Shown here in pieces: positions 1-57,312 of a stretch of 57,312 bases of DNA. The DNA is from an uncultured Armatimonadota bacterium (GTDB lineage Bacteria; Armatimonadota; Fimbriimonadia; Fimbriimonadales; Fimbriimonadaceae): assembly GCA_903927025.1 (NCBI GenBank), contig CAIYLG010000058.1, forward strand, positions 1 to 57,312, given 5' to 3'. Made by a program: the position numbers and the translations under genes. How positions within the stretch are numbered: the first letter of the stretch is position 1; each line of letters starts with the position of its first letter. The notes under the pieces were generated by a model. That model worked only from the letters and a program-made list of their open reading frames with translations, did not search any database and had not been told where the DNA came from.

Positions 1-407
1 GGTTCCAGCCAGCGCCCAATGCCTTTGGCATCGGGTAATTTAACGTTATCTAATCTTTCGATTCGATTTCCGTCAGAACTACTTATCTGAACGTTTACTC
101 TATTCTTCTTTCAAAGTTCTTCGCTACCATTGCGGCAACGAGGGATATTGTAGCCTCCTAGCGATCCCCAATGTCAACCCCTGGTTAACCTTTCTGCGAA
201 TTCGTGCGCCTTTCCCTTGATATGGCTCGTCTTAAATCTTTTTGGGAGCTGCCGGTTCTGTCTGAAAATGAAACCCTCCGGAAGCGGACCCAGCTTGAGG
301 CTTGACCTTAGGCCACGGCGCAACCCGTCACTCGGTTCTGTTGAGAGCAAGAAGTCCGCACGAGTCTCCTAATTTCCTGTGGGAGATGCTAAGGTTGAGC
401 GGTTCTC
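1..407. other. Intergenic region with no recognised gene
   Basis: No convincing coding region, tRNA or rRNA is visible on either strand. A short imperfect hairpin (ATGCC-ttt-GGCAT core) lies at about 15-35, and the sequence AGCGCCCAA at 11-19 resembles the arms of the inverted repeat between secY and adk at 8402-8500. It is therefore possibly another copy of that repeat, cut by the window edge. The rest is AT-richer spacer before the gene starting at 408. Confidence 0.4.
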
Positions 408-2591
408 GTGCGCACTCTCTACACGCTTACCCTGTTCCTCAGCTCCGCGCTGCTGTTTCTTGTCCAACCGATGGTTGGCAAAATCATCCTTCCCGAGTTT
501 GGTGGCTCTCCAGCCGTCTGGACCGCCACGATGGTTTTCTTCCAGGCCGCTCTGTTGGGTGGGTACGCGTACGCGCACTTCAGCACGAAGAAACTGGGGG
601 CGCGCAGACAGGCGATTATCCACATCCCGTTGATGATCCTCGCGGGACTTACCCTTCCCTTTGCAACCCACATCTCAGGTGGTGCAAAGGGATCGGAGGC
701 TCCGCTCCTGGGCGTGATGGCGGCTCTTGCCTCGATGGTCGGCGCCGTGTTCTTTACGGTTTCTGCCGGAGCACCGCTTCTGCAGCGATGGTTCGCCTCC
801 ACCGATGACCCGGCCGGAGCGGATCCGTACTTCCTGTACAGCGCCAGCAACGTCGGCAGCATGGTGGCGCTCTTCGCCTATCCACTGTTCTTTGAACCAC
901 GGTTCGGCCTCACCGAGCAGACGACGATTTGGCGAAACGCCTATATCGCCCTGGTGGCGCTGATGACGATCGCGGCGATCGCACTCCACCGGTCCAAGCA
1001 CAACGTTGAGGTCGCGGAATCCGCAGAGGAAGAAGTAAAGCCGATCACCTCACGGGATCGCGCGAGTTGGACGCTCTTGGGCGCAGTTCCCAGCAGCCTG
1101 CTCCTTGGCCTCACCGCCTACCTCACCACGAACATCGCCCCGATTCCGCTCCTATGGGTGGTGCCCCTCGGGCTCTATCTCCTCACCTTCATTTTTGCGT
1201 TCGCGCGCAGACAGATACTCACCTCAAAAATTCTCGCGAGAATTCTGCCGCTGCTGGTGACCCCCCTTGCGATTGCAATGGTGCTGGAGTCGACTTCACC
1301 TATCATCCCGCTGGCGCTGTTCCACCTCACCACCTTCTTTGTGGCGGCCTGGATGTGCCATGCGCGTCTCAGCGAAACACGTCCCAATGCTAAGCACCTC
1401 ACCGAGTTCTATCTTTGGATCTCCATCGGCGGAGTCTTGGGAGGCTTATTCAATGCGGCGCTGGCTCCTCTTATCTTCAAGACACTCTTGGAGTACCCGC
1501 TCGCCCTCGTTGTGGCCTGCTTCCTGCGCACTCCTCGCCGTCCTGAAGACAACACGTTCATCCGCGCGGATGCCATCTTCCCCCTTATCACGGGTTTCGT
1601 AACGATTGCAATTGCCGTTGCGATCAAGCTCCTGCACATGGAACCCAGCCCTTGGAGAACCATCATCGCGATCGGCTTCCCCGCTGCGCTGTGCTTCTTC
1701 GCGGTGGATCGACCCAAGCGATACGCCCTGTCAATGGCGGCGATGCTCCTCGCCGCATTTGGAATGCACGTCTCCTCCGATGGCAGCGTCATCTATACCG
1801 GGCGCAGCTTCTTTGGCGTGCATCGAATCGTCACGATCGGCAACGGACGCTTTTACCGCCTCATGCATGGCACTACGACCCATGGAATGCAGGACAGGCA
1901 GCATCCGAATGAGCCGCTGACCTACTACGCCCACCGTGGACCGCTCGGCCATGTCTTTAAGGCATTCTCGGGTCCCACCTCGAAAAAGCACATCGGGTTC
2001 GTTGGCCTTGGAGTGGGAACGACGGCCACCTACGGCGAGCCTGGTCAGACGATGACCTATTTTGAGATCGACCCGGTCGTCAAGTCGATCGCAACGAACC
2101 CCAAGTATTTCAGCTACGTAACGGACAGCAAGGCAAAGGTGGACATTGTTCTGGGAGACGCCAGGCTCACTATTGCGAATCAGCCCGACTCTCGATTTGG
2201 ACTCATCGTGCTGGACGCCTTCAGCTCCGATGCGATTCCTGTTCACCTGCTTACCGAGGAGGCATTCAGGCTGTACCTCACTAAGCTAGAGCCACACGGG
2301 ATCATCGCCGTTCACATCAGCAACCACTATCTCAAGTTAGAGCCGGTGATTAAGGCGATGGCGGATGACCTGCATCTGATTGCGCGGGTCAACGAGGACC
2401 AAGAACTGAGCGACGATGACTTCGCGAAGGGATACTACGCCAGCATGTGGATGGTCCTAGCCCGCGACAAAGCCGACTTCGGAAAGCTGAACAAAGACAT
2501 CGATTTCTCGGAATCCACCCCGGATATCAAGGTCCGGCCGTGGAAGGATGACTTCTCAAACGTCCTCAGCGTGTTTAAGCCGATCGACTAG
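408..2591 (+). CDS. Fused membrane transporter-like / spermidine synthase-like protein
   Basis: A 727-residue protein. The first ~480 residues hold about a dozen hydrophobic helices (first at residues 4-22, LTLFLSSALLFLVQPMVGK), typical of the fused MFS/spermidine synthase family. The C-terminal ~230 residues form a Rossmann methyltransferase fold of the spermidine synthase type, with glycine-rich loop GFVGLGVGTTATYG, acidic FEID and DAFSSDAIPVHLLT. In true spermidine synthases this fold moves an aminopropyl group from decarboxylated SAM to putrescine; whether this fusion makes a polyamine, or exports one, is not known. The start is GTG with a weak purine-rich upstream region, so it is somewhat uncertain. 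It converges with the small gene ending at 2597. Confidence 0.85.
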   Translation: MRTLYTLTLFLSSALLFLVQPMVGKIILPEFGGSPAVWTATMVFFQAALLGGYAYAHFSTKKLGARRQAIIHIPLMILAGLTLPFATHISGGAKGSEAPLLGVMAALASMVGAVFFTVSAGAPLLQRWFASTDDPAGADPYFLYSASNVGSMVALFAYPLFFEPRFGLTEQTTIWRNAYIALVALMTIAAIALHRSKHNVEVAESAEEEVKPITSRDRASWTLLGAVPSSLLLGLTAYLTTNIAPIPLLWVVPLGLYLLTFIFAFARRQILTSKILARILPLLVTPLAIAMVLESTSPIIPLALFHLTTFFVAAWMCHARLSETRPNAKHLTEFYLWISIGGVLGGLFNAALAPLIFKTLLEYPLALVVACFLRTPRRPEDNTFIRADAIFPLITGFVTIAIAVAIKLLHMEPSPWRTIIAIGFPAALCFFAVDRPKRYALSMAAMLLAAFGMHVSSDGSVIYTGRSFFGVHRIVTIGNGRFYRLMHGTTTHGMQDRQHPNEPLTYYAHRGPLGHVFKAFSGPTSKKHIGFVGLGVGTTATYGEPGQTMTYFEIDPVVKSIATNPKYFSYVTDSKAKVDIVLGDARLTIANQPDSRFGLIVLDAFSSDAIPVHLLTEEAFRLYLTKLEPHGIIAVHISNHYLKLEPVIKAMADDLHLIARVNEDQELSDDDFAKGYYASMWMVLARDKADFGKLNKDIDFSESTPDIKVRPWKDDFSNVLSVFKPID

Positions 2592-2596
2592 CCGCC

Positions 2597-2929
2597 CTAC
2601 TCGGCGGCTTCGGGCTCGGCGCGGCGCATCTGCTCTTCGTACATCGCACTCCAAACCTGGATATAGGCCTGACGTCGCTCAGGGTCCTCGATGGTGGACT
2701 CAAAGGATTCATAGTGAATTTCCTTGACGAGGTGTCCAATCCGCAGGGAAGCGCGGTCTCTGGCGATGGTCGCCTGGTATTTAAAGTCCGCTCCGGGGCG
2801 CTCAAAAACTTCCGCTTCGGGAAAGATCGCCTCAATGTCCCCCGGAATGCGACCTCGAACCACCACGAACCGGTCGTCTTGGGCATGGTCCACGATGGAG
2901 AGGAATGAATTTCGGGTGAAGATCAGCAT
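2597..2929 (-). CDS. Conserved hypothetical protein, soluble, 110 aa
   Basis: No family recognised. The protein is acidic and soluble-looking, with no signal peptide or membrane segment. It opens with a beta-strand-like MLIFTRNSFLSIVDH and a basic VVVRGRIPGDIEAIFP block, then a charged, helix-rich second half with IRIGHLVKEIHYESFE-like sequence, suggesting a small alpha/beta domain. The start ATG has no clear Shine-Dalgarno; a -10-like TCAAAT ends 6 nt upstream, matching the leaderless pattern seen elsewhere here. It lies 48 nt after the small membrane-protein gene on the same strand. Confidence 0.6.
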   Translation of the reverse strand: MLIFTRNSFLSIVDHAQDDRFVVVRGRIPGDIEAIFPEAEVFERPGADFKYQATIARDRASLRIGHLVKEIHYESFESTIEDPERRQAYIQVWSAMYEEQMRRAEPEAAE

Positions 2930-2977
2930 GTTGCGATTTGAGGCTCAACGAATCTTACCGACTTCCCAGGCTGATGA

Positions 2978-3385
2978 CTAGGGAGTAGGCTGCTGGAGTT
3001 GAGACTTCTCGCTCGCAATGAGGTTCCCGATCTTGACCGTGGTGTACAGGATCGCGAGGCAAGTTGTGATCGCGACCGCGTTGAGGACGTGGTCGATTGC
3101 CGTCAATACATACCTTGAGTCGAGCTCAATCAAAGTTGCAAACAGGAGCAAGCAGAAAAGGACTGGGATGAGAACCCTCACCGGCGCCAAATAGAATGCG
3201 GGAAGATTGCGGGCTCCAGAGACAAGGGATACCATCGAGATTAGCATTGGCATCAAGCGAGTGGGTCCGAGGTGTCCGGTTACGATGCCAGCCACCAGAA
3301 GCCCAAAGTAGAACGCAATCTGGGCCCAGAATTGAACGGCGAGCTTGGCTTGAGGCGTCAGCGGATCGCGGAATGGACTGAGCAT
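2978..3385 (-). CDS. Hypothetical membrane protein, four predicted helices
   Basis: A 135-residue hydrophobic protein with four likely transmembrane segments (about residues 17-37, 44-60, 68-85 and 90-115) and a short polar C-terminus. No family or catalytic motif is recognised. The start ATG follows the TAG stop of the upstream gene directly (TAGATG) and has a strong GGGAGG ribosome site 8 nt upstream, so it is the last gene of a three-gene operon of small membrane proteins. All three are of similar size and topology and may have arisen by duplication, though I see no strong residue identity. Confidence 0.65.
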   Translation of the reverse strand: MLSPFRDPLTPQAKLAVQFWAQIAFYFGLLVAGIVTGHLGPTRLMPMLISMVSLVSGARNLPAFYLAPVRVLIPVLFCLLLFATLIELDSRYVLTAIDHVLNAVAITTCLAILYTTVKIGNLIASEKSQLQQPTP

Positions 3386-3757
3386 CTATACAACCTCCCT
3401 GCACTTCAAATCCCCCAGCCGCCATATCATCGCAAGCATCAACACCGCCCAAACACACTCGAATACAATCGCCCTGTCGGTGTGAAGATCGGCGGTATTG
3501 TGCCTCGATGCGAAAATGCCGATACAGAGAATCAAACCGATGGCACCGGCTGCGATGGTTATCTTTTCGCGTCGGGAAAACTCTCGGTTCATCATAAACA
3601 TTGGAGAGAAGTGCACTATCGTTACAATCGGCAAAAAAGCAAACCTTGCCCGGGGAAAGACTCCAAAACAGACGAGTGCAACTTCTAGAGCGATGCCTGC
3701 CAAGATCCAGTATCGAAGCGAGGAAGCGCCAATCACGGTTCTCAGCACCGGCTTCAC
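3386..3757 (-). CDS. Hypothetical membrane protein, 123 aa
   Basis: Middle gene of the three-gene membrane-protein operon. I place the start at GTG 3757, which overlaps the TGA of the upstream gene as GTGA, with GGAAA ten or so bases upstream. The frame stays open 30 codons further, but that would lie entirely inside the upstream gene. The product shows four hydrophobic segments (starting at YWILAGIALEVALVCFG), one short charged loop with FSRREK, and no recognised motif. Its function is unknown; position and coupling suggest it acts with its two neighbours. Confidence 0.6.
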   Translation of the reverse strand: MKPVLRTVIGASSLRYWILAGIALEVALVCFGVFPRARFAFLPIVTIVHFSPMFMMNREFSRREKITIAAGAIGLILCIGIFASRHNTADLHTDRAIVFECVWAVLMLAMIWRLGDLKCREVV

Positions 3758-4140
3758 GGAGTCTGATTTCCAATTTGCGGGATGTGCGCCGCCGTCAACC
3801 TGGCTTCCCCAATTCGCCAGGCGTAGAGTAATCCGAGAAACACCCAACTAGTTCCAAGCCATAGGAGCAGGTGCCCACCAGTCGACGGACCGGTCTTTAC
3901 CGCATAGATATTTATGATGAGGAAAAAGGTTGGAGCAAGAATGAACAAGGCTCGGACTGCCCGCTTATAGAGCAGTCTCGAGAACACATTCCATGCCACA
4001 TTGCCGGCCATGAACAGCGTAGTAATTCGCATCGGGTCTTTGTGTCCTGACCGATCCACGATCATTGCCACCACATCGATCACCAGAATGCCCGCTCCCC
4101 AAGTGAGCAACACCTTATCCTCTGGGTCGATCTTCTTCAT
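3754..4140 (-). CDS. Hypothetical membrane protein, 128 aa
   Basis: First gene of a translationally coupled operon of three small membrane proteins. The ATG at 4140 is chosen because AGGAA lies seven bases upstream; an in-frame ATG at 4167 sits inside a TATAAT box and has no ribosome site. The protein begins with a charged MKKIDPEDK stretch, then four hydrophobic helices (about residues 12-28, 38-53, 62-82 and 92-108). No family is recognised. The TATAAT at about 4164-4169 is a possible -10 for the operon, though I see no good -35. Confidence 0.6.
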   Translation of the reverse strand: MKKIDPEDKVLLTWGAGILVIDVVAMIVDRSGHKDPMRITTLFMAGNVAWNVFSRLLYKRAVRALFILAPTFFLIINIYAVKTGPSTGGHLLLWLGTSWVFLGLLYAWRIGEARLTAAHIPQIGNQTP

Positions 4141-4236
4141 CGCAGTTCCTGGTAAATCCACCTTCATTATACGAACATAGAGCAATCTAGCGGCGATAGC
4201 CGTCGAGGAGGGGGTGCCGACCCTCAAAGAGGATCA

Positions 4237-5154
4237 AACCAAAGGAGTGCGGGATTTATCACGCTTGCGGCCCGGGCTTCAGCACGGGTCAAACTTCTCC
4301 CAAACAAGCGAAGACACCCGCGCACTGCACGGCACGTCAAACGCCCAAATTGCGACCTCTTCCCGCAATTTCCAAGTCATTTCGACTTTCAGAATTGCCT
4401 TAACTCCACCGCCAAAGCGCAGGATCGGTGCATAGCTTCGCCTTCACAGGATTCCACTCGATGCAGCTTCGAGTTCTGTCGAAATGCTCACTGGTGCGTA
4501 TCAGTCGGTCAAAGAATCCTGGTTGCCACAGTCTTCCGGACCGACTCATCTGGCGATTAATTTCCCGAGAGGATGCCCCTTTCAAGCGCCTTACAACTTC
4601 CCCCACCGACAACTCCGCCGGTGAAAGGATGAGATGAACATGATTGGGCATGATCACCCAGCAGTGGAGGTCGAACATAGCTCCGTGTCCTTCGAAAAGC
4701 ACCTCTTGGACGGCATCGGCAACTTTTGGTGCGGACATGAGGCCCTCTCCAGAACCCGAATCACAGTGCGACTCAATTCTCCGGGCGATTTCAGCCTTTC
4801 GGAATGAATCTTGCTCGCGACTCAATTCCTCTTGCCAACGTTCGATGGCTTCACCCGGGACAGCATCGGCGAGCCGCCAGGTGATGAACTGAGGAGACCT
4901 GCCTGCATCAAAATGCGGCAGGTAGCCTCTCGAATAGCGGCCTCTCAATTCTCCCATTCGAGTCATCATACGCCTCTGAATCGGTTTCCAAAAGTGGCAC
5001 CTATCAATTGTTGGGCCGGAAACCATTTTGGCGAACCAACCTCGTTCTGCTGAATTAGAGGTTTTTATGTCGTTCGTAGATCTCGTATCCATAAGGAAAA
5101 TGCCGGCGCTGAAGCACCGGCGGCAAGCGTGATAAATCCCGCACTCCTTTGGTT
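4237..5154 (-). mobile_element. RAYT/REP element bounded by 32-bp perfect inverted repeats
   Basis: The transposase gene 4400-4966 is framed by a perfect 32-bp inverted repeat, 4237-4268 and 5123-5154 (core AAAGGAGTGCGGGATTTATC). Just inside each arm is an imperfect palindrome, CCCGgGCT-tc-AGCaCGGG at 4271-4288 and CCGGcGCT-ga-AGCaCCGG at 5103-5120, with one mismatch at the same stem level. This REP-palindrome-plus-inverted-flank layout is the expected arrangement of a REP unit around its RAYT. No target-site duplication was identified, and the gene inside has lost its catalytic tyrosine. Confidence 0.75.
4400..4966 (-). CDS. REP-associated tyrosine transposase (RAYT), catalytic Tyr replaced by Cys
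   Basis: A Y1/HUH-superfamily (IS200-like) transposase of the RAYT branch. Signature blocks are RGYLPHFD near the N-terminus, WVIMPNHVHLIL with the metal-binding HVH pair at residues 109/111, GRLWQPGFFDRLIR, and IEWNPVKAK at the end. In this family the strand-cleaving tyrosine precedes the I-E-x-NPVKA block (as in DYIENNPVKAGL); here that position is Cys 168 (codon TGC). Single-strand cleavage by the usual route should thus be lost. The start at 4966 is chosen for AGAGG six bases upstream; the frame extends to 5092. It sits inside the inverted-repeat element 4237-5154 and was possibly retained as a DNA-binding protein or is decaying. Confidence 0.8.
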   Translation of the reverse strand: MTRMGELRGRYSRGYLPHFDAGRSPQFITWRLADAVPGEAIERWQEELSREQDSFRKAEIARRIESHCDSGSGEGLMSAPKVADAVQEVLFEGHGAMFDLHCWVIMPNHVHLILSPAELSVGEVVRRLKGASSREINRQMSRSGRLWQPGFFDRLIRTSEHFDRTRSCIEWNPVKAKLCTDPALWRWS

Positions 5155-5164
5155 GGTGGAAGAT

Positions 5165-5932
5165 CTAGAACGCCTGAAACTCGCCGTACAACTCGTGCCC
5201 GTCAAACGCCTGGCGCATGGCGCCGAAGGGGCGCCAGCGGGAGTGACCGTCACAGTAGGAGCCGTTGGTGCCGTTGCCGTGGCGAGTTGACGCGATTGCG
5301 AATACCGGGACTCCCAGGTCTTGAGCGCTCGGGAGGGCGGTGGTGTAGGGGTTGCCGTTTGGGTCGCCCACCTCACCGAGCCAGGGATGGTAGTGCACGT
5401 CGCAGTCGGCATTGTTGCGCTCGTTGATGTACACCGACTGGCTGGGGGCGGTCACCTGGCTCTGGGTCATCCCGAACAGGTAGTAGGCGTTCAGGATTGC
5501 GCTGCTGAGATACCCAGGCGCAGGAGGAGGAGCACCGTTGGCGAGGCAGTTTCCGCTGGCATCCAGCAGCTTGAGTCCATGAGCATCGGGGTCCGACGGG
5601 CAGTAGTAAATCTGAGTCTTGTTGACGTCCTTTGAGGCCATGTACGGCAGTATCGCAAGCAGCGGTGAACCGTAGTCCACGCTCTCAAGTTGGGCGTCCG
5701 CGTCGTCTACGACTGGATTGCTGGTCGCAGGATGCTCCTGAGGATACTTGTCATCGTAGTCGCCCAAATACAGCATCAGCGCAATGCCGATCTGCTTTCC
5801 GTTCGAGAGGCAGGTGGTCTTCTTGGCGGCCTCTTTCGCCTGGGCGAATACGGGGAACAGGACGGCGGCCAGAATCGCGATGATCGCAATCACGACGAGA
5901 AGTTCGATAAGGGTAAAGGCTTTGGATTTCAA
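5165..5932 (-). CDS. Type II pseudopilin, DUF1559-like
   Basis: A 255-residue pseudopilin. The start is TTG at 5932, because a perfect AAGGAGG lies five bases upstream; the frame runs further but without a ribosome site. Residues 1-33 form the class III signal: short basic leader KSKA, then FTLIELLVV with glutamate at +5 and a hydrophobic helix reaching [12 protein letters not shown]. The globular part has the [24 protein letters not shown] block and a C-terminal [20 protein letters not shown] segment of the DUF1559 type. Such proteins are processed by prepilin peptidase and belong to T4P/T2S-like machines or are surface-exposed; in Armatimonadota and Planctomycetota they are highly multiplied and mostly unassigned. 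It is apparently monocistronic. Confidence 0.88.
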
Positions 5933-6021
5933 GTTTTCCTCCTTGGGAGGCGGGGCTGAATCGCTTATTAACTGACGATTCAACGGACAGGAATTCGGGA
6001 CACAACGGTCCCAGGAATTGC

Positions 6022-6444
6022 CTAAGCCGCGACAGGAGGAGGGGTTGGAGGGGTCCTGTCGGCGGAGGACTCGGCGACGGCGTATCCGATGGGCTGTGTG
6101 ACTGTCGGGATCGCGGTTGGAAACTCTAGGCGAACCGGCTCTGAAGCGAAGACCTCAAACTTGGGAGCGGTAGACGATTCTTGCTTGGGTGCCTTCTTCT
6201 CTGCGCATCGGCATTGAAGAAATCCCTTCTCGCCAGCCATGGGAGCCCGATGGATGTGCCCAATCACTTTGCCGCAACAGTCCTTGATGGCAACATCGAT
6301 GGTTTGAACCGATGCAGTCGGACACTGGGTCCCCAGTGCGGTTGCCGGAAATGTCTGGAGGGAAGCGCACAAGAACAGGCATACCGCCAAAAGGATTTGC
6401 GGAATTCCGGATACCCGAACCCAAAGCGTCTTCAGTGAGCGCAC
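6022..6444 (-). CDS. Small secreted Cys-containing hypothetical protein
   Basis: About 140 residues if GTG 6444 is the start, chosen because an N-terminal signal ([25 protein letters not shown]) follows it and because the upstream open frame runs through the infA terminator. The mature part carries a CC pair ([15 protein letters not shown]), a CRC motif and a proline-rich C-terminal tail ending PPTPPPVAA. This points to an exported or periplasmic small protein, possibly metal-binding through the Cys and His residues. No family is recognised and the start is uncertain. Confidence 0.5.
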
Positions 6445-6587
6445 TTCTGATCGGAAGTATACCGACGGATTATTGCCGCCTAATCGAGACGGGCGGGCGC
6501 GAGCTTCCGACCGGACGCAGAGTCTGGTAATTGTTACTGCTTGTTTAGCCCGGTGCGCGTCCATAAGGACGGGGTTAAGACCCCATC

Positions 6588-6610
6588 TCAAAAGCGGGTT
6601 AAATGCCCGC
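6588..6610 (-). terminator. Intrinsic terminator after infA
   Basis: On the minus strand a GCGGG-catttaa-CCCGC stem is followed by TTTTG, about 80 bases past the infA stop. A second small hairpin, GGGGT-ctta-ACCCC, follows at 6571-6584. These are the expected end of the long ribosomal protein operon. Confidence 0.55.
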
Positions 6611-6689
6611 GCTCCCATCGGGGAACGCGGTGTGTTGATTTGCCCCACGCCCAAGAGCCTGGAAGCCCCAATGGGCCGTACTACCTTCC

Positions 6690-6944
6690 TTACTTGAATC
6701 GGTAGACGATACGGCCCATGGTGAGATCGTACGGGCTGAGTTCGACTCGGACTCGGTCTCCGGGGAGGATTCGGATGTAGTTCATCCTCATCTTTCCGCT
6801 CACGTGGGCGAGGATCTCGACGTCTCCTTCGTCCAGCTTTACGCGAAAGCGGGCATTAGGTAGGTTTTCGAGGACGATTCCCTCGACTTCGATGCCCTTT
6901 TCCTTGTCTTGTTGAGGCTTATACGGTGGTCTCTTTCGCGCCAT
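6690..6944 (-). CDS. infA: Translation initiation factor IF-1
   Basis: An 84-residue OB-fold protein that occupies the A site of the 30S subunit during initiation. [45 protein letters not shown] and [14 protein letters not shown] match the family along its whole length. A basic 15-residue N-terminal extension ([15 protein letters not shown]) makes it slightly longer than the usual ~72. It is the last gene of the cluster; rpmJ, rpsM, rpsK, rpsD and rpoA, which normally follow, are absent. Upstream, TAAACT ends 7 nt before the ATG with no Shine-Dalgarno, so infA may also have its own leaderless transcript. Confidence 0.95.
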
Positions 6945-6951
6945 TGACCAC

Positions 6952-6957
6952 AGTTTA
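6952..6957 (-). promoter_or_regulatory. -10-like TAAACT, 7 nt before the infA start
   Basis: On the minus strand TAAACT is followed by seven bases and then ATG, with no ribosome site between. One of several TANNNT-start arrangements in this window that suggest leaderless mRNAs. Confidence 0.4.
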
Positions 6958-6984
6958 CCGCCTTAGGTCTAGTGCCTCAAGAAA

Positions 6985-7740
6985 TCAGTCTTCGCGGGTC
7001 AGGATATCCACTCCGTCACGAGTGATGGCGATGGTGTGCTCGAAGTGCGCAGAGAGCTTTCCGTCGGCCGTGACGAGGGTCCATTTGTCGTCAAGGGTCT
7101 TCACTTTGAACGTTCCCTGGTTCACCATTGGCTCGATGCAGATGGTCATGCCGTCCCGAATCATCTCCAGGGTGTTGGGCTTACCGAAGTTGGGAACAAA
7201 ATCCGGCTCTTCATGGAGCTTGCGTCCGATGCCGTGGCCGACGAGGTCTCGCACCACTGAAAAGCCGTTCATCTCAACGTACCGTTGCACTGTGCTGCCG
7301 ATGTCGCCAATTCGATTGCCGACCCTCGCCTTGGCGATTCCCTGATATAGAGACTCCCGGGTGACGTTGAGCAGCTTCTGCGCCTCAGGGCTGATTGAGC
7401 CAACCGGATAGGTCCACGCACCGTCGGCGTGCCAACCGTCAAGGAGCACGCCCATGTCTAAACTGACAATGTCTCCCTCTTGAAGCGGAACCTGGTTGGG
7501 AATCCCGTGAACAACACCTTCGTTGACCGAGATGCAGGTGTTGGCGGGAAAACCTCGGTAATTGAGGAAGCTGGGAGTACCGCCTGCCTCGGCGACGATA
7601 CGTCCGGCCACGGCGTCCAATTCTGCTGGCGTGGTCTTTCCTGGGACAATCGCCTCAGACATGCATCGCAACGCACGCGCCACTACCCGTCCAGAGGCTC
7701 GCATCTTCTCAATCTCGGGTTTCGACTTGAGAAGGATCAT
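6985..7740 (-). CDS. map: Methionine aminopeptidase, type I
   Basis: Cytosolic dimetal enzyme that removes the initiator methionine from nascent proteins. At 251 residues it has the usual type I length. The metal ligands are recognisable: D in VSLDMGVLLDGWHADGAW (two Asp), H in GHGIGRKLHEEPDFVPNFG, E in ICIEPMVNQG, and the last Glu in AHFEHTIAI. The motif NYRGFPANTCISVNEGVVHGIP is diagnostic. The gene overlaps adk by four bases (ATGA), the order secY-adk-map-infA being that of Gram-positive-type spc operons, and so is cotranscribed. Confidence 0.96.
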   Translation of the reverse strand: MILLKSKPEIEKMRASGRVVARALRCMSEAIVPGKTTPAELDAVAGRIVAEAGGTPSFLNYRGFPANTCISVNEGVVHGIPNQVPLQEGDIVSLDMGVLLDGWHADGAWTYPVGSISPEAQKLLNVTRESLYQGIAKARVGNRIGDIGSTVQRYVEMNGFSVVRDLVGHGIGRKLHEEPDFVPNFGKPNTLEMIRDGMTICIEPMVNQGTFKVKTLDDKWTLVTADGKLSAHFEHTIAITRDGVDILTRED

Positions 7741-8390
7741 CGTGGCATCGCTTCGATGATCTGGCGATAAGTATCTTCTGGCCCAACGCTTCCGTCCACG
7801 CGCAGCAGCGAGCCGGTACTTGCATAGTAGTCAATCACCGGAGCCGTCGTTTCTCGGAAGACGCGAAGGCGCTCCAAAATTGTTCCTGGCTGATCGTCGG
7901 TGCGAACGAAGAGAGGTCCGTTGCACTTATCGCAAAGCCCTTCCCGCATCGGGGGCTTGTTTCGGCTGTGATAGATTTCGCCGCATTTGGTGCATCCCAT
8001 TCTGCCGGCAAGTCGATGAAGGATCGTCTCTTCAGGTACTTCGATGGAGATCACCTTGTCAAGGCCGAACTCCATCTCAAAGAGAATCTCGTCGAGGGCT
8101 TCTGCCTGGCGAACGGTTCGAGGAAAGCCGTCGAGAACGAAGCCGTGCTTGCGAGTATCGTCGTCACGAAGACGCTTGGCCATCATTTCAATCGTGACGC
8201 CGTTGGGGACCAGTTCGCCGTGCTGGATATATCGCTTGGCAAGCCGACCCAAATCCGTTTCCGCTTCGATCTCTCGGCGGAAAATATCCCCTGAGGATAG
8301 TGCCTTGAGCCCGAGCCGCTCGGTTAAAAGTGCGCTCTGGGTTCCTTTGCCAACTCCTGGCGGGCCGATGAGAATAAGGCGATAAGACAT
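7737..8390 (-). CDS. adk: Adenylate kinase, zinc-lid type
   Basis: Catalyses ATP + AMP to 2 ADP. The 217-residue protein has the P-loop GPPGVGKGTQ, AMP-binding SSGDIFRRE, GFPRTVRQAEALD and a long LID domain with CTKCGEIY and CDKC, so the four cysteines (C-x2-C...C-x2-C) bind zinc as in Gram-positive enzymes. It lies between secY and map, overlapping map by four bases, and is separated from secY by 124 bases containing a large inverted repeat. No clear Shine-Dalgarno precedes the ATG. Confidence 0.96.
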   Translation of the reverse strand: MSYRLILIGPPGVGKGTQSALLTERLGLKALSSGDIFRREIEAETDLGRLAKRYIQHGELVPNGVTIEMMAKRLRDDDTRKHGFVLDGFPRTVRQAEALDEILFEMEFGLDKVISIEVPEETILHRLAGRMGCTKCGEIYHSRNKPPMREGLCDKCNGPLFVRTDDQPGTILERLRVFRETTAPVIDYYASTGSLLRVDGSVGPEDTYRQIIEAMPR

Positions 8391-8401
8391 TTTTGCTGTT
8401 T

Positions 8402-8500
8402 GGCGTTAGGATAATTGTCGCAAAGAAAATTGGGCGCTAGATGCTGGATTTGCCGGGGGAGAAAATCACTTTCCTCCCCTAGCGCCCAACGCCTAACGCC
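8402..8500. repeat. Nested inverted repeat / attenuator-like hairpin between secY and adk
   Basis: Three nested arm pairs are visible: GGCGTTAGG (8402-8410) with CCTAACGCC (8492-8500); TTGGGCGCTAG (8430-8440) with CTAGCGCCCAA (8479-8489); and GGGGAG with CTCCCC in the loop. Read on the minus strand, the 11-bp stem is followed by TTTTCTTTG, as in an intrinsic terminator, so it could attenuate transcription between secY and adk. Alternatively it is an inserted repeat: AGCGCCCAA also occurs at 11-19. Confidence 0.55.
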
Positions 8501-8514
8501 CAATACCCGCGTTT

Positions 8515-9903
8515 TTAGTTGCCGTACTGCTTCATCAGCAGGTTGGCTTCGACTTGGCGCATCGTCTCTAGGGCGACGCTGACCATGATCAGCAGGGTTG
8601 TTCCGCCGATGATGCTGAAGTGGACACCCGAAGGAATTTGGGCGATCTTTGGAGCAAGGAACTGCACCAGAGCGACTACCGAAATAAATCCCGCGCCAAC
8701 GATTGTGATGCGAGAAATGACTCCGTCAAGGAAGTCCTTCGTCTGCTTTCCTGGGCGTACGCCAGGGATAAACGAGCCGCCACGCTTCAGGTTGTTGCTG
8801 ATGTCCTCCACGTTGTACTGGATGGCTGTCCAGAAGTAGGTGAAGAAGAAGATCAGAACGGTGTAGGCGATGGAGCCGGTAATTGCCTTCCAAGGGTCCG
8901 TTGAACTTGGGCTGAGGAACTCAGCGAGCTGCTCTAGGAAATGCCCGAAGGCGGTGCCGTGAATGCCTCCCATGACGCTGAACTGATACGGAAGCCCGAT
9001 CAGCGAGACGGCAAAGATAATGGGCATAACGCCCGCCATATTGACCGACAGCGGCAGGTAGCTCGTCTGGCCGCCCATCATTCGCGTTCCAACCATGCGG
9101 CGCATGTGCTGAATGGGAATTCGGCGCTGAGCCGTCGTGAAGTACACGATGATCCAGGTAGTTACCAGGAAGATGATCGCCAGAAGCACAAAGCTGTACC
9201 ACTGAATGGCGCCCTTGCGGTAGTTCGACATCAATATGTCCGCCTGGGTAGGCAGGGACAGGATGATGCCGGCAAAGATCATGAGCGAGACACCGTTGCC
9301 GATGCCCTTCTCAGAAATCTGCTCGCCGATCCACAGGACGAACATCGCGCCCGTCGTCCAGAACAGAACGATGACAGCGAACTGCTGCATCGACAGCGCA
9401 GCGATCGCTGGCGCCGACTTCATGATCTGGAGAAGTCCCCAACCTTGAATTAGGCAGAGGCCAATCGTAAGACCGCGAGTCTTCTTATTCTGCTGCTTTC
9501 GAGCGTACTCGCCACCCTCCTGCAGCTCCTTCTTCCACTGCGGAACCGCGGTGTATAGGATCTGCATGATGATGGAGGCAGTGATGTACGGATTCAGGCC
9601 CAGCGCAAAAATAGACATGCGGCGAAGTGCGCCGCCGCTCATTGAGTTGAGCAGCTGCATCGCCGGCAGATTCTCCAGCGACTTCATGACGTCCGTAGAC
9701 GAGAGTCCTGGAACAGGCACAGGAATATGCACGCCGAGGGTGAACACAGCGAACATACTGAGCACGAAAATGATCCGTGTACGGAGTTCAGGATCTGCCC
9801 AGGCGAGGCGGATCGTCTCCAGCAGCGGCAAGGTCAGACCTTTGTCTCCCTTGCTGCCACCGTAGCTTCCGCCACCCCCTCCAAAGCCTGCGGGTAGGCT
9901 CAC
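8515..9903 (-). CDS. secY: Preprotein translocase subunit SecY
   Basis: Channel-forming subunit of the SecYEG translocon in the inner membrane. The protein has 462 residues with ten hydrophobic helices; recognisable blocks are IPVPG in the first periplasmic loop, [15 protein letters not shown], the cytosolic loop with [27 protein letters not shown], and [30 protein letters not shown] before the last helices. The N-terminus carries an extra glycine-rich stretch ([17 protein letters not shown]). The start overlaps the rplO stop by four bases. It is followed by a possible attenuator before adk. Confidence 0.97.
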
Positions 9904-10340
9904 AGCGTTACCGCCTCACCGCCCTTGGCCGAAATTGCTTCGACGGCCGCCTTACTGAACTTGTGCGCATGAACGGTGAGCTTCTTAGTGAGCTCGCCGA
10001 ACGCCAAGATCTTTACGCCATCCTTAACGCCCGAGATGATGCCAAGTTTGATCAGCGCCTCTGGCGTGACCTCTTGACCAACCTCGAACAGTGTTTCCAG
10101 ATCATCCAGGTTTACGATTGCGTATTCCTTGTGGTTGATGTTGCGGAAACCCTTCTTTACTGGAAGGCGGCGATGGATTGGCGACTGACCGCCCTCAAAG
10201 TTCGGGTGAATCTGGCGACGTGCCTTCTGACCCTTGGTTCCGCGGGTTGCGGTCTTGCCCATTCCGGAGCCGATTCCTCGGCCGATGCGGCGCTTCTTAA
10301 ACGAACTACCCTCGTTGGGTTGGAAATTGTTTAGACTCAT
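9900..10340 (-). CDS. rplO: Large ribosomal subunit protein uL15
   Basis: A 146-residue 50S protein. The glycine-rich basic N-terminus ([25 protein letters not shown]), [18 protein letters not shown] and the C-terminal [21 protein letters not shown] are characteristic of L15. It overlaps rpmD upstream and secY downstream by four bases each (ATGA), consistent with tight translational coupling inside the spc operon. Confidence 0.97.
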
Positions 10341-10612
10341 TCTGCCTCAGCCTCCTTTTTGGCTCGGGGCTTGCGTGCCGGCTTATCGGCAGCTTCCGTC
10401 TCAACAACTACGGCTGCATCGGCAACGGGGGTTGCATCCGGAATCTCCTCAACGAGAAGCATGTGCTTCACGTGGTGGATCATGCCGCGAATTGTTGGAT
10501 TGTCCGCATGCTCAACAACCTTGTTCACGCCTCTCAGACCGAGGGCCTGAACGGTGGCGCGGTTGCGCTTATTGTTTCCGATTGGGCTCTTGACAAGTTT
10601 AATACGCAGCAT
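10337..10612 (-). CDS. rpmD: Large ribosomal subunit protein uL30 with C-terminal tail
   Basis: Residues 1-58 form the L30 domain ([25 protein letters not shown] and [19 protein letters not shown]). The protein is 91 residues, about 30 longer than usual: a tail of Ala, Glu, Val and then Lys/Arg ([15 protein letters not shown]) has been added, probably disordered. The ATG lies inside the rpsE reading frame, with a 14-base overlap, and its stop overlaps rplO. The identification of the core is firm. Confidence 0.93.
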
Positions 10613-11171
10613 CCGCTTCCTCCTTTCTAGCCTTGGTGATCCATGGGGTTAGCTGCTTGGCCTCAAGGCCTCGGCTGGCGGCAACCTGCTCAGGGGTGCT
10701 GAGACCCTTGAACGCTTCGATGGTGGCGTAGGCCATGTTGATGGCGTTTCGGCTACCCAGAGACTTGGCAAGCACGTCGTGAATGCCACAAGCTTCTAGG
10801 CAGGCTCGAACTGCGCCACCGGCTTTGACGCCAGTACCGGCGGCTGCCGGTCGCAGAATGACCTTAGCGGTTCCAGAGACGGCGACGATCTCGTGAGGGA
10901 TCGTGGTGCCAATCATCGGAACGGCGAACATCGACTTTCGGGCGGCTTCTTCGGCCTTTCGGATGGCGTCGGGAATACCGCGCGCCTTTCCGAGACCAAC
11001 GCCAACCTGACCCTTATTGTCGCCTACGACGACAAGAATGGACCAGGAAGCAGTTTTGCCTCCCTTGTGGGTCTTAAACACCTTATTGGTGCGAACGACG
11101 CGAACGTCGAACTGCGGCCCGTCGGTGGCGCGGCTCTCCCGTTTGCCGCTCAAGCGGTTCATCATCTTCAT
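10599..11171 (-). CDS. rpsE: Small ribosomal subunit protein uS5
   Basis: A 190-residue 30S protein involved in decoding accuracy and mRNA unwinding. It has the double-stranded-RNA-binding N-domain ([37 protein letters not shown], with the loop implicated in spectinomycin sensitivity) and the C-domain [39 protein letters not shown]-like sequence. It overlaps rpmD by 14 bases and starts two bases after the rplR stop. It has the usual length and no missing block. Confidence 0.97.
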
Positions 11172-11173
11172 GG

Positions 11174-11527
11174 TTAGAACTCCAGCCCGGCTTCACGTGC
11201 ACCATCTGCTAGAGAGGCGACGCGGCCGTGGTACTTGAAGCCTCCACGGTCGAAAACAACGAGGCTGATGCCCTTTTCCTTGGCTCGCTCGGCGAGCTTG
11301 GCGCCCACGAGTTTTGCTCCGGTGATGTTGCCCGTTGCCGACAGTTCCTTCTCAACCGAACTGGCGGAAGCCAGCGTGGTGCCGGTGGTGTCGTCGATGA
11401 TTTGGGCGCTGATGTGCTTGAGGCTGCGGTGAACTGCCAGGCGAGGACGCACTGGGGTGCCGGAAACCTTCTTGCGGAGTCGCGCATGTCGCGCGTGCCG
11501 CAGCTCTTCTCTAAATTTAACTGCCAC
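11174..11527 (-). CDS. rplR: Large ribosomal subunit protein uL18
   Basis: A 117-residue 5S rRNA-binding protein. It shows [23 protein letters not shown], the central [19 protein letters not shown] and the C-terminal [29 protein letters not shown], all typical of L18. It begins 15 bases after rplF in the standard spc order L6-L18-S5. Confidence 0.97.
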
Positions 11528-11542
11528 GTTTGGTTAACTCCT

Positions 11543-12109
11543 TTACTTCTTGGCGGCCGCTCGCTTACCGGCCTTGAGCTTGACAACTTCGCCGTTGTAG
11601 CGAATACCCTTGCCCTTATAAGGCTCAGGCTTTCGCACCTTGCGAATATCGGCGGCGACTTGCCCTACGGCAGCTTTGTCGATTCCGTTGACTTGAATCT
11701 GCTGCGTTCGAGTTTTTTCGTCAGCCTTGACCACGAACTCGATCCCTTCGGGTGCTTCCATCCGAACCGGGTGCGAGTAGCCCATGTTGAGGAGCAGGTT
11801 CTTGCCCTCAAGGGTGACGCGGTATCCAACACCGATAATGTCCAGCGTCTTGGAATGACCCTTTGTGACGCCTTCGACCATGTTGTTGACGAGCGTTCGC
11901 GCAAGACCGTGCTGGCTTCGCGCTTCGCGGAGGTTGTTGGGTCGCTCGACCTGAACCTTTCCGTCCTCTTGAGTAATCGTGAGGAGTCGGGAGATCGGCT
12001 GAACGAGCTGTCCCTTGGGGCCCTTGACGGTCACTTCGTTCGTCGCTTCATCGACGGAGACTGTGACGCCGGCAGGCACGGTGATAGGTGCTTTTCCGAT
12101 ACGTGACAT
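11543..12109 (-). CDS. rplF: Large ribosomal subunit protein uL6
   Basis: A 188-residue 50S protein with two related domains. SRIGKAPITVPAGVTV opens it; VTKGHSKTLDIIGVGYRVTLEGKNLLLNMGYSHPV in the middle and RKPEPYKGKGIRYNGEVVKLKAGK near the end are diagnostic. The extreme C-terminus is basic (RAAAKK). Its ATG shares one base with the rpsH stop (TAATG-type coupling). Confidence 0.97.
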   Translation of the reverse strand: MSRIGKAPITVPAGVTVSVDEATNEVTVKGPKGQLVQPISRLLTITQEDGKVQVERPNNLREARSQHGLARTLVNNMVEGVTKGHSKTLDIIGVGYRVTLEGKNLLLNMGYSHPVRMEAPEGIEFVVKADEKTRTQQIQVNGIDKAAVGQVAADIRKVRKPEPYKGKGIRYNGEVVKLKAGKRAAAKK

Positions 12110-12504
12110 TAATAGACCTCGCAGATGACTTCGCCGCCGATCTTGCGCCTTCGCGCTTCGCGGTCTGTCATGAGTCCGGCACTCGTACTGATGATCCGGG
12201 TGGCAAGGCCACTTCGGACTGGTTTCAGATCGCTGACCGGCTTGTATACACGAAGACCGGGTTTGCTAACGCGTGCGATGTGGTTGATAAGGGGCTTGCG
12301 CTTACTGTCGTAGCGCAGGTGCACCTTGATGGTGGGGAACTTCGTCTCGTTGGAGATTTCGTGACCGGTGATGTAACCCTCGGCCTCTAGGATCTTTACG
12401 ATTTCTACTTTGATTGTGCTGTGCGGAACGTCAACGCTTACGTGATGGGCTTGGCAGCCGTTACGAATGCGCGTCAGAAGGTCCGCGATTGGATCGCTGT
12501 GCAT
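12109..12504 (-). CDS. rpsH: Small ribosomal subunit protein uS8
   Basis: A 131-residue 30S protein that binds the central domain of 16S rRNA and in many bacteria represses its own operon. DPIADLLTRIRNGCQAHH at the N-terminus and GLRVYKPVSDLKPVRSGLATRIISTSAGLMTDREARRRKIGGEVICEVY at the end match the family. It is preceded by AGGAGG-like sequence about ten bases before the ATG and follows rpsN by 22 bases. Confidence 0.97.
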   Translation of the reverse strand: MHSDPIADLLTRIRNGCQAHHVSVDVPHSTIKVEIVKILEAEGYITGHEISNETKFPTIKVHLRYDSKRKPLINHIARVSKPGLRVYKPVSDLKPVRSGLATRIISTSAGLMTDREARRRKIGGEVICEVY

Positions 12505-12526
12505 TGTTGATTAACCTCCTGAATTC

Positions 12527-12712
12527 CTACCAGCTCGCTTTCTTCACGCCAGGCAATTCGCCCTTATGCGCTTTCTCGCGAAGACAGATTCGGCAGATGC
12601 CGAAAAATCGATAGTAGCCGCTGTCGCGTCCACAGAGCGAGCAGCGATTGTAAGCGCGAACTTTGAATTTCGGCTTTTTCTTTTGTTTTTCAATCAGAGA
12701 TTGCTTTGCCAT
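12527..12712 (-). CDS. rpsN: Small ribosomal subunit protein uS14, zinc-binding (type Z)
   Basis: A 61-residue protein with the zinc ribbon C-S-L-C...C-R-I-C ([20 protein letters not shown]) and the C-terminal [17 protein letters not shown], so the short zinc form rather than the 100-residue C-minus form. ATG 12712 is chosen for length and for GGCGGGAA upstream. The same frame stays open to a TTG at 12817, six bases after a TATACT, so a 35-residue N-terminal extension cannot be excluded. It is the first gene of this cluster: rplE, rplX, rplN and the S10 group do not precede it. Confidence 0.94.
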
Positions 12713-12823
12713 AGTTTTTCCCGCCGTTGTCGGACAGGTACGTGGCTTCTGTTGGCTGAAGAAACCCGCCTGATCCGTGGTTAGGCTGTAGATGCCGCCG
12801 CATATAGCGGGCAGCAACGCGAG

Positions 12824-12829
12824 AGTATA
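12824..12829 (-). promoter_or_regulatory. -10-like TATACT upstream of rpsN
   Basis: On the minus strand GGGTATACT lies about 110 bases before the rpsN ATG and is the best promoter candidate for the whole ribosomal protein operon. No good -35 hexamer sits at 16-18 bases; the GG before the hexamer only weakly resembles an extended -10. The implied leader of about 105 nt could carry an r-protein binding site. Confidence 0.4.
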
Positions 12830-12871
12830 CCCTCACCGCGCAGAGTGTGCGGAACTTGACACACCTCGCCT

Positions 12872-12877
12872 TATAAT
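12872..12877 (+). promoter_or_regulatory. -10-like TATAAT, 6 nt before a GTG start
   Basis: A consensus TATAAT followed by six bases and GTG 12884, with no ribosome site at proper spacing. TTGACA at 12856 is only ten bases upstream and cannot be its -35. Part of the TANNNT-N5-7-start pattern. Confidence 0.45.
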
Positions 12878-12883
12878 GAAAGG

Positions 12884-13168
12884 GTGAGCGGTTCGAGTCA
12901 GCGATCGCGCGTCCTTGCTGTTGTTGCCCCTATTATCTTTTGGGCGATATTCTTTGCGGGCAGCGCATGGCTGATCTTCAGCTACAGAAGCCAATCGTCA
13001 CATTTTTACTTTCAGGACCAAACCATTGATACGAAACTCGCGGCGGCCTTAGAGAGCGGCTTCCGCTCGCTAGTGACCACCTGCATATTTATGTCCGTTC
13101 TGCCATTGACCGTCACCTATGGGTGCGTGAAGATGTGGAAGGGAACTCAAACCCACGGGAGGACTTAG
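12884..13168 (+). CDS. Hypothetical small membrane protein, two helices
   Basis: A 94-residue protein with hydrophobic segments at about residues 10-32 (VLAVVAPIIFWAIFFAGSAW) and 62-82 (LVTTCIFMSVLPLTVTYGC), the second following an amphipathic region. No family is recognised. The start is GTG 12884, placed directly after a TATAAT box, so the transcript would be leaderless. It is divergent from the rpsN operon and shares the same intergenic region. Confidence 0.55.
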   Translation: MSGSSQRSRVLAVVAPIIFWAIFFAGSAWLIFSYRSQSSHFYFQDQTIDTKLAAALESGFRSLVTTCIFMSVLPLTVTYGCVKMWKGTQTHGRT

Positions 13169-13237
13169 TCGAAGTTGCCTTGTACTCCACCCAGAGGGAA
13201 CTGACTGAATAACTAGTTTCGCAAAACGAAACGCAAA

Positions 13238-13265
13238 TTGACAGTTTCAACCGCCCGGCTACATA
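13238..13265 (+). promoter_or_regulatory. Possible promoter TTGACA-16-TACATA upstream of the hic remnant
   Basis: TTGACA at 13238-13243 is separated by 16 bases from TACATA at 13260-13265, about 78 bases before the truncated hicA-like frame at 13343. It may be the surviving promoter of a lost toxin-antitoxin module. Confidence 0.3.
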
Positions 13266-13342
13266 TAAGTAGTCTCACTCGGATCATCAAGAGCGGCTTG
13301 TTGGAGCCGAGCTTCAATCCCCAGCATCAACAGACAATCTTC

Positions 13343-13432
13343 ATGAAGGTCAGGGATATTCTGGATATGTTGAGGGAGGACGGTGAGACCGTGCCTCAAC
13401 CCACAACGATGGTATTGCAACTGTCTGCCTGA
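13343..13432 (+). pseudogene. hicA/hicB toxin-antitoxin remnant (fused ends)
   Basis: A 29-codon frame begins MKVRDILDMLREDG, the conserved N-terminus of HicA mRNA-interferase toxins, then continues GETVPQPTTMVLQLSA, which resembles the C-terminus of HicB antitoxins (LREDGxPVPxPST-like). HicA normally reads ADGWYLVRTKGSHR from that point, so the catalytic His and the double-stranded-RNA-binding fold are missing. The simplest reading is an internal deletion joining hicA and hicB across a short similarity at LREDG. The residue matches are seen directly; the deletion model is inference. Confidence 0.5.
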
Positions 13433-13470
13433 GTGGAAGTAATAGCAGTCGGCTTATCAACCGACCGAGA

Positions 13471-13890
13471 TTACTTGTCCTTCTTTGCGATCTCTTTCTG
13501 AACCGTTTTGAACCAGCAGTAGCCAGCGGTTCCGACGAGAACGGCGCCGAGGATGAACCAGGGCCACGATGTCTTGGCCGCGCGCCAGATGGCTGCTCCG
13601 TACCAGAGAACACCGATTCCACCGATGGAGCTAAAAATCGCCATGACCTTTAGGTACGGCGACTCAAACTCTTCCTGCAAGTAGTACGGCACGCCTGGTG
13701 CCTTGTCGTCGCAGTATTCGTCGACAAGCTTTGTAGCTTCGGCAATCGGAATTCCGAAAGTGGAAAAGACAAGCTGGGACAGCTTTTGCCGCGACGTCGG
13801 TATCCGATCGTCGTTCATCTTTGCGATTTCGCCCGCGATCAGCTGCTCGGCTCGCTCCCTAGGCGACTGTGCTTCCTCCAGACTTTGCAT
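13471..13890 (-). CDS. Hypothetical membrane protein with soluble N-terminal helix region
   Basis: 139 residues. The first ~80 are soluble, charged and predicted helical (QSPRERAEQLIAGEIAKMNDDRIP, then FSTFGIPIAEATKLVDEYCDD). Two hydrophobic segments follow (about residues 82-100 and 108-127), ending in a basic KTVQKEIAKKDK tail. ATG 13890 has GGAGG seven bases upstream; a TTG one codon earlier is less well spaced. No family is recognised. Confidence 0.6.
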   Translation of the reverse strand: MQSLEEAQSPRERAEQLIAGEIAKMNDDRIPTSRQKLSQLVFSTFGIPIAEATKLVDEYCDDKAPGVPYYLQEEFESPYLKVMAIFSSIGGIGVLWYGAAIWRAAKTSWPWFILGAVLVGTAGYCWFKTVQKEIAKKDK

Positions 13891-14043
13891 CAATGGTCCT
13901 CCACGCTAAGTATAAGCCTCTCATATTAAATTAAGAAGACTGACAGTAACAGGTTTTATCGCCAGGCTAATGCGTTTCAGTTCCCGTTCGAGAGGAATAC
14001 CGTTAAAAAGCATTTGGGTTGTGGCTGGGGGCAAGCACCTCCG

Positions 14044-14104
14044 GATAGCCCGAAGGGCTTACCTGATCCAGCGAAGGGTTAGACGCTCCAGCGGCTTACT
14101 CTGG
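14044..14104 (+). repeat. REP-like element, copy a (left of RAYT 2)
   Basis: About 61 bases with two small hairpins: AGCCC-gaa-GGGCT, the spacer TGATCCAGCGAAGGGTTA, and a second stem CGCT-cca-GCGG. The same unit occurs inverted at 14761-14821 on the other side of the RAYT gene, and at 27095, 27178, 35921 and 36004. Confidence 0.7.
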
Positions 14105-14138
14105 TGTGCGGTGGCCCGTCATAGGCCTACCGCAACGC

Positions 14139-14727
14139 GGTTCCCTGACCGATAGGCGTCCGAATCCATATACTTGTGCCCCCGGAAGTCTGCACTTTTT
14201 GTCTCTCTGGACCCTTTTCGCTACCCGCGACAGGATCTATTAATGCCCCAGTCCCACGCCGGCATCTACGTCCACTTCATTTTCTCGACAAGGGACCGCG
14301 CCCCGCTCTTGAGAGAATCCGGTCTCAGAAGCGAAATGCATCGGGTTCTGAACGGCATCTCTCGTGACCTCAACTCCGAAGCCATTCAGATCGGCGGTGT
14401 CGAGGATCATGTCCACGCTCTCGTTCGCCTTAACCGAACCGTCTCCTGTTCGGACTGGGTCAAGGAATCAAAGCGCCGATCCAGCATGTGGGCAAAGCGT
14501 CGAGATCCTTCCTTAGCGGATTTCGGATGGCAGTCTGGGTTCGGGGCATTCTCTCTTTCCCGGGGCGGGATTGAAGCCACGACTCACTACATCCTCAATC
14601 AGGAGGAACACCACCGGAGGGTTTCTTTTAAAGAGGAGTACCTTTCATTCCTTGCCGAGCATGAGATTGAATACGACCCGAGATACATATGGGAATGAGG
14701 ATGCGGACGTTTTTCGGTCAGGGAACC
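14139..14727 (+). mobile_element. RAYT 2 element with inverted ends
   Basis: The transposase gene 14243-14698 is bounded by an imperfect inverted repeat: 14139-14165 (GGTTCCCTGACCG... ending GCGTCCG) and 14702-14727 (CGGACG...CGGTCAGGGAACC). The 13-base tip GGTTCCCTGACCG is perfect. Immediately outside lie REP copies a and b in opposite orientation. This is the canonical REP-RAYT-REP arrangement and identifies the REP family served by this transposase. Confidence 0.7.
14243..14698 (+). CDS. IS200-like / REP-associated tyrosine transposase
   Basis: A 151-residue Y1 (HUH) transposase. SHAGIYVHFIFSTRDR at the N-terminus, the metal-binding pair in GVEDHVHALV (His 56 and 58), FGWQSGFGAFSLS, and THYILNQEEHH with the catalytic Tyr 116 are all present, followed by F-K-E-E-Y. 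It therefore looks catalytically complete, unlike the RAYT at 4400. ATG 14243 is chosen for AGGA eight bases upstream; the frame extends to 14174 without such a site. Such proteins cut and join single-stranded REP DNA; the flanking REP copies support that role here. Confidence 0.85.
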   Translation: MPQSHAGIYVHFIFSTRDRAPLLRESGLRSEMHRVLNGISRDLNSEAIQIGGVEDHVHALVRLNRTVSCSDWVKESKRRSSMWAKRRDPSLADFGWQSGFGAFSLSRGGIEATTHYILNQEEHHRRVSFKEEYLSFLAEHEIEYDPRYIWE

Positions 14728-14760
14728 CTTCCAGGGTAGGTCAGGTTTTTTGCCCTTGTA

Positions 14761-14821
14761 CCACGGTAAGCCGCCGGAGCGGCTAACCGTTCGCTGGACC
14801 AAGTAAGCCCTTCGGGCTACC
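14761..14821 (-). repeat. REP-like element, copy b (right of RAYT 2)
   Basis: Inverted copy of the element at 14044-14104. On the minus strand it reads TAGCCC-gaa-GGGCTTA, then TGGTCCAGCGAACGGTTA, then a CCGC-tcc-GGCGG stem. Confidence 0.7.
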
Positions 14822-14853
14822 GCAAGCGCACTTTGACCGCAATAAGCGGCCCC

Positions 14854-16854
14854 TTAATGAACCGGAAACGCAGGCTTCACCGGGCGGAGTTTGGTTCGCG
14901 TTGGAGCGGCGGCAGGGCTGTCGGTGAAGCCCATTAACCGGGCTGACGACGAACTGCTCAGGCGGAAATCGCCTTTGGCGGGGTTGATGAATTGGGGGTC
15001 GGCGAGGTGGGACGCTTGATCTTGGCCTTTGGCCTGCCACTTATCTAGGCTCATGCCGGCGAAGTCTATGGGTTTGCCGTCTGTGCGCCAGTAGAGGTTG
15101 TGGTCCAGATGGTAGTTGTTGCCGTTCCAGTTGCTTCCGAGCAGCGGCGCATCCTTCCAATAGACGATGTTGTGCTCGAACGTGAAGCTGAGGTGGTCTT
15201 CGGCTCGGGTTCGGATGACCTCGGCGTCTCGGGCGAAGGCGAAGATGTTGTCGCGGACGGTGTTGGCTTCCCCATAGTGTTGGTGGAACCCACCGCTGTT
15301 GGTACGGAACACCACGTTCTTCTCGATCAGCTCGTGCGAGCTGCCTTCGTCCGGATAGATGCCCCAGCCGCCGTAGCTGAAGCTGTCGATGTCGTGGATT
15401 CGGTTCGCGATCAGCTTGGTACCAGGCTCAATGCCGAGGGTGTAGATGCCACCCATGTCGCTGAGCACGCCCTGACCAATGTCAGAGATCTCGTTCCCCT
15501 CAATCACATCGTCATGGGCCTGGCTCTTGCCGTATCCCCATGTCCAGCCAATTGAGACCCCCGTGTAGTACAGGTCCGAAATGGTGCAGCCACGCACGGT
15601 GTCATATGCAGATTGACCGATCCACACCCCAATCGCGGCCGGATGCATACGGCCACCGTGGGCGATCACGGAGTTTACGATAGAGATGTGGTTCGCGCAG
15701 TCAGATTCGTCCTCGTATGTCCGCGTCTCACCGATCTTGATGCCACCCGCACCGAGATCCTCAAACGTGCAAGTGCCAACGCTGTCGAGTGAACACCCGC
15801 CCAAAAACTCCGCGCCGTACTCCCCAACGTGGGAGACCGTGCACTTCTGAAGGAAACCATTTCGCCAGCCCTCGGCACGAATGGCAGCAGATAGGTCGAC
15901 TTCCGCCTGGGGAAAGAAACGCCCCAGGAAAGGAGCATTCCAATTCGTGTAAGACATCTTGAGGTCGCGGAACCCCACGTGCTCCACATAACGGTGCCCC
16001 GACGTGGAGCCCTCAACATCCACCATGCGAGTGATTCGGGGTGCGACTACCGTGGCGTTGGCGGGCGTTTCGCCTGGCATTGGAATGTAGGTCAGGTCGC
16101 CGGTCGGCTGATCGAGATACCACTCGCCAGGATCCGAGAGTGCTTCCTGAACATTCTCGGCGATGAACCGATTCCCTTTTGAGAACTTTGCCCAGTCGGC
16201 GTCGTAGCCGGTGGGTCCGATAGTCGTCACCACGTGGGATGCCTCGTTCACACTGCTGACACGCATTCGGCTCATGTCCCAAATGTGGAAGCAGAGGAGT
16301 TCAACGTCGCTGAGGTTGTGCCAGTTGGAGTGGATATCACCGGGCTTGAAACCAAATCGGTTATAGCCGTACCCCTTGACGGATTCAGTCGGAGCCACCT
16401 CTTCTGTGATGTTGCTATAGCCGACCTTTGGCCACCTCGGCCGCGATCGCCGTTCCCCATTTACGAAGAGTTGGTCAAAATTCCAACTCCCATCGGCGAC
16501 TGCGTTCAGGTGGACATGCCACCACCCTTTGGCGTCCGCTGTCCAACCGGTGATTCGCGTTCCCCCGCTGATCAGGGCATTTTCTCCGCGATAGACGGTG
16601 ACGGAGGTTGGTGTCCCAGAGTCGTCCGGTGTCAACACAAACGTCTGGGGCAACTCGTACGTCCCTCGAGTCAGCACGACGTCAATGTTTTGGTTCAGCT
16701 GCGGGTGACTGTGGCGATACTCGCGCACGACACCACGGGCGTGATCCAGCGTTCGAAATGGGTGGGATCGTGTTCCCGCACCGGTATCGGACCCGGTTGG
16801 CGAGACGAAGAAGGAGATAGGACCAGCAACCAGCGCGGCGGCGAGGAGGATCAT
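14854..16854 (-). CDS. Secreted right-handed parallel beta-helix protein
   Basis: A 666-residue protein. The start is ATG 16854, which overlaps the upstream stop as ATGA and is followed at once by a signal peptide (ILLAAALVAGPISFF); the open frame extends further without support. After it comes FVSPTGSDTGAGTRSHPFRTLDHA, the characteristic opening of pectate-lyase-like beta-helix proteins. From about residue 300 on there are short G/N-rich repeats with isoleucine/valine ladders (EGNEISDIGQGVLSDMGGIY, IANRIHDIDSFSYGGWGIY). Such folds are polysaccharide lyases, hydrolases or binding proteins; no substrate can be assigned. It is coupled to the beta-lactamase-fold gene upstream. Confidence 0.85.
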   Translation of the reverse strand: MILLAAALVAGPISFFVSPTGSDTGAGTRSHPFRTLDHARGVVREYRHSHPQLNQNIDVVLTRGTYELPQTFVLTPDDSGTPTSVTVYRGENALISGGTRITGWTADAKGWWHVHLNAVADGSWNFDQLFVNGERRSRPRWPKVGYSNITEEVAPTESVKGYGYNRFGFKPGDIHSNWHNLSDVELLCFHIWDMSRMRVSSVNEASHVVTTIGPTGYDADWAKFSKGNRFIAENVQEALSDPGEWYLDQPTGDLTYIPMPGETPANATVVAPRITRMVDVEGSTSGHRYVEHVGFRDLKMSYTNWNAPFLGRFFPQAEVDLSAAIRAEGWRNGFLQKCTVSHVGEYGAEFLGGCSLDSVGTCTFEDLGAGGIKIGETRTYEDESDCANHISIVNSVIAHGGRMHPAAIGVWIGQSAYDTVRGCTISDLYYTGVSIGWTWGYGKSQAHDDVIEGNEISDIGQGVLSDMGGIYTLGIEPGTKLIANRIHDIDSFSYGGWGIYPDEGSSHELIEKNVVFRTNSGGFHQHYGEANTVRDNIFAFARDAEVIRTRAEDHLSFTFEHNIVYWKDAPLLGSNWNGNNYHLDHNLYWRTDGKPIDFAGMSLDKWQAKGQDQASHLADPQFINPAKGDFRLSSSSSARLMGFTDSPAAAPTRTKLRPVKPAFPVH

Positions 16855-18341
16855 TTCGCGCTCGTGAGGTGGTCTCGAATCGCAAGAATGGCCTGGCGGA
16901 CGGGGGTGGGCTGACGCGCCGCTCCCGCGTTCATCGCGGCAGCGATGATGAGACCAGACTTTGGCCACATCGTGATTTCTGCGCAGAATGAACCGTCCGT
17001 CCCCGCCGACCATTGGCATGGCTGCCCTTCCAGCGAGGCATCGATCACCCAGCCACCTGCCAGCTTCTCAGTTGAGCCATCAATTGCGGTATGGATCTTC
17101 TTGTAGGATGCGGCAGTGAGGATATCGGCGTCACCGGAGATCCCGCGCAGGTGGAAGCCAGCAAAGTGGATCAGGTCCGACAGGCTACTGGAGATTCCTG
17201 CACCTGACGGTGCCATGATCCAGTCCGACTTCTCTGATCGCAATTCGAAAGGCGTATAGCCGAAGTCTCCGAGCAGGTGCCCGATTACCTGTCCGTCACC
17301 TCCAACCTGATCCTGCGATCCGACCGGGGCGATCATCATTGAGGTGAGCTTCATCGGCTGGAACACATATCGCTCCATCAGGTGCTCGTAGGGCTGTCGA
17401 ATAAGCTTCTCCGCGATGACCCCAGCGATCACATAATCTGTATTCGCTTGCCGCTTGCTGAGCACCCCAACCAGGTTCGGTGCTCGCGTCAGCACGTCCT
17501 TCACATAGGCCATTCGAGCCTTGCTTGGAGTTTCAATTTTCGAGACGAGGCGCTCAACGTCGGCGAGCGAAACTGATGCCTCCTGAGGGATCCCCGACTG
17601 GTGGCTAAGGAGCTGCTCTAGGGTGACCTTCTTATAGTCGTCCAACATCGGCACCTCTGGCAACACCGATCCAAGGGTCATGTCCCAACTTAGCTTGTTG
17701 AGGTCAACCAATCGGGCGATCAGGGTTGCGGTCATCGTCTGGCCAATCGAGCCAACCAGCATTCGGTCCTCGCTTTGAAGCAGCAATCCTTGTGCTTGGG
17801 TGTTTCTGAGCCCTGCGGCACTCACCTTCGTCTTTGCGCCTACGTTCTGGTAACCGACGATGAGACCTGGGAGCTTATAGGTAGACCTCACGTCCTCGGC
17901 AAGGTCGTGCAGCTCCTTCCAGTTGGCAAATCGCCGGGGAAGCTTGCTCGTATTGAGGTCTTCCGGACTTCCAATTCGCGCACTCAGGATGCCGAACGGC
18001 TGCTCGTCCTCCAAATCGATACGGATCGCAACGGGCAGATCCGTATTCGCTTTGAGCTTGACTACCAACGACTGCTCAGAAGATTTTAGGATCTTGTCTG
18101 GGGCGATAGGGGCGAGGTTTTTGCTCGACTCCAAGATCCCCGAAACCCAGTCCTCTTTGGTCGTCGAGATGAACGCGGTCTGGGCGAAGTTCCGCACGAC
18201 CATCGCTTCGATCTTGCTGTAGTCCTTGGTGTTGAACGTGGCGATGAGGTCCGCCATCCGTCGTCCGGCAAGGGTGTCTGGAAGCTGGGCGTCATGCCGA
18301 GTGAATCCGCTGACGAGTAGAAGCGCTAAAGCTGGGAGCAT
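16851..18341 (-). CDS. Beta-lactamase-fold serine-hydrolase homologue with degenerate active site
   Basis: 496 residues with an N-terminal signal (LPALALLLVSGF), a ~120-residue accessory domain, then a class C beta-lactamase/PBP4-like fold from about residue 140. Fold markers are clear (PGLIVGYQ, TLIARLVDLNKLSWDMTLGSVLPE, TLEQLLSHQSGIP), but catalytic motifs are altered. SxxK reads SIGQ (Ser 198, Gln 201 instead of Lys), the YxN motif reads YVI (Tyr 303, Ile 305), and the K/H-T/S-G strand reads WSAGTDGSF. This is probably a non-hydrolytic binding or scaffold protein. The start ATG has AGGT upstream. It is coupled by ATGA to the beta-helix gene. Confidence 0.82.
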   Translation of the reverse strand: MLPALALLLVSGFTRHDAQLPDTLAGRRMADLIATFNTKDYSKIEAMVVRNFAQTAFISTTKEDWVSGILESSKNLAPIAPDKILKSSEQSLVVKLKANTDLPVAIRIDLEDEQPFGILSARIGSPEDLNTSKLPRRFANWKELHDLAEDVRSTYKLPGLIVGYQNVGAKTKVSAAGLRNTQAQGLLLQSEDRMLVGSIGQTMTATLIARLVDLNKLSWDMTLGSVLPEVPMLDDYKKVTLEQLLSHQSGIPQEASVSLADVERLVSKIETPSKARMAYVKDVLTRAPNLVGVLSKRQANTDYVIAGVIAEKLIRQPYEHLMERYVFQPMKLTSMMIAPVGSQDQVGGDGQVIGHLLGDFGYTPFELRSEKSDWIMAPSGAGISSSLSDLIHFAGFHLRGISGDADILTAASYKKIHTAIDGSTEKLAGGWVIDASLEGQPCQWSAGTDGSFCAEITMWPKSGLIIAAAMNAGAARQPTPVRQAILAIRDHLTSAK

Positions 18342-18422
18342 CTTTGGACCTGGTGCGCGACGGACGCGCGTGCGGAATCTAGTTTATAGGATTGTTCGAC
18401 GCCGTACCGGTTCCCTCAGCGC

Positions 18423-18428
18423 CATAAT
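18423..18428 (+). promoter_or_regulatory. -10-like CATAAT, 6 nt before the ribE start
   Basis: CATAAT followed by TCGATT and then GTG 18435, with no Shine-Dalgarno. It fits the leaderless pattern. No FMN riboswitch is visible upstream. Confidence 0.4.
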
Positions 18429-18434
18429 TCGATT

Positions 18435-19025
18435 GTGTTTACCGGAATCGTGCAGGGACTGGGGCGAGTTCAGGGGTTGGAGAGCGGGGTGCTTACGGTT
18501 TTGGCACCAGAGAGCTTTACAGAAGGCGAACTGGTTATCGGGGAAAGCATCGCCGTCAACGGCTGTTGCCTCACGCTGGTGAATGCCGATGCGGGACTCA
18601 AGTTTGAACTAAGCCCGGAGACACTGGCCCGTACTTCGCTTGGCGACGCTAAGGCTGGGTCCGTCCTGAACCTGGAGCGAGCCATGAAGGTGGGTGACCG
18701 ATTTGGCGGGCACATCGTGCAGGGGCACGTGGACGCCACGGGAACGATCACCGCAATCACGCCCTCTGGAAACTCGATCGTATACAGCTTTCAAGCGCCT
18801 GCAGAGTACGACCGGTATCTGATCGATAAAGGCAGCATCACGGTGGACGGTATTTCTCTGACCGTCGTCGGACCGAAGGCGGGGGCGTTCAACGTTTGGG
18901 TCATCCCCCATACGCTCCAAGAGACGCACCTTGGGACGCTTTCTGTCGGAGCCAGGGTCAACCTCGAATTTGACGTGATCGCCCGGTACGTCGAAAAGCT
19001 CCTCGCCCCCGTTGCTGGTTCCTAG
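18435..19025 (+). CDS. ribE: Riboflavin synthase, alpha subunit
   Basis: Dismutates two 6,7-dimethyl-8-ribityllumazines into riboflavin and the pyrimidine precursor; acts as a homotrimer. The 196-residue sequence has the two tandem lumazine-binding barrels: MFTGIVQGLG...GESIAVNGCCLTLV...LSPETLARTSLG, then GGHIVQGHVDATG...YLIDKGSITVDGISLTVV...IPHTLQETHLG. The GTG start is fixed by the family N-terminus MFTGIV. It stands apart from other rib genes, though ribF lies at 37.0 kb. Its stop overlaps convergently with that of the D-aminoacylase gene by four bases. Confidence 0.97.
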   Translation: MFTGIVQGLGRVQGLESGVLTVLAPESFTEGELVIGESIAVNGCCLTLVNADAGLKFELSPETLARTSLGDAKAGSVLNLERAMKVGDRFGGHIVQGHVDATGTITAITPSGNSIVYSFQAPAEYDRYLIDKGSITVDGISLTVVGPKAGAFNVWVIPHTLQETHLGTLSVGARVNLEFDVIARYVEKLLAPVAGS

Positions 19026-20524
19026 TAAGCCGGCTTACCGAGCCGCTTCGAGCGAAGGATGACCTGACCGGGCGTTTTGCCCGTCTTCTTTCCGTTCAGA
19101 AGGACAGCTTCCCCGTTGATAAAAACCGTGGGGATTCCAATGGGCGGTGCTTCGGGCTGCTTCGTGGTCGCAGTGTCGATCACGGTGCTTGGGTCAAACA
19201 CAACGATGTCCGCCTTGTATCCCGGCTTGATTTCGCCTCGATGGCTAAAGCCGAGGCGGTGGGCGGGAAAGCCCGACATCTTTCGGATCGCCTCTTCCAG
19301 CGAGATCAGATGCTTTTGTCGGACGTACAGTCCCAGAATCCTAGGGAAGCTGCCCGCATAGCGAGGATGGGCGCCGCCGCGCTGGCCGTCCGTACAGAAC
19401 ATGATTCGGGGGGAGGCAATAAACTTGGCAAGGTCGTCCTCGGACATTGCGGAGACTACGACCTCTTCCCCATTCTTGAATTCGGGCTTGGACGTCTCGG
19501 TGACTACTTCTTGGCAGATCGTCACTGCGTCCTTGCCGGTCATATCGGCGATTTCGGCGAGGGTCTTCCCTTTCCAGTCTGGGTTCGGCTTGTATTCGCC
19601 GAGAAGCACGTGGCTTGGCCCGCCAATGTCCTTTAGCCCCTGCTCCCACTGCTTGCGGTCGCCGTAATCCTGGGTCTCAATGAGGACGCGGATGGTGGAC
19701 TGCCAGTAAGTGTAGGGATAAACGTCCGCGGTGATGTAGATGCCCTGCTTTTGGGCGGCTTCCATCTTGCTCAGGATTTCAGGGGCCTTGCCCCAAACGC
19801 GGGCGCTGCCAATTTTGATGTGGGAAACCTGGGCGCTGAGGTGACCTTCGCGGGCGATGATGAAGAGTTCGTCGATCGCCTTCAGGACGTCGTTATCCTC
19901 GTTCCTCATGTGGCTGATGTAAATGCCGCCATGGGCTCCGGCTACTTTCCCGAGGGCGACGAGTTCGCTGGTGGTGCTGAACCGCCCCGGTTCGTACTCG
20001 AGTCCGCTGCTGAGACCGAGGGCGCCGTTGTGCACCTCCGTCGCCAGAAGCGTTTCCATCTTCTTCAACTCGGCGGGGGTGGTGGGGCGCTTGTAGTCTT
20101 TGCCCATCACCTGGGCGCGAATTGTTCCGTGTCCCGCATAGCTCGCGATATTCAGGGCGACGTGCTTGGCAGTGTAGCGATTGAACATCTGCTTGATCGG
20201 AAACCCGGAGCCACCATCCTGGCCAATAACGGAGGTGGTGATGCCTTGGCGAATCTGGGATTCGGCGGTGGGGTCCTGGAGGAGCCAGCCATCGACGTGG
20301 CTGTGCGCGTCGATAAAGCCGGGGGCGACGACCATTCCCTTTGCGGAGATCACATTCTCGCCTCGCTTTGGCTTGAGGTGGCCGACAGCGATGATCTTAT
20401 CCCCTTCGATGCGAACATCGGCGAGACGGCGGGGGGCACCGGTGCCGTCGATCACGGAGCCACCCTGAATCAGAGTGGTCGGCTTGGCCGCCAACATGAG
20501 AATCGAAAGAAAAATGGGTCCCAT
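19022..20524 (-). CDS. N-acyl-D-amino-acid deacylase family amidohydrolase, exported
   Basis: A 500-residue amidohydrolase with a short N-terminal signal-like stretch (GPIFLSILMLAAKP). Metal-binding HSH in APGFIDAHSHVD, VIGQDGGS, GLSSGLEYEPG, YISHMRNED, VSHIKIG and the late MFCTDGQRGGAHPR, HxGxFPRILG-like and GFSHRGEIKPGYKADIVVFD blocks are those of D-aminoacylases, which release D-amino acids from N-acyl-D-amino acids. It is the last gene of an operon with an amino-acid ABC transporter, two bases after the ATPase stop, which suggests salvage of modified amino acids or cell-wall-derived compounds (inference). Confidence 0.9.
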   Translation of the reverse strand: MGPIFLSILMLAAKPTTLIQGGSVIDGTGAPRRLADVRIEGDKIIAVGHLKPKRGENVISAKGMVVAPGFIDAHSHVDGWLLQDPTAESQIRQGITTSVIGQDGGSGFPIKQMFNRYTAKHVALNIASYAGHGTIRAQVMGKDYKRPTTPAELKKMETLLATEVHNGALGLSSGLEYEPGRFSTTSELVALGKVAGAHGGIYISHMRNEDNDVLKAIDELFIIAREGHLSAQVSHIKIGSARVWGKAPEILSKMEAAQKQGIYITADVYPYTYWQSTIRVLIETQDYGDRKQWEQGLKDIGGPSHVLLGEYKPNPDWKGKTLAEIADMTGKDAVTICQEVVTETSKPEFKNGEEVVVSAMSEDDLAKFIASPRIMFCTDGQRGGAHPRYAGSFPRILGLYVRQKHLISLEEAIRKMSGFPAHRLGFSHRGEIKPGYKADIVVFDPSTVIDTATTKQPEAPPIGIPTVFINGEAVLLNGKKTGKTPGQVILRSKRLGKPAY

Positions 20525-20526
20525 AG

Positions 20527-21258
20527 CTACTTGTTTAAAACGCGGGCGAGGAATTCGCGGGTGCGTTCCTGCTTGGGCGAGCCGAGCACCTGCTCAGGCG
20601 GACCCTCTTCAAGGATACGGCCGCTGTCCAAAAAGATCACACGATTAGCCACTTCGCGGGCAAAGCCCATCTCGTGAGTGGCGACGATCATGGTCATGCC
20701 GGACTTGGCGAGGTCACGCATCACTTCCAAGACCTCGCCGACGAGTTCCGGATCGAGAGCGGAAGTCGGCTCATCAAACAGCATCACTTTCGGCTTGAGG
20801 CCAAGAGCGCGGGCAATCGCGACTCGCTGCTGCTGTCCGCCAGAGAGTTCTCCGGGATAAGCGTCTGCCTTCGCTCCAAGCTTGACCTGCTCCAGAAGCG
20901 CGGTTGCCTGAGCCTTCGCTTCGTTAGCGGAGGTGCCCAGCACCTTGATGGGGGCGAGGCTGATGTTTTCGATGGCGGTGATGTGGGGGAAGAGGTTGAA
21001 GCGCTGAAATACCATGCCGATTTCGCGGCGGACGGCGTTTGCGTTGGCCGCCGTAATTGGCTCTCCGCGAAACTCCACTTCCCCACTCGTTGGAATCTCC
21101 AGGCGGTTGACACAGCGTAAAAGGGTGGACTTACCACTACCGGATGCACCGATGAGAGCAACCACCTCGCCTTCGGCGACTTCGAGGTCGATGCCTTTAA
21201 GCACCTCATTCCGGCCAAAGCTCTTATAGAGGTTCTTGATGCTGAGAAGGGCGCTCAT
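20527..21258 (-). CDS. Polar amino-acid ABC transporter, ATP-binding protein
   Basis: A 243-residue GlnQ/HisP-type ATPase. It has Walker [19 protein letters not shown], the Q-loop [12 protein letters not shown], signature [15 protein letters not shown], Walker [15 protein letters not shown] and the H-loop [12 protein letters not shown]. The start overlaps the stop of the permease gene by four bases (ATGA). It energises uptake through the fused binding-protein/permease encoded just upstream. Confidence 0.96.
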
Positions 21259-22823
21259 GCCGCCACCCTCTTGAGCCGTCGGGCTCCGTCACGAGGTCGG
21301 CTAATCGGTTGCCACTTGGCCTCCAGACGCCGCACCAGCCAGGTGAGCGGAAGCGTCATCGCAAGATAGAAGACGGCAACGGTGAGATAGACGGTGGTGG
21401 GCGATCCGCCGTTGGTGGCAATCTCCTTGCCCATCCGCATCAGCTCGGCAAGAGCGACGACGGAGACAAGTGAGGAATCCTTAAGTAGAGCAACCGCCTC
21501 GTTCGTGAGAGGTGGCAGCACTCGCCGCACGGTTTGCGGGAGGATCACGTTGACCATTGCCACGCGGTAATCCATTCCTAGGGATCGTGCCGCTTCCATC
21601 TGGCCGCTGTCGATGCTCTCGATACCGGCACGGAAGATCTCAGAGATGTAGGCTGCCGCATTCAGGCTGAGGGCGAGCACGCCAGCGACAAAGGAGCTGA
21701 GCTCGACTCCGACGGCGGGCAGCACGAAGTAGATCACGTAGATCTGCATCAGAAGCGGGGTGCCACGGACAATTTCGACGTAAACCGTGGCGATCCAGTT
21801 GAGCGGCTTAACCGGCGAGATGCGCATGAGCGCAAAAATGAGGCCAGTCGGAGTGCCAATGAGCAGCGACAGGAGGGTTAGAGCAAGGGTGAGTTCCGCG
21901 CCTTTGATGAGCTGAGGGATGGCCGCTCCCGCCACTTCCCAGCGAAAGCTAAATGAGGAGCCCGTCACTTTAGGCTGGGGCAGTTCCTTCATCGCCGCGA
22001 TCGGCACGTCTGGAACGGGCGAACCATCCGACTTTCGATTCTCCAACTCGCCGACGATCTTGGCAGTCAGCGGTTCGCCAAACCATTTCTTGTAAGCGAC
22101 GGCGTACCGACCGTCCACCATCATCTGATTGAGCGAGCGGTTGACGAGGCCGACTAATTCTGGATTGTTCTTCCACGCAACAATGCCGAGTGTCTCTTTG
22201 ACAAATGGCTCGCCCACCAATTCCAGCTCAGGAAATCCCTTCTGCAGGATCGCCTTGAGGGTCGGAAGGTCACCCACGGTCGCGTCTGACCGTTTGTTGC
22301 GGACGTCCATGAGTCCGTCCTGCACCTGGTCGAACCGCAACATGTGGTCCTTGGGCACACCAAGCTTGGCAACCGCAAACTGACCCGTGGTCTCCTGCTG
22401 CACCGCGACGATCTTGTTGACAAGGTCCTTGGGTCCGTTGATTCTCGTGTCGCCTTTGCGGCGAACGATTTCTTGGCCGGAGAGCAGGTACGGGCGGGAG
22501 AAAACGTATCCCTTTCCTTTTCGCTCAGCGGTAATCGTGATTCCCGCCATCGCGAGATCGCACTTACCGCTTTCGAGGGAGCCGAGCACGCCTGCCCACT
22601 CAAGGCCGATCCACTTCGCCTTGAGGCCGAGATCCTTTGCGATTTCGTTGCCGATGTCGACATCAAAGCCGATCATCTGCGCCTTCTCCATGTACTCGAA
22701 GGGAGGGTACGTGGGGTCCGTGGCGAAGATGAGTTCGCCGCGCTGCTTTATTTGTGGCAGGGAGCCCTGGGCGACGGCGACCGAAGCAAGCCCAGCCCAA
22801 GCCAGGGCAAGGCCGGCCAACAT
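21255..22823 (-). CDS. Fused solute-binding protein / amino-acid ABC permease
   Basis: One 522-residue polypeptide combines two usually separate parts. After a signal-like N-terminus ([19 protein letters not shown]), residues ~25-255 form a type-3 extracellular binding domain ([39 protein letters not shown]). Residues ~300-510 are a HisM/GlnP-type permease with five or so helices and the EAA loop [36 protein letters not shown] 22823 is chosen because the signal starts there, though the frame opens at 22889. Fusing binding protein to permease tethers the receptor to the membrane, as in known Gram-positive GlnPQ-type systems. Confidence 0.92.
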
Positions 22824-23109
22824 CCGCAAATCCGCTAGGAAACCGCTCCGCAAAGTGCTTTCATCTTTACACAGCCGGTCAAGGGGCAATCTCCGGATAA
22901 CGTGGTGGCTTTAGCCTAATGCCATCCAGTTTGAGATTTGCCCCTGGTGTGAGAGGAACCCCACTACTCACTTAGCTAGCCAAGGCATCTTGGATCGACT
23001 CCTTCGCCTGCCTGCGGCAGGAGAAGGAGTTGCCGCAAAGGATATTGTCGCTTGAAAGCAATTCTAGGGCTCACAGGCTCCCTCGAATCTCAAACTGGAG
23101 GCATTAGGC
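22824..23109. other. Intergenic spacer with a large imperfect hairpin
   Basis: No gene is seen between the transporter start and the repeat at 23110. The notable structure is a 15-bp stem with one mismatch at 22998-23030 (ACTCCTTC-g-CCTGCC / GGCAGG-a-GAAGGAGT, loop TGC). It is not followed by a T-run on either strand, so it looks more like a REP-type palindrome than a terminator. Confidence 0.45.
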
Positions 23110-23223
23110 TTCAGCACGCTTGCGGCGTGATGGTTCAGCGCACGCTTTTGAGCCTCCATACTCTCCAAAGTTCTTCTCGCGAGCTGAAGCGCCGCTCGGC
23201 AGACCGGGTGAACCCAGCGCTCC
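23110..23223 (+). repeat. Divergent single copy of the 72-bp repeat family
   Basis: This contains one unit related to the tandem array at 56605-56820: GCGGCGTGATGGTTCAGCGC, a divergent middle, then TTCTCGCGAGCTGAAGC, followed by the right outer arm CCGGGTGAACCCAGCGCTCC. The left outer arm is missing. It ends seven bases before the M48 peptidase stop codon. Confidence 0.65.
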
Positions 23224-23229
23224 ATTTGG

Positions 23230-24096
23230 CTACGCCGTCGCGGCGGCGCGGGGTGCGTTGGCGTAGTCGCCGGCGAGGATTCGGTCGAAGGCGCCGCTTA
23301 GGACCCAGTGCTCCAGTTGCTGGGCGCGGTGGACGGGCATGGGGTGGGTGAAGGTTTTGCCCATCATTGAGAAGAGGATCACCTTTCCGATCTGGTCGAG
23401 TGGGTCGGCGTCTTGGTAGGCGCGCGCCTGGTCCATGAACGCTTCCCGGTTCATCTCGTGGGACAGGCGATTCGGGCCAGCGGTGAGAACGATGGTGTGG
23501 TCGATACTGGTTTCCAGCGACTGACACACAAGGAGTCCGGCTCGGTCCGCGGAGAACTCAGCTTGGCGAGACCACTCGTACATTGCGAGGACGAGGGCGT
23601 AGAGGGCCACGTCGCTGACGCCAAGGGTGCGCTTTCCTATGAGGTCGAGGATTGGATAGAGGAAGCCGGCGACGGAGAAGTACAGAACGTGGTTCGCCTT
23701 GATGTGGCCAAGTTCGTGGCCAATCAGGTGATAGAGCTGCTCATCGGTCATGGTGTTGACGATGCTGCTTCGGAGGGTGATGTACGGTCGTTCGACCCCG
23801 CCCGTCCATGCGTTCGGGAACGGGTTGCTGGAGATGTAGAGTTCTGGCTCCGGCATATCTAGGACCCGGCAGGAGTCCTGAAGAATCTTGTGAAGGGTCG
23901 GATACTGGTTGGGCCCGCATCGCACGGACATGCTCATGTTGTAGCAGTACATCCAGCGATCGAATCCGTATTCGTAGAACTTCTGAACCAGAAGCGGCAG
24001 CACTGGCATCTTCTTGAGCTTGTCGAGCGCCCACTTGTCGGCATCGGAGGTGAAGGCGTCTGCCGTGATGCCAGTCAGAATTTTTCTGTCAGCCAT
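23230..24096 (-). CDS. M48-family zinc metallopeptidase
   Basis: A 288-residue protein with the HExxH motif HELGH (His 127, Glu 128, His 131) and the third ligand Glu 180 in EWSRQAEFSADRAG, as in M48 (Ste24/HtpX-like) peptidases. It differs from HtpX in lacking obvious N-terminal transmembrane helices; one hydrophobic stretch follows the motif (NHVLYFSVAGFLYPIL). YISSNPFPNAWTGG precedes the active site as in other members. The start at ATG 24096 is supported by TACCAT five bases upstream; the frame extends 13 codons further. Its substrate is unknown. Confidence 0.88.
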   Translation of the reverse strand: MADRKILTGITADAFTSDADKWALDKLKKMPVLPLLVQKFYEYGFDRWMYCYNMSMSVRCGPNQYPTLHKILQDSCRVLDMPEPELYISSNPFPNAWTGGVERPYITLRSSIVNTMTDEQLYHLIGHELGHIKANHVLYFSVAGFLYPILDLIGKRTLGVSDVALYALVLAMYEWSRQAEFSADRAGLLVCQSLETSIDHTIVLTAGPNRLSHEMNREAFMDQARAYQDADPLDQIGKVILFSMMGKTFTHPMPVHRAQQLEHWVLSGAFDRILAGDYANAPRAAATA

Positions 24097-24101
24097 GCCA
24101 A

Positions 24102-24107
24102 ATGGTA
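24102..24107 (-). promoter_or_regulatory. -10-like TACCAT, 5 nt before the M48 peptidase start
   Basis: On the minus strand TACCAT-TTGGC-ATG. No ribosome site is present; this supports a leaderless message starting at ATG 24096. Confidence 0.4.
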
Positions 24108-24189
24108 CGTCCTGCGAGACAGAGGGTTGCGGCATAAGTCGAGGTTTGGACCAAGGGACCCGTCAATCACTCCAAAGCTGCTTTATTTA

Positions 24190-24357
24190 TTCATCTGTTG
24201 TCGAATTTGCCGTTTAGAGGAACTAACCCCTTTTTACAGTTCATCTTTGTAGTTAAGTGAGTCGCAAGTCTTAAGCGACCGAAACAAGTGCTTCAAGCGC
24301 AAAATCTCCTCTATGGGGACGTCGATCCATTCCCTCAAATCGACGTCCTCGTTTTTT
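24190..24357 (+). ncRNA. Candidate small RNA or operon leader ending at the terminator
   Basis: The only sequence the plus-strand terminator at 24315 can serve is this non-coding stretch. It includes a second possible stem (CTTAAGC with GCTTcAAG, about 24269-24296). No known family (6S, tmRNA, SRP, RNase P, riboswitch) is recognised and no firm promoter is seen. The 5' boundary is a guess. Confidence 0.3.
24315..24357 (+). terminator. Strong intrinsic terminator in front of accB-like gene
   Basis: GGACGTCGAT-ccattccctcaa-ATCGACGTCC, a perfect 10-bp stem, is followed by TCGTTTTTTG. It faces the plus strand, but no plus-strand gene lies upstream before the convergent M48 region. It therefore ends either a small RNA transcribed from about 24190-24260 or an attenuated leader of the downstream operon. 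Confidence 0.7.
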
Positions 24358-24376
24358 GTTGGGAGCGTTGCAAAGG

Positions 24377-24382
24377 TAAACT
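24377..24382 (+). promoter_or_regulatory. -10-like TAAACT upstream of the BCCP-like gene
   Basis: TAAACT ends 9 nt before ATG 24392, downstream of the terminator, so the acc operon probably has its own start here with a nearly leaderless message. Confidence 0.35.
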
Positions 24383-24391
24383 ACGCGTCCG

Positions 24392-24784
24392 ATGGCCGAT
24401 TTGGATCTTGAACTGGTGAGGCATGCGCTCAGCGTTGCGCGCCAGTATGGATTTGCCGAGGTGGAACTTGGCATCGGCGACCAGAGCTTTTCTGCCCGAC
24501 TGGACCCAGCGCCGAAGAAGAAATCAGCCTCGGCCGCATCTTCTGCGCCAGTCGAGCCAGAGCTTCTTACCATCACCTCTACACTCGTTGGCTACTACCG
24601 AGAGGCCAAGCATCCGCTCAAAGTTGGGGCGTCCGTGAAGAAAGGGGACGTCGTCGCCGTGATCTCCGCACTAGGACTCACCAGCGACATTGAGTCAAAA
24701 CACTCGGGAGAAGTCGTCGAAGTATTAGTTGAGCCCAATCAGCCGGTGGAATATGGCCAGGCGCTCGCTAAGGTGAAGGTATGA
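24392..24784 (+). CDS. Biotin carboxyl carrier-like protein lacking the biotinyl lysine
   Basis: 130 residues with the organisation of BCCP: an N-terminal helical part (DLELVRHALSVARQYGFAEVEL), an Ala/Pro/Lys linker (residues 38-57) and a biotinyl/lipoyl domain (LVGYYREAKHPLKVGASVKKGDVVAVI...SDIESKHSGEVVEVLVEPNQPVEYGQALAKVKV). In true BCCP the hairpin reads EAMKLMNEIES with biotin on the Lys; here it reads SALGLTSDIES, with Gly 95 at that position. The gene is still coupled by ATGA to a prepilin-like gene and then accC. It resembles plant BADC proteins, biotin-domain homologues without the Lys that restrain acetyl-CoA carboxylase. A true AccB would have to be encoded elsewhere. Confidence 0.85.
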   Translation: MADLDLELVRHALSVARQYGFAEVELGIGDQSFSARLDPAPKKKSASAASSAPVEPELLTITSTLVGYYREAKHPLKVGASVKKGDVVAVISALGLTSDIESKHSGEVVEVLVEPNQPVEYGQALAKVKV

Positions 24785-25158
24785 ACATGAATCGCGGAAA
24801 CACACTTGTTGGCCTGTTGGTGACAATCGCCCTGATGGCTGTGCTGGCAGTTGCCCTCTTCAAGGGAAGCGGCATGTTCGGTGCCGAAAAGGCTTCTCGT
24901 CCCGATGGACACGGAACTACGGTTCTGGGTTCTGCAGAATGGGCGGCCAAAGACACCGTCTGCCGAAGCAACCTTGGCCAGGTTCGCGCCGCACTTCAGC
25001 TCGCTGAGTCGGCCAACGAAGAGAAGTATCCAGAAACTCTTCAGGAAACCAAACTCCCCAAAGAATTCTACAAATGCCCGGTGGGCAAAGAGAGCTACCT
25101 GTATGACCCGGCAACGGGCAAGGTCTCCTGCCCCCATCCAGGCCACGAGAAGTATTGA
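24781..25158 (+). CDS. Prepilin-like protein between the BCCP-like gene and accC
   Basis: 125 residues starting with a short basic leader and a prepilin-type helix, NRGNTLVGLLVTIALMAVLAVALF. The expected glutamate at +5 (FTLIE) is glycine here, so pilus-type assembly may be altered. The soluble part has three cysteines, one in DTVCRSNLGQVRAALQLAE, which parallels the CxxNLxQIxxAL block of DUF1559-type pseudopilins, and ends EFYKCPVG...VSCPHPGHEKY. It overlaps both neighbours (ATGA on each side), so it is translated with them; why a pilin-like protein sits in the acc operon is unclear. Confidence 0.75.
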   Translation: MNMNRGNTLVGLLVTIALMAVLAVALFKGSGMFGAEKASRPDGHGTTVLGSAEWAAKDTVCRSNLGQVRAALQLAESANEEKYPETLQETKLPKEFYKCPVGKESYLYDPATGKVSCPHPGHEKY

Positions 25159-26513
25159 TGCTTAGCAAGGTTCTTATCGCCAACAGAGGAGAGATTGCGT
25201 GCCGCGTCATCCGAGGATGCCGAGAATTGGGCATCAAAAGCGTGGCGATCTATTCCGAAGTCGACCGAGAGAGCCTGCACGTCAAAATCGCAGACGAAGC
25301 GATCTGTGTGGGCGCAGGGTCCAACACCGACTCGTATCTGAACCTCGCCAACGTCTTGATGGCCTGCCAGATATCGGGCGCGGAAGCGGTTCACCCCGGC
25401 TACGGATACTTCAGTGAGCGTGCCAACTTTGCCGTCGCTCTGGAGTCGCTCGGCATCAAGTTTGTTGGCCCTCCCACCGGCGCGATTGAGGCGATGGGAG
25501 ACAAGGCGAGCGCCAAAAAGGCGGCGATTGCCTGCGGCTGTCCCGTCGTTCCCGGCAGCGACGGCTCAGTTCCAAACGAAACCGAGGCACTTGCCGTTGC
25601 CGAGCAGATTGGCTACCCGATTCTGCTGAAGGCAGTTGCTGGTGGAGGCGGACGAGGAATTCGTCGCGTGGATGCCCCTGAGGAACTTTCGGCGCTCTGG
25701 AAGATGGCGCAGGCGGAGGCTCAGGCCAGTTTTGGCTCCGGCGAAATCCTGATCGAGAAATGCATCGTCGGCCCTCGCCACGTTGAGATTCAGGTCATTG
25801 GCGACTCCTTTGGCAACATGATCCACCTCGGAGAGCGCGAGTGTTCGATTCAGAACCTTCGCCACCAAAAGCTCCTCGAGGAGGCCCCCTACGCGGACCT
25901 TCCAAGCGAAGTTCGGCAGAAGATGGGTGAAGCGGCGGTGCGCGTCGCCAGCAGTGTGGGCTACCAGAACGCAGGAACGGTTGAGTTCCTTGTCGATGAG
26001 AACAACGATTTCTACTTCCTTGAGATGAACACGCGACTCCAGGTAGAGCACCCGGTGACGGAACAGGTCACTGGCGTGGATCTGGTTCACCTCATGCTTA
26101 AAATCACCAGCGGACTGCCGCTGCCGATGTCGCAGGAGGACGTGACGATCTCGGGCCACTCGATTGAGGCGCGGATTACGGCCCAGGATCCGGACAAAGA
26201 CTTTGCCCCCAGCACTGGCCTTATCACCGGCTGGCGGGCACCTGGCGGACGCAACGTTCGCATGGAGACTCACTGCTACGCTGGCTTCTCCGTAAGCCCG
26301 TTCTACGATCCGCTTTTGGCCAAGCTCATCGTGACCGGAAAAGATCGATATGACGCCGTCGTGAAGTTGCAGACCGCGCTACAGGAGTTTGAGATTTCCG
26401 GAATTGCTACCAATATCCCGTTCCTTCGACGCCTAGTGGCATCCGAAGGATATGTATCTGGCCAGTTCGATACCGGCTATGTCCCGCGCTTCCTCGCGGG
26501 AGAAGCAGAATGA
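25158..26513 (+). CDS. accC: Acetyl-CoA carboxylase, biotin carboxylase subunit
   Basis: A 451-residue ATP-grasp enzyme that carboxylates biotin on the carrier protein, the first half-reaction of fatty acid synthesis. It has the N-terminal LSKVLIANRGEIACRVIRGCRELGI, the ATP-binding GGGGRGIR, HVEIQVIGDSFGNMIHLGERECSIQ (LGERDCS type), the metal/bicarbonate site VEFLVDENNDFYFLEMNTRLQVEHPVTE, and a C-terminal RQTALQEFEISGIATNIPFL-like end. ATG 25158 overlaps the upstream stop; a TTG one codon earlier is less likely. It is coupled by ATGA to nusB. Confidence 0.96.
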   Translation: MLSKVLIANRGEIACRVIRGCRELGIKSVAIYSEVDRESLHVKIADEAICVGAGSNTDSYLNLANVLMACQISGAEAVHPGYGYFSERANFAVALESLGIKFVGPPTGAIEAMGDKASAKKAAIACGCPVVPGSDGSVPNETEALAVAEQIGYPILLKAVAGGGGRGIRRVDAPEELSALWKMAQAEAQASFGSGEILIEKCIVGPRHVEIQVIGDSFGNMIHLGERECSIQNLRHQKLLEEAPYADLPSEVRQKMGEAAVRVASSVGYQNAGTVEFLVDENNDFYFLEMNTRLQVEHPVTEQVTGVDLVHLMLKITSGLPLPMSQEDVTISGHSIEARITAQDPDKDFAPSTGLITGWRAPGGRNVRMETHCYAGFSVSPFYDPLLAKLIVTGKDRYDAVVKLQTALQEFEISGIATNIPFLRRLVASEGYVSGQFDTGYVPRFLAGEAE

Positions 26514-27079
26514 TCCTCAGCAAGCGGAAGGCTCGTGAGGCAGCAATGCGGGCACTGTACGAAATCGAAATCGGACACACCGATACCGAATCTGCGCTTG
26601 CCGTCGTCCTTGAGGAATCCAAACTGGTCCCCGAGCTTCGGGATTACACGACGATGCTGGTCAAGGGCATTCGAAGTCAGATCGCGGTGATTGACCACAA
26701 GCTTGCCTCCATCATCAAAGAGTACGACTACACTCGCATCGCGGCAGTGGACAGAAATGTCCTTCGCGTCGCCGCATACGAGCTTCTCGAAGTCCCCCAG
26801 ATCCCGCCTGCCGTCACCATCAACGAGGCGATCGAGATTGCCAAGCGGTACTCCACCGCCGAAAGCGGCCGATTTGTAAATGGAGTCCTCGGACGCCTCC
26901 TGGAAGACACCCCGAAGGCCAATTGGGATCCTGCAACTGCACCCGCAGAAGAGCACGAGATTCCAGAGGAGGAGCCAGAGATGGTGATCGAAGAGATCGT
27001 AGTCGAAGAGGGCTCCGAAGAAGCAAAAGTCGCAGCACGGTACGGTGGCTGGAAGATTCGGTCCGACAACGCCGAGTAG
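26510..27079 (+). CDS. nusB: Transcription antitermination factor NusB
   Basis: An RNA-binding helical protein that with NusE recognises boxA in rRNA leaders. SKRKAREAAMRALYEIEIG, DKLI-like helices, RIAAVDRNVLRVAAYELLEVPQIPPAVTINEAIEIAKRYSTAESGRFVNGVLGRL are typical. At 189 residues it is about 45 longer than usual; the added C-terminus is strongly acidic (PEEEPEMVIEEIVVEEGSEEAK) and ends in a basic patch. It overlaps accC by four bases. Two REP-like copies follow it. Confidence 0.94.
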   Translation: MILSKRKAREAAMRALYEIEIGHTDTESALAVVLEESKLVPELRDYTTMLVKGIRSQIAVIDHKLASIIKEYDYTRIAAVDRNVLRVAAYELLEVPQIPPAVTINEAIEIAKRYSTAESGRFVNGVLGRLLEDTPKANWDPATAPAEEHEIPEEEPEMVIEEIVVEEGSEEAKVAARYGGWKIRSDNAE

Positions 27080-27094
27080 GAGAAGCGTTTCCGG

Positions 27095-27154
27095 CAATCC
27101 CGAAGGGATTGTCTGATCCAGCGAAGGGTTAGACGCTCCGGCGGCTTACCCTGG
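27095..27154 (+). repeat. REP-like element, copy c
   Basis: CAATCCC-gaa-GGGATTG, then TGATCCAGCGAAGGGTTAGACGC-type spacer and CTCCGGCGGCTTACCCTGG. The first stem differs from copies a and e (AGCCC/GGGCT) by paired changes, so base pairing is conserved. Confidence 0.7.
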
Positions 27155-27177
27155 AATCGAGGGCGGAGTTGCTGCAA

Positions 27178-27239
27178 AATCCCGAAGGGATTGTTTATTA
27201 CAGCGAACGGTTGCACGCGCAGAGCGCGGGCTACCCTGG
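27178..27239 (+). repeat. REP-like element, copy d
   Basis: A second unit 24 bases after copy c in the same direction: AATCCC-gaa-GGGATT, ACAGCGAACGGTTGCA, then CGCGC-aga-GCGCG and CTACCCTGG. The second stem again shows compensatory differences from the other copies. Confidence 0.65.
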
Positions 27240-27342
27240 AACGAGAGCGGACAAGGCGCCGAAAGTCCGAGGGACGCAGTCCCCCCGCGAAGCGGCTATG
27301 TCCCAGATATCGCACGATTGAAAGGTAAATAAGAGGCAAGGT

Positions 27343-28197
27343 TTGAGTTCACAAATTCTGGATGGATTGGCACTTTCGAAGATCGTTCGCGAACAGCTCG
27401 CGATTCGGGTCGCGGCGCTCGCAGAGAAAGGGGTCATTCCGCGCCTCGACGTCCTCGTGGCCGCACAGGACCCGGCGAGCCTCTCCTACGTGCGCATGAA
27501 GCGCAACTGGGCGGCCAAGGCGGGCATGGCGGGCGATAGCTACGAGATCAACGAAAACACCAGCCAACAGGAGCTGATCGACAAGATCGGCGAACTGAAC
27601 AGCAACCCGCTCGTCCACGGCATCCTGCTTCAGCACCCGCTCCCCAAGCACCTTGACGAAAACGAGGCGCTCATGGCGCTTGGCGCAGAGAAAGACGTCG
27701 ATGGAATCACCCCCCAGTCGCTCGGCCGTCTGGTGGCGGACCTTCCCGGTTTCCGATGCGCTACCCCCTTGGGCATGATGAAGCTGCTGGAGCACCACGG
27801 CATCAACATTCAGGGCAAGCGCGCGGTCGTGATTGGCCGAAGCGTCATCGTCGGCAAACCTGCCGCCTTGATGCTCCTCCAGAAACATGCAACTGTCACC
27901 ATCGCCCACTCGCGAACCGAGAACCTTGCCGACCTGTGCCGTGAGGCTGATGTCCTGGTCGCCGCAGTCGGACGCGCCGAAATGGTGAAAGGCGACTGGA
28001 TCAAGCCTGGCGCGATTGTGATCGATGCCGGCTACAACAAGATTGAGGGTCGCAAGGGCGACGTCGGCGACGTTGAGTTCGCCACGGCCAGCGAGGTTGC
28101 CGGCTGGATCACGCCCGTACCTGGCGGAGTAGGACCGATGACGGTGGCAAGCCTCTTAAGCAATGCTGTCGATTCTGCAGAAGCTACGCTCGCGTAG
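27343..28197 (+). CDS. folD: Bifunctional methylene-THF dehydrogenase / methenyl-THF cyclohydrolase
   Basis: A 284-residue one-carbon enzyme that interconverts 5,10-methylene- and 10-formyl-tetrahydrofolate using NADP. Family blocks: LVAAQDPASLSYVRMKRNWAAKAGM (catalytic YxxxK), HGILLQHPLPKHLDE, DVDGITPQSLGRL, ATPLGMMKLLEHHGI, KRAVVIGRSVIVGKPAALMLLQKHATVTIAHSRT and the C-terminal TPVPGGVGPMTVASLL. The start is TTG 27343 with AGAGG seven bases upstream. The next gene begins inside its last codons. Confidence 0.96.
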   Translation: MSSQILDGLALSKIVREQLAIRVAALAEKGVIPRLDVLVAAQDPASLSYVRMKRNWAAKAGMAGDSYEINENTSQQELIDKIGELNSNPLVHGILLQHPLPKHLDENEALMALGAEKDVDGITPQSLGRLVADLPGFRCATPLGMMKLLEHHGINIQGKRAVVIGRSVIVGKPAALMLLQKHATVTIAHSRTENLADLCREADVLVAAVGRAEMVKGDWIKPGAIVIDAGYNKIEGRKGDVGDVEFATASEVAGWITPVPGGVGPMTVASLLSNAVDSAEATLA

Positions 28198-29038
28198 GGT
28201 GATCACTTACATAATCGGTGGCCTTGTGCTGTACGCCTTTGTGTGCGTGTTCCTCGCCCGATCCTACGTCCATCCGATGCGAAATCGGTCGGGAGTTCCA
28301 CCGAAGTGGGTCTCAGAAGTCTTCGTCAACAGCTCGTCCGGACCTGTCCCAAGTTGGGCAACGACTCGGTTGGCATCCGGTCATGGTAAACCGGTGGTAT
28401 TCGTACTTGCCCATGGATATGGGGGCAACCGATTAGCGTGGGGCGCGATGATGGCCGACCTCTCCGACCTTGGCTTTGAGGCCGTTGCCCCGTCCATGCC
28501 TGGGCAGGATGACAGTCCGGATTCTTCCGTTGGCTTTGGAGTCAAAGAGGCGCAATGCGTGCTGGATACGGTGCAGTGGGTTCGATCTCATTACAAATCT
28601 CCTCCAAAGGTTGTGCTCCTAGGTGTTTCAATGGGCGGAGCCGCCACATGGCTTGCAAGCGAGAAAGACCCCAGCGTTGATGCGGTGGTCACCGAAGGTG
28701 CCTTCAGCCGATTTGACGAAGTCATGTCCCACTGGCTGAACAGCAAGCTTCCTGGCTCCAGTTTCTATCTCCGCCCGATGATCTGGCTCGCCTCCGCTGA
28801 CGCCAAGGTGAACCCTGCTACCATCCTCCCGGTCCGCGCCGCCGAAAAGTGGCACAAGCCCTGCCTTGTGATTCAGGCCGGTGACGACACCCTTATTCCC
28901 CTGCACCAGGCCCAGGAACTGGCGACAGCGAGCAAAGCACCTTTGTGGATCGTCGGAGGCGCGGAACACGCGAACTGCTACAACACGGCGAGAGACGAAT
29001 ATCTTAACCGGCTGGTCCTATTGACGAAGAAGCTGTAG
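28163..29038 (+). CDS. Membrane-anchored alpha/beta hydrolase
   Basis: 291 residues: a basic N-terminus (LQKLRSRR), one anchor helix (ITYIIGGLVLYAFVCVFLA) and an alpha/beta-hydrolase fold outside. LAHGYGGNRLAWG forms the oxyanion region; the triad is Ser in GVSMGGAAT, Asp in QAGDDTLIP and His in GAEHANCY. This is the FrsA/YqiA-like or BAAT-like hydrolase group, substrate unknown. The ATG start overlaps folD by 35 bases; GTG 28199 just after the folD stop is an alternative that shortens the basic leader. It converges with the DsbA-like gene. Confidence 0.85.
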   Translation: MLSILQKLRSRRVITYIIGGLVLYAFVCVFLARSYVHPMRNRSGVPPKWVSEVFVNSSSGPVPSWATTRLASGHGKPVVFVLAHGYGGNRLAWGAMMADLSDLGFEAVAPSMPGQDDSPDSSVGFGVKEAQCVLDTVQWVRSHYKSPPKVVLLGVSMGGAATWLASEKDPSVDAVVTEGAFSRFDEVMSHWLNSKLPGSSFYLRPMIWLASADAKVNPATILPVRAAEKWHKPCLVIQAGDDTLIPLHQAQELATASKAPLWIVGGAEHANCYNTARDEYLNRLVLLTKKL

Positions 29039-29042
29039 CAGG

Positions 29043-29675
29043 TTAACCAGCATTCTGGTCAATCATCCACTGAATCTGGTCGAGGCTTGCGGGACCGTAG
29101 ACTTGTGCCTTCTGGCCGACTGTCGCGAGGACGTAAAATGACGGGGTGGCATTCACCTTAAACTCTTTAGCGACAGACTGATCCAAAGTAACGTTAAGCG
29201 CTGCCGCGTCAAGGTCCTGTTTGGCGAGCTTATGCTCTTTGCTGATCTTGTCTAAAAGGTCGGTTGTGATTTTGGAATCGTAGGAATAGAGCTGGTCATG
29301 TACCTTCCAATAGTCATAGCGGCATGCCATGGCAATGGAAGCGGCTTTCTTTGCGAGTGGATGCTTCTCCAAGGGGAAGTTGCGGAAGACAAATGCGAGC
29401 GAATCCTTATTCTTATTAAGAAGGTCAACCACTTTGGGGGCATTCTGCGCACATGGAGGGCATTGATAGTCGCCAAACTCGACGAGCACGTACTTGGGCA
29501 TTCCAGCGCCTCGCAGCGGCATGATTGAGCTCATGACCATTTTGGGATCAACCGAGACACTCGGGGGCATATTCTCAGCGAAGACCTTCTTGGTATAGAG
29601 TTGCCAGCACACTCCTAAGCTAATGCAGGCGACGACGCAAAGAATAAAAGCCTTGGACTGCATAAGTGCCTTCAA
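29043..29675 (-). CDS. DsbA-like thioredoxin-fold oxidoreductase, exported
   Basis: A 210-residue protein with an N-terminal signal-anchor (AFILCVVACISLGVCW) and a DsbA/BdbD-type thioredoxin domain. The active site is CPPC at residues 72-75 (GDYQCPPCAQNAP) and the cis-proline loop is NATPSFYV; FRNFPLEKHPLAKKAA between them is typical. Such proteins make or isomerise disulfides outside the cytoplasm. TTG 29675 is chosen: AGGAG stands seven bases upstream and the codon overlaps the pseudopilin stop (TTGA). It is the last gene of the Cys-rich cassette, so the likely client is the 12-cysteine product encoded upstream (inference). Confidence 0.85.
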   Translation of the reverse strand: MKALMQSKAFILCVVACISLGVCWQLYTKKVFAENMPPSVSVDPKMVMSSIMPLRGAGMPKYVLVEFGDYQCPPCAQNAPKVVDLLNKNKDSLAFVFRNFPLEKHPLAKKAASIAMACRYDYWKVHDQLYSYDSKITTDLLDKISKEHKLAKQDLDAAALNVTLDQSVAKEFKVNATPSFYVLATVGQKAQVYGPASLDQIQWMIDQNAG

Positions 29676-30331
29676 TACCAATCTCCTGAAGTTGTCGGCA
29701 CGAAGTTAGTGCCCCATAAATTCTTCGTGTCCAGCTGAGCGTGTGTGTCCGCGAATAGCAGATTCCGATCTCCCGGCATTGAAGCTGTTGCGGGCCCATG
29801 CACGGCTGCGTAGTCACAAAACAGAATGGCGTCCGACGAGCCGAGTTGCTCATGACCGGTGAGCAAAACTGCCGTTACGTCATCGAAATCGAAGCTCGAC
29901 CCGAAAGTCTCGAAATAGGTCGGCTTCCACTGCAGGTTGGCTGGAAGAGCCGTGTTCTCAGCGAGAAAGATGGGCTCGACCTTATCCATGGCGCATTTCC
30001 ATACCCCGGCAGTGACCTTGTAGGGAAGCAGGACGGTCTCTATGGTCTGGAGCTTCACGGCCTCCCGGAAGAGGGTGCCTCTTTGGCTCTCTGGAGTCGC
30101 CTGTGCAGTGAACTTGGTCCGGGCAGATACTGCATAAGGAAGCCTATCTTCCCAATCTGCGCGATAGAGGGAGCTTGCCACGCCTACTTGGCGGAGTTGC
30201 TGGATGCATGAACTGCTGTGACCAGACGACTTTGCACTGGCAAAAACAGGAAACAGCAGCGCGGCAAGAATTGCCAGAATTGAAATCACTACCAAAAGCT
30301 CAATGACTGTAAAGGCAGATCTATTTTTCAT
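29672..30331 (-). CDS. Pseudopilin of Cys-rich cassette, copy A
   Basis: 219 residues. The class III signal NRSAFTVIELLVVISILAI with Glu at +5 is followed by PVFASAKSS and a DUF1559-like body. It aligns throughout with the copy-B pseudopilin at 31741, with conserved SCIQQLRQ, LPYAV...TKF, VEPxFLAEN, LQWKxTYFET, DAILFCDY, AVHGP and NLLFADxHAxLDTxNxWGT. Three cysteines (CIQQ, WKCAMD, FCDY) are shared by both copies. The start is ATG 30331, eight bases after the membrane-protein gene; its stop overlaps the DsbA-like start. It probably belongs to an export or surface-display machine for the small Cys-rich protein, but this is inference. Confidence 0.88.
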   Translation of the reverse strand: MKNRSAFTVIELLVVISILAILAALLFPVFASAKSSGHSSSCIQQLRQVGVASSLYRADWEDRLPYAVSARTKFTAQATPESQRGTLFREAVKLQTIETVLLPYKVTAGVWKCAMDKVEPIFLAENTALPANLQWKPTYFETFGSSFDFDDVTAVLLTGHEQLGSSDAILFCDYAAVHGPATASMPGDRNLLFADTHAQLDTKNLWGTNFVPTTSGDWY

Positions 30332-30338
30332 GATGCGT

Positions 30339-30890
30339 CTACTTCTTTGGTGCGGGCGGTTCGGTGAGCTTTAACCCGTTGACATCAAAGGACTGATAGC
30401 TTTGCCTAATGGCCGCATCTGAACTCTTTAGTCCCTGCTCATTGTACGTTTTCCAGCTCTCGTCGCCTAGTCCCTTCAGAAGTCTGATAGGAACGTGCCA
30501 ATCGCTTATAGAATTGGACTTTATAAAGTCCTTGGCGAGTTCGGTAGATTCAGCCTTGTGCGGATTATTCATGCGGAGGAAAGCCAAGGTCTGCATCGAC
30601 AGGATCTTGGCCCATTTCCCCCCCGACTTGTACGCCTCCATTGTCGTCTGCCAATCCGCCTCGCTCATGGCTCGCGTCTTCTCGGCCAACTCATCGATCC
30701 GCTGAGACTCTTCCATTAGGTGTCGGTTTAACCCGAACGCCTTTTCAACTTGCCTTCTCTGCAATTCTTCTCGACTGGGTATGGACTCAGCCAACAGAAT
30801 CGCGAGGGCAAGTGGAACCCCCATCCCTGCCAAAAGATATTTCAGCCATTGGAAACGCTGGACGAAATTAGAAGTCGTACGCATCGTCAT
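30339..30890 (-). CDS. Single-pass membrane protein of Cys-rich cassette, copy A
   Basis: 183 residues: a short polar N-terminus, one helix (WLKYLLAGMGVPLALAILLAES, about residues 15-36), then a helical extracytoplasmic part. Shared with copy B at 32397: PSREExQxRQVEKAF, a central LQTLAFLRxNNPH block, AKDFI, DWHxxIxLL, and GLxSSDxxIRQSY. No family is recognised. AAGGAAGGA precedes ATG 30890 by eight bases. The conserved helical region could be an adaptor between the small protein and the pseudopilin; that is a guess from gene order. Confidence 0.8.
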   Translation of the reverse strand: MTMRTTSNFVQRFQWLKYLLAGMGVPLALAILLAESIPSREELQRRQVEKAFGLNRHLMEESQRIDELAEKTRAMSEADWQTTMEAYKSGGKWAKILSMQTLAFLRMNNPHKAESTELAKDFIKSNSISDWHVPIRLLKGLGDESWKTYNEQGLKSSDAAIRQSYQSFDVNGLKLTEPPAPKK

Positions 30891-30905
30891 GCTGTTATTC
30901 CTTCC

Positions 30906-31166
30906 TTAGCAGGTACCAGCAGCTGCGCAACAGGCATCTGAACAGTTGATCAGGGCGCATGGCATAGGTGGGGTCGACTGGCTGTACCCAGCAGTACAGC
31001 CAGTCATACAACAAGCATAGGTATGACAGGCATTGCAGTTGACACCGACTACATTACAGCAGGTCTGATAACTACCGGGCTTGATTACAGGAAGGGCGAA
31101 TACCATCGCCGGAAGGCTGAGCAAGGCACCCATAAGGCACCAGAAATACTTGTCTTTTCGCTTCAT
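30906..31166 (-). CDS. Secreted 12-cysteine mini-protein precursor, copy A
   Basis: 86 residues. The start at ATG 31166 has GGAGG five bases upstream. A Sec signal peptide (residues 1-24: basic MKRKDK, hydrophobic core, VFA end) is followed by a 62-residue mature part beginning LPVIKPGSYQ with 12 cysteines in the pattern CC-x6-C-x2-C-x4-CC-x3-C-x12-C-x4-C-x3-CC-x5-C, ending at a C-terminal Cys. Copy B has the same length and all 12 cysteines in register, and 45 of 62 mature residues identical by eye. An even cysteine number and a neighbouring CPPC oxidoreductase suggest up to six disulfides. No known bacteriocin, toxin or cofactor-protein family is recognised. Confidence 0.85.
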   Translation of the reverse strand: MKRKDKYFWCLMGALLSLPAMVFALPVIKPGSYQTCCNVVGVNCNACHTYACCMTGCTAGYSQSTPPMPCALINCSDACCAAAGTC

Positions 31167-31181
31167 AACGTCCTCCAAATG

Positions 31182-31197
31182 GGCCCATCATTGGGCC
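31182..31197. promoter_or_regulatory. Perfect hairpin in the leader of the copy A mini-protein gene
   Basis: GGCCCA-tcat-TGGGCC lies just upstream of the GGAGG ribosome site of the gene starting at 31166. In the mRNA it would form a 6-bp GC-rich stem about ten bases before the Shine-Dalgarno, a position suited to translational control or mRNA stabilisation. Confidence 0.4.
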
Positions 31198-31740
31198 TGC
31201 GCAAATCTTAAGACTTGAGTCCTAGCAGTATCCGGAATATCAATCTTATTGCTAATTTTAGCGCATTATCGAATCATATGGCATATATATAACAGCATCA
31301 GAGAAGGTGCTGCTCCTGTCTTTATACGTTAGAAGTATCTAACCTTGTGTGGCTAAAGTGCCGACGCACCGGATGCTTGATGCACAAGAGGTGTGAACTG
31401 GGACTTTGAACACCTCGTGGTCAGGTGCCCCATGTGACAAGCACTACCCTTGGAACGAGACTCGCGTTACGCTCAGCCCTGTAACCACGCTGGGTATCCA
31501 GCTGCTCGCTTACAGGAACCCCTGCGGGCGATGGTCAACGAGGAGATTCTCTCACGTCCATGACAAACACCGCCCTCACAGGGTCCTTGAGTCAGCTTAA
31601 GTTGCCTTTCAAGTTGCGCGACATGGCACAGATAACCGGTTGTGCGGCTACATACTTCTCAGCGCTTCGATATGAGCCCCGATGACGAAGTTGTGGAGAT
31701 CGTGTTTGTTGCCGCTGTACTGCCGAGCACCCGGCAAAGC
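31198..31740. other. Spacer between the two cassette copies
   Basis: About 540 bases with no convincing gene. The part next to copy A (31210-31310) is AT-rich and includes GCATATATATAACAG, a plausible promoter region, though no clear -35/-10 pair was found. The rest shows no recognisable domain in any frame; there is no second dsbA-like gene or obvious remnant of one after copy B. Confidence 0.45.
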
Positions 31741-32400
31741 TCAGTGCCAAAGGCCAGAAATAGGTGGAAGAAAGCGCGTTCCCCACATGTTATGCGTATC
31801 CAGCTTCGCGTGAAAGTCGGCAAATAGCAGATTGCGCTCTCCACCACCTTCAGCCTGAATTGGACCGTGAACCGCCGGATAGTCGCAAAATAAAATTGCA
31901 TCCGCATGCGGTGATGCAATTTGTCCTCCGTTCAAGACGGCGCTGACATCATCATAGTCATAACTGGCCCCAATCGTTTCGAAATAGGTGGTCTTCCACT
32001 GCAGCACGGGAGGGAGGACATAGTTCTCCGCCAAGAACAGAGGTTCGACTCTGTCCAACGAACAGCGCCACAAAGGCTTAGGCGCACTGTACGGAGCCAG
32101 AACCGTTACAATTGACGGCAGATTAATCGCCGCCTGGAATAGGGGGCCACGTTCCTGTGTCGGAGTAAAGGTGGCAACAAACTTCGTATTGGGAGCCACG
32201 GCGTAGGGTATCCGGTCATCTGCGTCAGCCGAGTACATCTCTGATGCAATTCCAATTTGCCTAAGTTGCTGGATGCATGAAGTTCCATAGGCAGCTCCCT
32301 TCGCCTGAGCCACGACAGGAAACATGAGTGCTGAGAGTACACAAAGGATCGAGATAACGACCAATAGTTCAACCAGGGTAAACCCCTGCTGAAGCCTCAC
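31741..32400 (-). CDS. Pseudopilin of Cys-rich cassette, copy B
   Basis: 219 residues, the same length as copy A at 29672. Its N-terminus is QQGFTLVELLVVISILCVLSALMFPVVAQAK, a canonical G-FTLVE prepilin peptidase site. The body shares the SCIQQLRQ, VEPLFLAEN, LQWKTTYFET, DAILFCDY, AVHGP and NLLFADFHAKLDT blocks with copy A and ends in Trp-His where copy A ends in Trp-Tyr. It overlaps the membrane-protein gene by four bases (ATGA). No oxidoreductase gene follows this copy. Confidence 0.88.
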   Translation of the reverse strand: MRLQQGFTLVELLVVISILCVLSALMFPVVAQAKGAAYGTSCIQQLRQIGIASEMYSADADDRIPYAVAPNTKFVATFTPTQERGPLFQAAINLPSIVTVLAPYSAPKPLWRCSLDRVEPLFLAENYVLPPVLQWKTTYFETIGASYDYDDVSAVLNGGQIASPHADAILFCDYPAVHGPIQAEGGGERNLLFADFHAKLDTHNMWGTRFLPPISGLWH

Positions 32401-32972
32401 TTGGTCTCAGTCCCCGCCTGCACTGAAGCTTGCGGCAACTTCAGAACATTGGATGAATAGAACATGTAGCTCTGCCTAATGACCGGATCTGAACTACTCA
32501 ATCCTTGATTGTTATAGCTAGACCACGAAGGATCGTTGAGTCGATTGAGCAGCGTAATCGCTGGATGCCAGTCGGCAATCCCGTTGTGGTCAATAAAGTC
32601 CTTCGCCATGGCGATCGACTCTTTGGGATGAGGGTTGTTCTGACGTAAAAAAGCCAAGGTCTGTAAGCACATTTCCTTGGCAAATTTGTTCCCTTCGTTG
32701 TAGGCCTGAAGATTGGTCTTCCAGTCCGACTCTGTAATCGAGTGGCGCTTCTCGGCGAGCTCACAGATTCGCGTTTCTGCGCTCATGCTGTTTTGCGAGA
32801 GGCTAAATGCCTTCTCAACCTGGCGATGCTGGACCTCTTCTCTGCTCGGGCTCGCAGTCGACACAAAGATGAGCAGAGACAAGGGAATACCCATGCCCGC
32901 AAGGACATACTTGGGCCACGTTCGAGCAGGAGATTCGGGCGCGTCGGAGCGGCCCCTTACCGATGTCGCCAC
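32397..32972 (-). CDS. Single-pass membrane protein of Cys-rich cassette, copy B
   Basis: 191 residues and clearly homologous to copy A at 30339: one N-terminal helix (WPKYVLAGMGIPLSLLIFVST), then PSREEVQHRQVEKAF, LAEKRHSITESDWKTN, LQTLAFLRQNNPH, AMAKDFI, and GLSSSDPVIRQSY. It contains two cysteines (RICELAE, EMCLQ) that copy A lacks. The GTG start lies one base after the stop of the Cys-rich gene and its stop overlaps the pseudopilin start, so the three are cotranslated. Confidence 0.8.
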   Translation of the reverse strand: MATSVRGRSDAPESPARTWPKYVLAGMGIPLSLLIFVSTASPSREEVQHRQVEKAFSLSQNSMSAETRICELAEKRHSITESDWKTNLQAYNEGNKFAKEMCLQTLAFLRQNNPHPKESIAMAKDFIDHNGIADWHPAITLLNRLNDPSWSSYNNQGLSSSDPVIRQSYMFYSSNVLKLPQASVQAGTETK

Positions 32973-32973
32973 G

Positions 32974-33234
32974 TTAGCAGGTACCCGCCGCGGCGCAGCA
33001 TTGATCGCTACAATTGATCAGCGAACAAGCCGATGGTGGCGTAGAAGCGTTATAGCCCGCTGTGCAACCTGTCATGCAGCAGGCGTAGGATTTGCAGGCT
33101 GTGCAGTCTTGATGAACCACTTGGCAACAGACTTGATAGTTGCCGGGTCTTATTGTGGGCAGCGCGAACACTACAGCAGGAAGGCTCAATAGAACGCCAA
33201 GCGAGAGCCAAAAACACTTATCCTTTCTTCTCAA
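32974..33234 (-). CDS. Secreted 12-cysteine mini-protein precursor, copy B
   Basis: 86 residues starting at TTG 33234 with GGGGG five bases upstream, the exact counterpart of the GGAGG-ATG of copy A; an open frame runs further upstream but is unsupported. The signal peptide (RRKDKCFWLSLGVLLSLPAVVFA) is followed by a 62-residue mature part beginning LPTIRPGNYQ. All 12 cysteines match copy A in spacing, and YACCMTGCTAGY, LINCSD and CCAAAGTC are identical in both. The CxxCH of copy A is CxxCK here, so it is not a heme site. It is the first gene of the copy B cassette. Confidence 0.85.
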   Translation of the reverse strand: MRRKDKCFWLSLGVLLSLPAVVFALPTIRPGNYQVCCQVVHQDCTACKSYACCMTGCTAGYNASTPPSACSLINCSDQCCAAAGTC

Positions 33235-33617
33235 CGAATCCCCCGGACAGCACACGCCTATACCAAGACAGCATACTGACCAGGCAGTACCATCTCGTGA
33301 GGCGAAAGCGTTTTTATCAGATTTACTACCTGTCTCGCCGAGAGCATGGCGAATCGCCACCTTCTCTCTCCCGACTCTAAGAAACCTAAGAACCAACCAA
33401 ATCTGAGATTCGAATCGTACACTCCCGCATTCATGCAGCAAGTACTTGATTCAAAGCATCAATCAGGTAGCTTCGGAACCCTAAGGCAATATCTTAACGC
33501 ATCACCAGCGTTTTTGTTGCATTTTTCGGACGACTTTTCCACATTGCCTTTGCTGAACGCATTAAGCGAACGATTTTGGTGCAATCCGGCGTATGAAAAG
33601 GTTTGCGAATCTTCCGA
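33235..33617. other. Intergenic region upstream of cassette copy B
   Basis: About 380 AT-richer bases between the cassette and the 3' end of argJ. On the minus strand GGTATAGG at about 33258-33265 is a possible -10 for the cassette, without a good -35. A 101-codon plus-strand frame (33346-33651) has no ribosome site or recognisable domain and overlaps argJ, so I do not call it. Confidence 0.4.
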
Positions 33618-34823
33618 TCAGGTGTGGTACTCGGCGTTGATGCGGACGTAGCCGTATCCGAAGTCGCAGGTGTAGACGGTGGCGGTTTCGCCTTCTCCTA
33701 GGTTCAGATCGATGAGGACGTGATCCGACTTGAGGGAGGAGGAGACGCGTTTAGCGTCGAAGGAGGCGGGGGCGTTGTCCTCGAACAGGACGTGCTCCTC
33801 GTCGCCGGCGCTGAGGACCAAGCGGACATCGGTGGTTTTGAAGGGGACCCCGGCGCGGCCGGCGGCCATGAGAATGCGACCCCAGTTGGGGTCACAGCCG
33901 AACATCGCGGTTTTAACAAGAGGCGATTCGCCGATCGTGCGGGCAATCTTCTTCGGATCGCTTGTGCCAGTAACTCGGATCTCGACCAGTTTGGTTGCGC
34001 CTTCTCCATCTCTTGCAATCTGCTTGGCAAGCGAGACGCACACGGCCTTCAGCGCGGCTTCAAATACTTCTTCTGTTGCGACTTTGCCAGACGCACCGTT
34101 CGCCATCACGATGAGCATGTCATTGGTGGAGGTGTCTCCATCTACGGTCACGCAGTTGAAGCTTTGGTCGGCTACTCGCTTTAGAATCCTTGAGATGTCT
34201 AAGCCCGTGACATCAAGATCGGTAATGACGTAACCGAGCATCGTCGCCATATTAGGGGCGATCATTCCAGAGCCCTTAGCAAAGCCGATCATCAGCGCAT
34301 CTTCACCGGCAGTAAACGGCCGCTGGGCTAAGGATTGTGGCGAGACGACTTCGCTGTTGCCAGGAGTTGTCCATGCCCACTTCTCAATGAGGTCGGTTGT
34401 GAGGATCGCGTCCATAAACGCACGCGCGTCCACTCCCAATTTGGTCGAGGCCTCCTTGATGCCCTTCTCCACCTTTGACATATCCAGGAGATGGCCAATA
34501 ACTCCGGTCGAGCCCACCGCAATCGACTTTGCGTCGATGTTGAGTTCCTGTCCAGTAAGCTCCGCCATCCTGGCGGTATCCCGGACGCCCTGCTCGCCAT
34601 TGCAGCAGTTTGCGTTCCCACTATTCACGACGATTGCGCGCAGCGTACCGGCGGCAACAGCCTCGCGGCTATAGTCCACGCAGGCAGCGCGAACGTTGTT
34701 CGTGGTGAACACGCCGGCGGCGGTGGCGGGAGATTCGGACACGATGAGTCCGAGGTCATTTCTCTTGTTTTTGAGCCCACATCGGACTCCTGCGACGGTG
34801 AATCCTTTCGGTAGCGGGATCAT
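33618..34823 (-). CDS. argJ: Glutamate N-acetyltransferase / amino-acid acetyltransferase
   Basis: Recycles the acetyl group from N-acetylornithine to glutamate in arginine synthesis; the bifunctional form also uses acetyl-CoA. 401 residues, opening LPKGFTVAGVRCGLK. The self-cleavage and nucleophile site is present: KGSGMIAPNMATML with Thr about residue 194, splitting the precursor into alpha and beta chains. VNSGNANCCNG, GSTGVIGHLL and the C-terminal SYGYVRINAEY-like end also match. ATG 34823 follows the argC stop by one base; an ATG six codons earlier inside argC is the alternative. Confidence 0.96.
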   Translation of the reverse strand: MIPLPKGFTVAGVRCGLKNKRNDLGLIVSESPATAAGVFTTNNVRAACVDYSREAVAAGTLRAIVVNSGNANCCNGEQGVRDTARMAELTGQELNIDAKSIAVGSTGVIGHLLDMSKVEKGIKEASTKLGVDARAFMDAILTTDLIEKWAWTTPGNSEVVSPQSLAQRPFTAGEDALMIGFAKGSGMIAPNMATMLGYVITDLDVTGLDISRILKRVADQSFNCVTVDGDTSTNDMLIVMANGASGKVATEEVFEAALKAVCVSLAKQIARDGEGATKLVEIRVTGTSDPKKIARTIGESPLVKTAMFGCDPNWGRILMAAGRAGVPFKTTDVRLVLSAGDEEHVLFEDNAPASFDAKRVSSSLKSDHVLIDLNLGEGETATVYTCDFGYGYVRINAEYHT

Positions 34824-34824
34824 T

Positions 34825-35841
34825 TTAGGGCCAAACTCCATCCATGGGCAGGCCGGTTTCCTCGGGAATCCCTGCCATCAGGTTCATATTCTGGATAGCC
34901 GCTCCGGCCATCCCTTTCACTAAGTTGTCGATGACGGAACAGATCACGGCATAGCCAGAACGCTCATCTGCATTCACGCTGAGGACGCAGCGATTGGAAC
35001 CCATCACCTGTTTCGTAGACGGAAGCGAATCCTGAATAGAGATGAATTTCTCGGTTCCGTACGCCTGATCATAAATCGCTCGAATCGCCGCCTTGTTCAG
35101 CTTCTCCTTCAGCGGGATGTGAAGGGTGGCGTGAATCCCTCTGGCAATGGGGATTAGGTGAGGCGTAAACCGCACGATAAGACCAGACATCTGCTCCATC
35201 TCGGCGGTGTGACGATGGCCAACCACGCCGTAGGCTTTGAACCCGCCGTTGATTTCTGTGAACAGATATTCCGTTTCCTTGCGGGATCGGCCGGCCCCGG
35301 AGACTCCTGATTTTGCATCCACCACCGGCACTCCCGAAACCAATCCGGCCTTCACCAATGGCATGAGGCCAATGAGCGTCGCGGTTGGGTAGCAACCGGG
35401 GTTGGCGATGATATCGGCCTTGGCAATCGCCGTGCGATCGACGAGTTCAGGTAGCCCGTAGACTGGCGTTGATGGCAGCTCGGGATTGGTGTGGGTGCGG
35501 CCGTAATAATGCTCGTACACCGCGTGGTCTTCGATGCGAAAGTCTGCGGAAAGGTCAATGACCCGAGTCTTGCCAACCAAAGAAGCGATGTTCTCCATCG
35601 CAAACCCATTCTCCTGGCAGAGAAACGTGAAGTCCGCGTTGAGGCTATCGGGTTGAAAATCTGAAAGCACAAGGTCGGTGCTGAGCCAAGGGCATTCTTC
35701 TCGAAGGGGGACGCCCGCACGACGCGCCGATGTCGCAGCAACAACCTTGGCATAGGGGTGGTTTGCCAGCAGACGGATCACTTCGGACCCGCCATAGCCA
35801 GTAGCCCCAACAACGGCAACTTTTATCACGCTGTGGTTCAT
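34825..35841 (-). CDS. argC: N-acetyl-gamma-glutamyl-phosphate reductase
   Basis: NADPH-dependent third step of arginine synthesis. 338 residues with the dinucleotide-binding VAVVGATGYGGSEVIRLLANHP, the catalytic Cys 150 in ANPGCYPTA, DAKSGVSGAGR, and HRHTAEMEQ with the active-site His. argC-argJ form a two-gene operon; the other arg genes are not in the window. The start ATG has CAGG upstream, and GGTACCCTTT just before it is shared with the alaS upstream region. Confidence 0.96.
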   Translation of the reverse strand: MNHSVIKVAVVGATGYGGSEVIRLLANHPYAKVVAATSARRAGVPLREECPWLSTDLVLSDFQPDSLNADFTFLCQENGFAMENIASLVGKTRVIDLSADFRIEDHAVYEHYYGRTHTNPELPSTPVYGLPELVDRTAIAKADIIANPGCYPTATLIGLMPLVKAGLVSGVPVVDAKSGVSGAGRSRKETEYLFTEINGGFKAYGVVGHRHTAEMEQMSGLIVRFTPHLIPIARGIHATLHIPLKEKLNKAAIRAIYDQAYGTEKFISIQDSLPSTKQVMGSNRCVLSVNADERSGYAVICSVIDNLVKGMAGAAIQNMNLMAGIPEETGLPMDGVWP

Positions 35842-35858
35842 CGGAACCTGAAAGGGTA

Positions 35859-35874
35859 CCCCGCAGACGCGGGG
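35859..35874. promoter_or_regulatory. Perfect hairpin overlapping the argC promoter region
   Basis: CCCCGC-agac-GCGGGG lies immediately upstream of the TACCCT hexamer preceding argC on the minus strand. Its position suggests an operator or a structured DNA site at the promoter. No ARG-box-like sequence was recognised. Confidence 0.35.
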
Positions 35875-35920
35875 GGACTCGATTGGAGGGGTTGGCGTTG
35901 CTTGAGTCAGCGATTGCCGG

Positions 35921-35981
35921 GATAGCCCGAAGGGCTTACCTGATCCAGCGAAGGGTAATCCGCTCGAGCGGATTGACCTGG
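35921..35981 (+). repeat. REP-like element, copy e
   Basis: GATAGCCC-gaa-GGGCTTA, TGATCCAGCGAAGGGTAAT, then the perfect palindrome ATCCGCTcgAGCGGAT and GACCTGG. It is nearly identical to copy a in its first 35 bases; the second stem differs but still pairs. Confidence 0.7.
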
Positions 35982-36003
35982 TGACGCGGTCCGAAGCAGA
36001 TCC

Positions 36004-36048
36004 CTACCCTGCAAAGAGTTCTGGATCAGATAAGCCCTCCGGGCTAAC
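36004..36048 (-). repeat. REP-like element, copy f (partial)
   Basis: A shortened reverse copy: on the minus strand TTAGCCC-gga-GGGCTTA, TCTGATCCAG, then a divergent end. With copy e it forms an inverted pair around a 22-base centre. Confidence 0.55.
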
Positions 36049-36093
36049 CGGAGCTCGAACCGGTGCGCCCCGGACGGCGGGCGGACATAGAAA

Positions 36094-36123
36094 CGCCCCC
36101 CGAGCTCTTGGTCTCGGGAGGCG
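36094..36123 (-). terminator. Terminator-like hairpin after the Ser/Ala/Pro-rich lipoprotein
   Basis: On the minus strand CGCC-t-CCCGAG / CTCGGG-g-GGCG with an eight-base loop, followed by TTTCTATG. It lies 24 bases past the stop of the gene at 36147. Confidence 0.5.
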
Positions 36124-36146
36124 ATCAGATCGTTAGCGCTTAACGC

Positions 36147-36437
36147 TTACTTGGTCTTAGGAGCCTTGGCGTCGGTCGCTGGTGCCGAGCTAGGAGCTGA
36201 AGACGGAGCAGACGAAGGAGCAGATGCCGGAGCAGTTGCTGGTGCGCTTGCAGGAGCGGACGAAGCGGAGCTATCCGGAGTGGAAGCTGGAGTGGATGCT
36301 GGCGTGGATGAAGCAGCGCTGCTGCTGCCGCCGTCGCTAGCGGATGCGCCTGCTGCGCCCTCGTCTCCACCCTTACAACCGGCGAGCATAGCTGCACCGA
36401 GAACGCCTGCGATGAACAGAATCGTAAACTTTTTCAT
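36147..36437 (-). CDS. Small lipoprotein with Ser/Ala/Pro repeat tail
   Basis: 96 residues. ATG 36437 has GGAGG eight bases upstream. The signal ends in the lipobox LAGC (MKKFTILFIAGVLGAAMLAGC), so the Cys is predicted to be lipidated. The rest is low complexity: GASASDGGSSSAASS, then repeats of STPA and SAPS/SAPA units to a KAPKTK end. No globular domain is present; it is likely a flexible surface or periplasmic spacer. The repeats are also visible in DNA and could vary in number between strains. Confidence 0.75.
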   Translation of the reverse strand: MKKFTILFIAGVLGAAMLAGCKGGDEGAAGASASDGGSSSAASSTPASTPASTPDSSASSAPASAPATAPASAPSSAPSSAPSSAPATDAKAPKTK

Positions 36438-36540
36438 TTTAGAACCTCCAAGTCGAACGGATTGCTCCGCAGAGTGTCTGTTGAGAAACACTCGCATGCA
36501 TTATACAATCGGAGAACTTGATGGGCTACAAAAAAGTTTG

Positions 36541-37038
36541 CTACTGTGTGGCTAAGTCCGCAACAGAAGCATCGGTAGTTTCAACTTCTGCCAGTTTCCA
36601 GCGCTTTACCGGGAATATCAGCCACTCGTGATCGTCTTCCCTTCGAAAAGTTATGGTGACTTTCTTGAGGGTTTGCCCCATGGACTGCCCCAACAGCCCC
36701 ATGCTCACCGTCACTGGCGAAATGATCTTGGCTTCGTCTCCAGAAACTTCCGGATCCATGTTTTGAACCGTGATATCGGGCTTGCTCTGACGAATGTAGC
36801 GCGCGATGTCCCTTTCGTTCCCAGCTTCACTTTGCCCGTTGAACTTGATGTGTTCGCTGAGCTTGTCCATCACGCCTCCAGGTCGCCCCTCTCTGCTCGC
36901 TTTGATCGAGTCCAGAAGCGCCTGCCTCACTAAGACCTTGTCGTCGGTTCTGTTCGCCGACATCATGATGAATTTGCCGCCGATCAGCAGGATGATGGCC
37001 ACTGCCGGAATCAGCATTGTTTTGGCGTTAATGCCCAT
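36541..37038 (-). CDS. Membrane-anchored hypothetical protein
   Basis: 165 residues: an N-terminal helix (KTMLIPAVAIILLIGGKFIMM) and a soluble domain of alternating helix and strands (LVRQALLDSIKASREGRPGGVMDKLSEHI..., VQNMDPEVSGDEAKIISPVTVSM, KVTITFRREDDHEWLIFPVKRWKL), which resembles a NTF2-like/DUF4440-type fold. This fold assignment is tentative. It lies 17 bases after ribF and probably shares its transcript. Confidence 0.6.
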   Translation of the reverse strand: MGINAKTMLIPAVAIILLIGGKFIMMSANRTDDKVLVRQALLDSIKASREGRPGGVMDKLSEHIKFNGQSEAGNERDIARYIRQSKPDITVQNMDPEVSGDEAKIISPVTVSMGLLGQSMGQTLKKVTITFRREDDHEWLIFPVKRWKLAEVETTDASVADLATQ

Positions 37039-37055
37039 ATTTGTGATGACGCATT

Positions 37056-37976
37056 CTACGTGGCGGAATGCAGCCGTGCTCGCACTTCATTCACATCTGA
37101 AGCAATTTGATCTGTCAAATCTGTCAACGATGGAAAATTCAGTTCATCCCTAAGCCGCTGTTCGAGTTGAAGTTCGACAGAAGATCCGTACAGAGATCCC
37201 CCTGGGTAATCCAAGAGGTAGGACTCAATCGTCCTCTCGACTCCTCCCACTGCAGGACGGGTTCCGATTGAGGTTGCCGCCAGAAAAGAGCCATAAGGAG
37301 TCTTCATCCGCCCGGCGTAGATGCCGTTTGGCGGAATGACCTGATCAAAGGATCTTGCCAAATTCGCGGTGGGGTACCCCAGCTGTCTTCCAAGCTTTTC
37401 ACCCCCCACCACAATTCCATCGATGGAGAATGGCCGACCGAGCAACTTGGCTGCCTCCGACATCTCTCCAGATTCGATCAGGCGCCTAATGGCACTCGAA
37501 CTCACTCGGAGTCCTTCAATTTCGAACGGTGGCAGCACGTAGGTGGGGAGTCTGGCCGAGAGCCAGTCGGGTGTCCCTTCCCTTCCGTTACCCATCGCAA
37601 AATCGTGACCTACTACCACACGGGTCGCCCTGACAGCGCCAAGCAGAATTTCACGTAAAAAGCGCTCTGCGGACATTCGACTGAGTTCGGCGTCAAAGTG
37701 AAGAACGATCGTTGCCGCCACGCCCAAGGACTGGAACATGAGGAGATTGTTCTGTAGACTTGCGATCGACTTGGGGCACTTCAGCGGACTCAGCACTGAG
37801 GCGGGGTGACGGTCAAACGTCACCAGAATGCAGGGCAACTCTCCGGCATGAGCCGTTCGGACTGCTTCCCGTATAACGGCCTGATGGCCAAGATGAACTC
37901 CATCGAAAGTTCCGATGCAGGCGACCGAGCTTCGCCACTCTGACTTCATCGAGCCTGTGCCTAGGTGAACCAGCAT
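37056..37976 (-). CDS. ribF: Bifunctional riboflavin kinase / FMN adenylyltransferase
   Basis: Converts riboflavin to FMN and FAD. 306 residues: an N-terminal nucleotidyltransferase domain with GTFDGVHLGHQAVI and the GREG-P-W / SSSAIRRLIESG elements, and a C-terminal kinase domain with GRQLGYPTANL, PPNGIYAGRM and the final ESYLLDYPGGSLYG block. The start is taken at ATG 37976, four bases after the upstream stop; a second ATG lies nine codons on. The operon context is csrA, a membrane protein, then ribF. Confidence 0.94.
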   Translation of the reverse strand: MLVHLGTGSMKSEWRSSVACIGTFDGVHLGHQAVIREAVRTAHAGELPCILVTFDRHPASVLSPLKCPKSIASLQNNLLMFQSLGVAATIVLHFDAELSRMSAERFLREILLGAVRATRVVVGHDFAMGNGREGTPDWLSARLPTYVLPPFEIEGLRVSSSAIRRLIESGEMSEAAKLLGRPFSIDGIVVGGEKLGRQLGYPTANLARSFDQVIPPNGIYAGRMKTPYGSFLAATSIGTRPAVGGVERTIESYLLDYPGGSLYGSSVELQLEQRLRDELNFPSLTDLTDQIASDVNEVRARLHSAT

Positions 37977-37980
37977 AGGA

Positions 37981-38424
37981 TTATTCTGCGGGTTCTCCCT
38001 TCAGCATTGCCAAACCGGTGAGACACAGGATCTGGGAAAGGGTTACCAGAACTAGCACCCACGGATTGGCCCAGAACATCGCCGCCTTCACCCGATCATA
38101 AGGCAAGACGAGGCTGCTGCCAGTGCTTGTAAACAGCATCACCGTAAGCAGGACAAGCGCGCCAAATACGGGAGGGAGGGTGACGTTGAGCGGAAACACG
38201 ATCCGCTTGGGAGCAAGCAAATTCGGCAGGGCGAGAGACGCGACCAGAAACAAAATCGTCGCGATGGCTGGGATGCCGAGAATGACGCCCCAGATTCCCT
38301 TTGGGGCGGATGTCGTCCTCAGAAGTACGTAACCGCCGTAGCCAGCCGCGCAGGCGTACATGGTTGCACCGCAGGTACAGGCAAGGGACAGTCGACTGGC
38401 AAGCTCAGCCGTTTTCTGCTTCAT
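37981..38424 (-). CDS. Hypothetical membrane protein, four helices
   Basis: 147 residues with four hydrophobic segments (about residues 13-35, 42-66, 82-100 and 118-138) and little soluble sequence; two cysteines lie in the first helix region (ACTCGATMYACAAGYGGY). No family is recognised. It is tightly packed between csrA (three bases) and ribF (four bases). Confidence 0.65.
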   Translation of the reverse strand: MKQKTAELASRLSLACTCGATMYACAAGYGGYVLLRTTSAPKGIWGVILGIPAIATILFLVASLALPNLLAPKRIVFPLNVTLPPVFGALVLLTVMLFTSTGSSLVLPYDRVKAAMFWANPWVLVLVTLSQILCLTGLAMLKGEPAE

Positions 38425-38427
38425 GGA

Positions 38428-38610
38428 TCAGTCCGTAGATTCGGAGGGCTCTTCGTGAATCTGTTCGTAGATCTCTTTGCGATGGACGCTGACATTCTTG
38501 GGGGCTCGGATGCCAATACGCACCTGCTCTCCACGAACTTCCAACACCACTACTTCGATCTCGTCTCCAATCACGATGCTCTGGCCAACTTTCCGTGTGA
38601 GCACCAGCAT
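38428..38610 (-). CDS. csrA: Carbon storage regulator, mRNA-binding CsrA
   Basis: A 60-residue dimeric RNA-binding protein that recognises GGA in leaders and blocks or stabilises translation. [51 protein letters not shown] matches the family along its length, including Leu 4 and the conserved Arg (VHRKEI). GGAGGG lies upstream of the ATG at a slightly long spacing. No flagellar gene such as fliW is nearby, which differs from the usual csrA-fliW pairing. A TATACT at about 38692-38697 may be its -10. Confidence 0.95.
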
Positions 38611-38795
38611 TCTTATTAGCCCTCCCTGGCCGGTAGCAGTGATTGAGCAGGTCGCTCTTCTGGTCCGCCTAGTGAATATCCGGTAGGAACAGTATACGCC
38701 TCAGCAGGTGATTCGGCTACATTTCTGCAAACCAAGCCCAGCAATCCTGCAGGGAAACCGAGGACAACCGACCCATCCATCTATTCCTAATCGCC

Positions 38796-40388
38796 TTACA
38801 TCAGCTTTTCGTTGGCTGGCCAGTGGATCTCAACTGCCTGATCATCCAGAAGTCCTTGGAATTCGGCAGTGAGTTCCACCGAGTCTGCCACCTCATGGGG
38901 CTCCACAAGGCGCGATAAACAGAAGGCTGCCAGGGCACCTGCGGATTCGCCGATATTCCACTCGATCGGATGCAGTCGATAGCATCCGTTTGTCATATGG
39001 GTGACGCCCAAGTTCTTGCAGGCAGGAAGCAGATTGCGCATTCGAATCGGGATCAGCGAGCCAAGAGGGATCTCGAAAGGGAGGGTTGCGGTGTCGATGT
39101 AGCTGACACCATTTGTGCTCGGATGAAGGTCCAGTCGATAGCTGCCAATGCCCACGCTGTCTCTGTAAGATGGCGCCCGGTCTGCACCTGGGTTGGTGTA
39201 CTGAGCGACGTGCTGTTCAAGAATCGTGGTTCGAGCTCGAATGCGCCGCGACTCTCGAATGTAGGGCGCCTTGGCGAGCCCCTCATCAGTCCCTGTGATA
39301 TCCGGCCGCAGATAGAGGCCGGGATAGCCGGTTCCGCCATCGTGGCGTGGTGCTTCGGTTTGAAGCCAGTAGAGGAGGCTGAGCGACAGTTGACGAGCGT
39401 CATCCAGGCATCGGCTGACATCCGCTGGGGGCCGATCCAGGATCGACTCGATGAAGTAGTCGTTCTGGGGCCAATTCACGATCGTGACGGGATGCGGCTG
39501 ACTTCCATCCGCGAAGATGCCTGGATCCACGATCTGGCGGTAGCTGAAGAGGCCAAAGTCGCCTTTGTACCAATTGACCGATCCGCCCATCATTGGCAGG
39601 TTACGCGGCTGGTTGGTGACGGGGTTGATGTCGGTAAAGCCGAAGAATGGCCCTGGCCAGAACTCTGGCTGAAAGTCGCGCCATCGATCGTATTGAGCAG
39701 GACGATCGATGACTCGATGGCTGCCATCGTCATGGGCCATCGCGAAGACCCAAGTGAGCCCTTGGACGTTGTCCGGCTGTGGAGGGCCATCTACCGCATT
39801 CGGCTCTTGGGTTTCGGATTTGGATTCTGCGCCGATCACGTACTCGGTGCCAGTCAGGGGAAGGAGGTCTCCGAGTTCGGTGGCATCGATCACGAACTTA
39901 GGGGTCACAACGGTTTGCTGTCCGGTATCAAGGTTCAGGAGGGTGACGGTCTGGACTTTGTCATTAGAGGATTCCGCGCGAATCGCGACGGTGCGAAGCT
40001 CGATGTCGAGTTTGCCCTGGGCGCCTGAATCGTTCAGCAGGAGGTTCAGCGCCTGCCATCCGATTTGCGGTTCATGGCAGAGCTTGCTGACCCAACCGCC
40101 ACCGGGATTGAGGAAGAGGTTTCCCCGCGCGCCAGGAGTCAGGCTTCGGGTGTCTCGGTAGAGCTTGCGAATGGTGTCGCGGTATCGACGATAGCGGCCC
40201 GTGCATCCAAACTCCTCAATCCAGGGATGCTCGTCGGGGGGCACGGCTTGGGAGGTGAGCTGCCCTCCGACCCAATCGGTCTCCTCGGTCAGGATCACGC
40301 GATAGCCAAGCGAACTGGCGACCATCGCCGCCGCACATCCGCCGGTTCCGCCCCCCACGATGAGGATGTCGCAGCCCATTTCAGCCAT
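38796..40388 (-). CDS. FAD-dependent oxidoreductase, PF12831 type
   Basis: 530 residues. The N-terminal FAD-binding motif is CDILIVGGGTGGCAAAMVASSLGYRVILTEE, followed by WVGGQLTSQAVPPDEH, KFVIDATELGDLLPLTG and, near the end, LLPACKNLGVTHMTNGCYRLHPIEWNIGESAGALAAFC, which closes the FAD site. These are the features of the large FAD_oxidored family common in Planctomycetota and Armatimonadota, often linked to carbohydrate degradation; the substrate is unknown. No signal peptide is visible. TTTAAT ends five bases before the ATG, without a ribosome site. Confidence 0.9.
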   Translation of the reverse strand: MAEMGCDILIVGGGTGGCAAAMVASSLGYRVILTEETDWVGGQLTSQAVPPDEHPWIEEFGCTGRYRRYRDTIRKLYRDTRSLTPGARGNLFLNPGGGWVSKLCHEPQIGWQALNLLLNDSGAQGKLDIELRTVAIRAESSNDKVQTVTLLNLDTGQQTVVTPKFVIDATELGDLLPLTGTEYVIGAESKSETQEPNAVDGPPQPDNVQGLTWVFAMAHDDGSHRVIDRPAQYDRWRDFQPEFWPGPFFGFTDINPVTNQPRNLPMMGGSVNWYKGDFGLFSYRQIVDPGIFADGSQPHPVTIVNWPQNDYFIESILDRPPADVSRCLDDARQLSLSLLYWLQTEAPRHDGGTGYPGLYLRPDITGTDEGLAKAPYIRESRRIRARTTILEQHVAQYTNPGADRAPSYRDSVGIGSYRLDLHPSTNGVSYIDTATLPFEIPLGSLIPIRMRNLLPACKNLGVTHMTNGCYRLHPIEWNIGESAGALAAFCLSRLVEPHEVADSVELTAEFQGLLDDQAVEIHWPANEKLM

Positions 40389-40393
40389 GCCGC

Positions 40394-40399
40394 ATTAAA
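40394..40399 (-). promoter_or_regulatory. -10-like TTTAAT, 5 nt before the FAD oxidoreductase start
   Basis: On the minus strand TTTAAT-GCGGC-ATG. It is the same arrangement as at infA and metB and lies between the putative small gene 40402-40578 and the oxidoreductase. Confidence 0.35.
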
Positions 40400-40401
40400 C
40401 C

Positions 40402-40578
40402 TTAAGGCGCTGGTCGACGGCGGGCAGGTCGGTACGGGGTGAAGGTTGTCCGACTGGAGAACGAGACGCTGTCATTGCGCGAGGCTCCCCGGTCCGAAGA
40501 TGCAACGTAAAATTGCCCCTCGGATAGCAACGTGAAGATGATTTCGAATACCCAAAATAAGAGTTCAAGTCCGTCCAT
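40402..40578 (-). CDS. Possible 58-residue protein upstream of the FAD oxidoreductase
   Basis: A short frame starting ATG 40578 with GGAAA five bases upstream. The product begins with a hydrophobic helix (LELLFWVFEIIFTLL) and ends in a basic, Ser/Arg/Pro-rich tail (YRPARRRPAP). No homologue is recognised. It is listed only because of the ribosome site, the plausible membrane segment and the 13-base gap to the next gene; it may be noise. Confidence 0.25.
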   Translation of the reverse strand: MDGLELLFWVFEIIFTLLSEGQFYVASSDRGASRNDSVSFSSRTTFTPYRPARRRPAP

Positions 40579-40813
40579 TTGATTTCCTATTTGCAGTGAA
40601 CACTGAGGGAAGGGTCGAGACGCCGAAGTCGGATGAAATTCAGACTTTCGAGTCCATCTCCACGTGGAGGCGCTTCGCGCCACCCGCGTGGCTAGTTGAC
40701 TCAACCCCGCTGGGGTGAGCCGGAATCTAACCTGCTGGATCAGGCTCATGCCAGAGCCCGGTTTGGGTTGAGAATTGCTGTTTGTGCCCCGGCTGGTACC
40801 CTTTAGGGCTGTT
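40579..40813. other. Divergent intergenic region upstream of alaS
   Basis: No gene is seen. The last part contains TTGCTG (40776) separated by 16 bases from TACCCT (40797-40802), a candidate alaS promoter, then TTTAGGG as a ribosome site before ATG 40814. GGTACCCTTT here is shared with the argC upstream region. No T-box or other leader structure was recognised. Confidence 0.4.
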
Positions 40814-43534
40814 ATGAAGGTTCGAGATCTGCGCGAGAAGTATCTGCGGTTCTTTGAGTCCAAGGGGCATTTGAGGTTCCCGGGCGGCTCTTTGATTCCG
40901 TACGACGTTACGGGGCGACTGGATGAGTCGCTGCTGTTCAACGGCGCCGGCATGATTCAGTTCAAGCCGTACTTCCGTGGTATTGCCCAGCCTGAAAACA
41001 AGCGCCTGGTCACGGCTCAGAAATGCGTGCGAACGGGGGACATCGAGGAGGTTGGAGACGACACTCATCTCACCTTCTTTGAGATGATGGGCAACTTCTC
41101 GTTTGGAGACTATTTCAAGGGTCAGGCGATCGCTCTCTCCTGGGAGTTCCTTACCGCCCCTGAGTGGCTCGGGCTTGATCCCAAAAGGCTCTCGTTCAGC
41201 ATCTTTGAAATCGACGACGATGCGTACGGCGAGTGGTCCAAGTGGATGGTTCCTGCGGGAATCGATCCTGCGACGCGCATTGTCCGACTCGGAGAGGAAT
41301 CCAACTACTGGCCGGCAGGTGCGTACACATACGGACCTCCCGGTCCCTGCGGGCCCAACTCGGAGATGTTCTACTGGGTCGGCTCAGAGGCACCGCCTGC
41401 AGGCCCCTACTCAAAGGAAGATTGGCAGCGAGACGAGGCGGCTGGCAAGTGGGTCGAGTTCTGGAACGACGTCTTTATCACCTACGACTGGCAAGGGCAT
41501 CTTCAGGACCCCGCCAACCCGAAGCTGGGCTACGTCAAGGACGGGATGCCGGAACTTCCGTTCCGGTCGATCGATACCGGCCTTGGGCTGGAGCGTGCCG
41601 CATTGGTCCTTGGTGGCCTGAAATCTGTCTATGACACCGACGTGTTTGCCCCGATCCTGACTGCAGTGGATGGCATTGCCGCAAGCGATAGGGTCAACAC
41701 GGACGAGGGGATCTCGGCTCGGCGCGTGATTGCCGACCACATTCGGACCTCCGTTTTCTGCATTGCAGACGGCATCCTTCCTGGGACAACCGGGCGGGGG
41801 TACGTGGTGCGCCGCCTGATTCGGCGAGCCATCCTCAAAGGTCAGCGCGTGCTGGGGATCGAGCGGCCGTTCTTCCATGAAGTGTTCGATGGACTCGCCG
41901 AGAGCATGGGCGACTTCTATACCGAGCTGATTGAAAATCGCGAGACGATCGTCGAGACGCTTAAAGGCGAAGAGAATCTCTTCCGGCGGACTCTGGCACA
42001 GGGCACCCAGCTGCTGCAATCGGAACTCGACGCGCTAGTCGCAAGCGGAAAGGGCAAGACGTTGCCTGGGGACGTCGCCTTCAAGCTGTATGACACGTTT
42101 GGTTTCCCGCTTGAGATCACCCAAGAGATCGCGAGTGAGCAGGGGATCGGGATCGATATCGACGGTTACGAGCTGGCCCTCAAGGAGGCTCAGGAGAGGT
42201 CCCGAGGATCGCAGGACCGCGAATCGGTCTACGGTGGTGTCGTGGGTGGAGACGAAGTGGCCACCGAAGACGCGCCCGCTACCAGCGAGTTCTTGGGCTA
42301 CCAAAAGCTGACTTCTGAATCGCGCATTGTACGTGTCAAGCCACTGGGCGGCAACCGGTTCCGCATTGCCTTAGACGAAACGCCTTTCTATGCAGAATCC
42401 GGCGGTCAGACAGGCGACACGGGAACTCTTGCGAGTGGCGAAATCACTCTGAATGTGACCAACACCACCAAGAATTCGGGCATCTTCTGGCACGAGGTGC
42501 ACACAGAGGTCGCCCCGGACGCCCTCCTGGGTCTTGCCGTGCAGGCAAAAGTCTCCAGTGAGCGAAGGGCCAAGATCCTTCGCAACCACACTGCGACCCA
42601 CCTTCTTCAAGCGGCGCTTCGAAAGGTATTGGGCAACCACGTGACCCAGGCAGGTTCCTACGTAGGTCCAGACAACCTCCGCTTTGACTTTACAAACCCA
42701 TCGGGCATGACCGAGGCGCAAAAGGCTGAGGTCGAGCGAATTGTCAACCAGCAGGCGCTCGCGAATACAGATGTCACCACGTATGTGGACCTCCCCATCG
42801 CTGAGGCGAAGGCAAAGGGGGCGATGGCGCTGTTTGGCGAGAAGTACGGCAACAAAGTTCGTATGGTTGAGATCGGTGACTTCAGCCGAGAGTTGTGTGG
42901 AGGCACTCACGTTCGCACGACCGGTGAAGTTGGGCTGTTCAAGATCGTCAGCGAAAGCAGCGCGGCAAGCGGCGTACGACGAATCGAAGCACTGACGGGT
43001 GAGGCCGCCTACCAATGGGTTCTGGATGAGTCAGCGAGGATGAAACAGGCGGCAGAGCTCCTCAAGTCCAGCCCCAAGGATCTGATCAGCGCAGTTGAGA
43101 AGATCGTGGAGCAGGCCAAAGATGAGCGACGCAAGCGCGAAAAGGCTGAAATGGCGTCCCTAACCGGAACGGCATCAAGTGGAGCTACCGAGACCCAGGT
43201 GATCAAAGGGATCTCCCTGTGGATCAAGAACTTTGGCGATGTGGATCAGAAAACGGCTGCAACCGCGCTGGACAACACTGCGGCGGGCAAATCCGATTTC
43301 GTGGGAATCGTCGCGGTGGTCGCGGGGGATAAAGTCACCTTCATCGCAAAGGCCGGATCCGATGCCGTTAGCCGAGGAGCCCATGCCGGCAACCTGGTAA
43401 AGGAGATCGCAAAGATCGCTGGCGGAGGCGGAGGCGGACGACCGGATTTTGCGACCGCAGGTGGCAAAGTTGCCGGCAAAACCGACGAGGCGCTTGGGAT
43501 TTCTGCAGGTCTATTGGAATCGATGCTTAATTGA
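40814..43534 (+). CDS. alaS: Alanyl-tRNA synthetase
   Basis: 906 residues, full length. ATG 40814 gives MKVRDLREKYLRFFESKGHLRFPGGSLIPYD, the family N-terminus, with AGGG six bases upstream. Class II catalytic motifs (FFEMMGNFSFGDYFK, DTGLGLERAALVL, STTGRGYVVRRLIRRAI-like) come first. The editing domain follows with RNHTATHLLQAALR near residue 590 and the CGGTH zinc/editing motif near 695, then a coiled-coil linker (VEKIVEQAKDERRKREKAEMA), and the C-Ala domain with GGGGGGRPDFATAGG. All parts are present. The gene ends in a clear terminator. Confidence 0.97.
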   Translation: MKVRDLREKYLRFFESKGHLRFPGGSLIPYDVTGRLDESLLFNGAGMIQFKPYFRGIAQPENKRLVTAQKCVRTGDIEEVGDDTHLTFFEMMGNFSFGDYFKGQAIALSWEFLTAPEWLGLDPKRLSFSIFEIDDDAYGEWSKWMVPAGIDPATRIVRLGEESNYWPAGAYTYGPPGPCGPNSEMFYWVGSEAPPAGPYSKEDWQRDEAAGKWVEFWNDVFITYDWQGHLQDPANPKLGYVKDGMPELPFRSIDTGLGLERAALVLGGLKSVYDTDVFAPILTAVDGIAASDRVNTDEGISARRVIADHIRTSVFCIADGILPGTTGRGYVVRRLIRRAILKGQRVLGIERPFFHEVFDGLAESMGDFYTELIENRETIVETLKGEENLFRRTLAQGTQLLQSELDALVASGKGKTLPGDVAFKLYDTFGFPLEITQEIASEQGIGIDIDGYELALKEAQERSRGSQDRESVYGGVVGGDEVATEDAPATSEFLGYQKLTSESRIVRVKPLGGNRFRIALDETPFYAESGGQTGDTGTLASGEITLNVTNTTKNSGIFWHEVHTEVAPDALLGLAVQAKVSSERRAKILRNHTATHLLQAALRKVLGNHVTQAGSYVGPDNLRFDFTNPSGMTEAQKAEVERIVNQQALANTDVTTYVDLPIAEAKAKGAMALFGEKYGNKVRMVEIGDFSRELCGGTHVRTTGEVGLFKIVSESSAASGVRRIEALTGEAAYQWVLDESARMKQAAELLKSSPKDLISAVEKIVEQAKDERRKREKAEMASLTGTASSGATETQVIKGISLWIKNFGDVDQKTAATALDNTAAGKSDFVGIVAVVAGDKVTFIAKAGSDAVSRGAHAGNLVKEIAKIAGGGGGGRPDFATAGGKVAGKTDEALGISAGLLESMLN

Positions 43535-43538
43535 ATAT

Positions 43539-43561
43539 TCAGGGCGAAATGATCGCCCTGA
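43539..43561 (+). terminator. Terminator hairpin after alaS
   Basis: TCAGGGCGA-aatga-TCGCCCTGA, a perfect 9-bp stem four bases past the alaS stop, followed by GCACATTTT. Confidence 0.65.
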
Positions 43562-43578
43562 GCACATTTTAGGTTCAA

Positions 43579-43607
43579 AAATAGTTGACTAATTCTATCA
43601 GCTATTT
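43579..43607. promoter_or_regulatory. AT-rich inverted repeat upstream of the metB-like gene
   Basis: AAATAGTTGA-ctaattcta-TCAGCTATTT, nine Watson-Crick pairs plus one G-T. It could be a secondary terminator or a protein-binding palindrome. It lies about 140 bases before the metB-like start, and a second small stem CCGCC/GGCGG lies closer at about 43706-43720. Confidence 0.3.
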
Positions 43608-43732
43608 ATCAAAAAATCATTCCTTTTGACGATTCCGGGCCGAATCGCTGGTGTGAAGGCACAATGCTGCATTCGCGCAAATAATATTAGTCCCGACCCA
43701 TAACCGCCCCCGATGAGGCGGCTATGCAGGTG

Positions 43733-43738
43733 TATAGT
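43733..43738 (+). promoter_or_regulatory. -10-like TATAGT, 6 nt before the metB-like start
   Basis: TATAGT-CTGCGC-ATG at 43745 with no ribosome site. One of the clearest examples of the leaderless pattern, and the reason for choosing 43745 over an earlier in-frame ATG at 43724. Confidence 0.45.
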
Positions 43739-43744
43739 CTGCGC

Positions 43745-44893
43745 ATGCGCTTCGCCACCAAGGCCCTTCGAGTCGGGCAGGAACTGGATCCTCAGTATCG
43801 CTCCGTGATCCCGCCGCTGTACCAGTCGGCCACGTTCGGTTGGGAGGACTTGGACCATATCCCCAAGTTCGACTACACCCGTTGCGGCAACCCAAATCGG
43901 CACATGCTTGAAGAAGTCATCGCCTCATTGGAAAATGGAAAGCACTGCGTGCTGTTTGCCAGCGGCATGGCTGCGATCGTGGCGTCTCTGTCTCTGCTGC
44001 AGCACGGCGACCACGTCCTGATTGCGAGCGACATTTACGGCGGCACGTTCCGAGTTGGAGAGAAGCTGCTTCCCCGACAGGGCATCCAGGTTGGCGAATT
44101 TGATGCTCACCGACCGTGTTCTATCACTGAGGCCGTTCAGCCGAATACCAAGATTGTTCTGTTTGAGACGCCGACAAACCCCAACCTAAAGGTGTCGGAC
44201 ATCGCGGCGGTTGTTAAAGTTGCCAAAGAGCACGGACTCATCGTGATCTTCGACAACACATTCGCCTCGCCTGCGCTCCAGAATCCTCTGGATTTAGGCT
44301 GTGACATCGTTGTTCACAGCACCACGAAGTACATCAGCGGCCACTCAGACGTCATTGGCGGCGCGATCATCACGAACGATGACGAGATTCATACGGCCAT
44401 CTACGACTGGAACAAAGCGGTTGGCGCGGTGCCCAGCCCCTTCGATTGTTGGCTCACCCTTCGCGGCGTCAAGACGCTTGGCTGTCGAATGAAAACGCAC
44501 TGTACCAACGCGCAGGCGGTCGCTGAGTTCCTCGCCGATCACCCGCGCGTCAAGCACGTCCACTATCCTGGCCTCGCCACCCACCCAGACCACGCTGTAG
44601 CCCGCAAGCAGATGACGGCATTCGGTGGAATGCTGGCCTTTGACGTAGATGGAACCACCGCGCAGGCGCGAAAGGTCTGTGAAAGCACCGGTGTTTTCCT
44701 TCTTGCTGAATCGCTCGGAGGCGTTGAAAGCCTCATTGCCTACCCACCGCTGATGTCCCACGCCACCATGACCGAGGAGCAGCGCGTCGCCAAAGGTATT
44801 CCGCCCACTCTCCTGCGTCTCAGCATTGGCGTTGAGGATGTCGAAGATCTGATCGAGGATCTCGACACAGCGCTGAAGCTCGGATTCGCATAG
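43745..44893 (+). CDS. Cystathionine gamma-synthase / beta-lyase family PLP enzyme
   Basis: 382 residues of the Cys/Met metabolism PLP family. YTRCGNPNRHMLEEVIASLENG, FASGMAAIVASLSLL and DIYGGTFR form the cofactor and substrate pocket; the Schiff-base lysine is in HSTTKYISGHSDVIGGAI; ESLGGVESLIAYPPLMSHA and LLRLSIGVEDVEDLIEDL close the fold. It acts in methionine/cysteine synthesis or transsulfuration. The exact reaction (gamma-synthase, beta- or gamma-lyase) cannot be told from sequence alone, so I give no symbol. ATG 43745 is chosen for the TATAGT box six bases upstream. A strong hairpin follows the gene. Confidence 0.92.
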   Translation: MRFATKALRVGQELDPQYRSVIPPLYQSATFGWEDLDHIPKFDYTRCGNPNRHMLEEVIASLENGKHCVLFASGMAAIVASLSLLQHGDHVLIASDIYGGTFRVGEKLLPRQGIQVGEFDAHRPCSITEAVQPNTKIVLFETPTNPNLKVSDIAAVVKVAKEHGLIVIFDNTFASPALQNPLDLGCDIVVHSTTKYISGHSDVIGGAIITNDDEIHTAIYDWNKAVGAVPSPFDCWLTLRGVKTLGCRMKTHCTNAQAVAEFLADHPRVKHVHYPGLATHPDHAVARKQMTAFGGMLAFDVDGTTAQARKVCESTGVFLLAESLGGVESLIAYPPLMSHATMTEEQRVAKGIPPTLLRLSIGVEDVEDLIEDLDTALKLGFA

Positions 44894-44897
44894 GTTC

Positions 44898-44932
44898 CTG
44901 ATTGGGCTTAGTTTGAAACCAAGCCCAATCAG
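44898..44932 (+). terminator. Terminator-like hairpin after the metB-like gene
   Basis: CTGATTGGGCTT-agtttgaaacc-AAGCCCAATCAG, a perfect 12-bp stem starting five bases after the stop. No T-run follows (TTGAAGC), so it may terminate weakly or protect the 3' end. Confidence 0.6.
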
Positions 44933-44980
44933 TTGAAGCAAATCCCTCGTAGAATGGGCTGAGGCGCTGGGCGCCTCACC

Positions 44981-44986
44981 TAATCT
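44981..44986 (+). promoter_or_regulatory. -10-like TAATCT, 5 nt before the hydrolase start
   Basis: TAATCT-GCCCT-ATG at 44992 without a ribosome site; fits the leaderless pattern. Confidence 0.4.
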
Positions 44987-44991
44987 GCCCT

Positions 44992-45879
44992 ATGCTTTCG
45001 AATACAAAGGTCGAGGCGCTCCGAACCCAGTGGCTGAACACTGTGGAGTTTCCGTTCACACCTCAACCTTTTGATGCTGAGGGCGGAAGGATGCACTACT
45101 ACGATGAGGGATCGGGGCGTCCTGTGCTGTTTCTGCACGGATGCCCGACGTGGTCGTTTTACTATCGAAAGCTAATCCCCAGTCTTTCAAAATCTCACCG
45201 ATGCATCGCGGTGGATCATCTGGGTCTCGGACTGTCCGACAAGCCCAAGCGAGCGGATTATCACCCAAGCGCTCACGCAAAGAGGCTGGAAGCCCTGGTA
45301 GAGAAGTTGGACCTAAAGGACATCACCTTGGTTGCTCACGACTTTGGCGGCTCAATTGGGCTTGAATGGGCCGCAAAGAATCGAGCCAGAGTGCGGGATA
45401 TGGTGCTGATGAATACCTGGTGCTGGTCTCTTCGCCAGAACCCAGTGATTCGATTTGTGAGCCACGCCGCTTCTAGCAAGATGAACCAATACTGGCTGAG
45501 GCTGATCAACCCATCTCCCAAGTTTTACGTTCCGGTGCTGTTTGCAGACCGACATCGACTGTCGCCATGGATACAGGACCAGTACCTGCATGCCTTCAAC
45601 AATCAGTTCGAAACCTACTGTCCTGAGGCCCTAGCGAGAGCCATGGCCTCTCGGGATGGGTGGTTCGACTCCGTTGCCGCTGAAGTACAGCACCTTCAAG
45701 ACAAGCCATGCCTGTTGCTGTGGGGAGACGCCGACATGACCTACGGAAAGGATGCGCTGGCCAGGATGCACAGACTGCTTCCCAACGCAGCCGTTCACAA
45801 ACTGGCAGGTGTTGGAAATTACGTCGCGGAAGAAGTGCCTGAGGAAGCGGTGCGGCACATTTCTGCGTTCATCACCTAA
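44992..45879 (+). CDS. Haloalkane-dehalogenase-like alpha/beta hydrolase lacking the catalytic His
   Basis: 295 residues. The fold markers match haloalkane dehalogenases: FLHGCPTWSFYYRKLIP (HGxPTWSF), DHLGLGLSDKP, VAHDFGGSIGLEWA with nucleophile Asp 117, and LLLWGDADMTYG. Two key residues differ. The halide-binding Trp after the nucleophile is Phe 118, and the catalytic base His, normally in GHFVQEEAPE-type sequence, is Asn 276 (GVGNYVAEEVPEE). Without the His the alkyl-enzyme ester should not be hydrolysed, so dehalogenase activity is unlikely. It may be a pseudoenzyme or a different catalyst. It converges with coaBC, stops overlapping by four bases. Confidence 0.85.
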   Translation: MLSNTKVEALRTQWLNTVEFPFTPQPFDAEGGRMHYYDEGSGRPVLFLHGCPTWSFYYRKLIPSLSKSHRCIAVDHLGLGLSDKPKRADYHPSAHAKRLEALVEKLDLKDITLVAHDFGGSIGLEWAAKNRARVRDMVLMNTWCWSLRQNPVIRFVSHAASSKMNQYWLRLINPSPKFYVPVLFADRHRLSPWIQDQYLHAFNNQFETYCPEALARAMASRDGWFDSVAAEVQHLQDKPCLLLWGDADMTYGKDALARMHRLLPNAAVHKLAGVGNYVAEEVPEEAVRHISAFIT

Positions 45880-47060
45880 TCGGCGGTGAGAGGCACGAGT
45901 CGCTCGAAAAGCCAGAGCGCGCAGGACAGCTTGCTTTGCACGCCACTGGAGATAGGCTCTCCCACCTTGGTGACGAGGATGAGTTCATTCTGGTCGGAGT
46001 CAAAGCCGATCGCCGTATTCCCCACATCATTTGCCACGATCGCGACAAGTCCCTTGCGCACGAGTTTGGCCCGCGCCACTTCAAGTTCCGGATTTGGCTC
46101 CGCGGCAAATCCGATCACCGCGGCAGCAGGAAACGCCTCGCTAAGGGAAGCAATCACGTCCGGGTTCGGAACCAGTTCCAAAGATATCGGCTCACTCGAA
46201 CGCCTCAGCTTTCCAGCAACGTGAGATGCAGGCCGATAATCCGCTACAGCAGCCGCGCCGATGATGATGTCTGCGTCCTTTCCCAAGAGCAGGCAGGCCT
46301 CCAGCATCTGATCAGCGGTCTGCACTCGTGTCACTTCTGCCTGCAACGGGTAGGACACCTTCACGGGTCCAGAGACGACCGTCACCCTTGCGCCTAAGAT
46401 TTGTGCGGCTCGGGCCAATGCTGCGCCCATTTTCCCGCTTGAGCGGTTGCTGAGGTACCGCACATCATCGATCGGCTCCTGTGTGGGTCCGCTGGTGATG
46501 AGAATGTGCTTGCCGGCGAGAATTTTGCCCCGCTCCACGACGCCGAGGACAGCGGTGGCAATTTCTGCGTTAGAGGCCAACTTCCCTTGGCCATGTTCCC
46601 CGCAGGCGACGTCTCCTTCGGAGGGCTGAACGATCATTGCGGCGCGTGACGCAAGCGTTTCCATTGACCGCCGAACCTGGTCGCTCGCGTACATTTGGGG
46701 ATTCATCGCAGGGGCAACCACCAATGGGCAAGTTGCGGCAAGCGCTATGGTCGTCAGCATGTCATCGGCAAGGCCCTGAGCCAGCCGATTGATGGTGTTT
46801 GCGGTAGCGGGTGCCACGACGATGACGTCCGCCTGACGGGCCCAATCGATGTGCGCCATCCGACCCGTTTGGGGTTCTTCAAATGTGTCGGTCAGGCAGG
46901 GCTGGCCGGTGAGGGTCTCAAACAGAACTGGCGTGACAAATTTCTGGGCAGCATCCGTGAGGCAGACCCTGACGGTGAAGCCGGCCCGCATCAGGTCGCG
47001 GGCAAGGTCCGCGGCACGATAAGCGGCGATGGAACCAGACACGCCAAGAACCGCAATCAT
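45876..47060 (-). CDS. coaBC: Phosphopantothenoylcysteine decarboxylase / phosphopantothenate-cysteine ligase
   Basis: Two consecutive steps of coenzyme A synthesis. 394 residues. The N-terminal flavoprotein CoaC half has VLGVSGSIAAYRAADLARDL, the active-site His in MAHIDWARQADVIVVAPATANTINRLAQGLADDMLTT, VVAPAMNPQMY and the Cys flap GDVACGEHGQG. The CoaB half has LITSGPTQEPIDDVRYLSNRSSGKMGAALARAA and ADYRPASHVAGKLRR, and a final LVKKGLVAIVANDV-like NDV motif. Its start overlaps the gmk stop (ATGA). The order gmk-coaBC is common, usually with rpoZ between; rpoZ is absent. Confidence 0.96.
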   Translation of the reverse strand: MIAVLGVSGSIAAYRAADLARDLMRAGFTVRVCLTDAAQKFVTPVLFETLTGQPCLTDTFEEPQTGRMAHIDWARQADVIVVAPATANTINRLAQGLADDMLTTIALAATCPLVVAPAMNPQMYASDQVRRSMETLASRAAMIVQPSEGDVACGEHGQGKLASNAEIATAVLGVVERGKILAGKHILITSGPTQEPIDDVRYLSNRSSGKMGAALARAAQILGARVTVVSGPVKVSYPLQAEVTRVQTADQMLEACLLLGKDADIIIGAAAVADYRPASHVAGKLRRSSEPISLELVPNPDVIASLSEAFPAAAVIGFAAEPNPELEVARAKLVRKGLVAIVANDVGNTAIGFDSDQNELILVTKVGEPISSGVQSKLSCALWLFERLVPLTAD

Positions 47061-47602
47061 CCTTCCGTGAGCTCCCTCAATCTGGCAACAACCTCATCCA
47101 CCGTCTCATTGACGATTTTATGCTGATAGTAGCTTGCCTGAGCAATCTCATTCTGGGCCTCCAGGAGTCGCTTTGCAATGACTTCTGGCGGGTCGGTTCG
47201 ACGCCCCTCAATGCGCTGCTTGAGCACTTCATCGCTCGGGGGGAGCAGAAACACAGTGAGTGCCTCTGGGCGCAGCGGCATGACGGCCAGGGCCCCCTGA
47301 ACGTCGATTTTCAAGATTGCGACGCCACCTTCTGAAGCAATTCGATCCGGTTCGGCGGCGGGTGTGGCGTAATAGTTGTCGAAAACTCGCTTGTGCTCTA
47401 GAAACGCGCCATTCTCCGCCATCTCCAGAAACGTCTCTACCGGGACGAAGTTGTAGTCAACCCCGTTGATCTCACCCGACCGAGGTGTTCGAGTTGTATA
47501 GGCGACCACGCGCACAACTTTCGGGTTGGCTGCCCTCCATGCGTCGATAACGGTGTCTTTTCCCACCCCGCTTGGCCCGCTCAGAATGACGATCTTTCCC
47601 AT
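47057..47602 (-). CDS. gmk: Guanylate kinase
   Basis: Phosphorylates GMP to GDP. 181 residues with the P-loop ILSGPSGVGKDTVI, the GMP-binding TTRTPRSGEINGVDYNFV, FLEHKRVFDNYYATP and the lid region LLPPSDEVLKQRIEGRRTDPPEVIAKRLLEAQNEI. It starts five bases after the yvcK stop with AGG adjacent and overlaps coaBC. The P-loop residue Asp replaces the more usual Ser/Thr (GVGKDT against GVGKST), still compatible with the family. Confidence 0.95.
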   Translation of the reverse strand: MGKIVILSGPSGVGKDTVIDAWRAANPKVVRVVAYTTRTPRSGEINGVDYNFVPVETFLEMAENGAFLEHKRVFDNYYATPAAEPDRIASEGGVAILKIDVQGALAVMPLRPEALTVFLLPPSDEVLKQRIEGRRTDPPEVIAKRLLEAQNEIAQASYYQHKIVNETVDEVVARLRELTEG

Positions 47603-47607
47603 CCTGT

Positions 47608-48921
47608 TCAGCGACCCACCAGCGCCATTAGGCGTGCGACCACTTTCATGGGGTCGTGCCGCACAAAGTCTGTATCGCTCATAAAATTGCCCTGAAGGAC
47701 TCGCAGACCAATCGCTCGAATCGTGTCGATGTCTGCTTCTACGAGATGCTGACCCACATCCCGGTAACGACCCAGCAGCGATTCGTTTGGAATACCAGTG
47801 TTGACCATCACGTAGTCAAACACCTTCCGCTCCGTGTTGTTGAAGATGGTCGTCACGTGCTCAGAAGCCGTAAAGGAGTCGCTTTCTCCCGGCTGAGTCA
47901 TCACATTGCAGATGTACACCTTGGGTGCCTTGCTCAGTCGAAGCGCCTCCGCGATTTCTGGCACCAATAGGTTGGGTATCACGCTGGTGTAAACGCTTCC
48001 GGGTCCGATGCAGATGAGCTCTGCTTCCTGAATGGCTTCCACAGCAGCGCGATAGCCAACGCAGTTGGGTGGGTCAAGGTGGATGCGCCGAATCTTGCGT
48101 CCCGCTTGGACAATGGCGGTTTCACCCGAGACTTCGGCACCATCTTCCAAAATGGCCCTAAGTCGAACGTGCTCCAAAGTAGCTGGGACCACCCGGCCGC
48201 GAATGGCCAAAACGTCCGAAGCGATTTCAATCGCCTTTTCAAAGTCGCCTTTCGCCTGGTCGACCAGGGCCGCAATGAGGAGGTTTCCGATGGCATGCCC
48301 GCTGAGGGAGCCGCTGTCGTTCTTGAAACGGTGCTGGAACAGGTCGGTCATCGACTTTTCCGCGTCGGCGAGGGCAACCAGACAGTTCCGGATATCCCCG
48401 GGAGGGATCATTCCCTTGTCTTGAATAAGACGGCCGGAGCTGCCACCATCGTCGGTGACCGTAACAATTGCGGTGATGTTGCTGCTATGGTGCTTGAGGC
48501 CGCGCAGGAGAGTGCTCAGACCTGTGCCGCCGCCCATAGCGACGATTCTGGGCCCCTGAGCAAGCTGTCGTCGACGTACGTAAACGTCGATCTTTCCGGC
48601 GGTCAGCCCTGGGCTCAGCGTCTCGACAATATGGTTGACCACCGCCCTCACGGCACGGAAGGTCATGTAGATTCCTAGGAGCAGGAAGAAGAGTCCTAGA
48701 ATCCACTCGGCGTAGGCGATTCGCTCGCGGGGGATCTGCAGGCGTTCCAGGCCAAGGTGGCTAGCGTCCGCCAGCCAAAGCGAAACTGGTTTTACGAGTG
48801 GCTTGAATCCGAGTCCTAAGCCCAACAGCAGGGAAATAATGCCGAGGACAAAAAGGCCAACCGCCTTTTGGAGGCCAATCGTTGGGGCAAGAAGTCGACG
48901 AAGACGGTATCCCTTAATCAT
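47608..48921 (-). CDS. yvcK: YvcK/CofD-like gluconeogenesis factor with N-terminal membrane anchor
   Basis: 437 residues. Two hydrophobic helices at the N-terminus (AVGLFVLGIISLLLGLGLGF and AEWILGLFFLLLGIYM) precede the CofD-like domain, which has GPRIVAMGGGTGLSTLLRGLKHHSSNITAIVTVTDDGGSSGRL, GMIPPGDIRNCLVALAD, GHAIGNLLIAAL and GPGSVYTSVIPNLLVPEIAEAL. YvcK proteins bind UDP-GlcNAc and are needed for cell-wall homeostasis on gluconeogenic carbon; the membrane-anchored form differs from the soluble Bacillus protein. ATG 48921 overlaps the upstream stop by eight bases. Confidence 0.92.
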   Translation of the reverse strand: MIKGYRLRRLLAPTIGLQKAVGLFVLGIISLLLGLGLGFKPLVKPVSLWLADASHLGLERLQIPRERIAYAEWILGLFFLLLGIYMTFRAVRAVVNHIVETLSPGLTAGKIDVYVRRRQLAQGPRIVAMGGGTGLSTLLRGLKHHSSNITAIVTVTDDGGSSGRLIQDKGMIPPGDIRNCLVALADAEKSMTDLFQHRFKNDSGSLSGHAIGNLLIAALVDQAKGDFEKAIEIASDVLAIRGRVVPATLEHVRLRAILEDGAEVSGETAIVQAGRKIRRIHLDPPNCVGYRAAVEAIQEAELICIGPGSVYTSVIPNLLVPEIAEALRLSKAPKVYICNVMTQPGESDSFTASEHVTTIFNNTERKVFDYVMVNTGIPNESLLGRYRDVGQHLVEADIDTIRAIGLRVLQGNFMSDTDFVRHDPMKVVARLMALVGR

Positions 48922-49309
48922 CCTTGTCGTCCGGCAGGAAGACCCCCAACACCCCATTAATGAAGGAGATCAAAAGGCTGGCGACAAAGGCGGCAAAGAA
49001 TGCCTGCAGACCGGAGTCCGTGATTTTGAAACCAAGCTGAAGGGTTGCCGCAACCCAGAGGACAACCGCGTTGATGATTAGCGAAAAGAGTCCGAGGGTA
49101 ATGCAGCTTAGGGGGATCGTGATGATCTTAAGGATCTTCCCAAGCGTCGCGTTAAGGAAACTGAGAATGGCAACGCCGATGAGAAGCTTGAGTGCTCCAT
49201 CGACTGAATGCACGTCAACCTGGAAGCCAAGTTTGAGCGCATGTGTCACAAGAGACGCGGCGAAAACAGAAATCGCCAATACCAGCCACCGAAGCAACAA
49301 CTTACCCAT
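48914..49309 (-). CDS. Holin-like membrane protein (PF04020, YvlD type)
   Basis: 131 residues with four hydrophobic helices (about residues 5-24, 38-56, 66-90 and 100-122) and the conserved FLNATLGKILKIITIPLSCITLGLFSLIINAVVLWVAA core of the phage_holin_4_2 / YvlD family. Despite the name, these are chromosomal membrane proteins of unknown function, not known to lyse cells. GAGAAGG precedes the ATG. It is the first gene of the operon holin-like, yvcK, gmk, coaBC and is divergent from mutS. Confidence 0.85.
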   Translation of the reverse strand: MGKLLLRWLVLAISVFAASLVTHALKLGFQVDVHSVDGALKLLIGVAILSFLNATLGKILKIITIPLSCITLGLFSLIINAVVLWVAATLQLGFKITDSGLQAFFAAFVASLLISFINGVLGVFLPDDKDD

Positions 49310-49398
49310 GCCTTCTCGTTCGCTCCATTATGATGCACATCGAATCTGTGCCTGTCCTTTCCTAGACGCGAAACAGGCCAAGAAGGCGCTTCGCGTCT

Positions 49399-49404
49399 CA
49401 TACT
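49399..49404 (+). promoter_or_regulatory. -10-like CATACT, 6 nt before the mutS start
   Basis: CATACT-AAACGC-GTG at 49411 and no ribosome site; fits the leaderless pattern. Confidence 0.4.
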
Positions 49405-49410
49405 AAACGC

Positions 49411-51987
49411 GTGGTCGGAAGCACGCCGATGATGCAGCAGTACTTTTCCGCGAAAGCGGAACATCCCGGCGTTCTGTTGGCAATGCGAGTCGGCGACTTC
49501 TACGAATTTTACGGAGAAGATGCGGAAACCGCTGCGGCAACCCTAGAAATTACGCTTACGGGCCGCGAAGATGGCACAAACGGCCGCATTCCAATGGCGG
49601 GGGTTCCGTACCACTCGGTCGAAAAGTATCTGGCCAGGCTTCTGCAGAAAGGGTTGAAGGTTGCCTTGTGCGACCAGCTTGAGGACCCCAAAGCGACAAA
49701 GGGGCTTGTCAAGCGCGGAGTTACCCGCGTTCTCACTCCAGGCACGGTGGTTGAGGACTCGATGCTTCAGTCGGGGCAGAACAACTACATCGCTGCCATC
49801 TGCGTACAGGACGGTAAGGCTGGGCTAGCCGTGCTCGACATGAGCACTGGAGAATTTGCCGTTACGGAGCTTCTGGGTGAGGCGACGGCTGATCTGCTTC
49901 TTCAGGAATTGGCACGTCTGCGTCCGACAGAGCTTTTGGTAGGTCCGCAGGCTGAACCGTATGGGGAAATCGCTCAGAGCGCCCTGGGAGCATCTGTCAC
50001 CGGGACGCCGACTCCCACATTTGATCGTGCAACGCGAAAGCTCACGGAGATGTTCGAAGTCGCCAACCTCCAGGGTTTTGGCTGCGAGGACAAGCAGTCT
50101 GCAGTGATCGCCGCCTCGATGATTGTCGGCTATGCGGAGAAGAACCGCCTTTCGCTGGCTCACGTCGACTCCCTTTCCACCTACAGCGTGGATGGTTTCA
50201 TGAGCCTCGACTTTGCCACCAGACGAAGCCTTGAGCTTTCTCAGAACATGTACGACGGAGGTCGAAAATTCACGCTCCTCAGTGTTCTCGATGAGACAGT
50301 GACCTCAATGGGAGCCCGGCTGATGCGCCGGTGGGTGGAGCAACCGCTTCTCAATATCGGCACGATCAAGGCGCGCCAGTCTGCGGTGGAGCGTTTTGTC
50401 TCTCAGGCCATCGTGCGCGGCGACCTGCGTGAAGGACTCAAGAAACTATCTGACCTTGAACGCCTCGTTTCTAGGGCTGCAACTGGACTTGCCGGTCCGA
50501 GGGACATGGCGGCGCTGCGATCTTCCCTGCTTGCGCTTCCTCAATTGGCCGATCCGCTTCGAAAAGTCGGAGTTGGGCGTATTCAAGAGCTTCGAGAGCA
50601 AATCTCGGATCACGCCGATTTGGCCATCCTGCTAGAGAGAGCGCTTGTCCCAGAGCCGCCCCACAGCATCCGAGACGGCGGAATTATTCGAGAAGGCTAC
50701 GATCTTGAGCTCGACAAGTTGCGCGAGATCAAGAACAACGGAAGAAGCCACATTCTCAACTTGGAGGCAGATGAGAAGCGAAAGACGGGCATCTCGAGCC
50801 TGAAGGTGGGCAACAACGCCGTATTTGGCTACTACTTTGAGGTCAGCAAGGCACATGTGGACAAAGTGCCTGCGGAATACATCCGAAAGCAAACGACCGC
50901 CAACGCTGAACGATATATCACTGCCGAGCTGAAGGATCATGAGTCCCTCGTGTTCAGCGCACAGGATAAATCGCTTGAGCTCGAAAGCGACCTGTTTAAT
51001 CGACTTCGCCTTCGGGTTGCCGAACACACCAAATCGCTTTTGCAAACAGCGCGGGCGCTAGCGGAGATTGACACCCTTGCCGCACTCGCAGAGGCGGCGT
51101 CGAAGCGGGGCTACGTGAAGCCGGAGCTAGAGGAGGCGGACGATGTTCTGGAGATCTCGGGGGGGCGCCATGCTGTCGTCGAATCCAACAACAATGGGTT
51201 CGTTCCCAACGACACAGCGATAGGGCTTGGGAGCCACCCGGTACGGGCGATTATCCTAACTGGGCCAAACATGGCTGGAAAGTCAACTTATCTGCGCCAG
51301 AACGCCCTCATAGTGCTCATGGCGCAGATAGGATCCTTTGTGCCTGCAGAGAGGGCGCGGCTGGGTCTGTGTGACCGAATCTTCGCGCGGATCGGGGCCA
51401 AGGACGAGCTAGCGCTTGGGCAGAGCACCTTCATGGTGGAGATGGTGGAGTCCGCCAACATCCTCAATCATGCCACTGAGCACTCGCTGGTCATCCTTGA
51501 CGAAGTCGGACGTGGCACCTCCACATACGATGGCCTCGCCATCGCTTGGGCGATAATTGAGCATCTCGCTGATGTGGGAGCCAAGACCATGTTCGCCACC
51601 CACTACCATCAGCTCAATGCCCTGGCGGATCAGATCCCCACGATTGCCAATTACCGAGTTGCAGTCGAAGAATTTGGCGACGATGTGATCTGGACTCACC
51701 GAGTTCTTCCGGGAGGAACCGATCGCAGCTACGGCATCCACGTCGCCCGAATGGCTGGCGTCCCACCCAAGGTGCTGACCCGAGCGGGCCAGATTCTCAG
51801 TGAGCTGGAGGAGAAGTCGCAGGCGCCAAAGGCAATTCCCGCCTCCACACAGAAGCTTCAGATGACGCTGTTTGAAATTGAGGACGCACCGGTCATGAAG
51901 GAGCTCAAGCGACTGGATGTCAACCGACTTACACCGATCGATGCTCTCCGAGTGCTGGACGAGTGGAAGAGAAAGTTTGGCGGCTAG
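49411..51987 (+). CDS. mutS: DNA mismatch repair protein MutS
   Basis: 858 residues, full length. The N-terminal mismatch-binding domain has TPMMQQYFSAKAEHPGVLLAMRVGDFYEFYGEDA with the Phe-x-Glu (DFYEF) that stacks on the mismatch. The connector, lever and clamp follow, then the ATPase with Walker A GPNMAGKSTYLRQ near residue 620, ARIGAKDELALGQSTFMVEM, Walker B LVILDEVGRGTSTYDG and ATHYHQL. The C-terminal helix-turn-helix ends VLDEWKRKFGG. mutL is not in the window. The start is GTG 49411 directly behind a CATACT box. Confidence 0.97.
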   Translation: MVGSTPMMQQYFSAKAEHPGVLLAMRVGDFYEFYGEDAETAAATLEITLTGREDGTNGRIPMAGVPYHSVEKYLARLLQKGLKVALCDQLEDPKATKGLVKRGVTRVLTPGTVVEDSMLQSGQNNYIAAICVQDGKAGLAVLDMSTGEFAVTELLGEATADLLLQELARLRPTELLVGPQAEPYGEIAQSALGASVTGTPTPTFDRATRKLTEMFEVANLQGFGCEDKQSAVIAASMIVGYAEKNRLSLAHVDSLSTYSVDGFMSLDFATRRSLELSQNMYDGGRKFTLLSVLDETVTSMGARLMRRWVEQPLLNIGTIKARQSAVERFVSQAIVRGDLREGLKKLSDLERLVSRAATGLAGPRDMAALRSSLLALPQLADPLRKVGVGRIQELREQISDHADLAILLERALVPEPPHSIRDGGIIREGYDLELDKLREIKNNGRSHILNLEADEKRKTGISSLKVGNNAVFGYYFEVSKAHVDKVPAEYIRKQTTANAERYITAELKDHESLVFSAQDKSLELESDLFNRLRLRVAEHTKSLLQTARALAEIDTLAALAEAASKRGYVKPELEEADDVLEISGGRHAVVESNNNGFVPNDTAIGLGSHPVRAIILTGPNMAGKSTYLRQNALIVLMAQIGSFVPAERARLGLCDRIFARIGAKDELALGQSTFMVEMVESANILNHATEHSLVILDEVGRGTSTYDGLAIAWAIIEHLADVGAKTMFATHYHQLNALADQIPTIANYRVAVEEFGDDVIWTHRVLPGGTDRSYGIHVARMAGVPPKVLTRAGQILSELEEKSQAPKAIPASTQKLQMTLFEIEDAPVMKELKRLDVNRLTPIDALRVLDEWKRKFGG

Positions 51988-53006
51988 TGCCGGATCTTCA
52001 GACGCTCTCGAAGTCGATCGATATAGCTCTTGCTGGCTAGAATCACGGTCCCATGACGGGCATGCGGGATCATCTGGACTTTATCGCTCACATCAGTCCA
52101 ATTCACAAGGTCGGTGGATTCCACAGCGCCCCAGCGATCATCGATGTACTTGTCAAAGTAGACGCGTACTTTCCCTTCGACTCTAACTGCGGTAGGGCCC
52201 TCCGCCCAAAAATCGCCGGTAATCCGCTTGCTCACCATATGAAACGGGCCATAGGGGCTTGGAGCAGTAGCGGCAAAAAGGTATTTGGCCGGCTGAGGCG
52301 CGCGGGTTTCGTTCTTTCCGAAGATCAGCCATCCATCACGGGTGTGATGCATGGTGAGGTCAATGCAGTTGAAGTGAGGATCCCACAGAAGACGGGAGGG
52401 CGAGAAGGATTTGAAATCTTTCGTCGTGGTGAAAAAGAACCGGTGGTTGAGCGGATCTCCCTCGGGCCCAGTATCTCCATCGGCGCGTGCAGTCGCCGAG
52501 AAGCGATCCTTAACAGTGCTGGACCAGAAGATCACAAATTTCTCGGTTGGGACGTCATACACCATTTCTGGTGCCCAGGCATTGAGCGCGCCGGGAATAT
52601 CCACCATCGCGGGAACGTACTGCTGAGTCCAATGAATAAGATCTTTGCTATGAGCGAGACCAATGGTTTTGTCCCACCAGCCAGACGTCCAAACCATGTG
52701 CCACTGCCGATCTGGCCCAAACATGATATTCGCGTCTCGGGCGAGGCGATCTGCTCCGATCTCGGACTGCAAGATGGGAACGTTCGGCTCAACGATTGGG
52801 CGGAAACGGAACCCGTCGTCGCTAATAGCCAAATAGACTCCAGCCTGGCCGTTGTCCACGAAATAGGTCGCCAAATATTGACGGGGCGGCCGCGTGCGGC
52901 GCTCTTGTCTCGGGGGTGTCACGGGATTTTGCGGCTCCAGTTCTGTTCTCTGGAACCGGGCGTTGGCAGAAACCGCGGCGACGATGCCTACGAACAACCA
53001 ACTCAT
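51984..53006 (-). CDS. Secreted GH43-like five-bladed beta-propeller glycosidase
   Basis: 340 residues with an N-terminal signal (SWLFVGIVAAVSANA), a Pro/Arg-rich linker, then a beta-propeller with repeated strand motifs (GLAHSKDLIHWTQ, KFVIFWSST, FFTTTKDFKSFSPSRLL, AATAPSPYGPFH, VESTDLVNWTDVS). LARDANIMFGPDRQWHMVW and WAEGPTAVR with an acidic residue resemble the GH43/GH117-like catalytic frame, acting on arabinose- or xylose-type or anhydro-sugar linkages. The exact family and substrate are unresolved. It overlaps the mutS stop convergently by four bases; a CATAAT lies five bases before its ATG. Confidence 0.8.
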   Translation of the reverse strand: MSWLFVGIVAAVSANARFQRTELEPQNPVTPPRQERRTRPPRQYLATYFVDNGQAGVYLAISDDGFRFRPIVEPNVPILQSEIGADRLARDANIMFGPDRQWHMVWTSGWWDKTIGLAHSKDLIHWTQQYVPAMVDIPGALNAWAPEMVYDVPTEKFVIFWSSTVKDRFSATARADGDTGPEGDPLNHRFFFTTTKDFKSFSPSRLLWDPHFNCIDLTMHHTRDGWLIFGKNETRAPQPAKYLFAATAPSPYGPFHMVSKRITGDFWAEGPTAVRVEGKVRVYFDKYIDDRWGAVESTDLVNWTDVSDKVQMIPHARHGTVILASKSYIDRLRERLKIRH

Positions 53007-53011
53007 GGCCG

Positions 53012-53017
53012 ATTATG
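53012..53017 (-). promoter_or_regulatory. -10-like CATAAT, 5 nt before the GH43-like start
   Basis: On the minus strand CATAAT-CGGCC-ATG with no ribosome site; fits the leaderless pattern. Confidence 0.4.
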
Positions 53018-53060
53018 CCGCGAATTGGGGGGTTAGGCGATAGACTTGAGTCCTAGACCT

Positions 53061-54863
53061 ATGATCCTTAAAGGTTCCAAACCATTCCTAGCCCTCATCT
53101 CCTTGGGAGCAACCGCGCTTTTGCATGGTCAGTCAGATGTCGCTCAGGTGCCGCCAATGGGCTGGAACAGCTACGATTGCTTCAGCTACGCGGTGAACGA
53201 GTCTGAAGTCGAAGCCAACGCCGACTTCATGTCGAAGAATCTGAAGAAGTTTGGCTGGGAGTATGTTGTCGTCGATTACGTGTGGTCGAGCCCGCGTTTG
53301 AGCCCAGATTTCGCACTCAACCAAGACGCGGCGCTTTCCCCACGATTGAACATGGATCCAAATGGGCGACTCATCCCAGATGTCGCGAGATTTCCCAGCG
53401 CGGCGGGTGGCAAAGGATTTGGTCCCCTCGCAGAATCGATCCACAAGAAGGGGCTAAAGTTTGGCATCCACCTGATGCGCGGTATTCCGAAACAGGCGGT
53501 TGCGGAAAAGTCGCCAGTGCTGGGCACAACACTCAGCGCCGCGGATGCGTATACGCCTGAGCACCCGTGCGGATGGCTGAACCACATGTGGGGTCTGGAT
53601 ATGCACAAGCCCGCCTCACAGCCGTATTTGGACTCGCTTTTCAAGCTCTATGCCCAATGGGGAGTTGACTTCGTCAAAGTGGACGACCTGAGCAATCCGT
53701 ACTCCACTGATGAAATTGAGGGATATCGCCTGGCGATCGAGCGCAGTGGGCGCCCGATCCTCCTGAGCCTCTCGCCAGGCCCTACTCCGCTGGACAGTGG
53801 AACCCACGTGGCGCAGTTCGCCAACATGTGGAGGCTACTCGGCGACCTTTGGGATTCCTGGGATCAGCTTAGCGGTGCTTTCCGCCCAATTTCGGACTGG
53901 ACGCCTTACCGTGGACCAGGGCATTGGCCGGACCCGGATATGCTCCCCCTTGGGAGACTTCGCAAGTACGGCCCAAATACCGGACCTGCAAATACAGATT
54001 CGCGGCTGACCAAGGATGAGGCCCGAACCATGATGACCTTGTGGTGCATCGGAAAGTGCCCGCTGATGTTTGGCGGGAATCTTCCGGAAACAGACCCTGC
54101 AACCCTGGCCCTAATCACCAACCCTGAGGTTCTGAACGTGAACCAGCACAGTTCTGCGAACCGTGCGTTGGCCAATGGCATCAAGCCGATGTGGATGGCG
54201 GAAGGATCCGAGCCGCACATTAAGTACCTCGCGGTGTTTAATCGATCCAGTGAACCGACGGTCGTGCCGGTTCGGCTTTCGGACCTGGGCATATCAAAGT
54301 GCAATGTAAGAGACTTGTGGCTTCGGAAAGACCTAGCGCCAGCGGCGGACGTCTTGCCGGTGAGCCTGCCAGCGCACGGGTCGATGTTCTACCAACTCTA
54401 CGTGGTTGCGGGCGCTCCGGAAACCGAAGCGATTCTCCCCACCACGAATCTCAAGGGAGACAGCTACGAGGCAGAGTCATCTGACAACACGATGGGCGGC
54501 GCGACGAGAGTCGTGGAAGATGTTGCGGGAGGAAAATGCTCCGGCGGCAAGCTCGTTCGCTTCATCGGATCGAAGCCAGAGAATATTCTTCGGTTCAACA
54601 AGGTGAGCGTCGACAAAGAAGGCGACTACATTGTCGCGGTTGTCTATATGTCTGGATCAGATCGGGATATGTACCTAAGCGTAAATGCAGGAGCGCCGTT
54701 GAAGCACGGATTCAGTGCAACGGGCGGCTGGGACGGCAATTATCTGGACTCGGTTGAGATCAGGGTTCACCTCAAGCAGGGGACGAACACTCTGGAATTT
54801 GGCAACCCGAACAATTGGGGCGTCGATGTGGATCGCATCGTCATCCGCCCCGCTCAGCCGTAG
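53061..54863 (+). CDS. Secreted GH27 alpha-galactosidase with C-terminal carbohydrate-binding module
   Basis: 600 residues. The signal peptide (SKPFLALISLGATALLHG) is followed by QVPPMGWNSYDCF, the GH27 opening (PMGWNSW type). The nucleophile region is WGVDFVKVDD near residues 200-209; the acid/base aspartate is probably in FRPISDWTPYRGPGHWPDPDMLPLG. ALITNPEVLNVNQ and a beta-sandwich follow. Residues from about 470 on form a CBM35/CBM6-like module (YEAESSDN, GGKLVRFIG, LEFGNPNNWGVDVDRIVI). It releases terminal alpha-galactose from plant or microbial glycans outside the cell. ATG 53061 is preferred because the signal starts there; a TTG lies five codons upstream. Confidence 0.9.
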   Translation: MILKGSKPFLALISLGATALLHGQSDVAQVPPMGWNSYDCFSYAVNESEVEANADFMSKNLKKFGWEYVVVDYVWSSPRLSPDFALNQDAALSPRLNMDPNGRLIPDVARFPSAAGGKGFGPLAESIHKKGLKFGIHLMRGIPKQAVAEKSPVLGTTLSAADAYTPEHPCGWLNHMWGLDMHKPASQPYLDSLFKLYAQWGVDFVKVDDLSNPYSTDEIEGYRLAIERSGRPILLSLSPGPTPLDSGTHVAQFANMWRLLGDLWDSWDQLSGAFRPISDWTPYRGPGHWPDPDMLPLGRLRKYGPNTGPANTDSRLTKDEARTMMTLWCIGKCPLMFGGNLPETDPATLALITNPEVLNVNQHSSANRALANGIKPMWMAEGSEPHIKYLAVFNRSSEPTVVPVRLSDLGISKCNVRDLWLRKDLAPAADVLPVSLPAHGSMFYQLYVVAGAPETEAILPTTNLKGDSYEAESSDNTMGGATRVVEDVAGGKCSGGKLVRFIGSKPENILRFNKVSVDKEGDYIVAVVYMSGSDRDMYLSVNAGAPLKHGFSATGGWDGNYLDSVEIRVHLKQGTNTLEFGNPNNWGVDVDRIVIRPAQP

Positions 54864-54866
54864 CCT

Positions 54867-56480
54867 TTACTTCACAACTTCCGTCGGTGCCAAGATTGGT
54901 TCAAACGCCTTCAAGATCGGATAGGGCATCTCCGCCGAAAGCAGCTTGCCCAAAAAGCCCCACGTTGCAGCACCATCCAGGCTCTCCGGTTCCAGAATGT
55001 GGAACGCCAAGGCACCAAGCGGCTGGGCAGTTCGAACAATAAACGTGCCGGCTTCCGCGGTGGCAGCTCCGGTGGTGAACTTGCCCTCCAGTCCAATCAT
55101 CGGATGTCCCTGAAAGGCTCGTCCGGGGGTTAGCTTCTCTATCTGAAATGTGCTGGCTGGCCCGGTCCAATTCGCAGTCAGCCTTTCGACTCGAATACCG
55201 TGTCTCACCAAAAGTGCCATGGTGTCGGTGGCGGTTGGTGGGATCAGGTAGGCAGCAGGAAATTTGGCAGTGCGAGTGACTTTAAAGCGATCGAAGATCG
55301 GCAGCTTGACCTGGTCAAGCTTCTTCGGTCTACCGAATGGGACGCTCTTGTCGTTTGCCTCCCGGTGCTCTAGAGGCACCGTTTCCTCGCCTCGGAGAGC
55401 GAAGTCAAATCGAACTCCTAGTTCTGGCGCCGTTGCCGGGTTCTGCCCCCAAGACACAACTTTCGCGTCTGCCGCCTTGGTCAGGCTAAGAACCTGCTTG
55501 GAGTGTGCCGCAACGTACTCCAGGATCGCGGAGACAAATCGGTCTGTGCCCACCACTCGATCCTTGAATGGAATGAAGGTTGTCGCTTCAGAAAGAATCG
55601 AGATGCGACCCCGAATCCCTACGTAGTGGGTGCAGTATCGCCCTTCTTGGCCGTACGTGTACCAGGCACGGGTCTTCTCCCCTCGGCGGGCTTCCACGTT
55701 TCCGTAGTCAAAGGTAAGCATGCCGAACTTAGAGGCAAGCTCTTTTCGAACGTGGGGGAGAAGGACGTCCCGTGTGAAATGCATCACGTCTGGGTCCGTG
55801 TTTGGGTTCATGGGTGGAGCGTAGGTCAGTTCCCAGCCGTGGCGAGTGCCGTCCGTCGTATGCAGGTCCATCATCACGTCAGGATCCCAAGTGTTGTAAA
55901 TGTTGGCGAGGACCGCGCGCGTCTCCGGGCTTTCGGCTTTGATGGCATCTCGGTTGAGGTCAAAACCCTGCCCATTCGGCCGAACTCCAACGACGTCTGG
56001 TCCATCCTGCTCGGGGCGGTTCACCTCCACCGGCCCAAACTTCTCGTTGCCGTCGATGTTGTAGATCGGGTCGACAAGCAGAACGAGCTTGCTCAGTAGC
56101 CCCTTCGAGCCTTCTTGGCTCAGGCGACGCAAGATGGCGAGGACCGCTTCCTTTCCTTCGACTTCCCCGGCGTGAATATTTGCCTGGATATACACGATCG
56201 GCTTGCCGAGACGCCTTGCCTCTGCCGCAGAGCTCACAGGAGGAATCGATGCCACAACGAGCGGCATTGGCTTCCCTTCCGTGCTCTTTCCGATGGTGTG
56301 GAGTGAAATCGGGGCACCCGCCTTCTGAAGATCGTGGATGAAGTCGATCACGTCCGAGTAGTGCGAAGTTTCTCGGTAGTTGGACTTCTCCGCTCGCGAT
56401 ACGGGCCAGGTCTGAGCAATTGCATGGACTCCTAAGGAGGAGAGCAGCGCAATGCCAAGCGCAATACGGGGGAAAGACAT
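54867..56480 (-). CDS. Secreted M14-family zinc carboxypeptidase
   Basis: 537 residues with a signal peptide (IALGIALLSSLGVHAIAQ). The metal site of the carboxypeptidase A fold is visible: His 103 and Glu 106 in YIQANIHAGEVEGKEA, and the distal His in MMDLHTTDGT; NRDAIKAESPETRA between them carries the substrate-binding Arg. YYTYGQEGRYCTHYVGIRGRISILSEA-like sequence leads to the C-terminal half, which is an extra beta-rich domain. It removes C-terminal residues or acts on peptidoglycan peptides; which one is unknown. It converges with the GH27 gene, three bases apart. Confidence 0.9.
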   Translation of the reverse strand: MSFPRIALGIALLSSLGVHAIAQTWPVSRAEKSNYRETSHYSDVIDFIHDLQKAGAPISLHTIGKSTEGKPMPLVVASIPPVSSAAEARRLGKPIVYIQANIHAGEVEGKEAVLAILRRLSQEGSKGLLSKLVLLVDPIYNIDGNEKFGPVEVNRPEQDGPDVVGVRPNGQGFDLNRDAIKAESPETRAVLANIYNTWDPDVMMDLHTTDGTRHGWELTYAPPMNPNTDPDVMHFTRDVLLPHVRKELASKFGMLTFDYGNVEARRGEKTRAWYTYGQEGRYCTHYVGIRGRISILSEATTFIPFKDRVVGTDRFVSAILEYVAAHSKQVLSLTKAADAKVVSWGQNPATAPELGVRFDFALRGEETVPLEHREANDKSVPFGRPKKLDQVKLPIFDRFKVTRTAKFPAAYLIPPTATDTMALLVRHGIRVERLTANWTGPASTFQIEKLTPGRAFQGHPMIGLEGKFTTGAATAEAGTFIVRTAQPLGALAFHILEPESLDGAATWGFLGKLLSAEMPYPILKAFEPILAPTEVVK

Positions 56481-56544
56481 GGCCCTATTCTGGGTGGCGT
56501 CGGCTGGGTTGTCAAGTTGCAGCGCGCAAGAATTGCCTCGCTCA

Positions 56545-56582
56545 CGTCCCCTTCCTTTCGCCCCTGCAATAGGAAGGGGACG
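56545..56582. repeat. Perfect 12-bp hairpin preceding the 72-bp repeat array
   Basis: CGTCCCCTTCCT-ttcgcccctgcaat-AGGAAGGGGACG. It directly abuts the outer arm of the array and may be part of the same element. No T-run follows on either strand. Confidence 0.6.
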
Positions 56583-56851
56583 GGAGCGCTGGGTTCACCC
56601 GGCGCGCCGCGTGATGCTTCAGCGCACGCTCCGGAAGCCTCGGCATCCGCAAAGCCTTTCTCGCGAGCTGAAGCTTCGCCGCGTGATGCTACAGCGCACG
56701 CTCTGGAAGCCTCGGAATCCGCAAAGCCTTTCTCGCGAGCTGAAGCTTCGCTGCGTGATGCTTCAGAGCACGCTCCGGAAGCCTCGGAATCTGGAAAGCT
56801 TTTCTCGCGAGCTGAAGCTTCGCTCGGCGCGCCGGGTGAACCCAGCGCTCC
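56583..56851. repeat. Triple 72-bp tandem repeat inside a perfect 26-bp inverted repeat
   Basis: Three units of exactly 72 bases (56605-56676, 56677-56748, 56749-56820) each read CGCCGCGTGATGCTTCAGCGC...TTTCTCGCGAGCTGAAGCTT with few changes. Each unit contains TCTCGCGAGC, TTCAGC and GCTGAA, so inverted pairing is possible within and between units. The block is enclosed by a perfect 26-bp inverted repeat, 56583-56608 and 56826-56851 (core CTGGGTTCACCCGG). A decayed single unit with one outer arm occurs at 23110-23223. It resembles a REP/BIME-type mosaic rather than a CRISPR, as there are no spacers. Confidence 0.8.
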
Positions 56852-57021
56852 ATTGGGCTGGTATTTCTCCGTGGTCCAGACGCGCTACCTGCGGTGAACG
56901 CCCGCTTTGGCGGGGGCTAAAAGAAGCGATTTCCAAGTTGTGCGATGCCGCGGCATCATATTCTCGTCGGGCAAACAACAAGGCCCAAAAGAATCAAGCA
57001 ATCGAAAAAGGAAACAACAAA

Positions 57022-57312
57022 ATGAAACTTCGCTCACTCCTCACAATCGCCGGTCTCGCAGTCATCGCCGCAGCAGCAAACGCACAGGCTACTGGACGAT
57101 CCTTCACCTACAGCAGCATGGACGCAGCCGATGCGGACTACAGCGCAACTGGAACCGCCACACTCAAGGTACGAACCGACGTGACCGTCAACCCCTACCT
57201 GTACATCACAGGAAACCTCGGCGCCGCATGGACGGTAGACGGCTGGGGCAAGGGAGTCGACTCTCAGGTCAGCGCCATCAAGTTCTATCACAACGAGACC
57301 CTGACGCTGGTA
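57022..57312 (+). CDS. N-terminal part of a secreted hypothetical protein (runs off the window)
   Basis: 97 codons to the window edge. ATG 57022 has AAGGAA nine bases upstream. The signal peptide KLRSLLTIAGLAVIAAAANAQA is followed by a beta-rich, Thr/Val/Tyr-rich start (TGRSFTYSSMDAADADYSATG, VNPYLYITGNLGAAWTVDGWG). It is possibly an extracellular matrix or anchor-type protein; the C-terminus that would show a sorting signal is missing, and no family is recognised. Confidence 0.75.
   Translation, partial: MKLRSLLTIAGLAVIAAAANAQATGRSFTYSSMDAADADYSATGTATLKVRTDVTVNPYLYITGNLGAAWTVDGWGKGVDSQVSAIKFYHNETLTLV

What the first reader, a model, noticed from the sequence alone, without database searches (positions are those of the whole stretch)
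29043..33234. Tandemly duplicated cassette for a secreted 12-cysteine mini-protein with its own membrane protein, pseudopilin and DsbA-like partner
Two consecutive three-gene cassettes have the same order, strand and nearly identical gene lengths. They encode an 86-residue Sec precursor whose 62-residue mature part has 12 cysteines in identical register, a single-pass membrane protein, and a DUF1559-like pseudopilin. The second cassette is followed by a CPPC thioredoxin-fold gene whose start overlaps the pseudopilin stop. Between copies, mature peptides keep every Cys while surface positions vary (45 of 62 identical by eye), which implies purifying selection on a disulfide scaffold. I know of no described system that combines these four parts. 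Possible roles are a disulfide-rich effector or bacteriocin-like peptide, an adhesin tip, or a cofactor-bearing small subunit; all are inference.
Basis: partly seen in the sequence, partly recalled or inferred. Interest (0 to 1): 0.88.

Follow-up and report, generated by a model that had tools for sequence, protein, structure and literature searches.

The report
Pilin-linked cysteine-rich secreted mini-protein cassette
A patchily distributed set of bacterial genes makes a tiny exported protein built to be stapled by disulfide bonds, next to a membrane-anchored scaffold, a dedicated pilus-type protein and often a disulfide-making enzyme; the set recurs across the phylum Armatimonadota, appears undescribed, and its function has not been tested.

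Summary
Two cassettes on the minus strand (33234-31741 and 31166-29043) encode a 12-Cys secreted mini-protein, a single-pass protein with HEAT-like repeats, and a pseudopilin; the second ends with a DsbA-like gene. Searches of 291 Armatimonadota genomes gave 28 such loci in 23 genomes. In all 28 the Cys-rich gene lies directly before the HEAT-type gene (one of those genes is broken, a few weakly supported); 24 have the pilin and 10 DsbA (one has VKOR instead). Elsewhere the HEAT-pilin pair occurs without the peptide. The peptides share no Pfam/NCBIfam family and diverge strongly, but keep an even Cys number and CX3C-X4-20-CX3C (23 of 24, versus 4.2 in shuffles), the signature of disulfide-stapled helical hairpins. 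In the window the double cassette is a low-GC insertion: two same-genus relatives have an empty site between argJ and a hydrolase gene. Several copies elsewhere carry stop codons. Most likely it is an accessory module in which DsbA staples a Sec-exported hairpin that a membrane scaffold and dedicated pseudopilin display or export on a type IV-type filament; antagonism or surface binding are the likeliest roles. Architecture and distribution are shown; the mechanism is inferred. No description was found in the papers searched.

The parts
32974..33234 (-). Cys-rich secreted mini-protein, copy 1 (86 aa precursor, TTG start, 62-aa mature part with 12 Cys)
32397..32972 (-). single-pass membrane protein with HEAT-like repeats, copy 1 (191 aa)
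31741..32400 (-). pseudopilin, copy 1 (219 aa; prepilin cleavage after G before FTLVELLVV)
30906..31166 (-). Cys-rich secreted mini-protein, copy 2 (86 aa, ATG start with GGAGG)
30339..30890 (-). single-pass membrane protein with HEAT-like repeats, copy 2 (183 aa)
29672..30331 (-). pseudopilin, copy 2 (219 aa; A instead of G at the cleavage site)
29043..29681 (-). membrane-anchored DsbA/BdbD-like thiol oxidoreductase, CPPC (212 aa from TTG; ATG at 29663 possible)
29039..33617 (.). insertion carrying both cassettes, between argJ and an alpha/beta-hydrolase gene; GC 51.5% against 57.7-57.8% in the flanking genes; empty in two same-genus genomes

Best explanation
An accessory, probably horizontally acquired module for making and displaying or exporting a disulfide-stapled mini-protein. 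Steps: (1) Sec exports the Cys-rich precursor [signal sequence seen; export inferred]. (2) The cassette DsbA, or a VKOR-type enzyme or housekeeping oxidase where DsbA is missing, forms the disulfides that staple a helical hairpin [even Cys number and CX3C...CX3C shown; bonds inferred]. (3) The membrane-anchored HEAT-repeat protein holds the peptide and/or the pilin at the inner membrane [domain shown; contact inferred]. (4) The dedicated pseudopilin is incorporated into a type IV pilus / T2SS-like filament and carries the folded peptide to the surface or out, as the minor pilins TcpB and CofB do for TcpF and CofJ [inferred from linkage]. The peptide most likely acts outside the cell, in competition with other microbes or in binding a surface.
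For: Non-circular linkage test: a profile of only four membrane proteins found ten further membrane-protein loci with a pilin in the phylum, and eight had a Cys-rich secreted ORF directly upstream. Among 321 genes tested in fetched loci, a secreted Cys-rich small ORF lay upstream only of cassette genes (25 hits, none elsewhere). 24 intact precursors: 23 have CX3C-X4-20-CX3C against 4.2 in shuffles; 21 have an even Cys count with an automatic cleavage rule, 23 after hand correction. AF2 puts the CX3C motifs in two helices. DsbA profile matches 3gyk and BdbD; in one genome (G131) a VKOR gene follows the Cys and membrane genes instead of pilin and DsbA. Purifying selection on the peptide, dN/dS about 0.24 against 0.09 (membrane protein) and 0.07 (pilin). 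Empty site and low GC. Precedents: TcpB-TcpF (PMC9565799), CofB as adapter for CofJ (PMC8179133), DsbA-dependent EntV (PMC6606811).
Against: No pilus or secretion machinery gene lies in the cassettes, so the filament step rests on the pilin alone. DsbA is missing at most loci. Membrane-pilin pairs exist without the peptide, so the pilin is not solely its carrier. No expression data. AF2 confidence is modest (mean pLDDT 64-67) and Foldseek finds no significant PDB match. No direct sign of toxicity, adhesion or immunity.
Confidence: 0.48

Rival explanations
1. Bacteriocin-like antagonism with the HEAT membrane protein as immunity or anchor: the peptide is a released toxin and the pilin is only its exit route. 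(A narrower reading of the best explanation.)
For: Accessory island; patchy presence in 23 of 291 genomes; peptide evolves faster than its partners; repeated loss by stop codons in four Cys genes; loci with the membrane gene but no peptide could be orphan immunity genes; the Cys motif resembles plant alpha-hairpinin defence peptides.
Against: Peptides are mostly neutral or acidic by the automatic count, unlike cationic antimicrobial peptides; the membrane protein's constant partner is the pilin; no killing data; stop codons also hit pilin and membrane genes.
Confidence: 0.3
2. The peptide is a structural part or folding helper of a specialised type IV filament (tip or pilin-capping subunit), not a released product; DsbA mainly oxidises the pilin, whose two cysteines are conserved in most cassettes.
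For: Pilin and HEAT protein are the constant pair; C42 and C113 are invariant in 12 cassette pilins; in B. subtilis a disulfide stabilises the pilin ComGC, and BdbDC is required for competence (PMC7212644).
Against: The first of these cysteines is missing in the pilins of G004 and G168, whose cassettes do have DsbA; the peptide diverges strongly for a conserved structural interface.
Confidence: 0.17
3. The Cys-rich peptide binds metal (metallothionein-like or copper/zinc carrier) rather than forming disulfides.
For: 10-12 Cys in about 60 residues.
Against: Exported, accompanied by DsbA or VKOR at 11 loci; CX3C spacing and even Cys number point to stapled helices; no metal transporter or sensor in the cassettes.
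Confidence: 0.07
4. A RiPP precursor whose cysteines are cross-linked by a radical SAM enzyme, as in CXXX-repeat peptides (TIGR04117).
For: Two of 17 members match TIGR04117 weakly (best E 0.0021).
Against: No radical SAM gene seen next to the cassettes examined; Sec signal instead of a RiPP leader; DsbA or VKOR partners.
Confidence: 0.04

Closest known systems
TcpF-TcpB / CofJ-CofB (secreted protein carried by a type IVb minor pilin)
   Same: A secreted protein encoded beside a dedicated pilin
   Different: Here no pilus machinery genes in the cassette; cargo is a 40-75 aa Cys-rich peptide; additional HEAT membrane protein and DsbA; no sequence relation was tested
alpha-hairpinins (plant disulfide-stapled helix-loop-helix defence peptides, e.g. 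BWI-2c)
   Same: CX3C-Xn-CX3C motif, predicted helix-loop-helix
   Different: 8-12 Cys including CC pairs, bacterial, Sec-type signal, encoded next to a pilin; only weak profile resemblance (E 0.29-6.8), probably analogy
BdbDC-dependent ComGC pilin and EntV/sublancin-type disulfide bacteriocins
   Same: DsbA/BdbD-like oxidoreductase serving a pilin or a small exported peptide
   Different: Here the oxidoreductase is encoded in the same cassette as both a pilin and a Cys-rich peptide
PulG/DUF1559-like pseudopilins, expanded in Fimbriimonas (79 PulG-type genes in F. ginsengisoli, PMC4072686)
   Same: Cassette pilins belong to this broad kind (N_methyl domain)
   Different: On a tree they lie apart from the non-cassette best hits (branch 100/100), with long branches; the non-cassette set is itself one narrow group

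Membership tests
type IV pilin / pseudopilin superfamily (gene 3) | prepilin N-terminal cleavage/methylation motif | tested here: met
   PF07963 E 8.9e-07 and 1.5e-07; TIGR02532 above cut-off
DUF1559 (PF07596) | match above the Pfam gathering score | tested here: not met
   12.4 bits against 23.3 for copy 1, none for copy 2
DsbA / Thioredoxin_4 oxidoreductase (gene 4) | thioredoxin fold with CxxC and cis-Pro | tested here: met
   PF13462 50.8 bits; CxPC and a P of the (T/V)P motif invariant; solved relatives 3gyk, BdbD
HEAT/alphaRep repeat proteins (gene 2) | alpha-alpha repeat matching HEAT-type sequences | tested here: met
   profile A5 hits alphaRep chains, best E 2.7e-14; no Pfam HEAT match for the window copies alone
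alpha-hairpinins | CX3C-X4-20-CX3C core motif | tested here: met
   23 of 24 members, 4.2 expected from shuffles; X was allowed to be Cys here
alpha-hairpinins | no CC next to the core and no three or more further Cys outside the motif (curation rule in PMC11591084) | tested here: not met
   CC pairs and 8-12 Cys in most members
alpha-hairpinins | helix-loop-helix fold with two disulfides | tested here: inconclusive
   AF2 gives helices 26-39 and 48-59 of the mature peptide, mean pLDDT 67; no PDB fold match
CXXX-repeat radical SAM target (TIGR04117) | NCBIfam match and adjacent radical SAM maturase | tested here: not met
   P0001 no match, 2 of 17 members weak; no radical SAM gene seen beside the cassettes
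pilin-carried secreted proteins (TcpF/CofJ type) | secreted protein binds its cognate minor pilin | not testable with these tools
   only genetic linkage is shown

The most novel reading that the evidence does not exclude
A new kind of pilus-coupled peptide system, so far seen only in Armatimonadota: mobile cassettes, each pairing a fast-diverging, disulfide-stapled hairpin mini-protein with its own scaffold, its own pseudopilin and often its own oxidative-folding enzyme, used as exchangeable weapons or binders on type IV filaments. It would also give one reason why these bacteria carry scores of pseudopilin genes.
Probability: 0.33. Interest if true: 0.88.

Novelty: new variant of a known kind. 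Interest (0 to 1): 0.72.

Why it matters
Genomes of this group carry dozens of pseudopilin genes without known purpose (79 PulG-type genes reported in Fimbriimonas ginsengisoli, PMC4072686). A recurring cassette that ties one pseudopilin subgroup to a secreted, disulfide-stapled mini-protein, a scaffold and a folding enzyme gives a concrete, testable idea: some pseudopilins are dedicated carriers. The peptides are also an unlabelled natural library of probably stable mini-protein scaffolds.

Tried and rejected
Known families: no match for the window peptide in Pfam, NCBIfam, PHROGs or PADLOC, and only a sub-threshold TIL hit for one relative in Pfam; weak NCBIfam hits of single members to unrelated toxin or resistance models (E 0.02-0.4) were judged chance. 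Close relatives by short patterns in genome contigs and viral contigs: none. A single-sequence search of 60 relatives gave only noise. Fold searches of both peptide models found nothing significant. A DsbA scan of genome contigs returned 80 loci from many phyla; the five with neighbouring membrane-protein and pilin genes were L139, L140, L156, L161 and L177, whose genomes match ones already reached in the Armatimonadota search. Control: 50 genomes reached through DsbA loci of other groups had no peptide match better than E 7e-4, against about 20 Armatimonadota genomes at E 1e-5 or better. Planctomycetota, rich in similar pilins, could not be searched. Recoding was considered for the in-frame stops, but TAA, TAG and TGA all occur, so decay is simpler. 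My recollection of Bacteroidota 'NVEALA' peptides with VKOR/DUF1573 neighbours found no paper in the library and is not used as evidence. Sigma-70 promoter scan: nothing above chance.

Full report
What is there. The seven genes are all on the minus strand. Cassette 1: Cys-rich 33234-32974, membrane protein 32972-32397, pseudopilin 32400-31741. Cassette 2: Cys-rich 31166-30906, membrane protein 30890-30339, pseudopilin 30331-29672, DsbA-like 29681-29043. The mature peptides share 45 of 62 residues and all 12 Cys; the partners are 56-58% identical. The start contexts and close packing look like a translated operon. Between the copies dN is 0.25 (peptide), 0.49 (membrane) and 0.38 (pilin) with saturated synonymous sites, so both copies have long been under purifying selection.

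The cassette is an insertion. In two same-genus genomes, G004 and G012, argC-argJ is followed directly by the hydrolase-folD pair, with 7 bp between argJ and the hydrolase gene or with overlap; in the window the 4.6 kb with both cassettes lie exactly between them. Its GC is 51.5% against 57.7 and 57.8% in the flanking argJ and hydrolase genes. No flanking repeats or integrase were recognised.

Conservation. The peptide alone finds only itself in 61 close genomes. A two-sequence profile over 291 Armatimonadota genomes found one clear outside hit, G105, with the same gene order but a stop after the signal peptide and another in the pilin. A profile of four membrane proteins (window, G014, G105), built without any further peptide, then found ten more membrane-protein loci followed by a pilin; eight had a secreted Cys-rich ORF directly upstream. 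Profiles enlarged from these and hand inspection bring the tally to 28 loci in 23 genomes: G000 (2), G102, G103 (2), G099, G105 (2), G108, G004, G109, G111, G030, G027, G164, G165, G159, G131, G172, G171, G168, G020, G013 (2), G014, G135, G122 (2). A HEAT-type membrane gene follows in all (broken in G168, weak in G014 C2 and inferred from it in G013 C6, divergent in G171, G020, G004), a pilin at 24, DsbA at 10, VKOR at one (G131; PF07884 E 5e-15). In G122 the two Cys-membrane pairs sit with DUF1573 and DUF2079 genes. Membrane-pilin loci without a peptide gene: G014 C7, G103 C28 and C120, G056 and relatives, and L177; membrane gene without pilin or peptide: G094, G096, G017, G180, G079. A search for secreted small ORFs with at least 6 Cys upstream of 321 genes in the fetched loci hit 25 genes, all first or second after a cassette peptide. 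In 50 genomes of other groups the peptide profile gave nothing better than E 7e-4.

What the proteins are. Peptide: no Pfam, NCBIfam, PHROGs or PADLOC family. Only cysteines are conserved (A9: C36, C53, C57, C79 invariant, C44 and C75 nearly so). 23 of 24 intact members have CX3C-X4-20-CX3C against a shuffle mean of 4.2 (maximum 9); one (G102) has the full six-Cys hairpinin pattern. Cys numbers after the signal peptide are even in 21 of 24 by a simple rule; two of the three exceptions become even with a more plausible cleavage site, the last (G014) has a Cys replaced by Tyr. AF2 places the motifs in helices 26-39 and 48-59 of the mature peptide, block-mean pLDDT 57-76 outside the first ten residues. 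The best sequence matches in the PDB are all weak, but include several alpha-hairpinins (BWI-2c, walnut vicilin hairpinins; E 0.29 to 6.8). I take this as a lead to fold type, not homology. Membrane protein: one TM segment, then alpha-alpha repeats matching alphaRep proteins (E 2.7e-14). DsbA: membrane-anchored, CPPC, closest solved relatives 3gyk and BdbD. Pilins: N_methyl domain; separated from the best-matching non-cassette pilins of the same phylum by a branch with 100/100 support, though many cassette branches are long and the comparison set is narrow.

Dynamics. Between G109 and G111 dN/dS is 0.24 for the peptide, 0.09 for the membrane protein and 0.07 for the pilin; G013/G014 peptides give 0.22. 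In-frame stops occur in the peptide genes of G105 (TAA), G027 (TGA), G164 (TAG) and G013 C1 (TAA), in the pilin of G105 (TAG) and in the membrane gene of G168. Patchy presence, insertion in the window, faster peptide change and repeated loss fit an accessory trait under changing selection.

Mechanism. Shown: linkage, signal sequences, Cys pattern, oxidoreductase, insertion. Inferred: oxidation by DsbA, docking on the HEAT protein, carriage by the pilin, action outside the cell. The carrier idea follows TcpB-TcpF (PMC9565799) and CofB-CofJ (discussed in PMC8179133); disulfide dependence of small secreted peptides follows EntV and DsbA (PMC6606811). Whether the peptide kills, binds or builds cannot be decided from sequence. 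The strongest objection is that HEAT-pilin pairs also exist without the peptide, so the peptide may be one of several cargoes of such pairs, or an added part of a filament.

Novelty. Library searches for combinations of Armatimonadetes/Armatimonadota, pseudopilin, cysteine-rich, pilin and DsbA found no description; most subscription papers are not covered. The parts are of known kinds; the four-part cassette and the peptide family appear undescribed.

Noticed in passing
window 5165-5983 (-) and 6022-6654 (-): Another pseudopilin beside a single-TM protein with CC and CxC motifs (DCCGKVIG...FLQCRC); a similar pair stands next to a Cys cassette in G014 (L266:1048-2254).
   Followed up: no
L245:2576-3208 and 5678-6265; L265:5714-6421; L264:2802-3134; L056:7667-8101: ECF-sigma or sigma-like genes adjoin several membrane-pilin loci (both G105 loci, G103 C120, G056); clear Pfam sigma matches at L245 and L265, none at L056 (broken or unlike), L264 not tested.
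   Followed up: partly
L251:4565-5629 (G131): VKOR-family protein with a long C-terminal part (CGGC motif) follows a Cys-membrane pair instead of pilin and DsbA.
   Followed up: partly
L252 (G122): Two Cys-membrane pairs near DUF1573 proteins and DUF2079 membrane proteins.
   Followed up: partly
G105 C1:2426436-2427900; L112, L113; L254; L246: Recurrent in-frame stop codons of all three kinds in cassette genes of different genomes.
   Followed up: partly
window 4400-5092 (-), 14174-14698 (+): ORFs that look like REP-associated / IS200-type transposases, judged by eye.
   Followed up: no
L073:1883-2329 (G229): Unrelated 148-aa secreted protein with 15 Cys and a GG-like leader motif.
   Followed up: no
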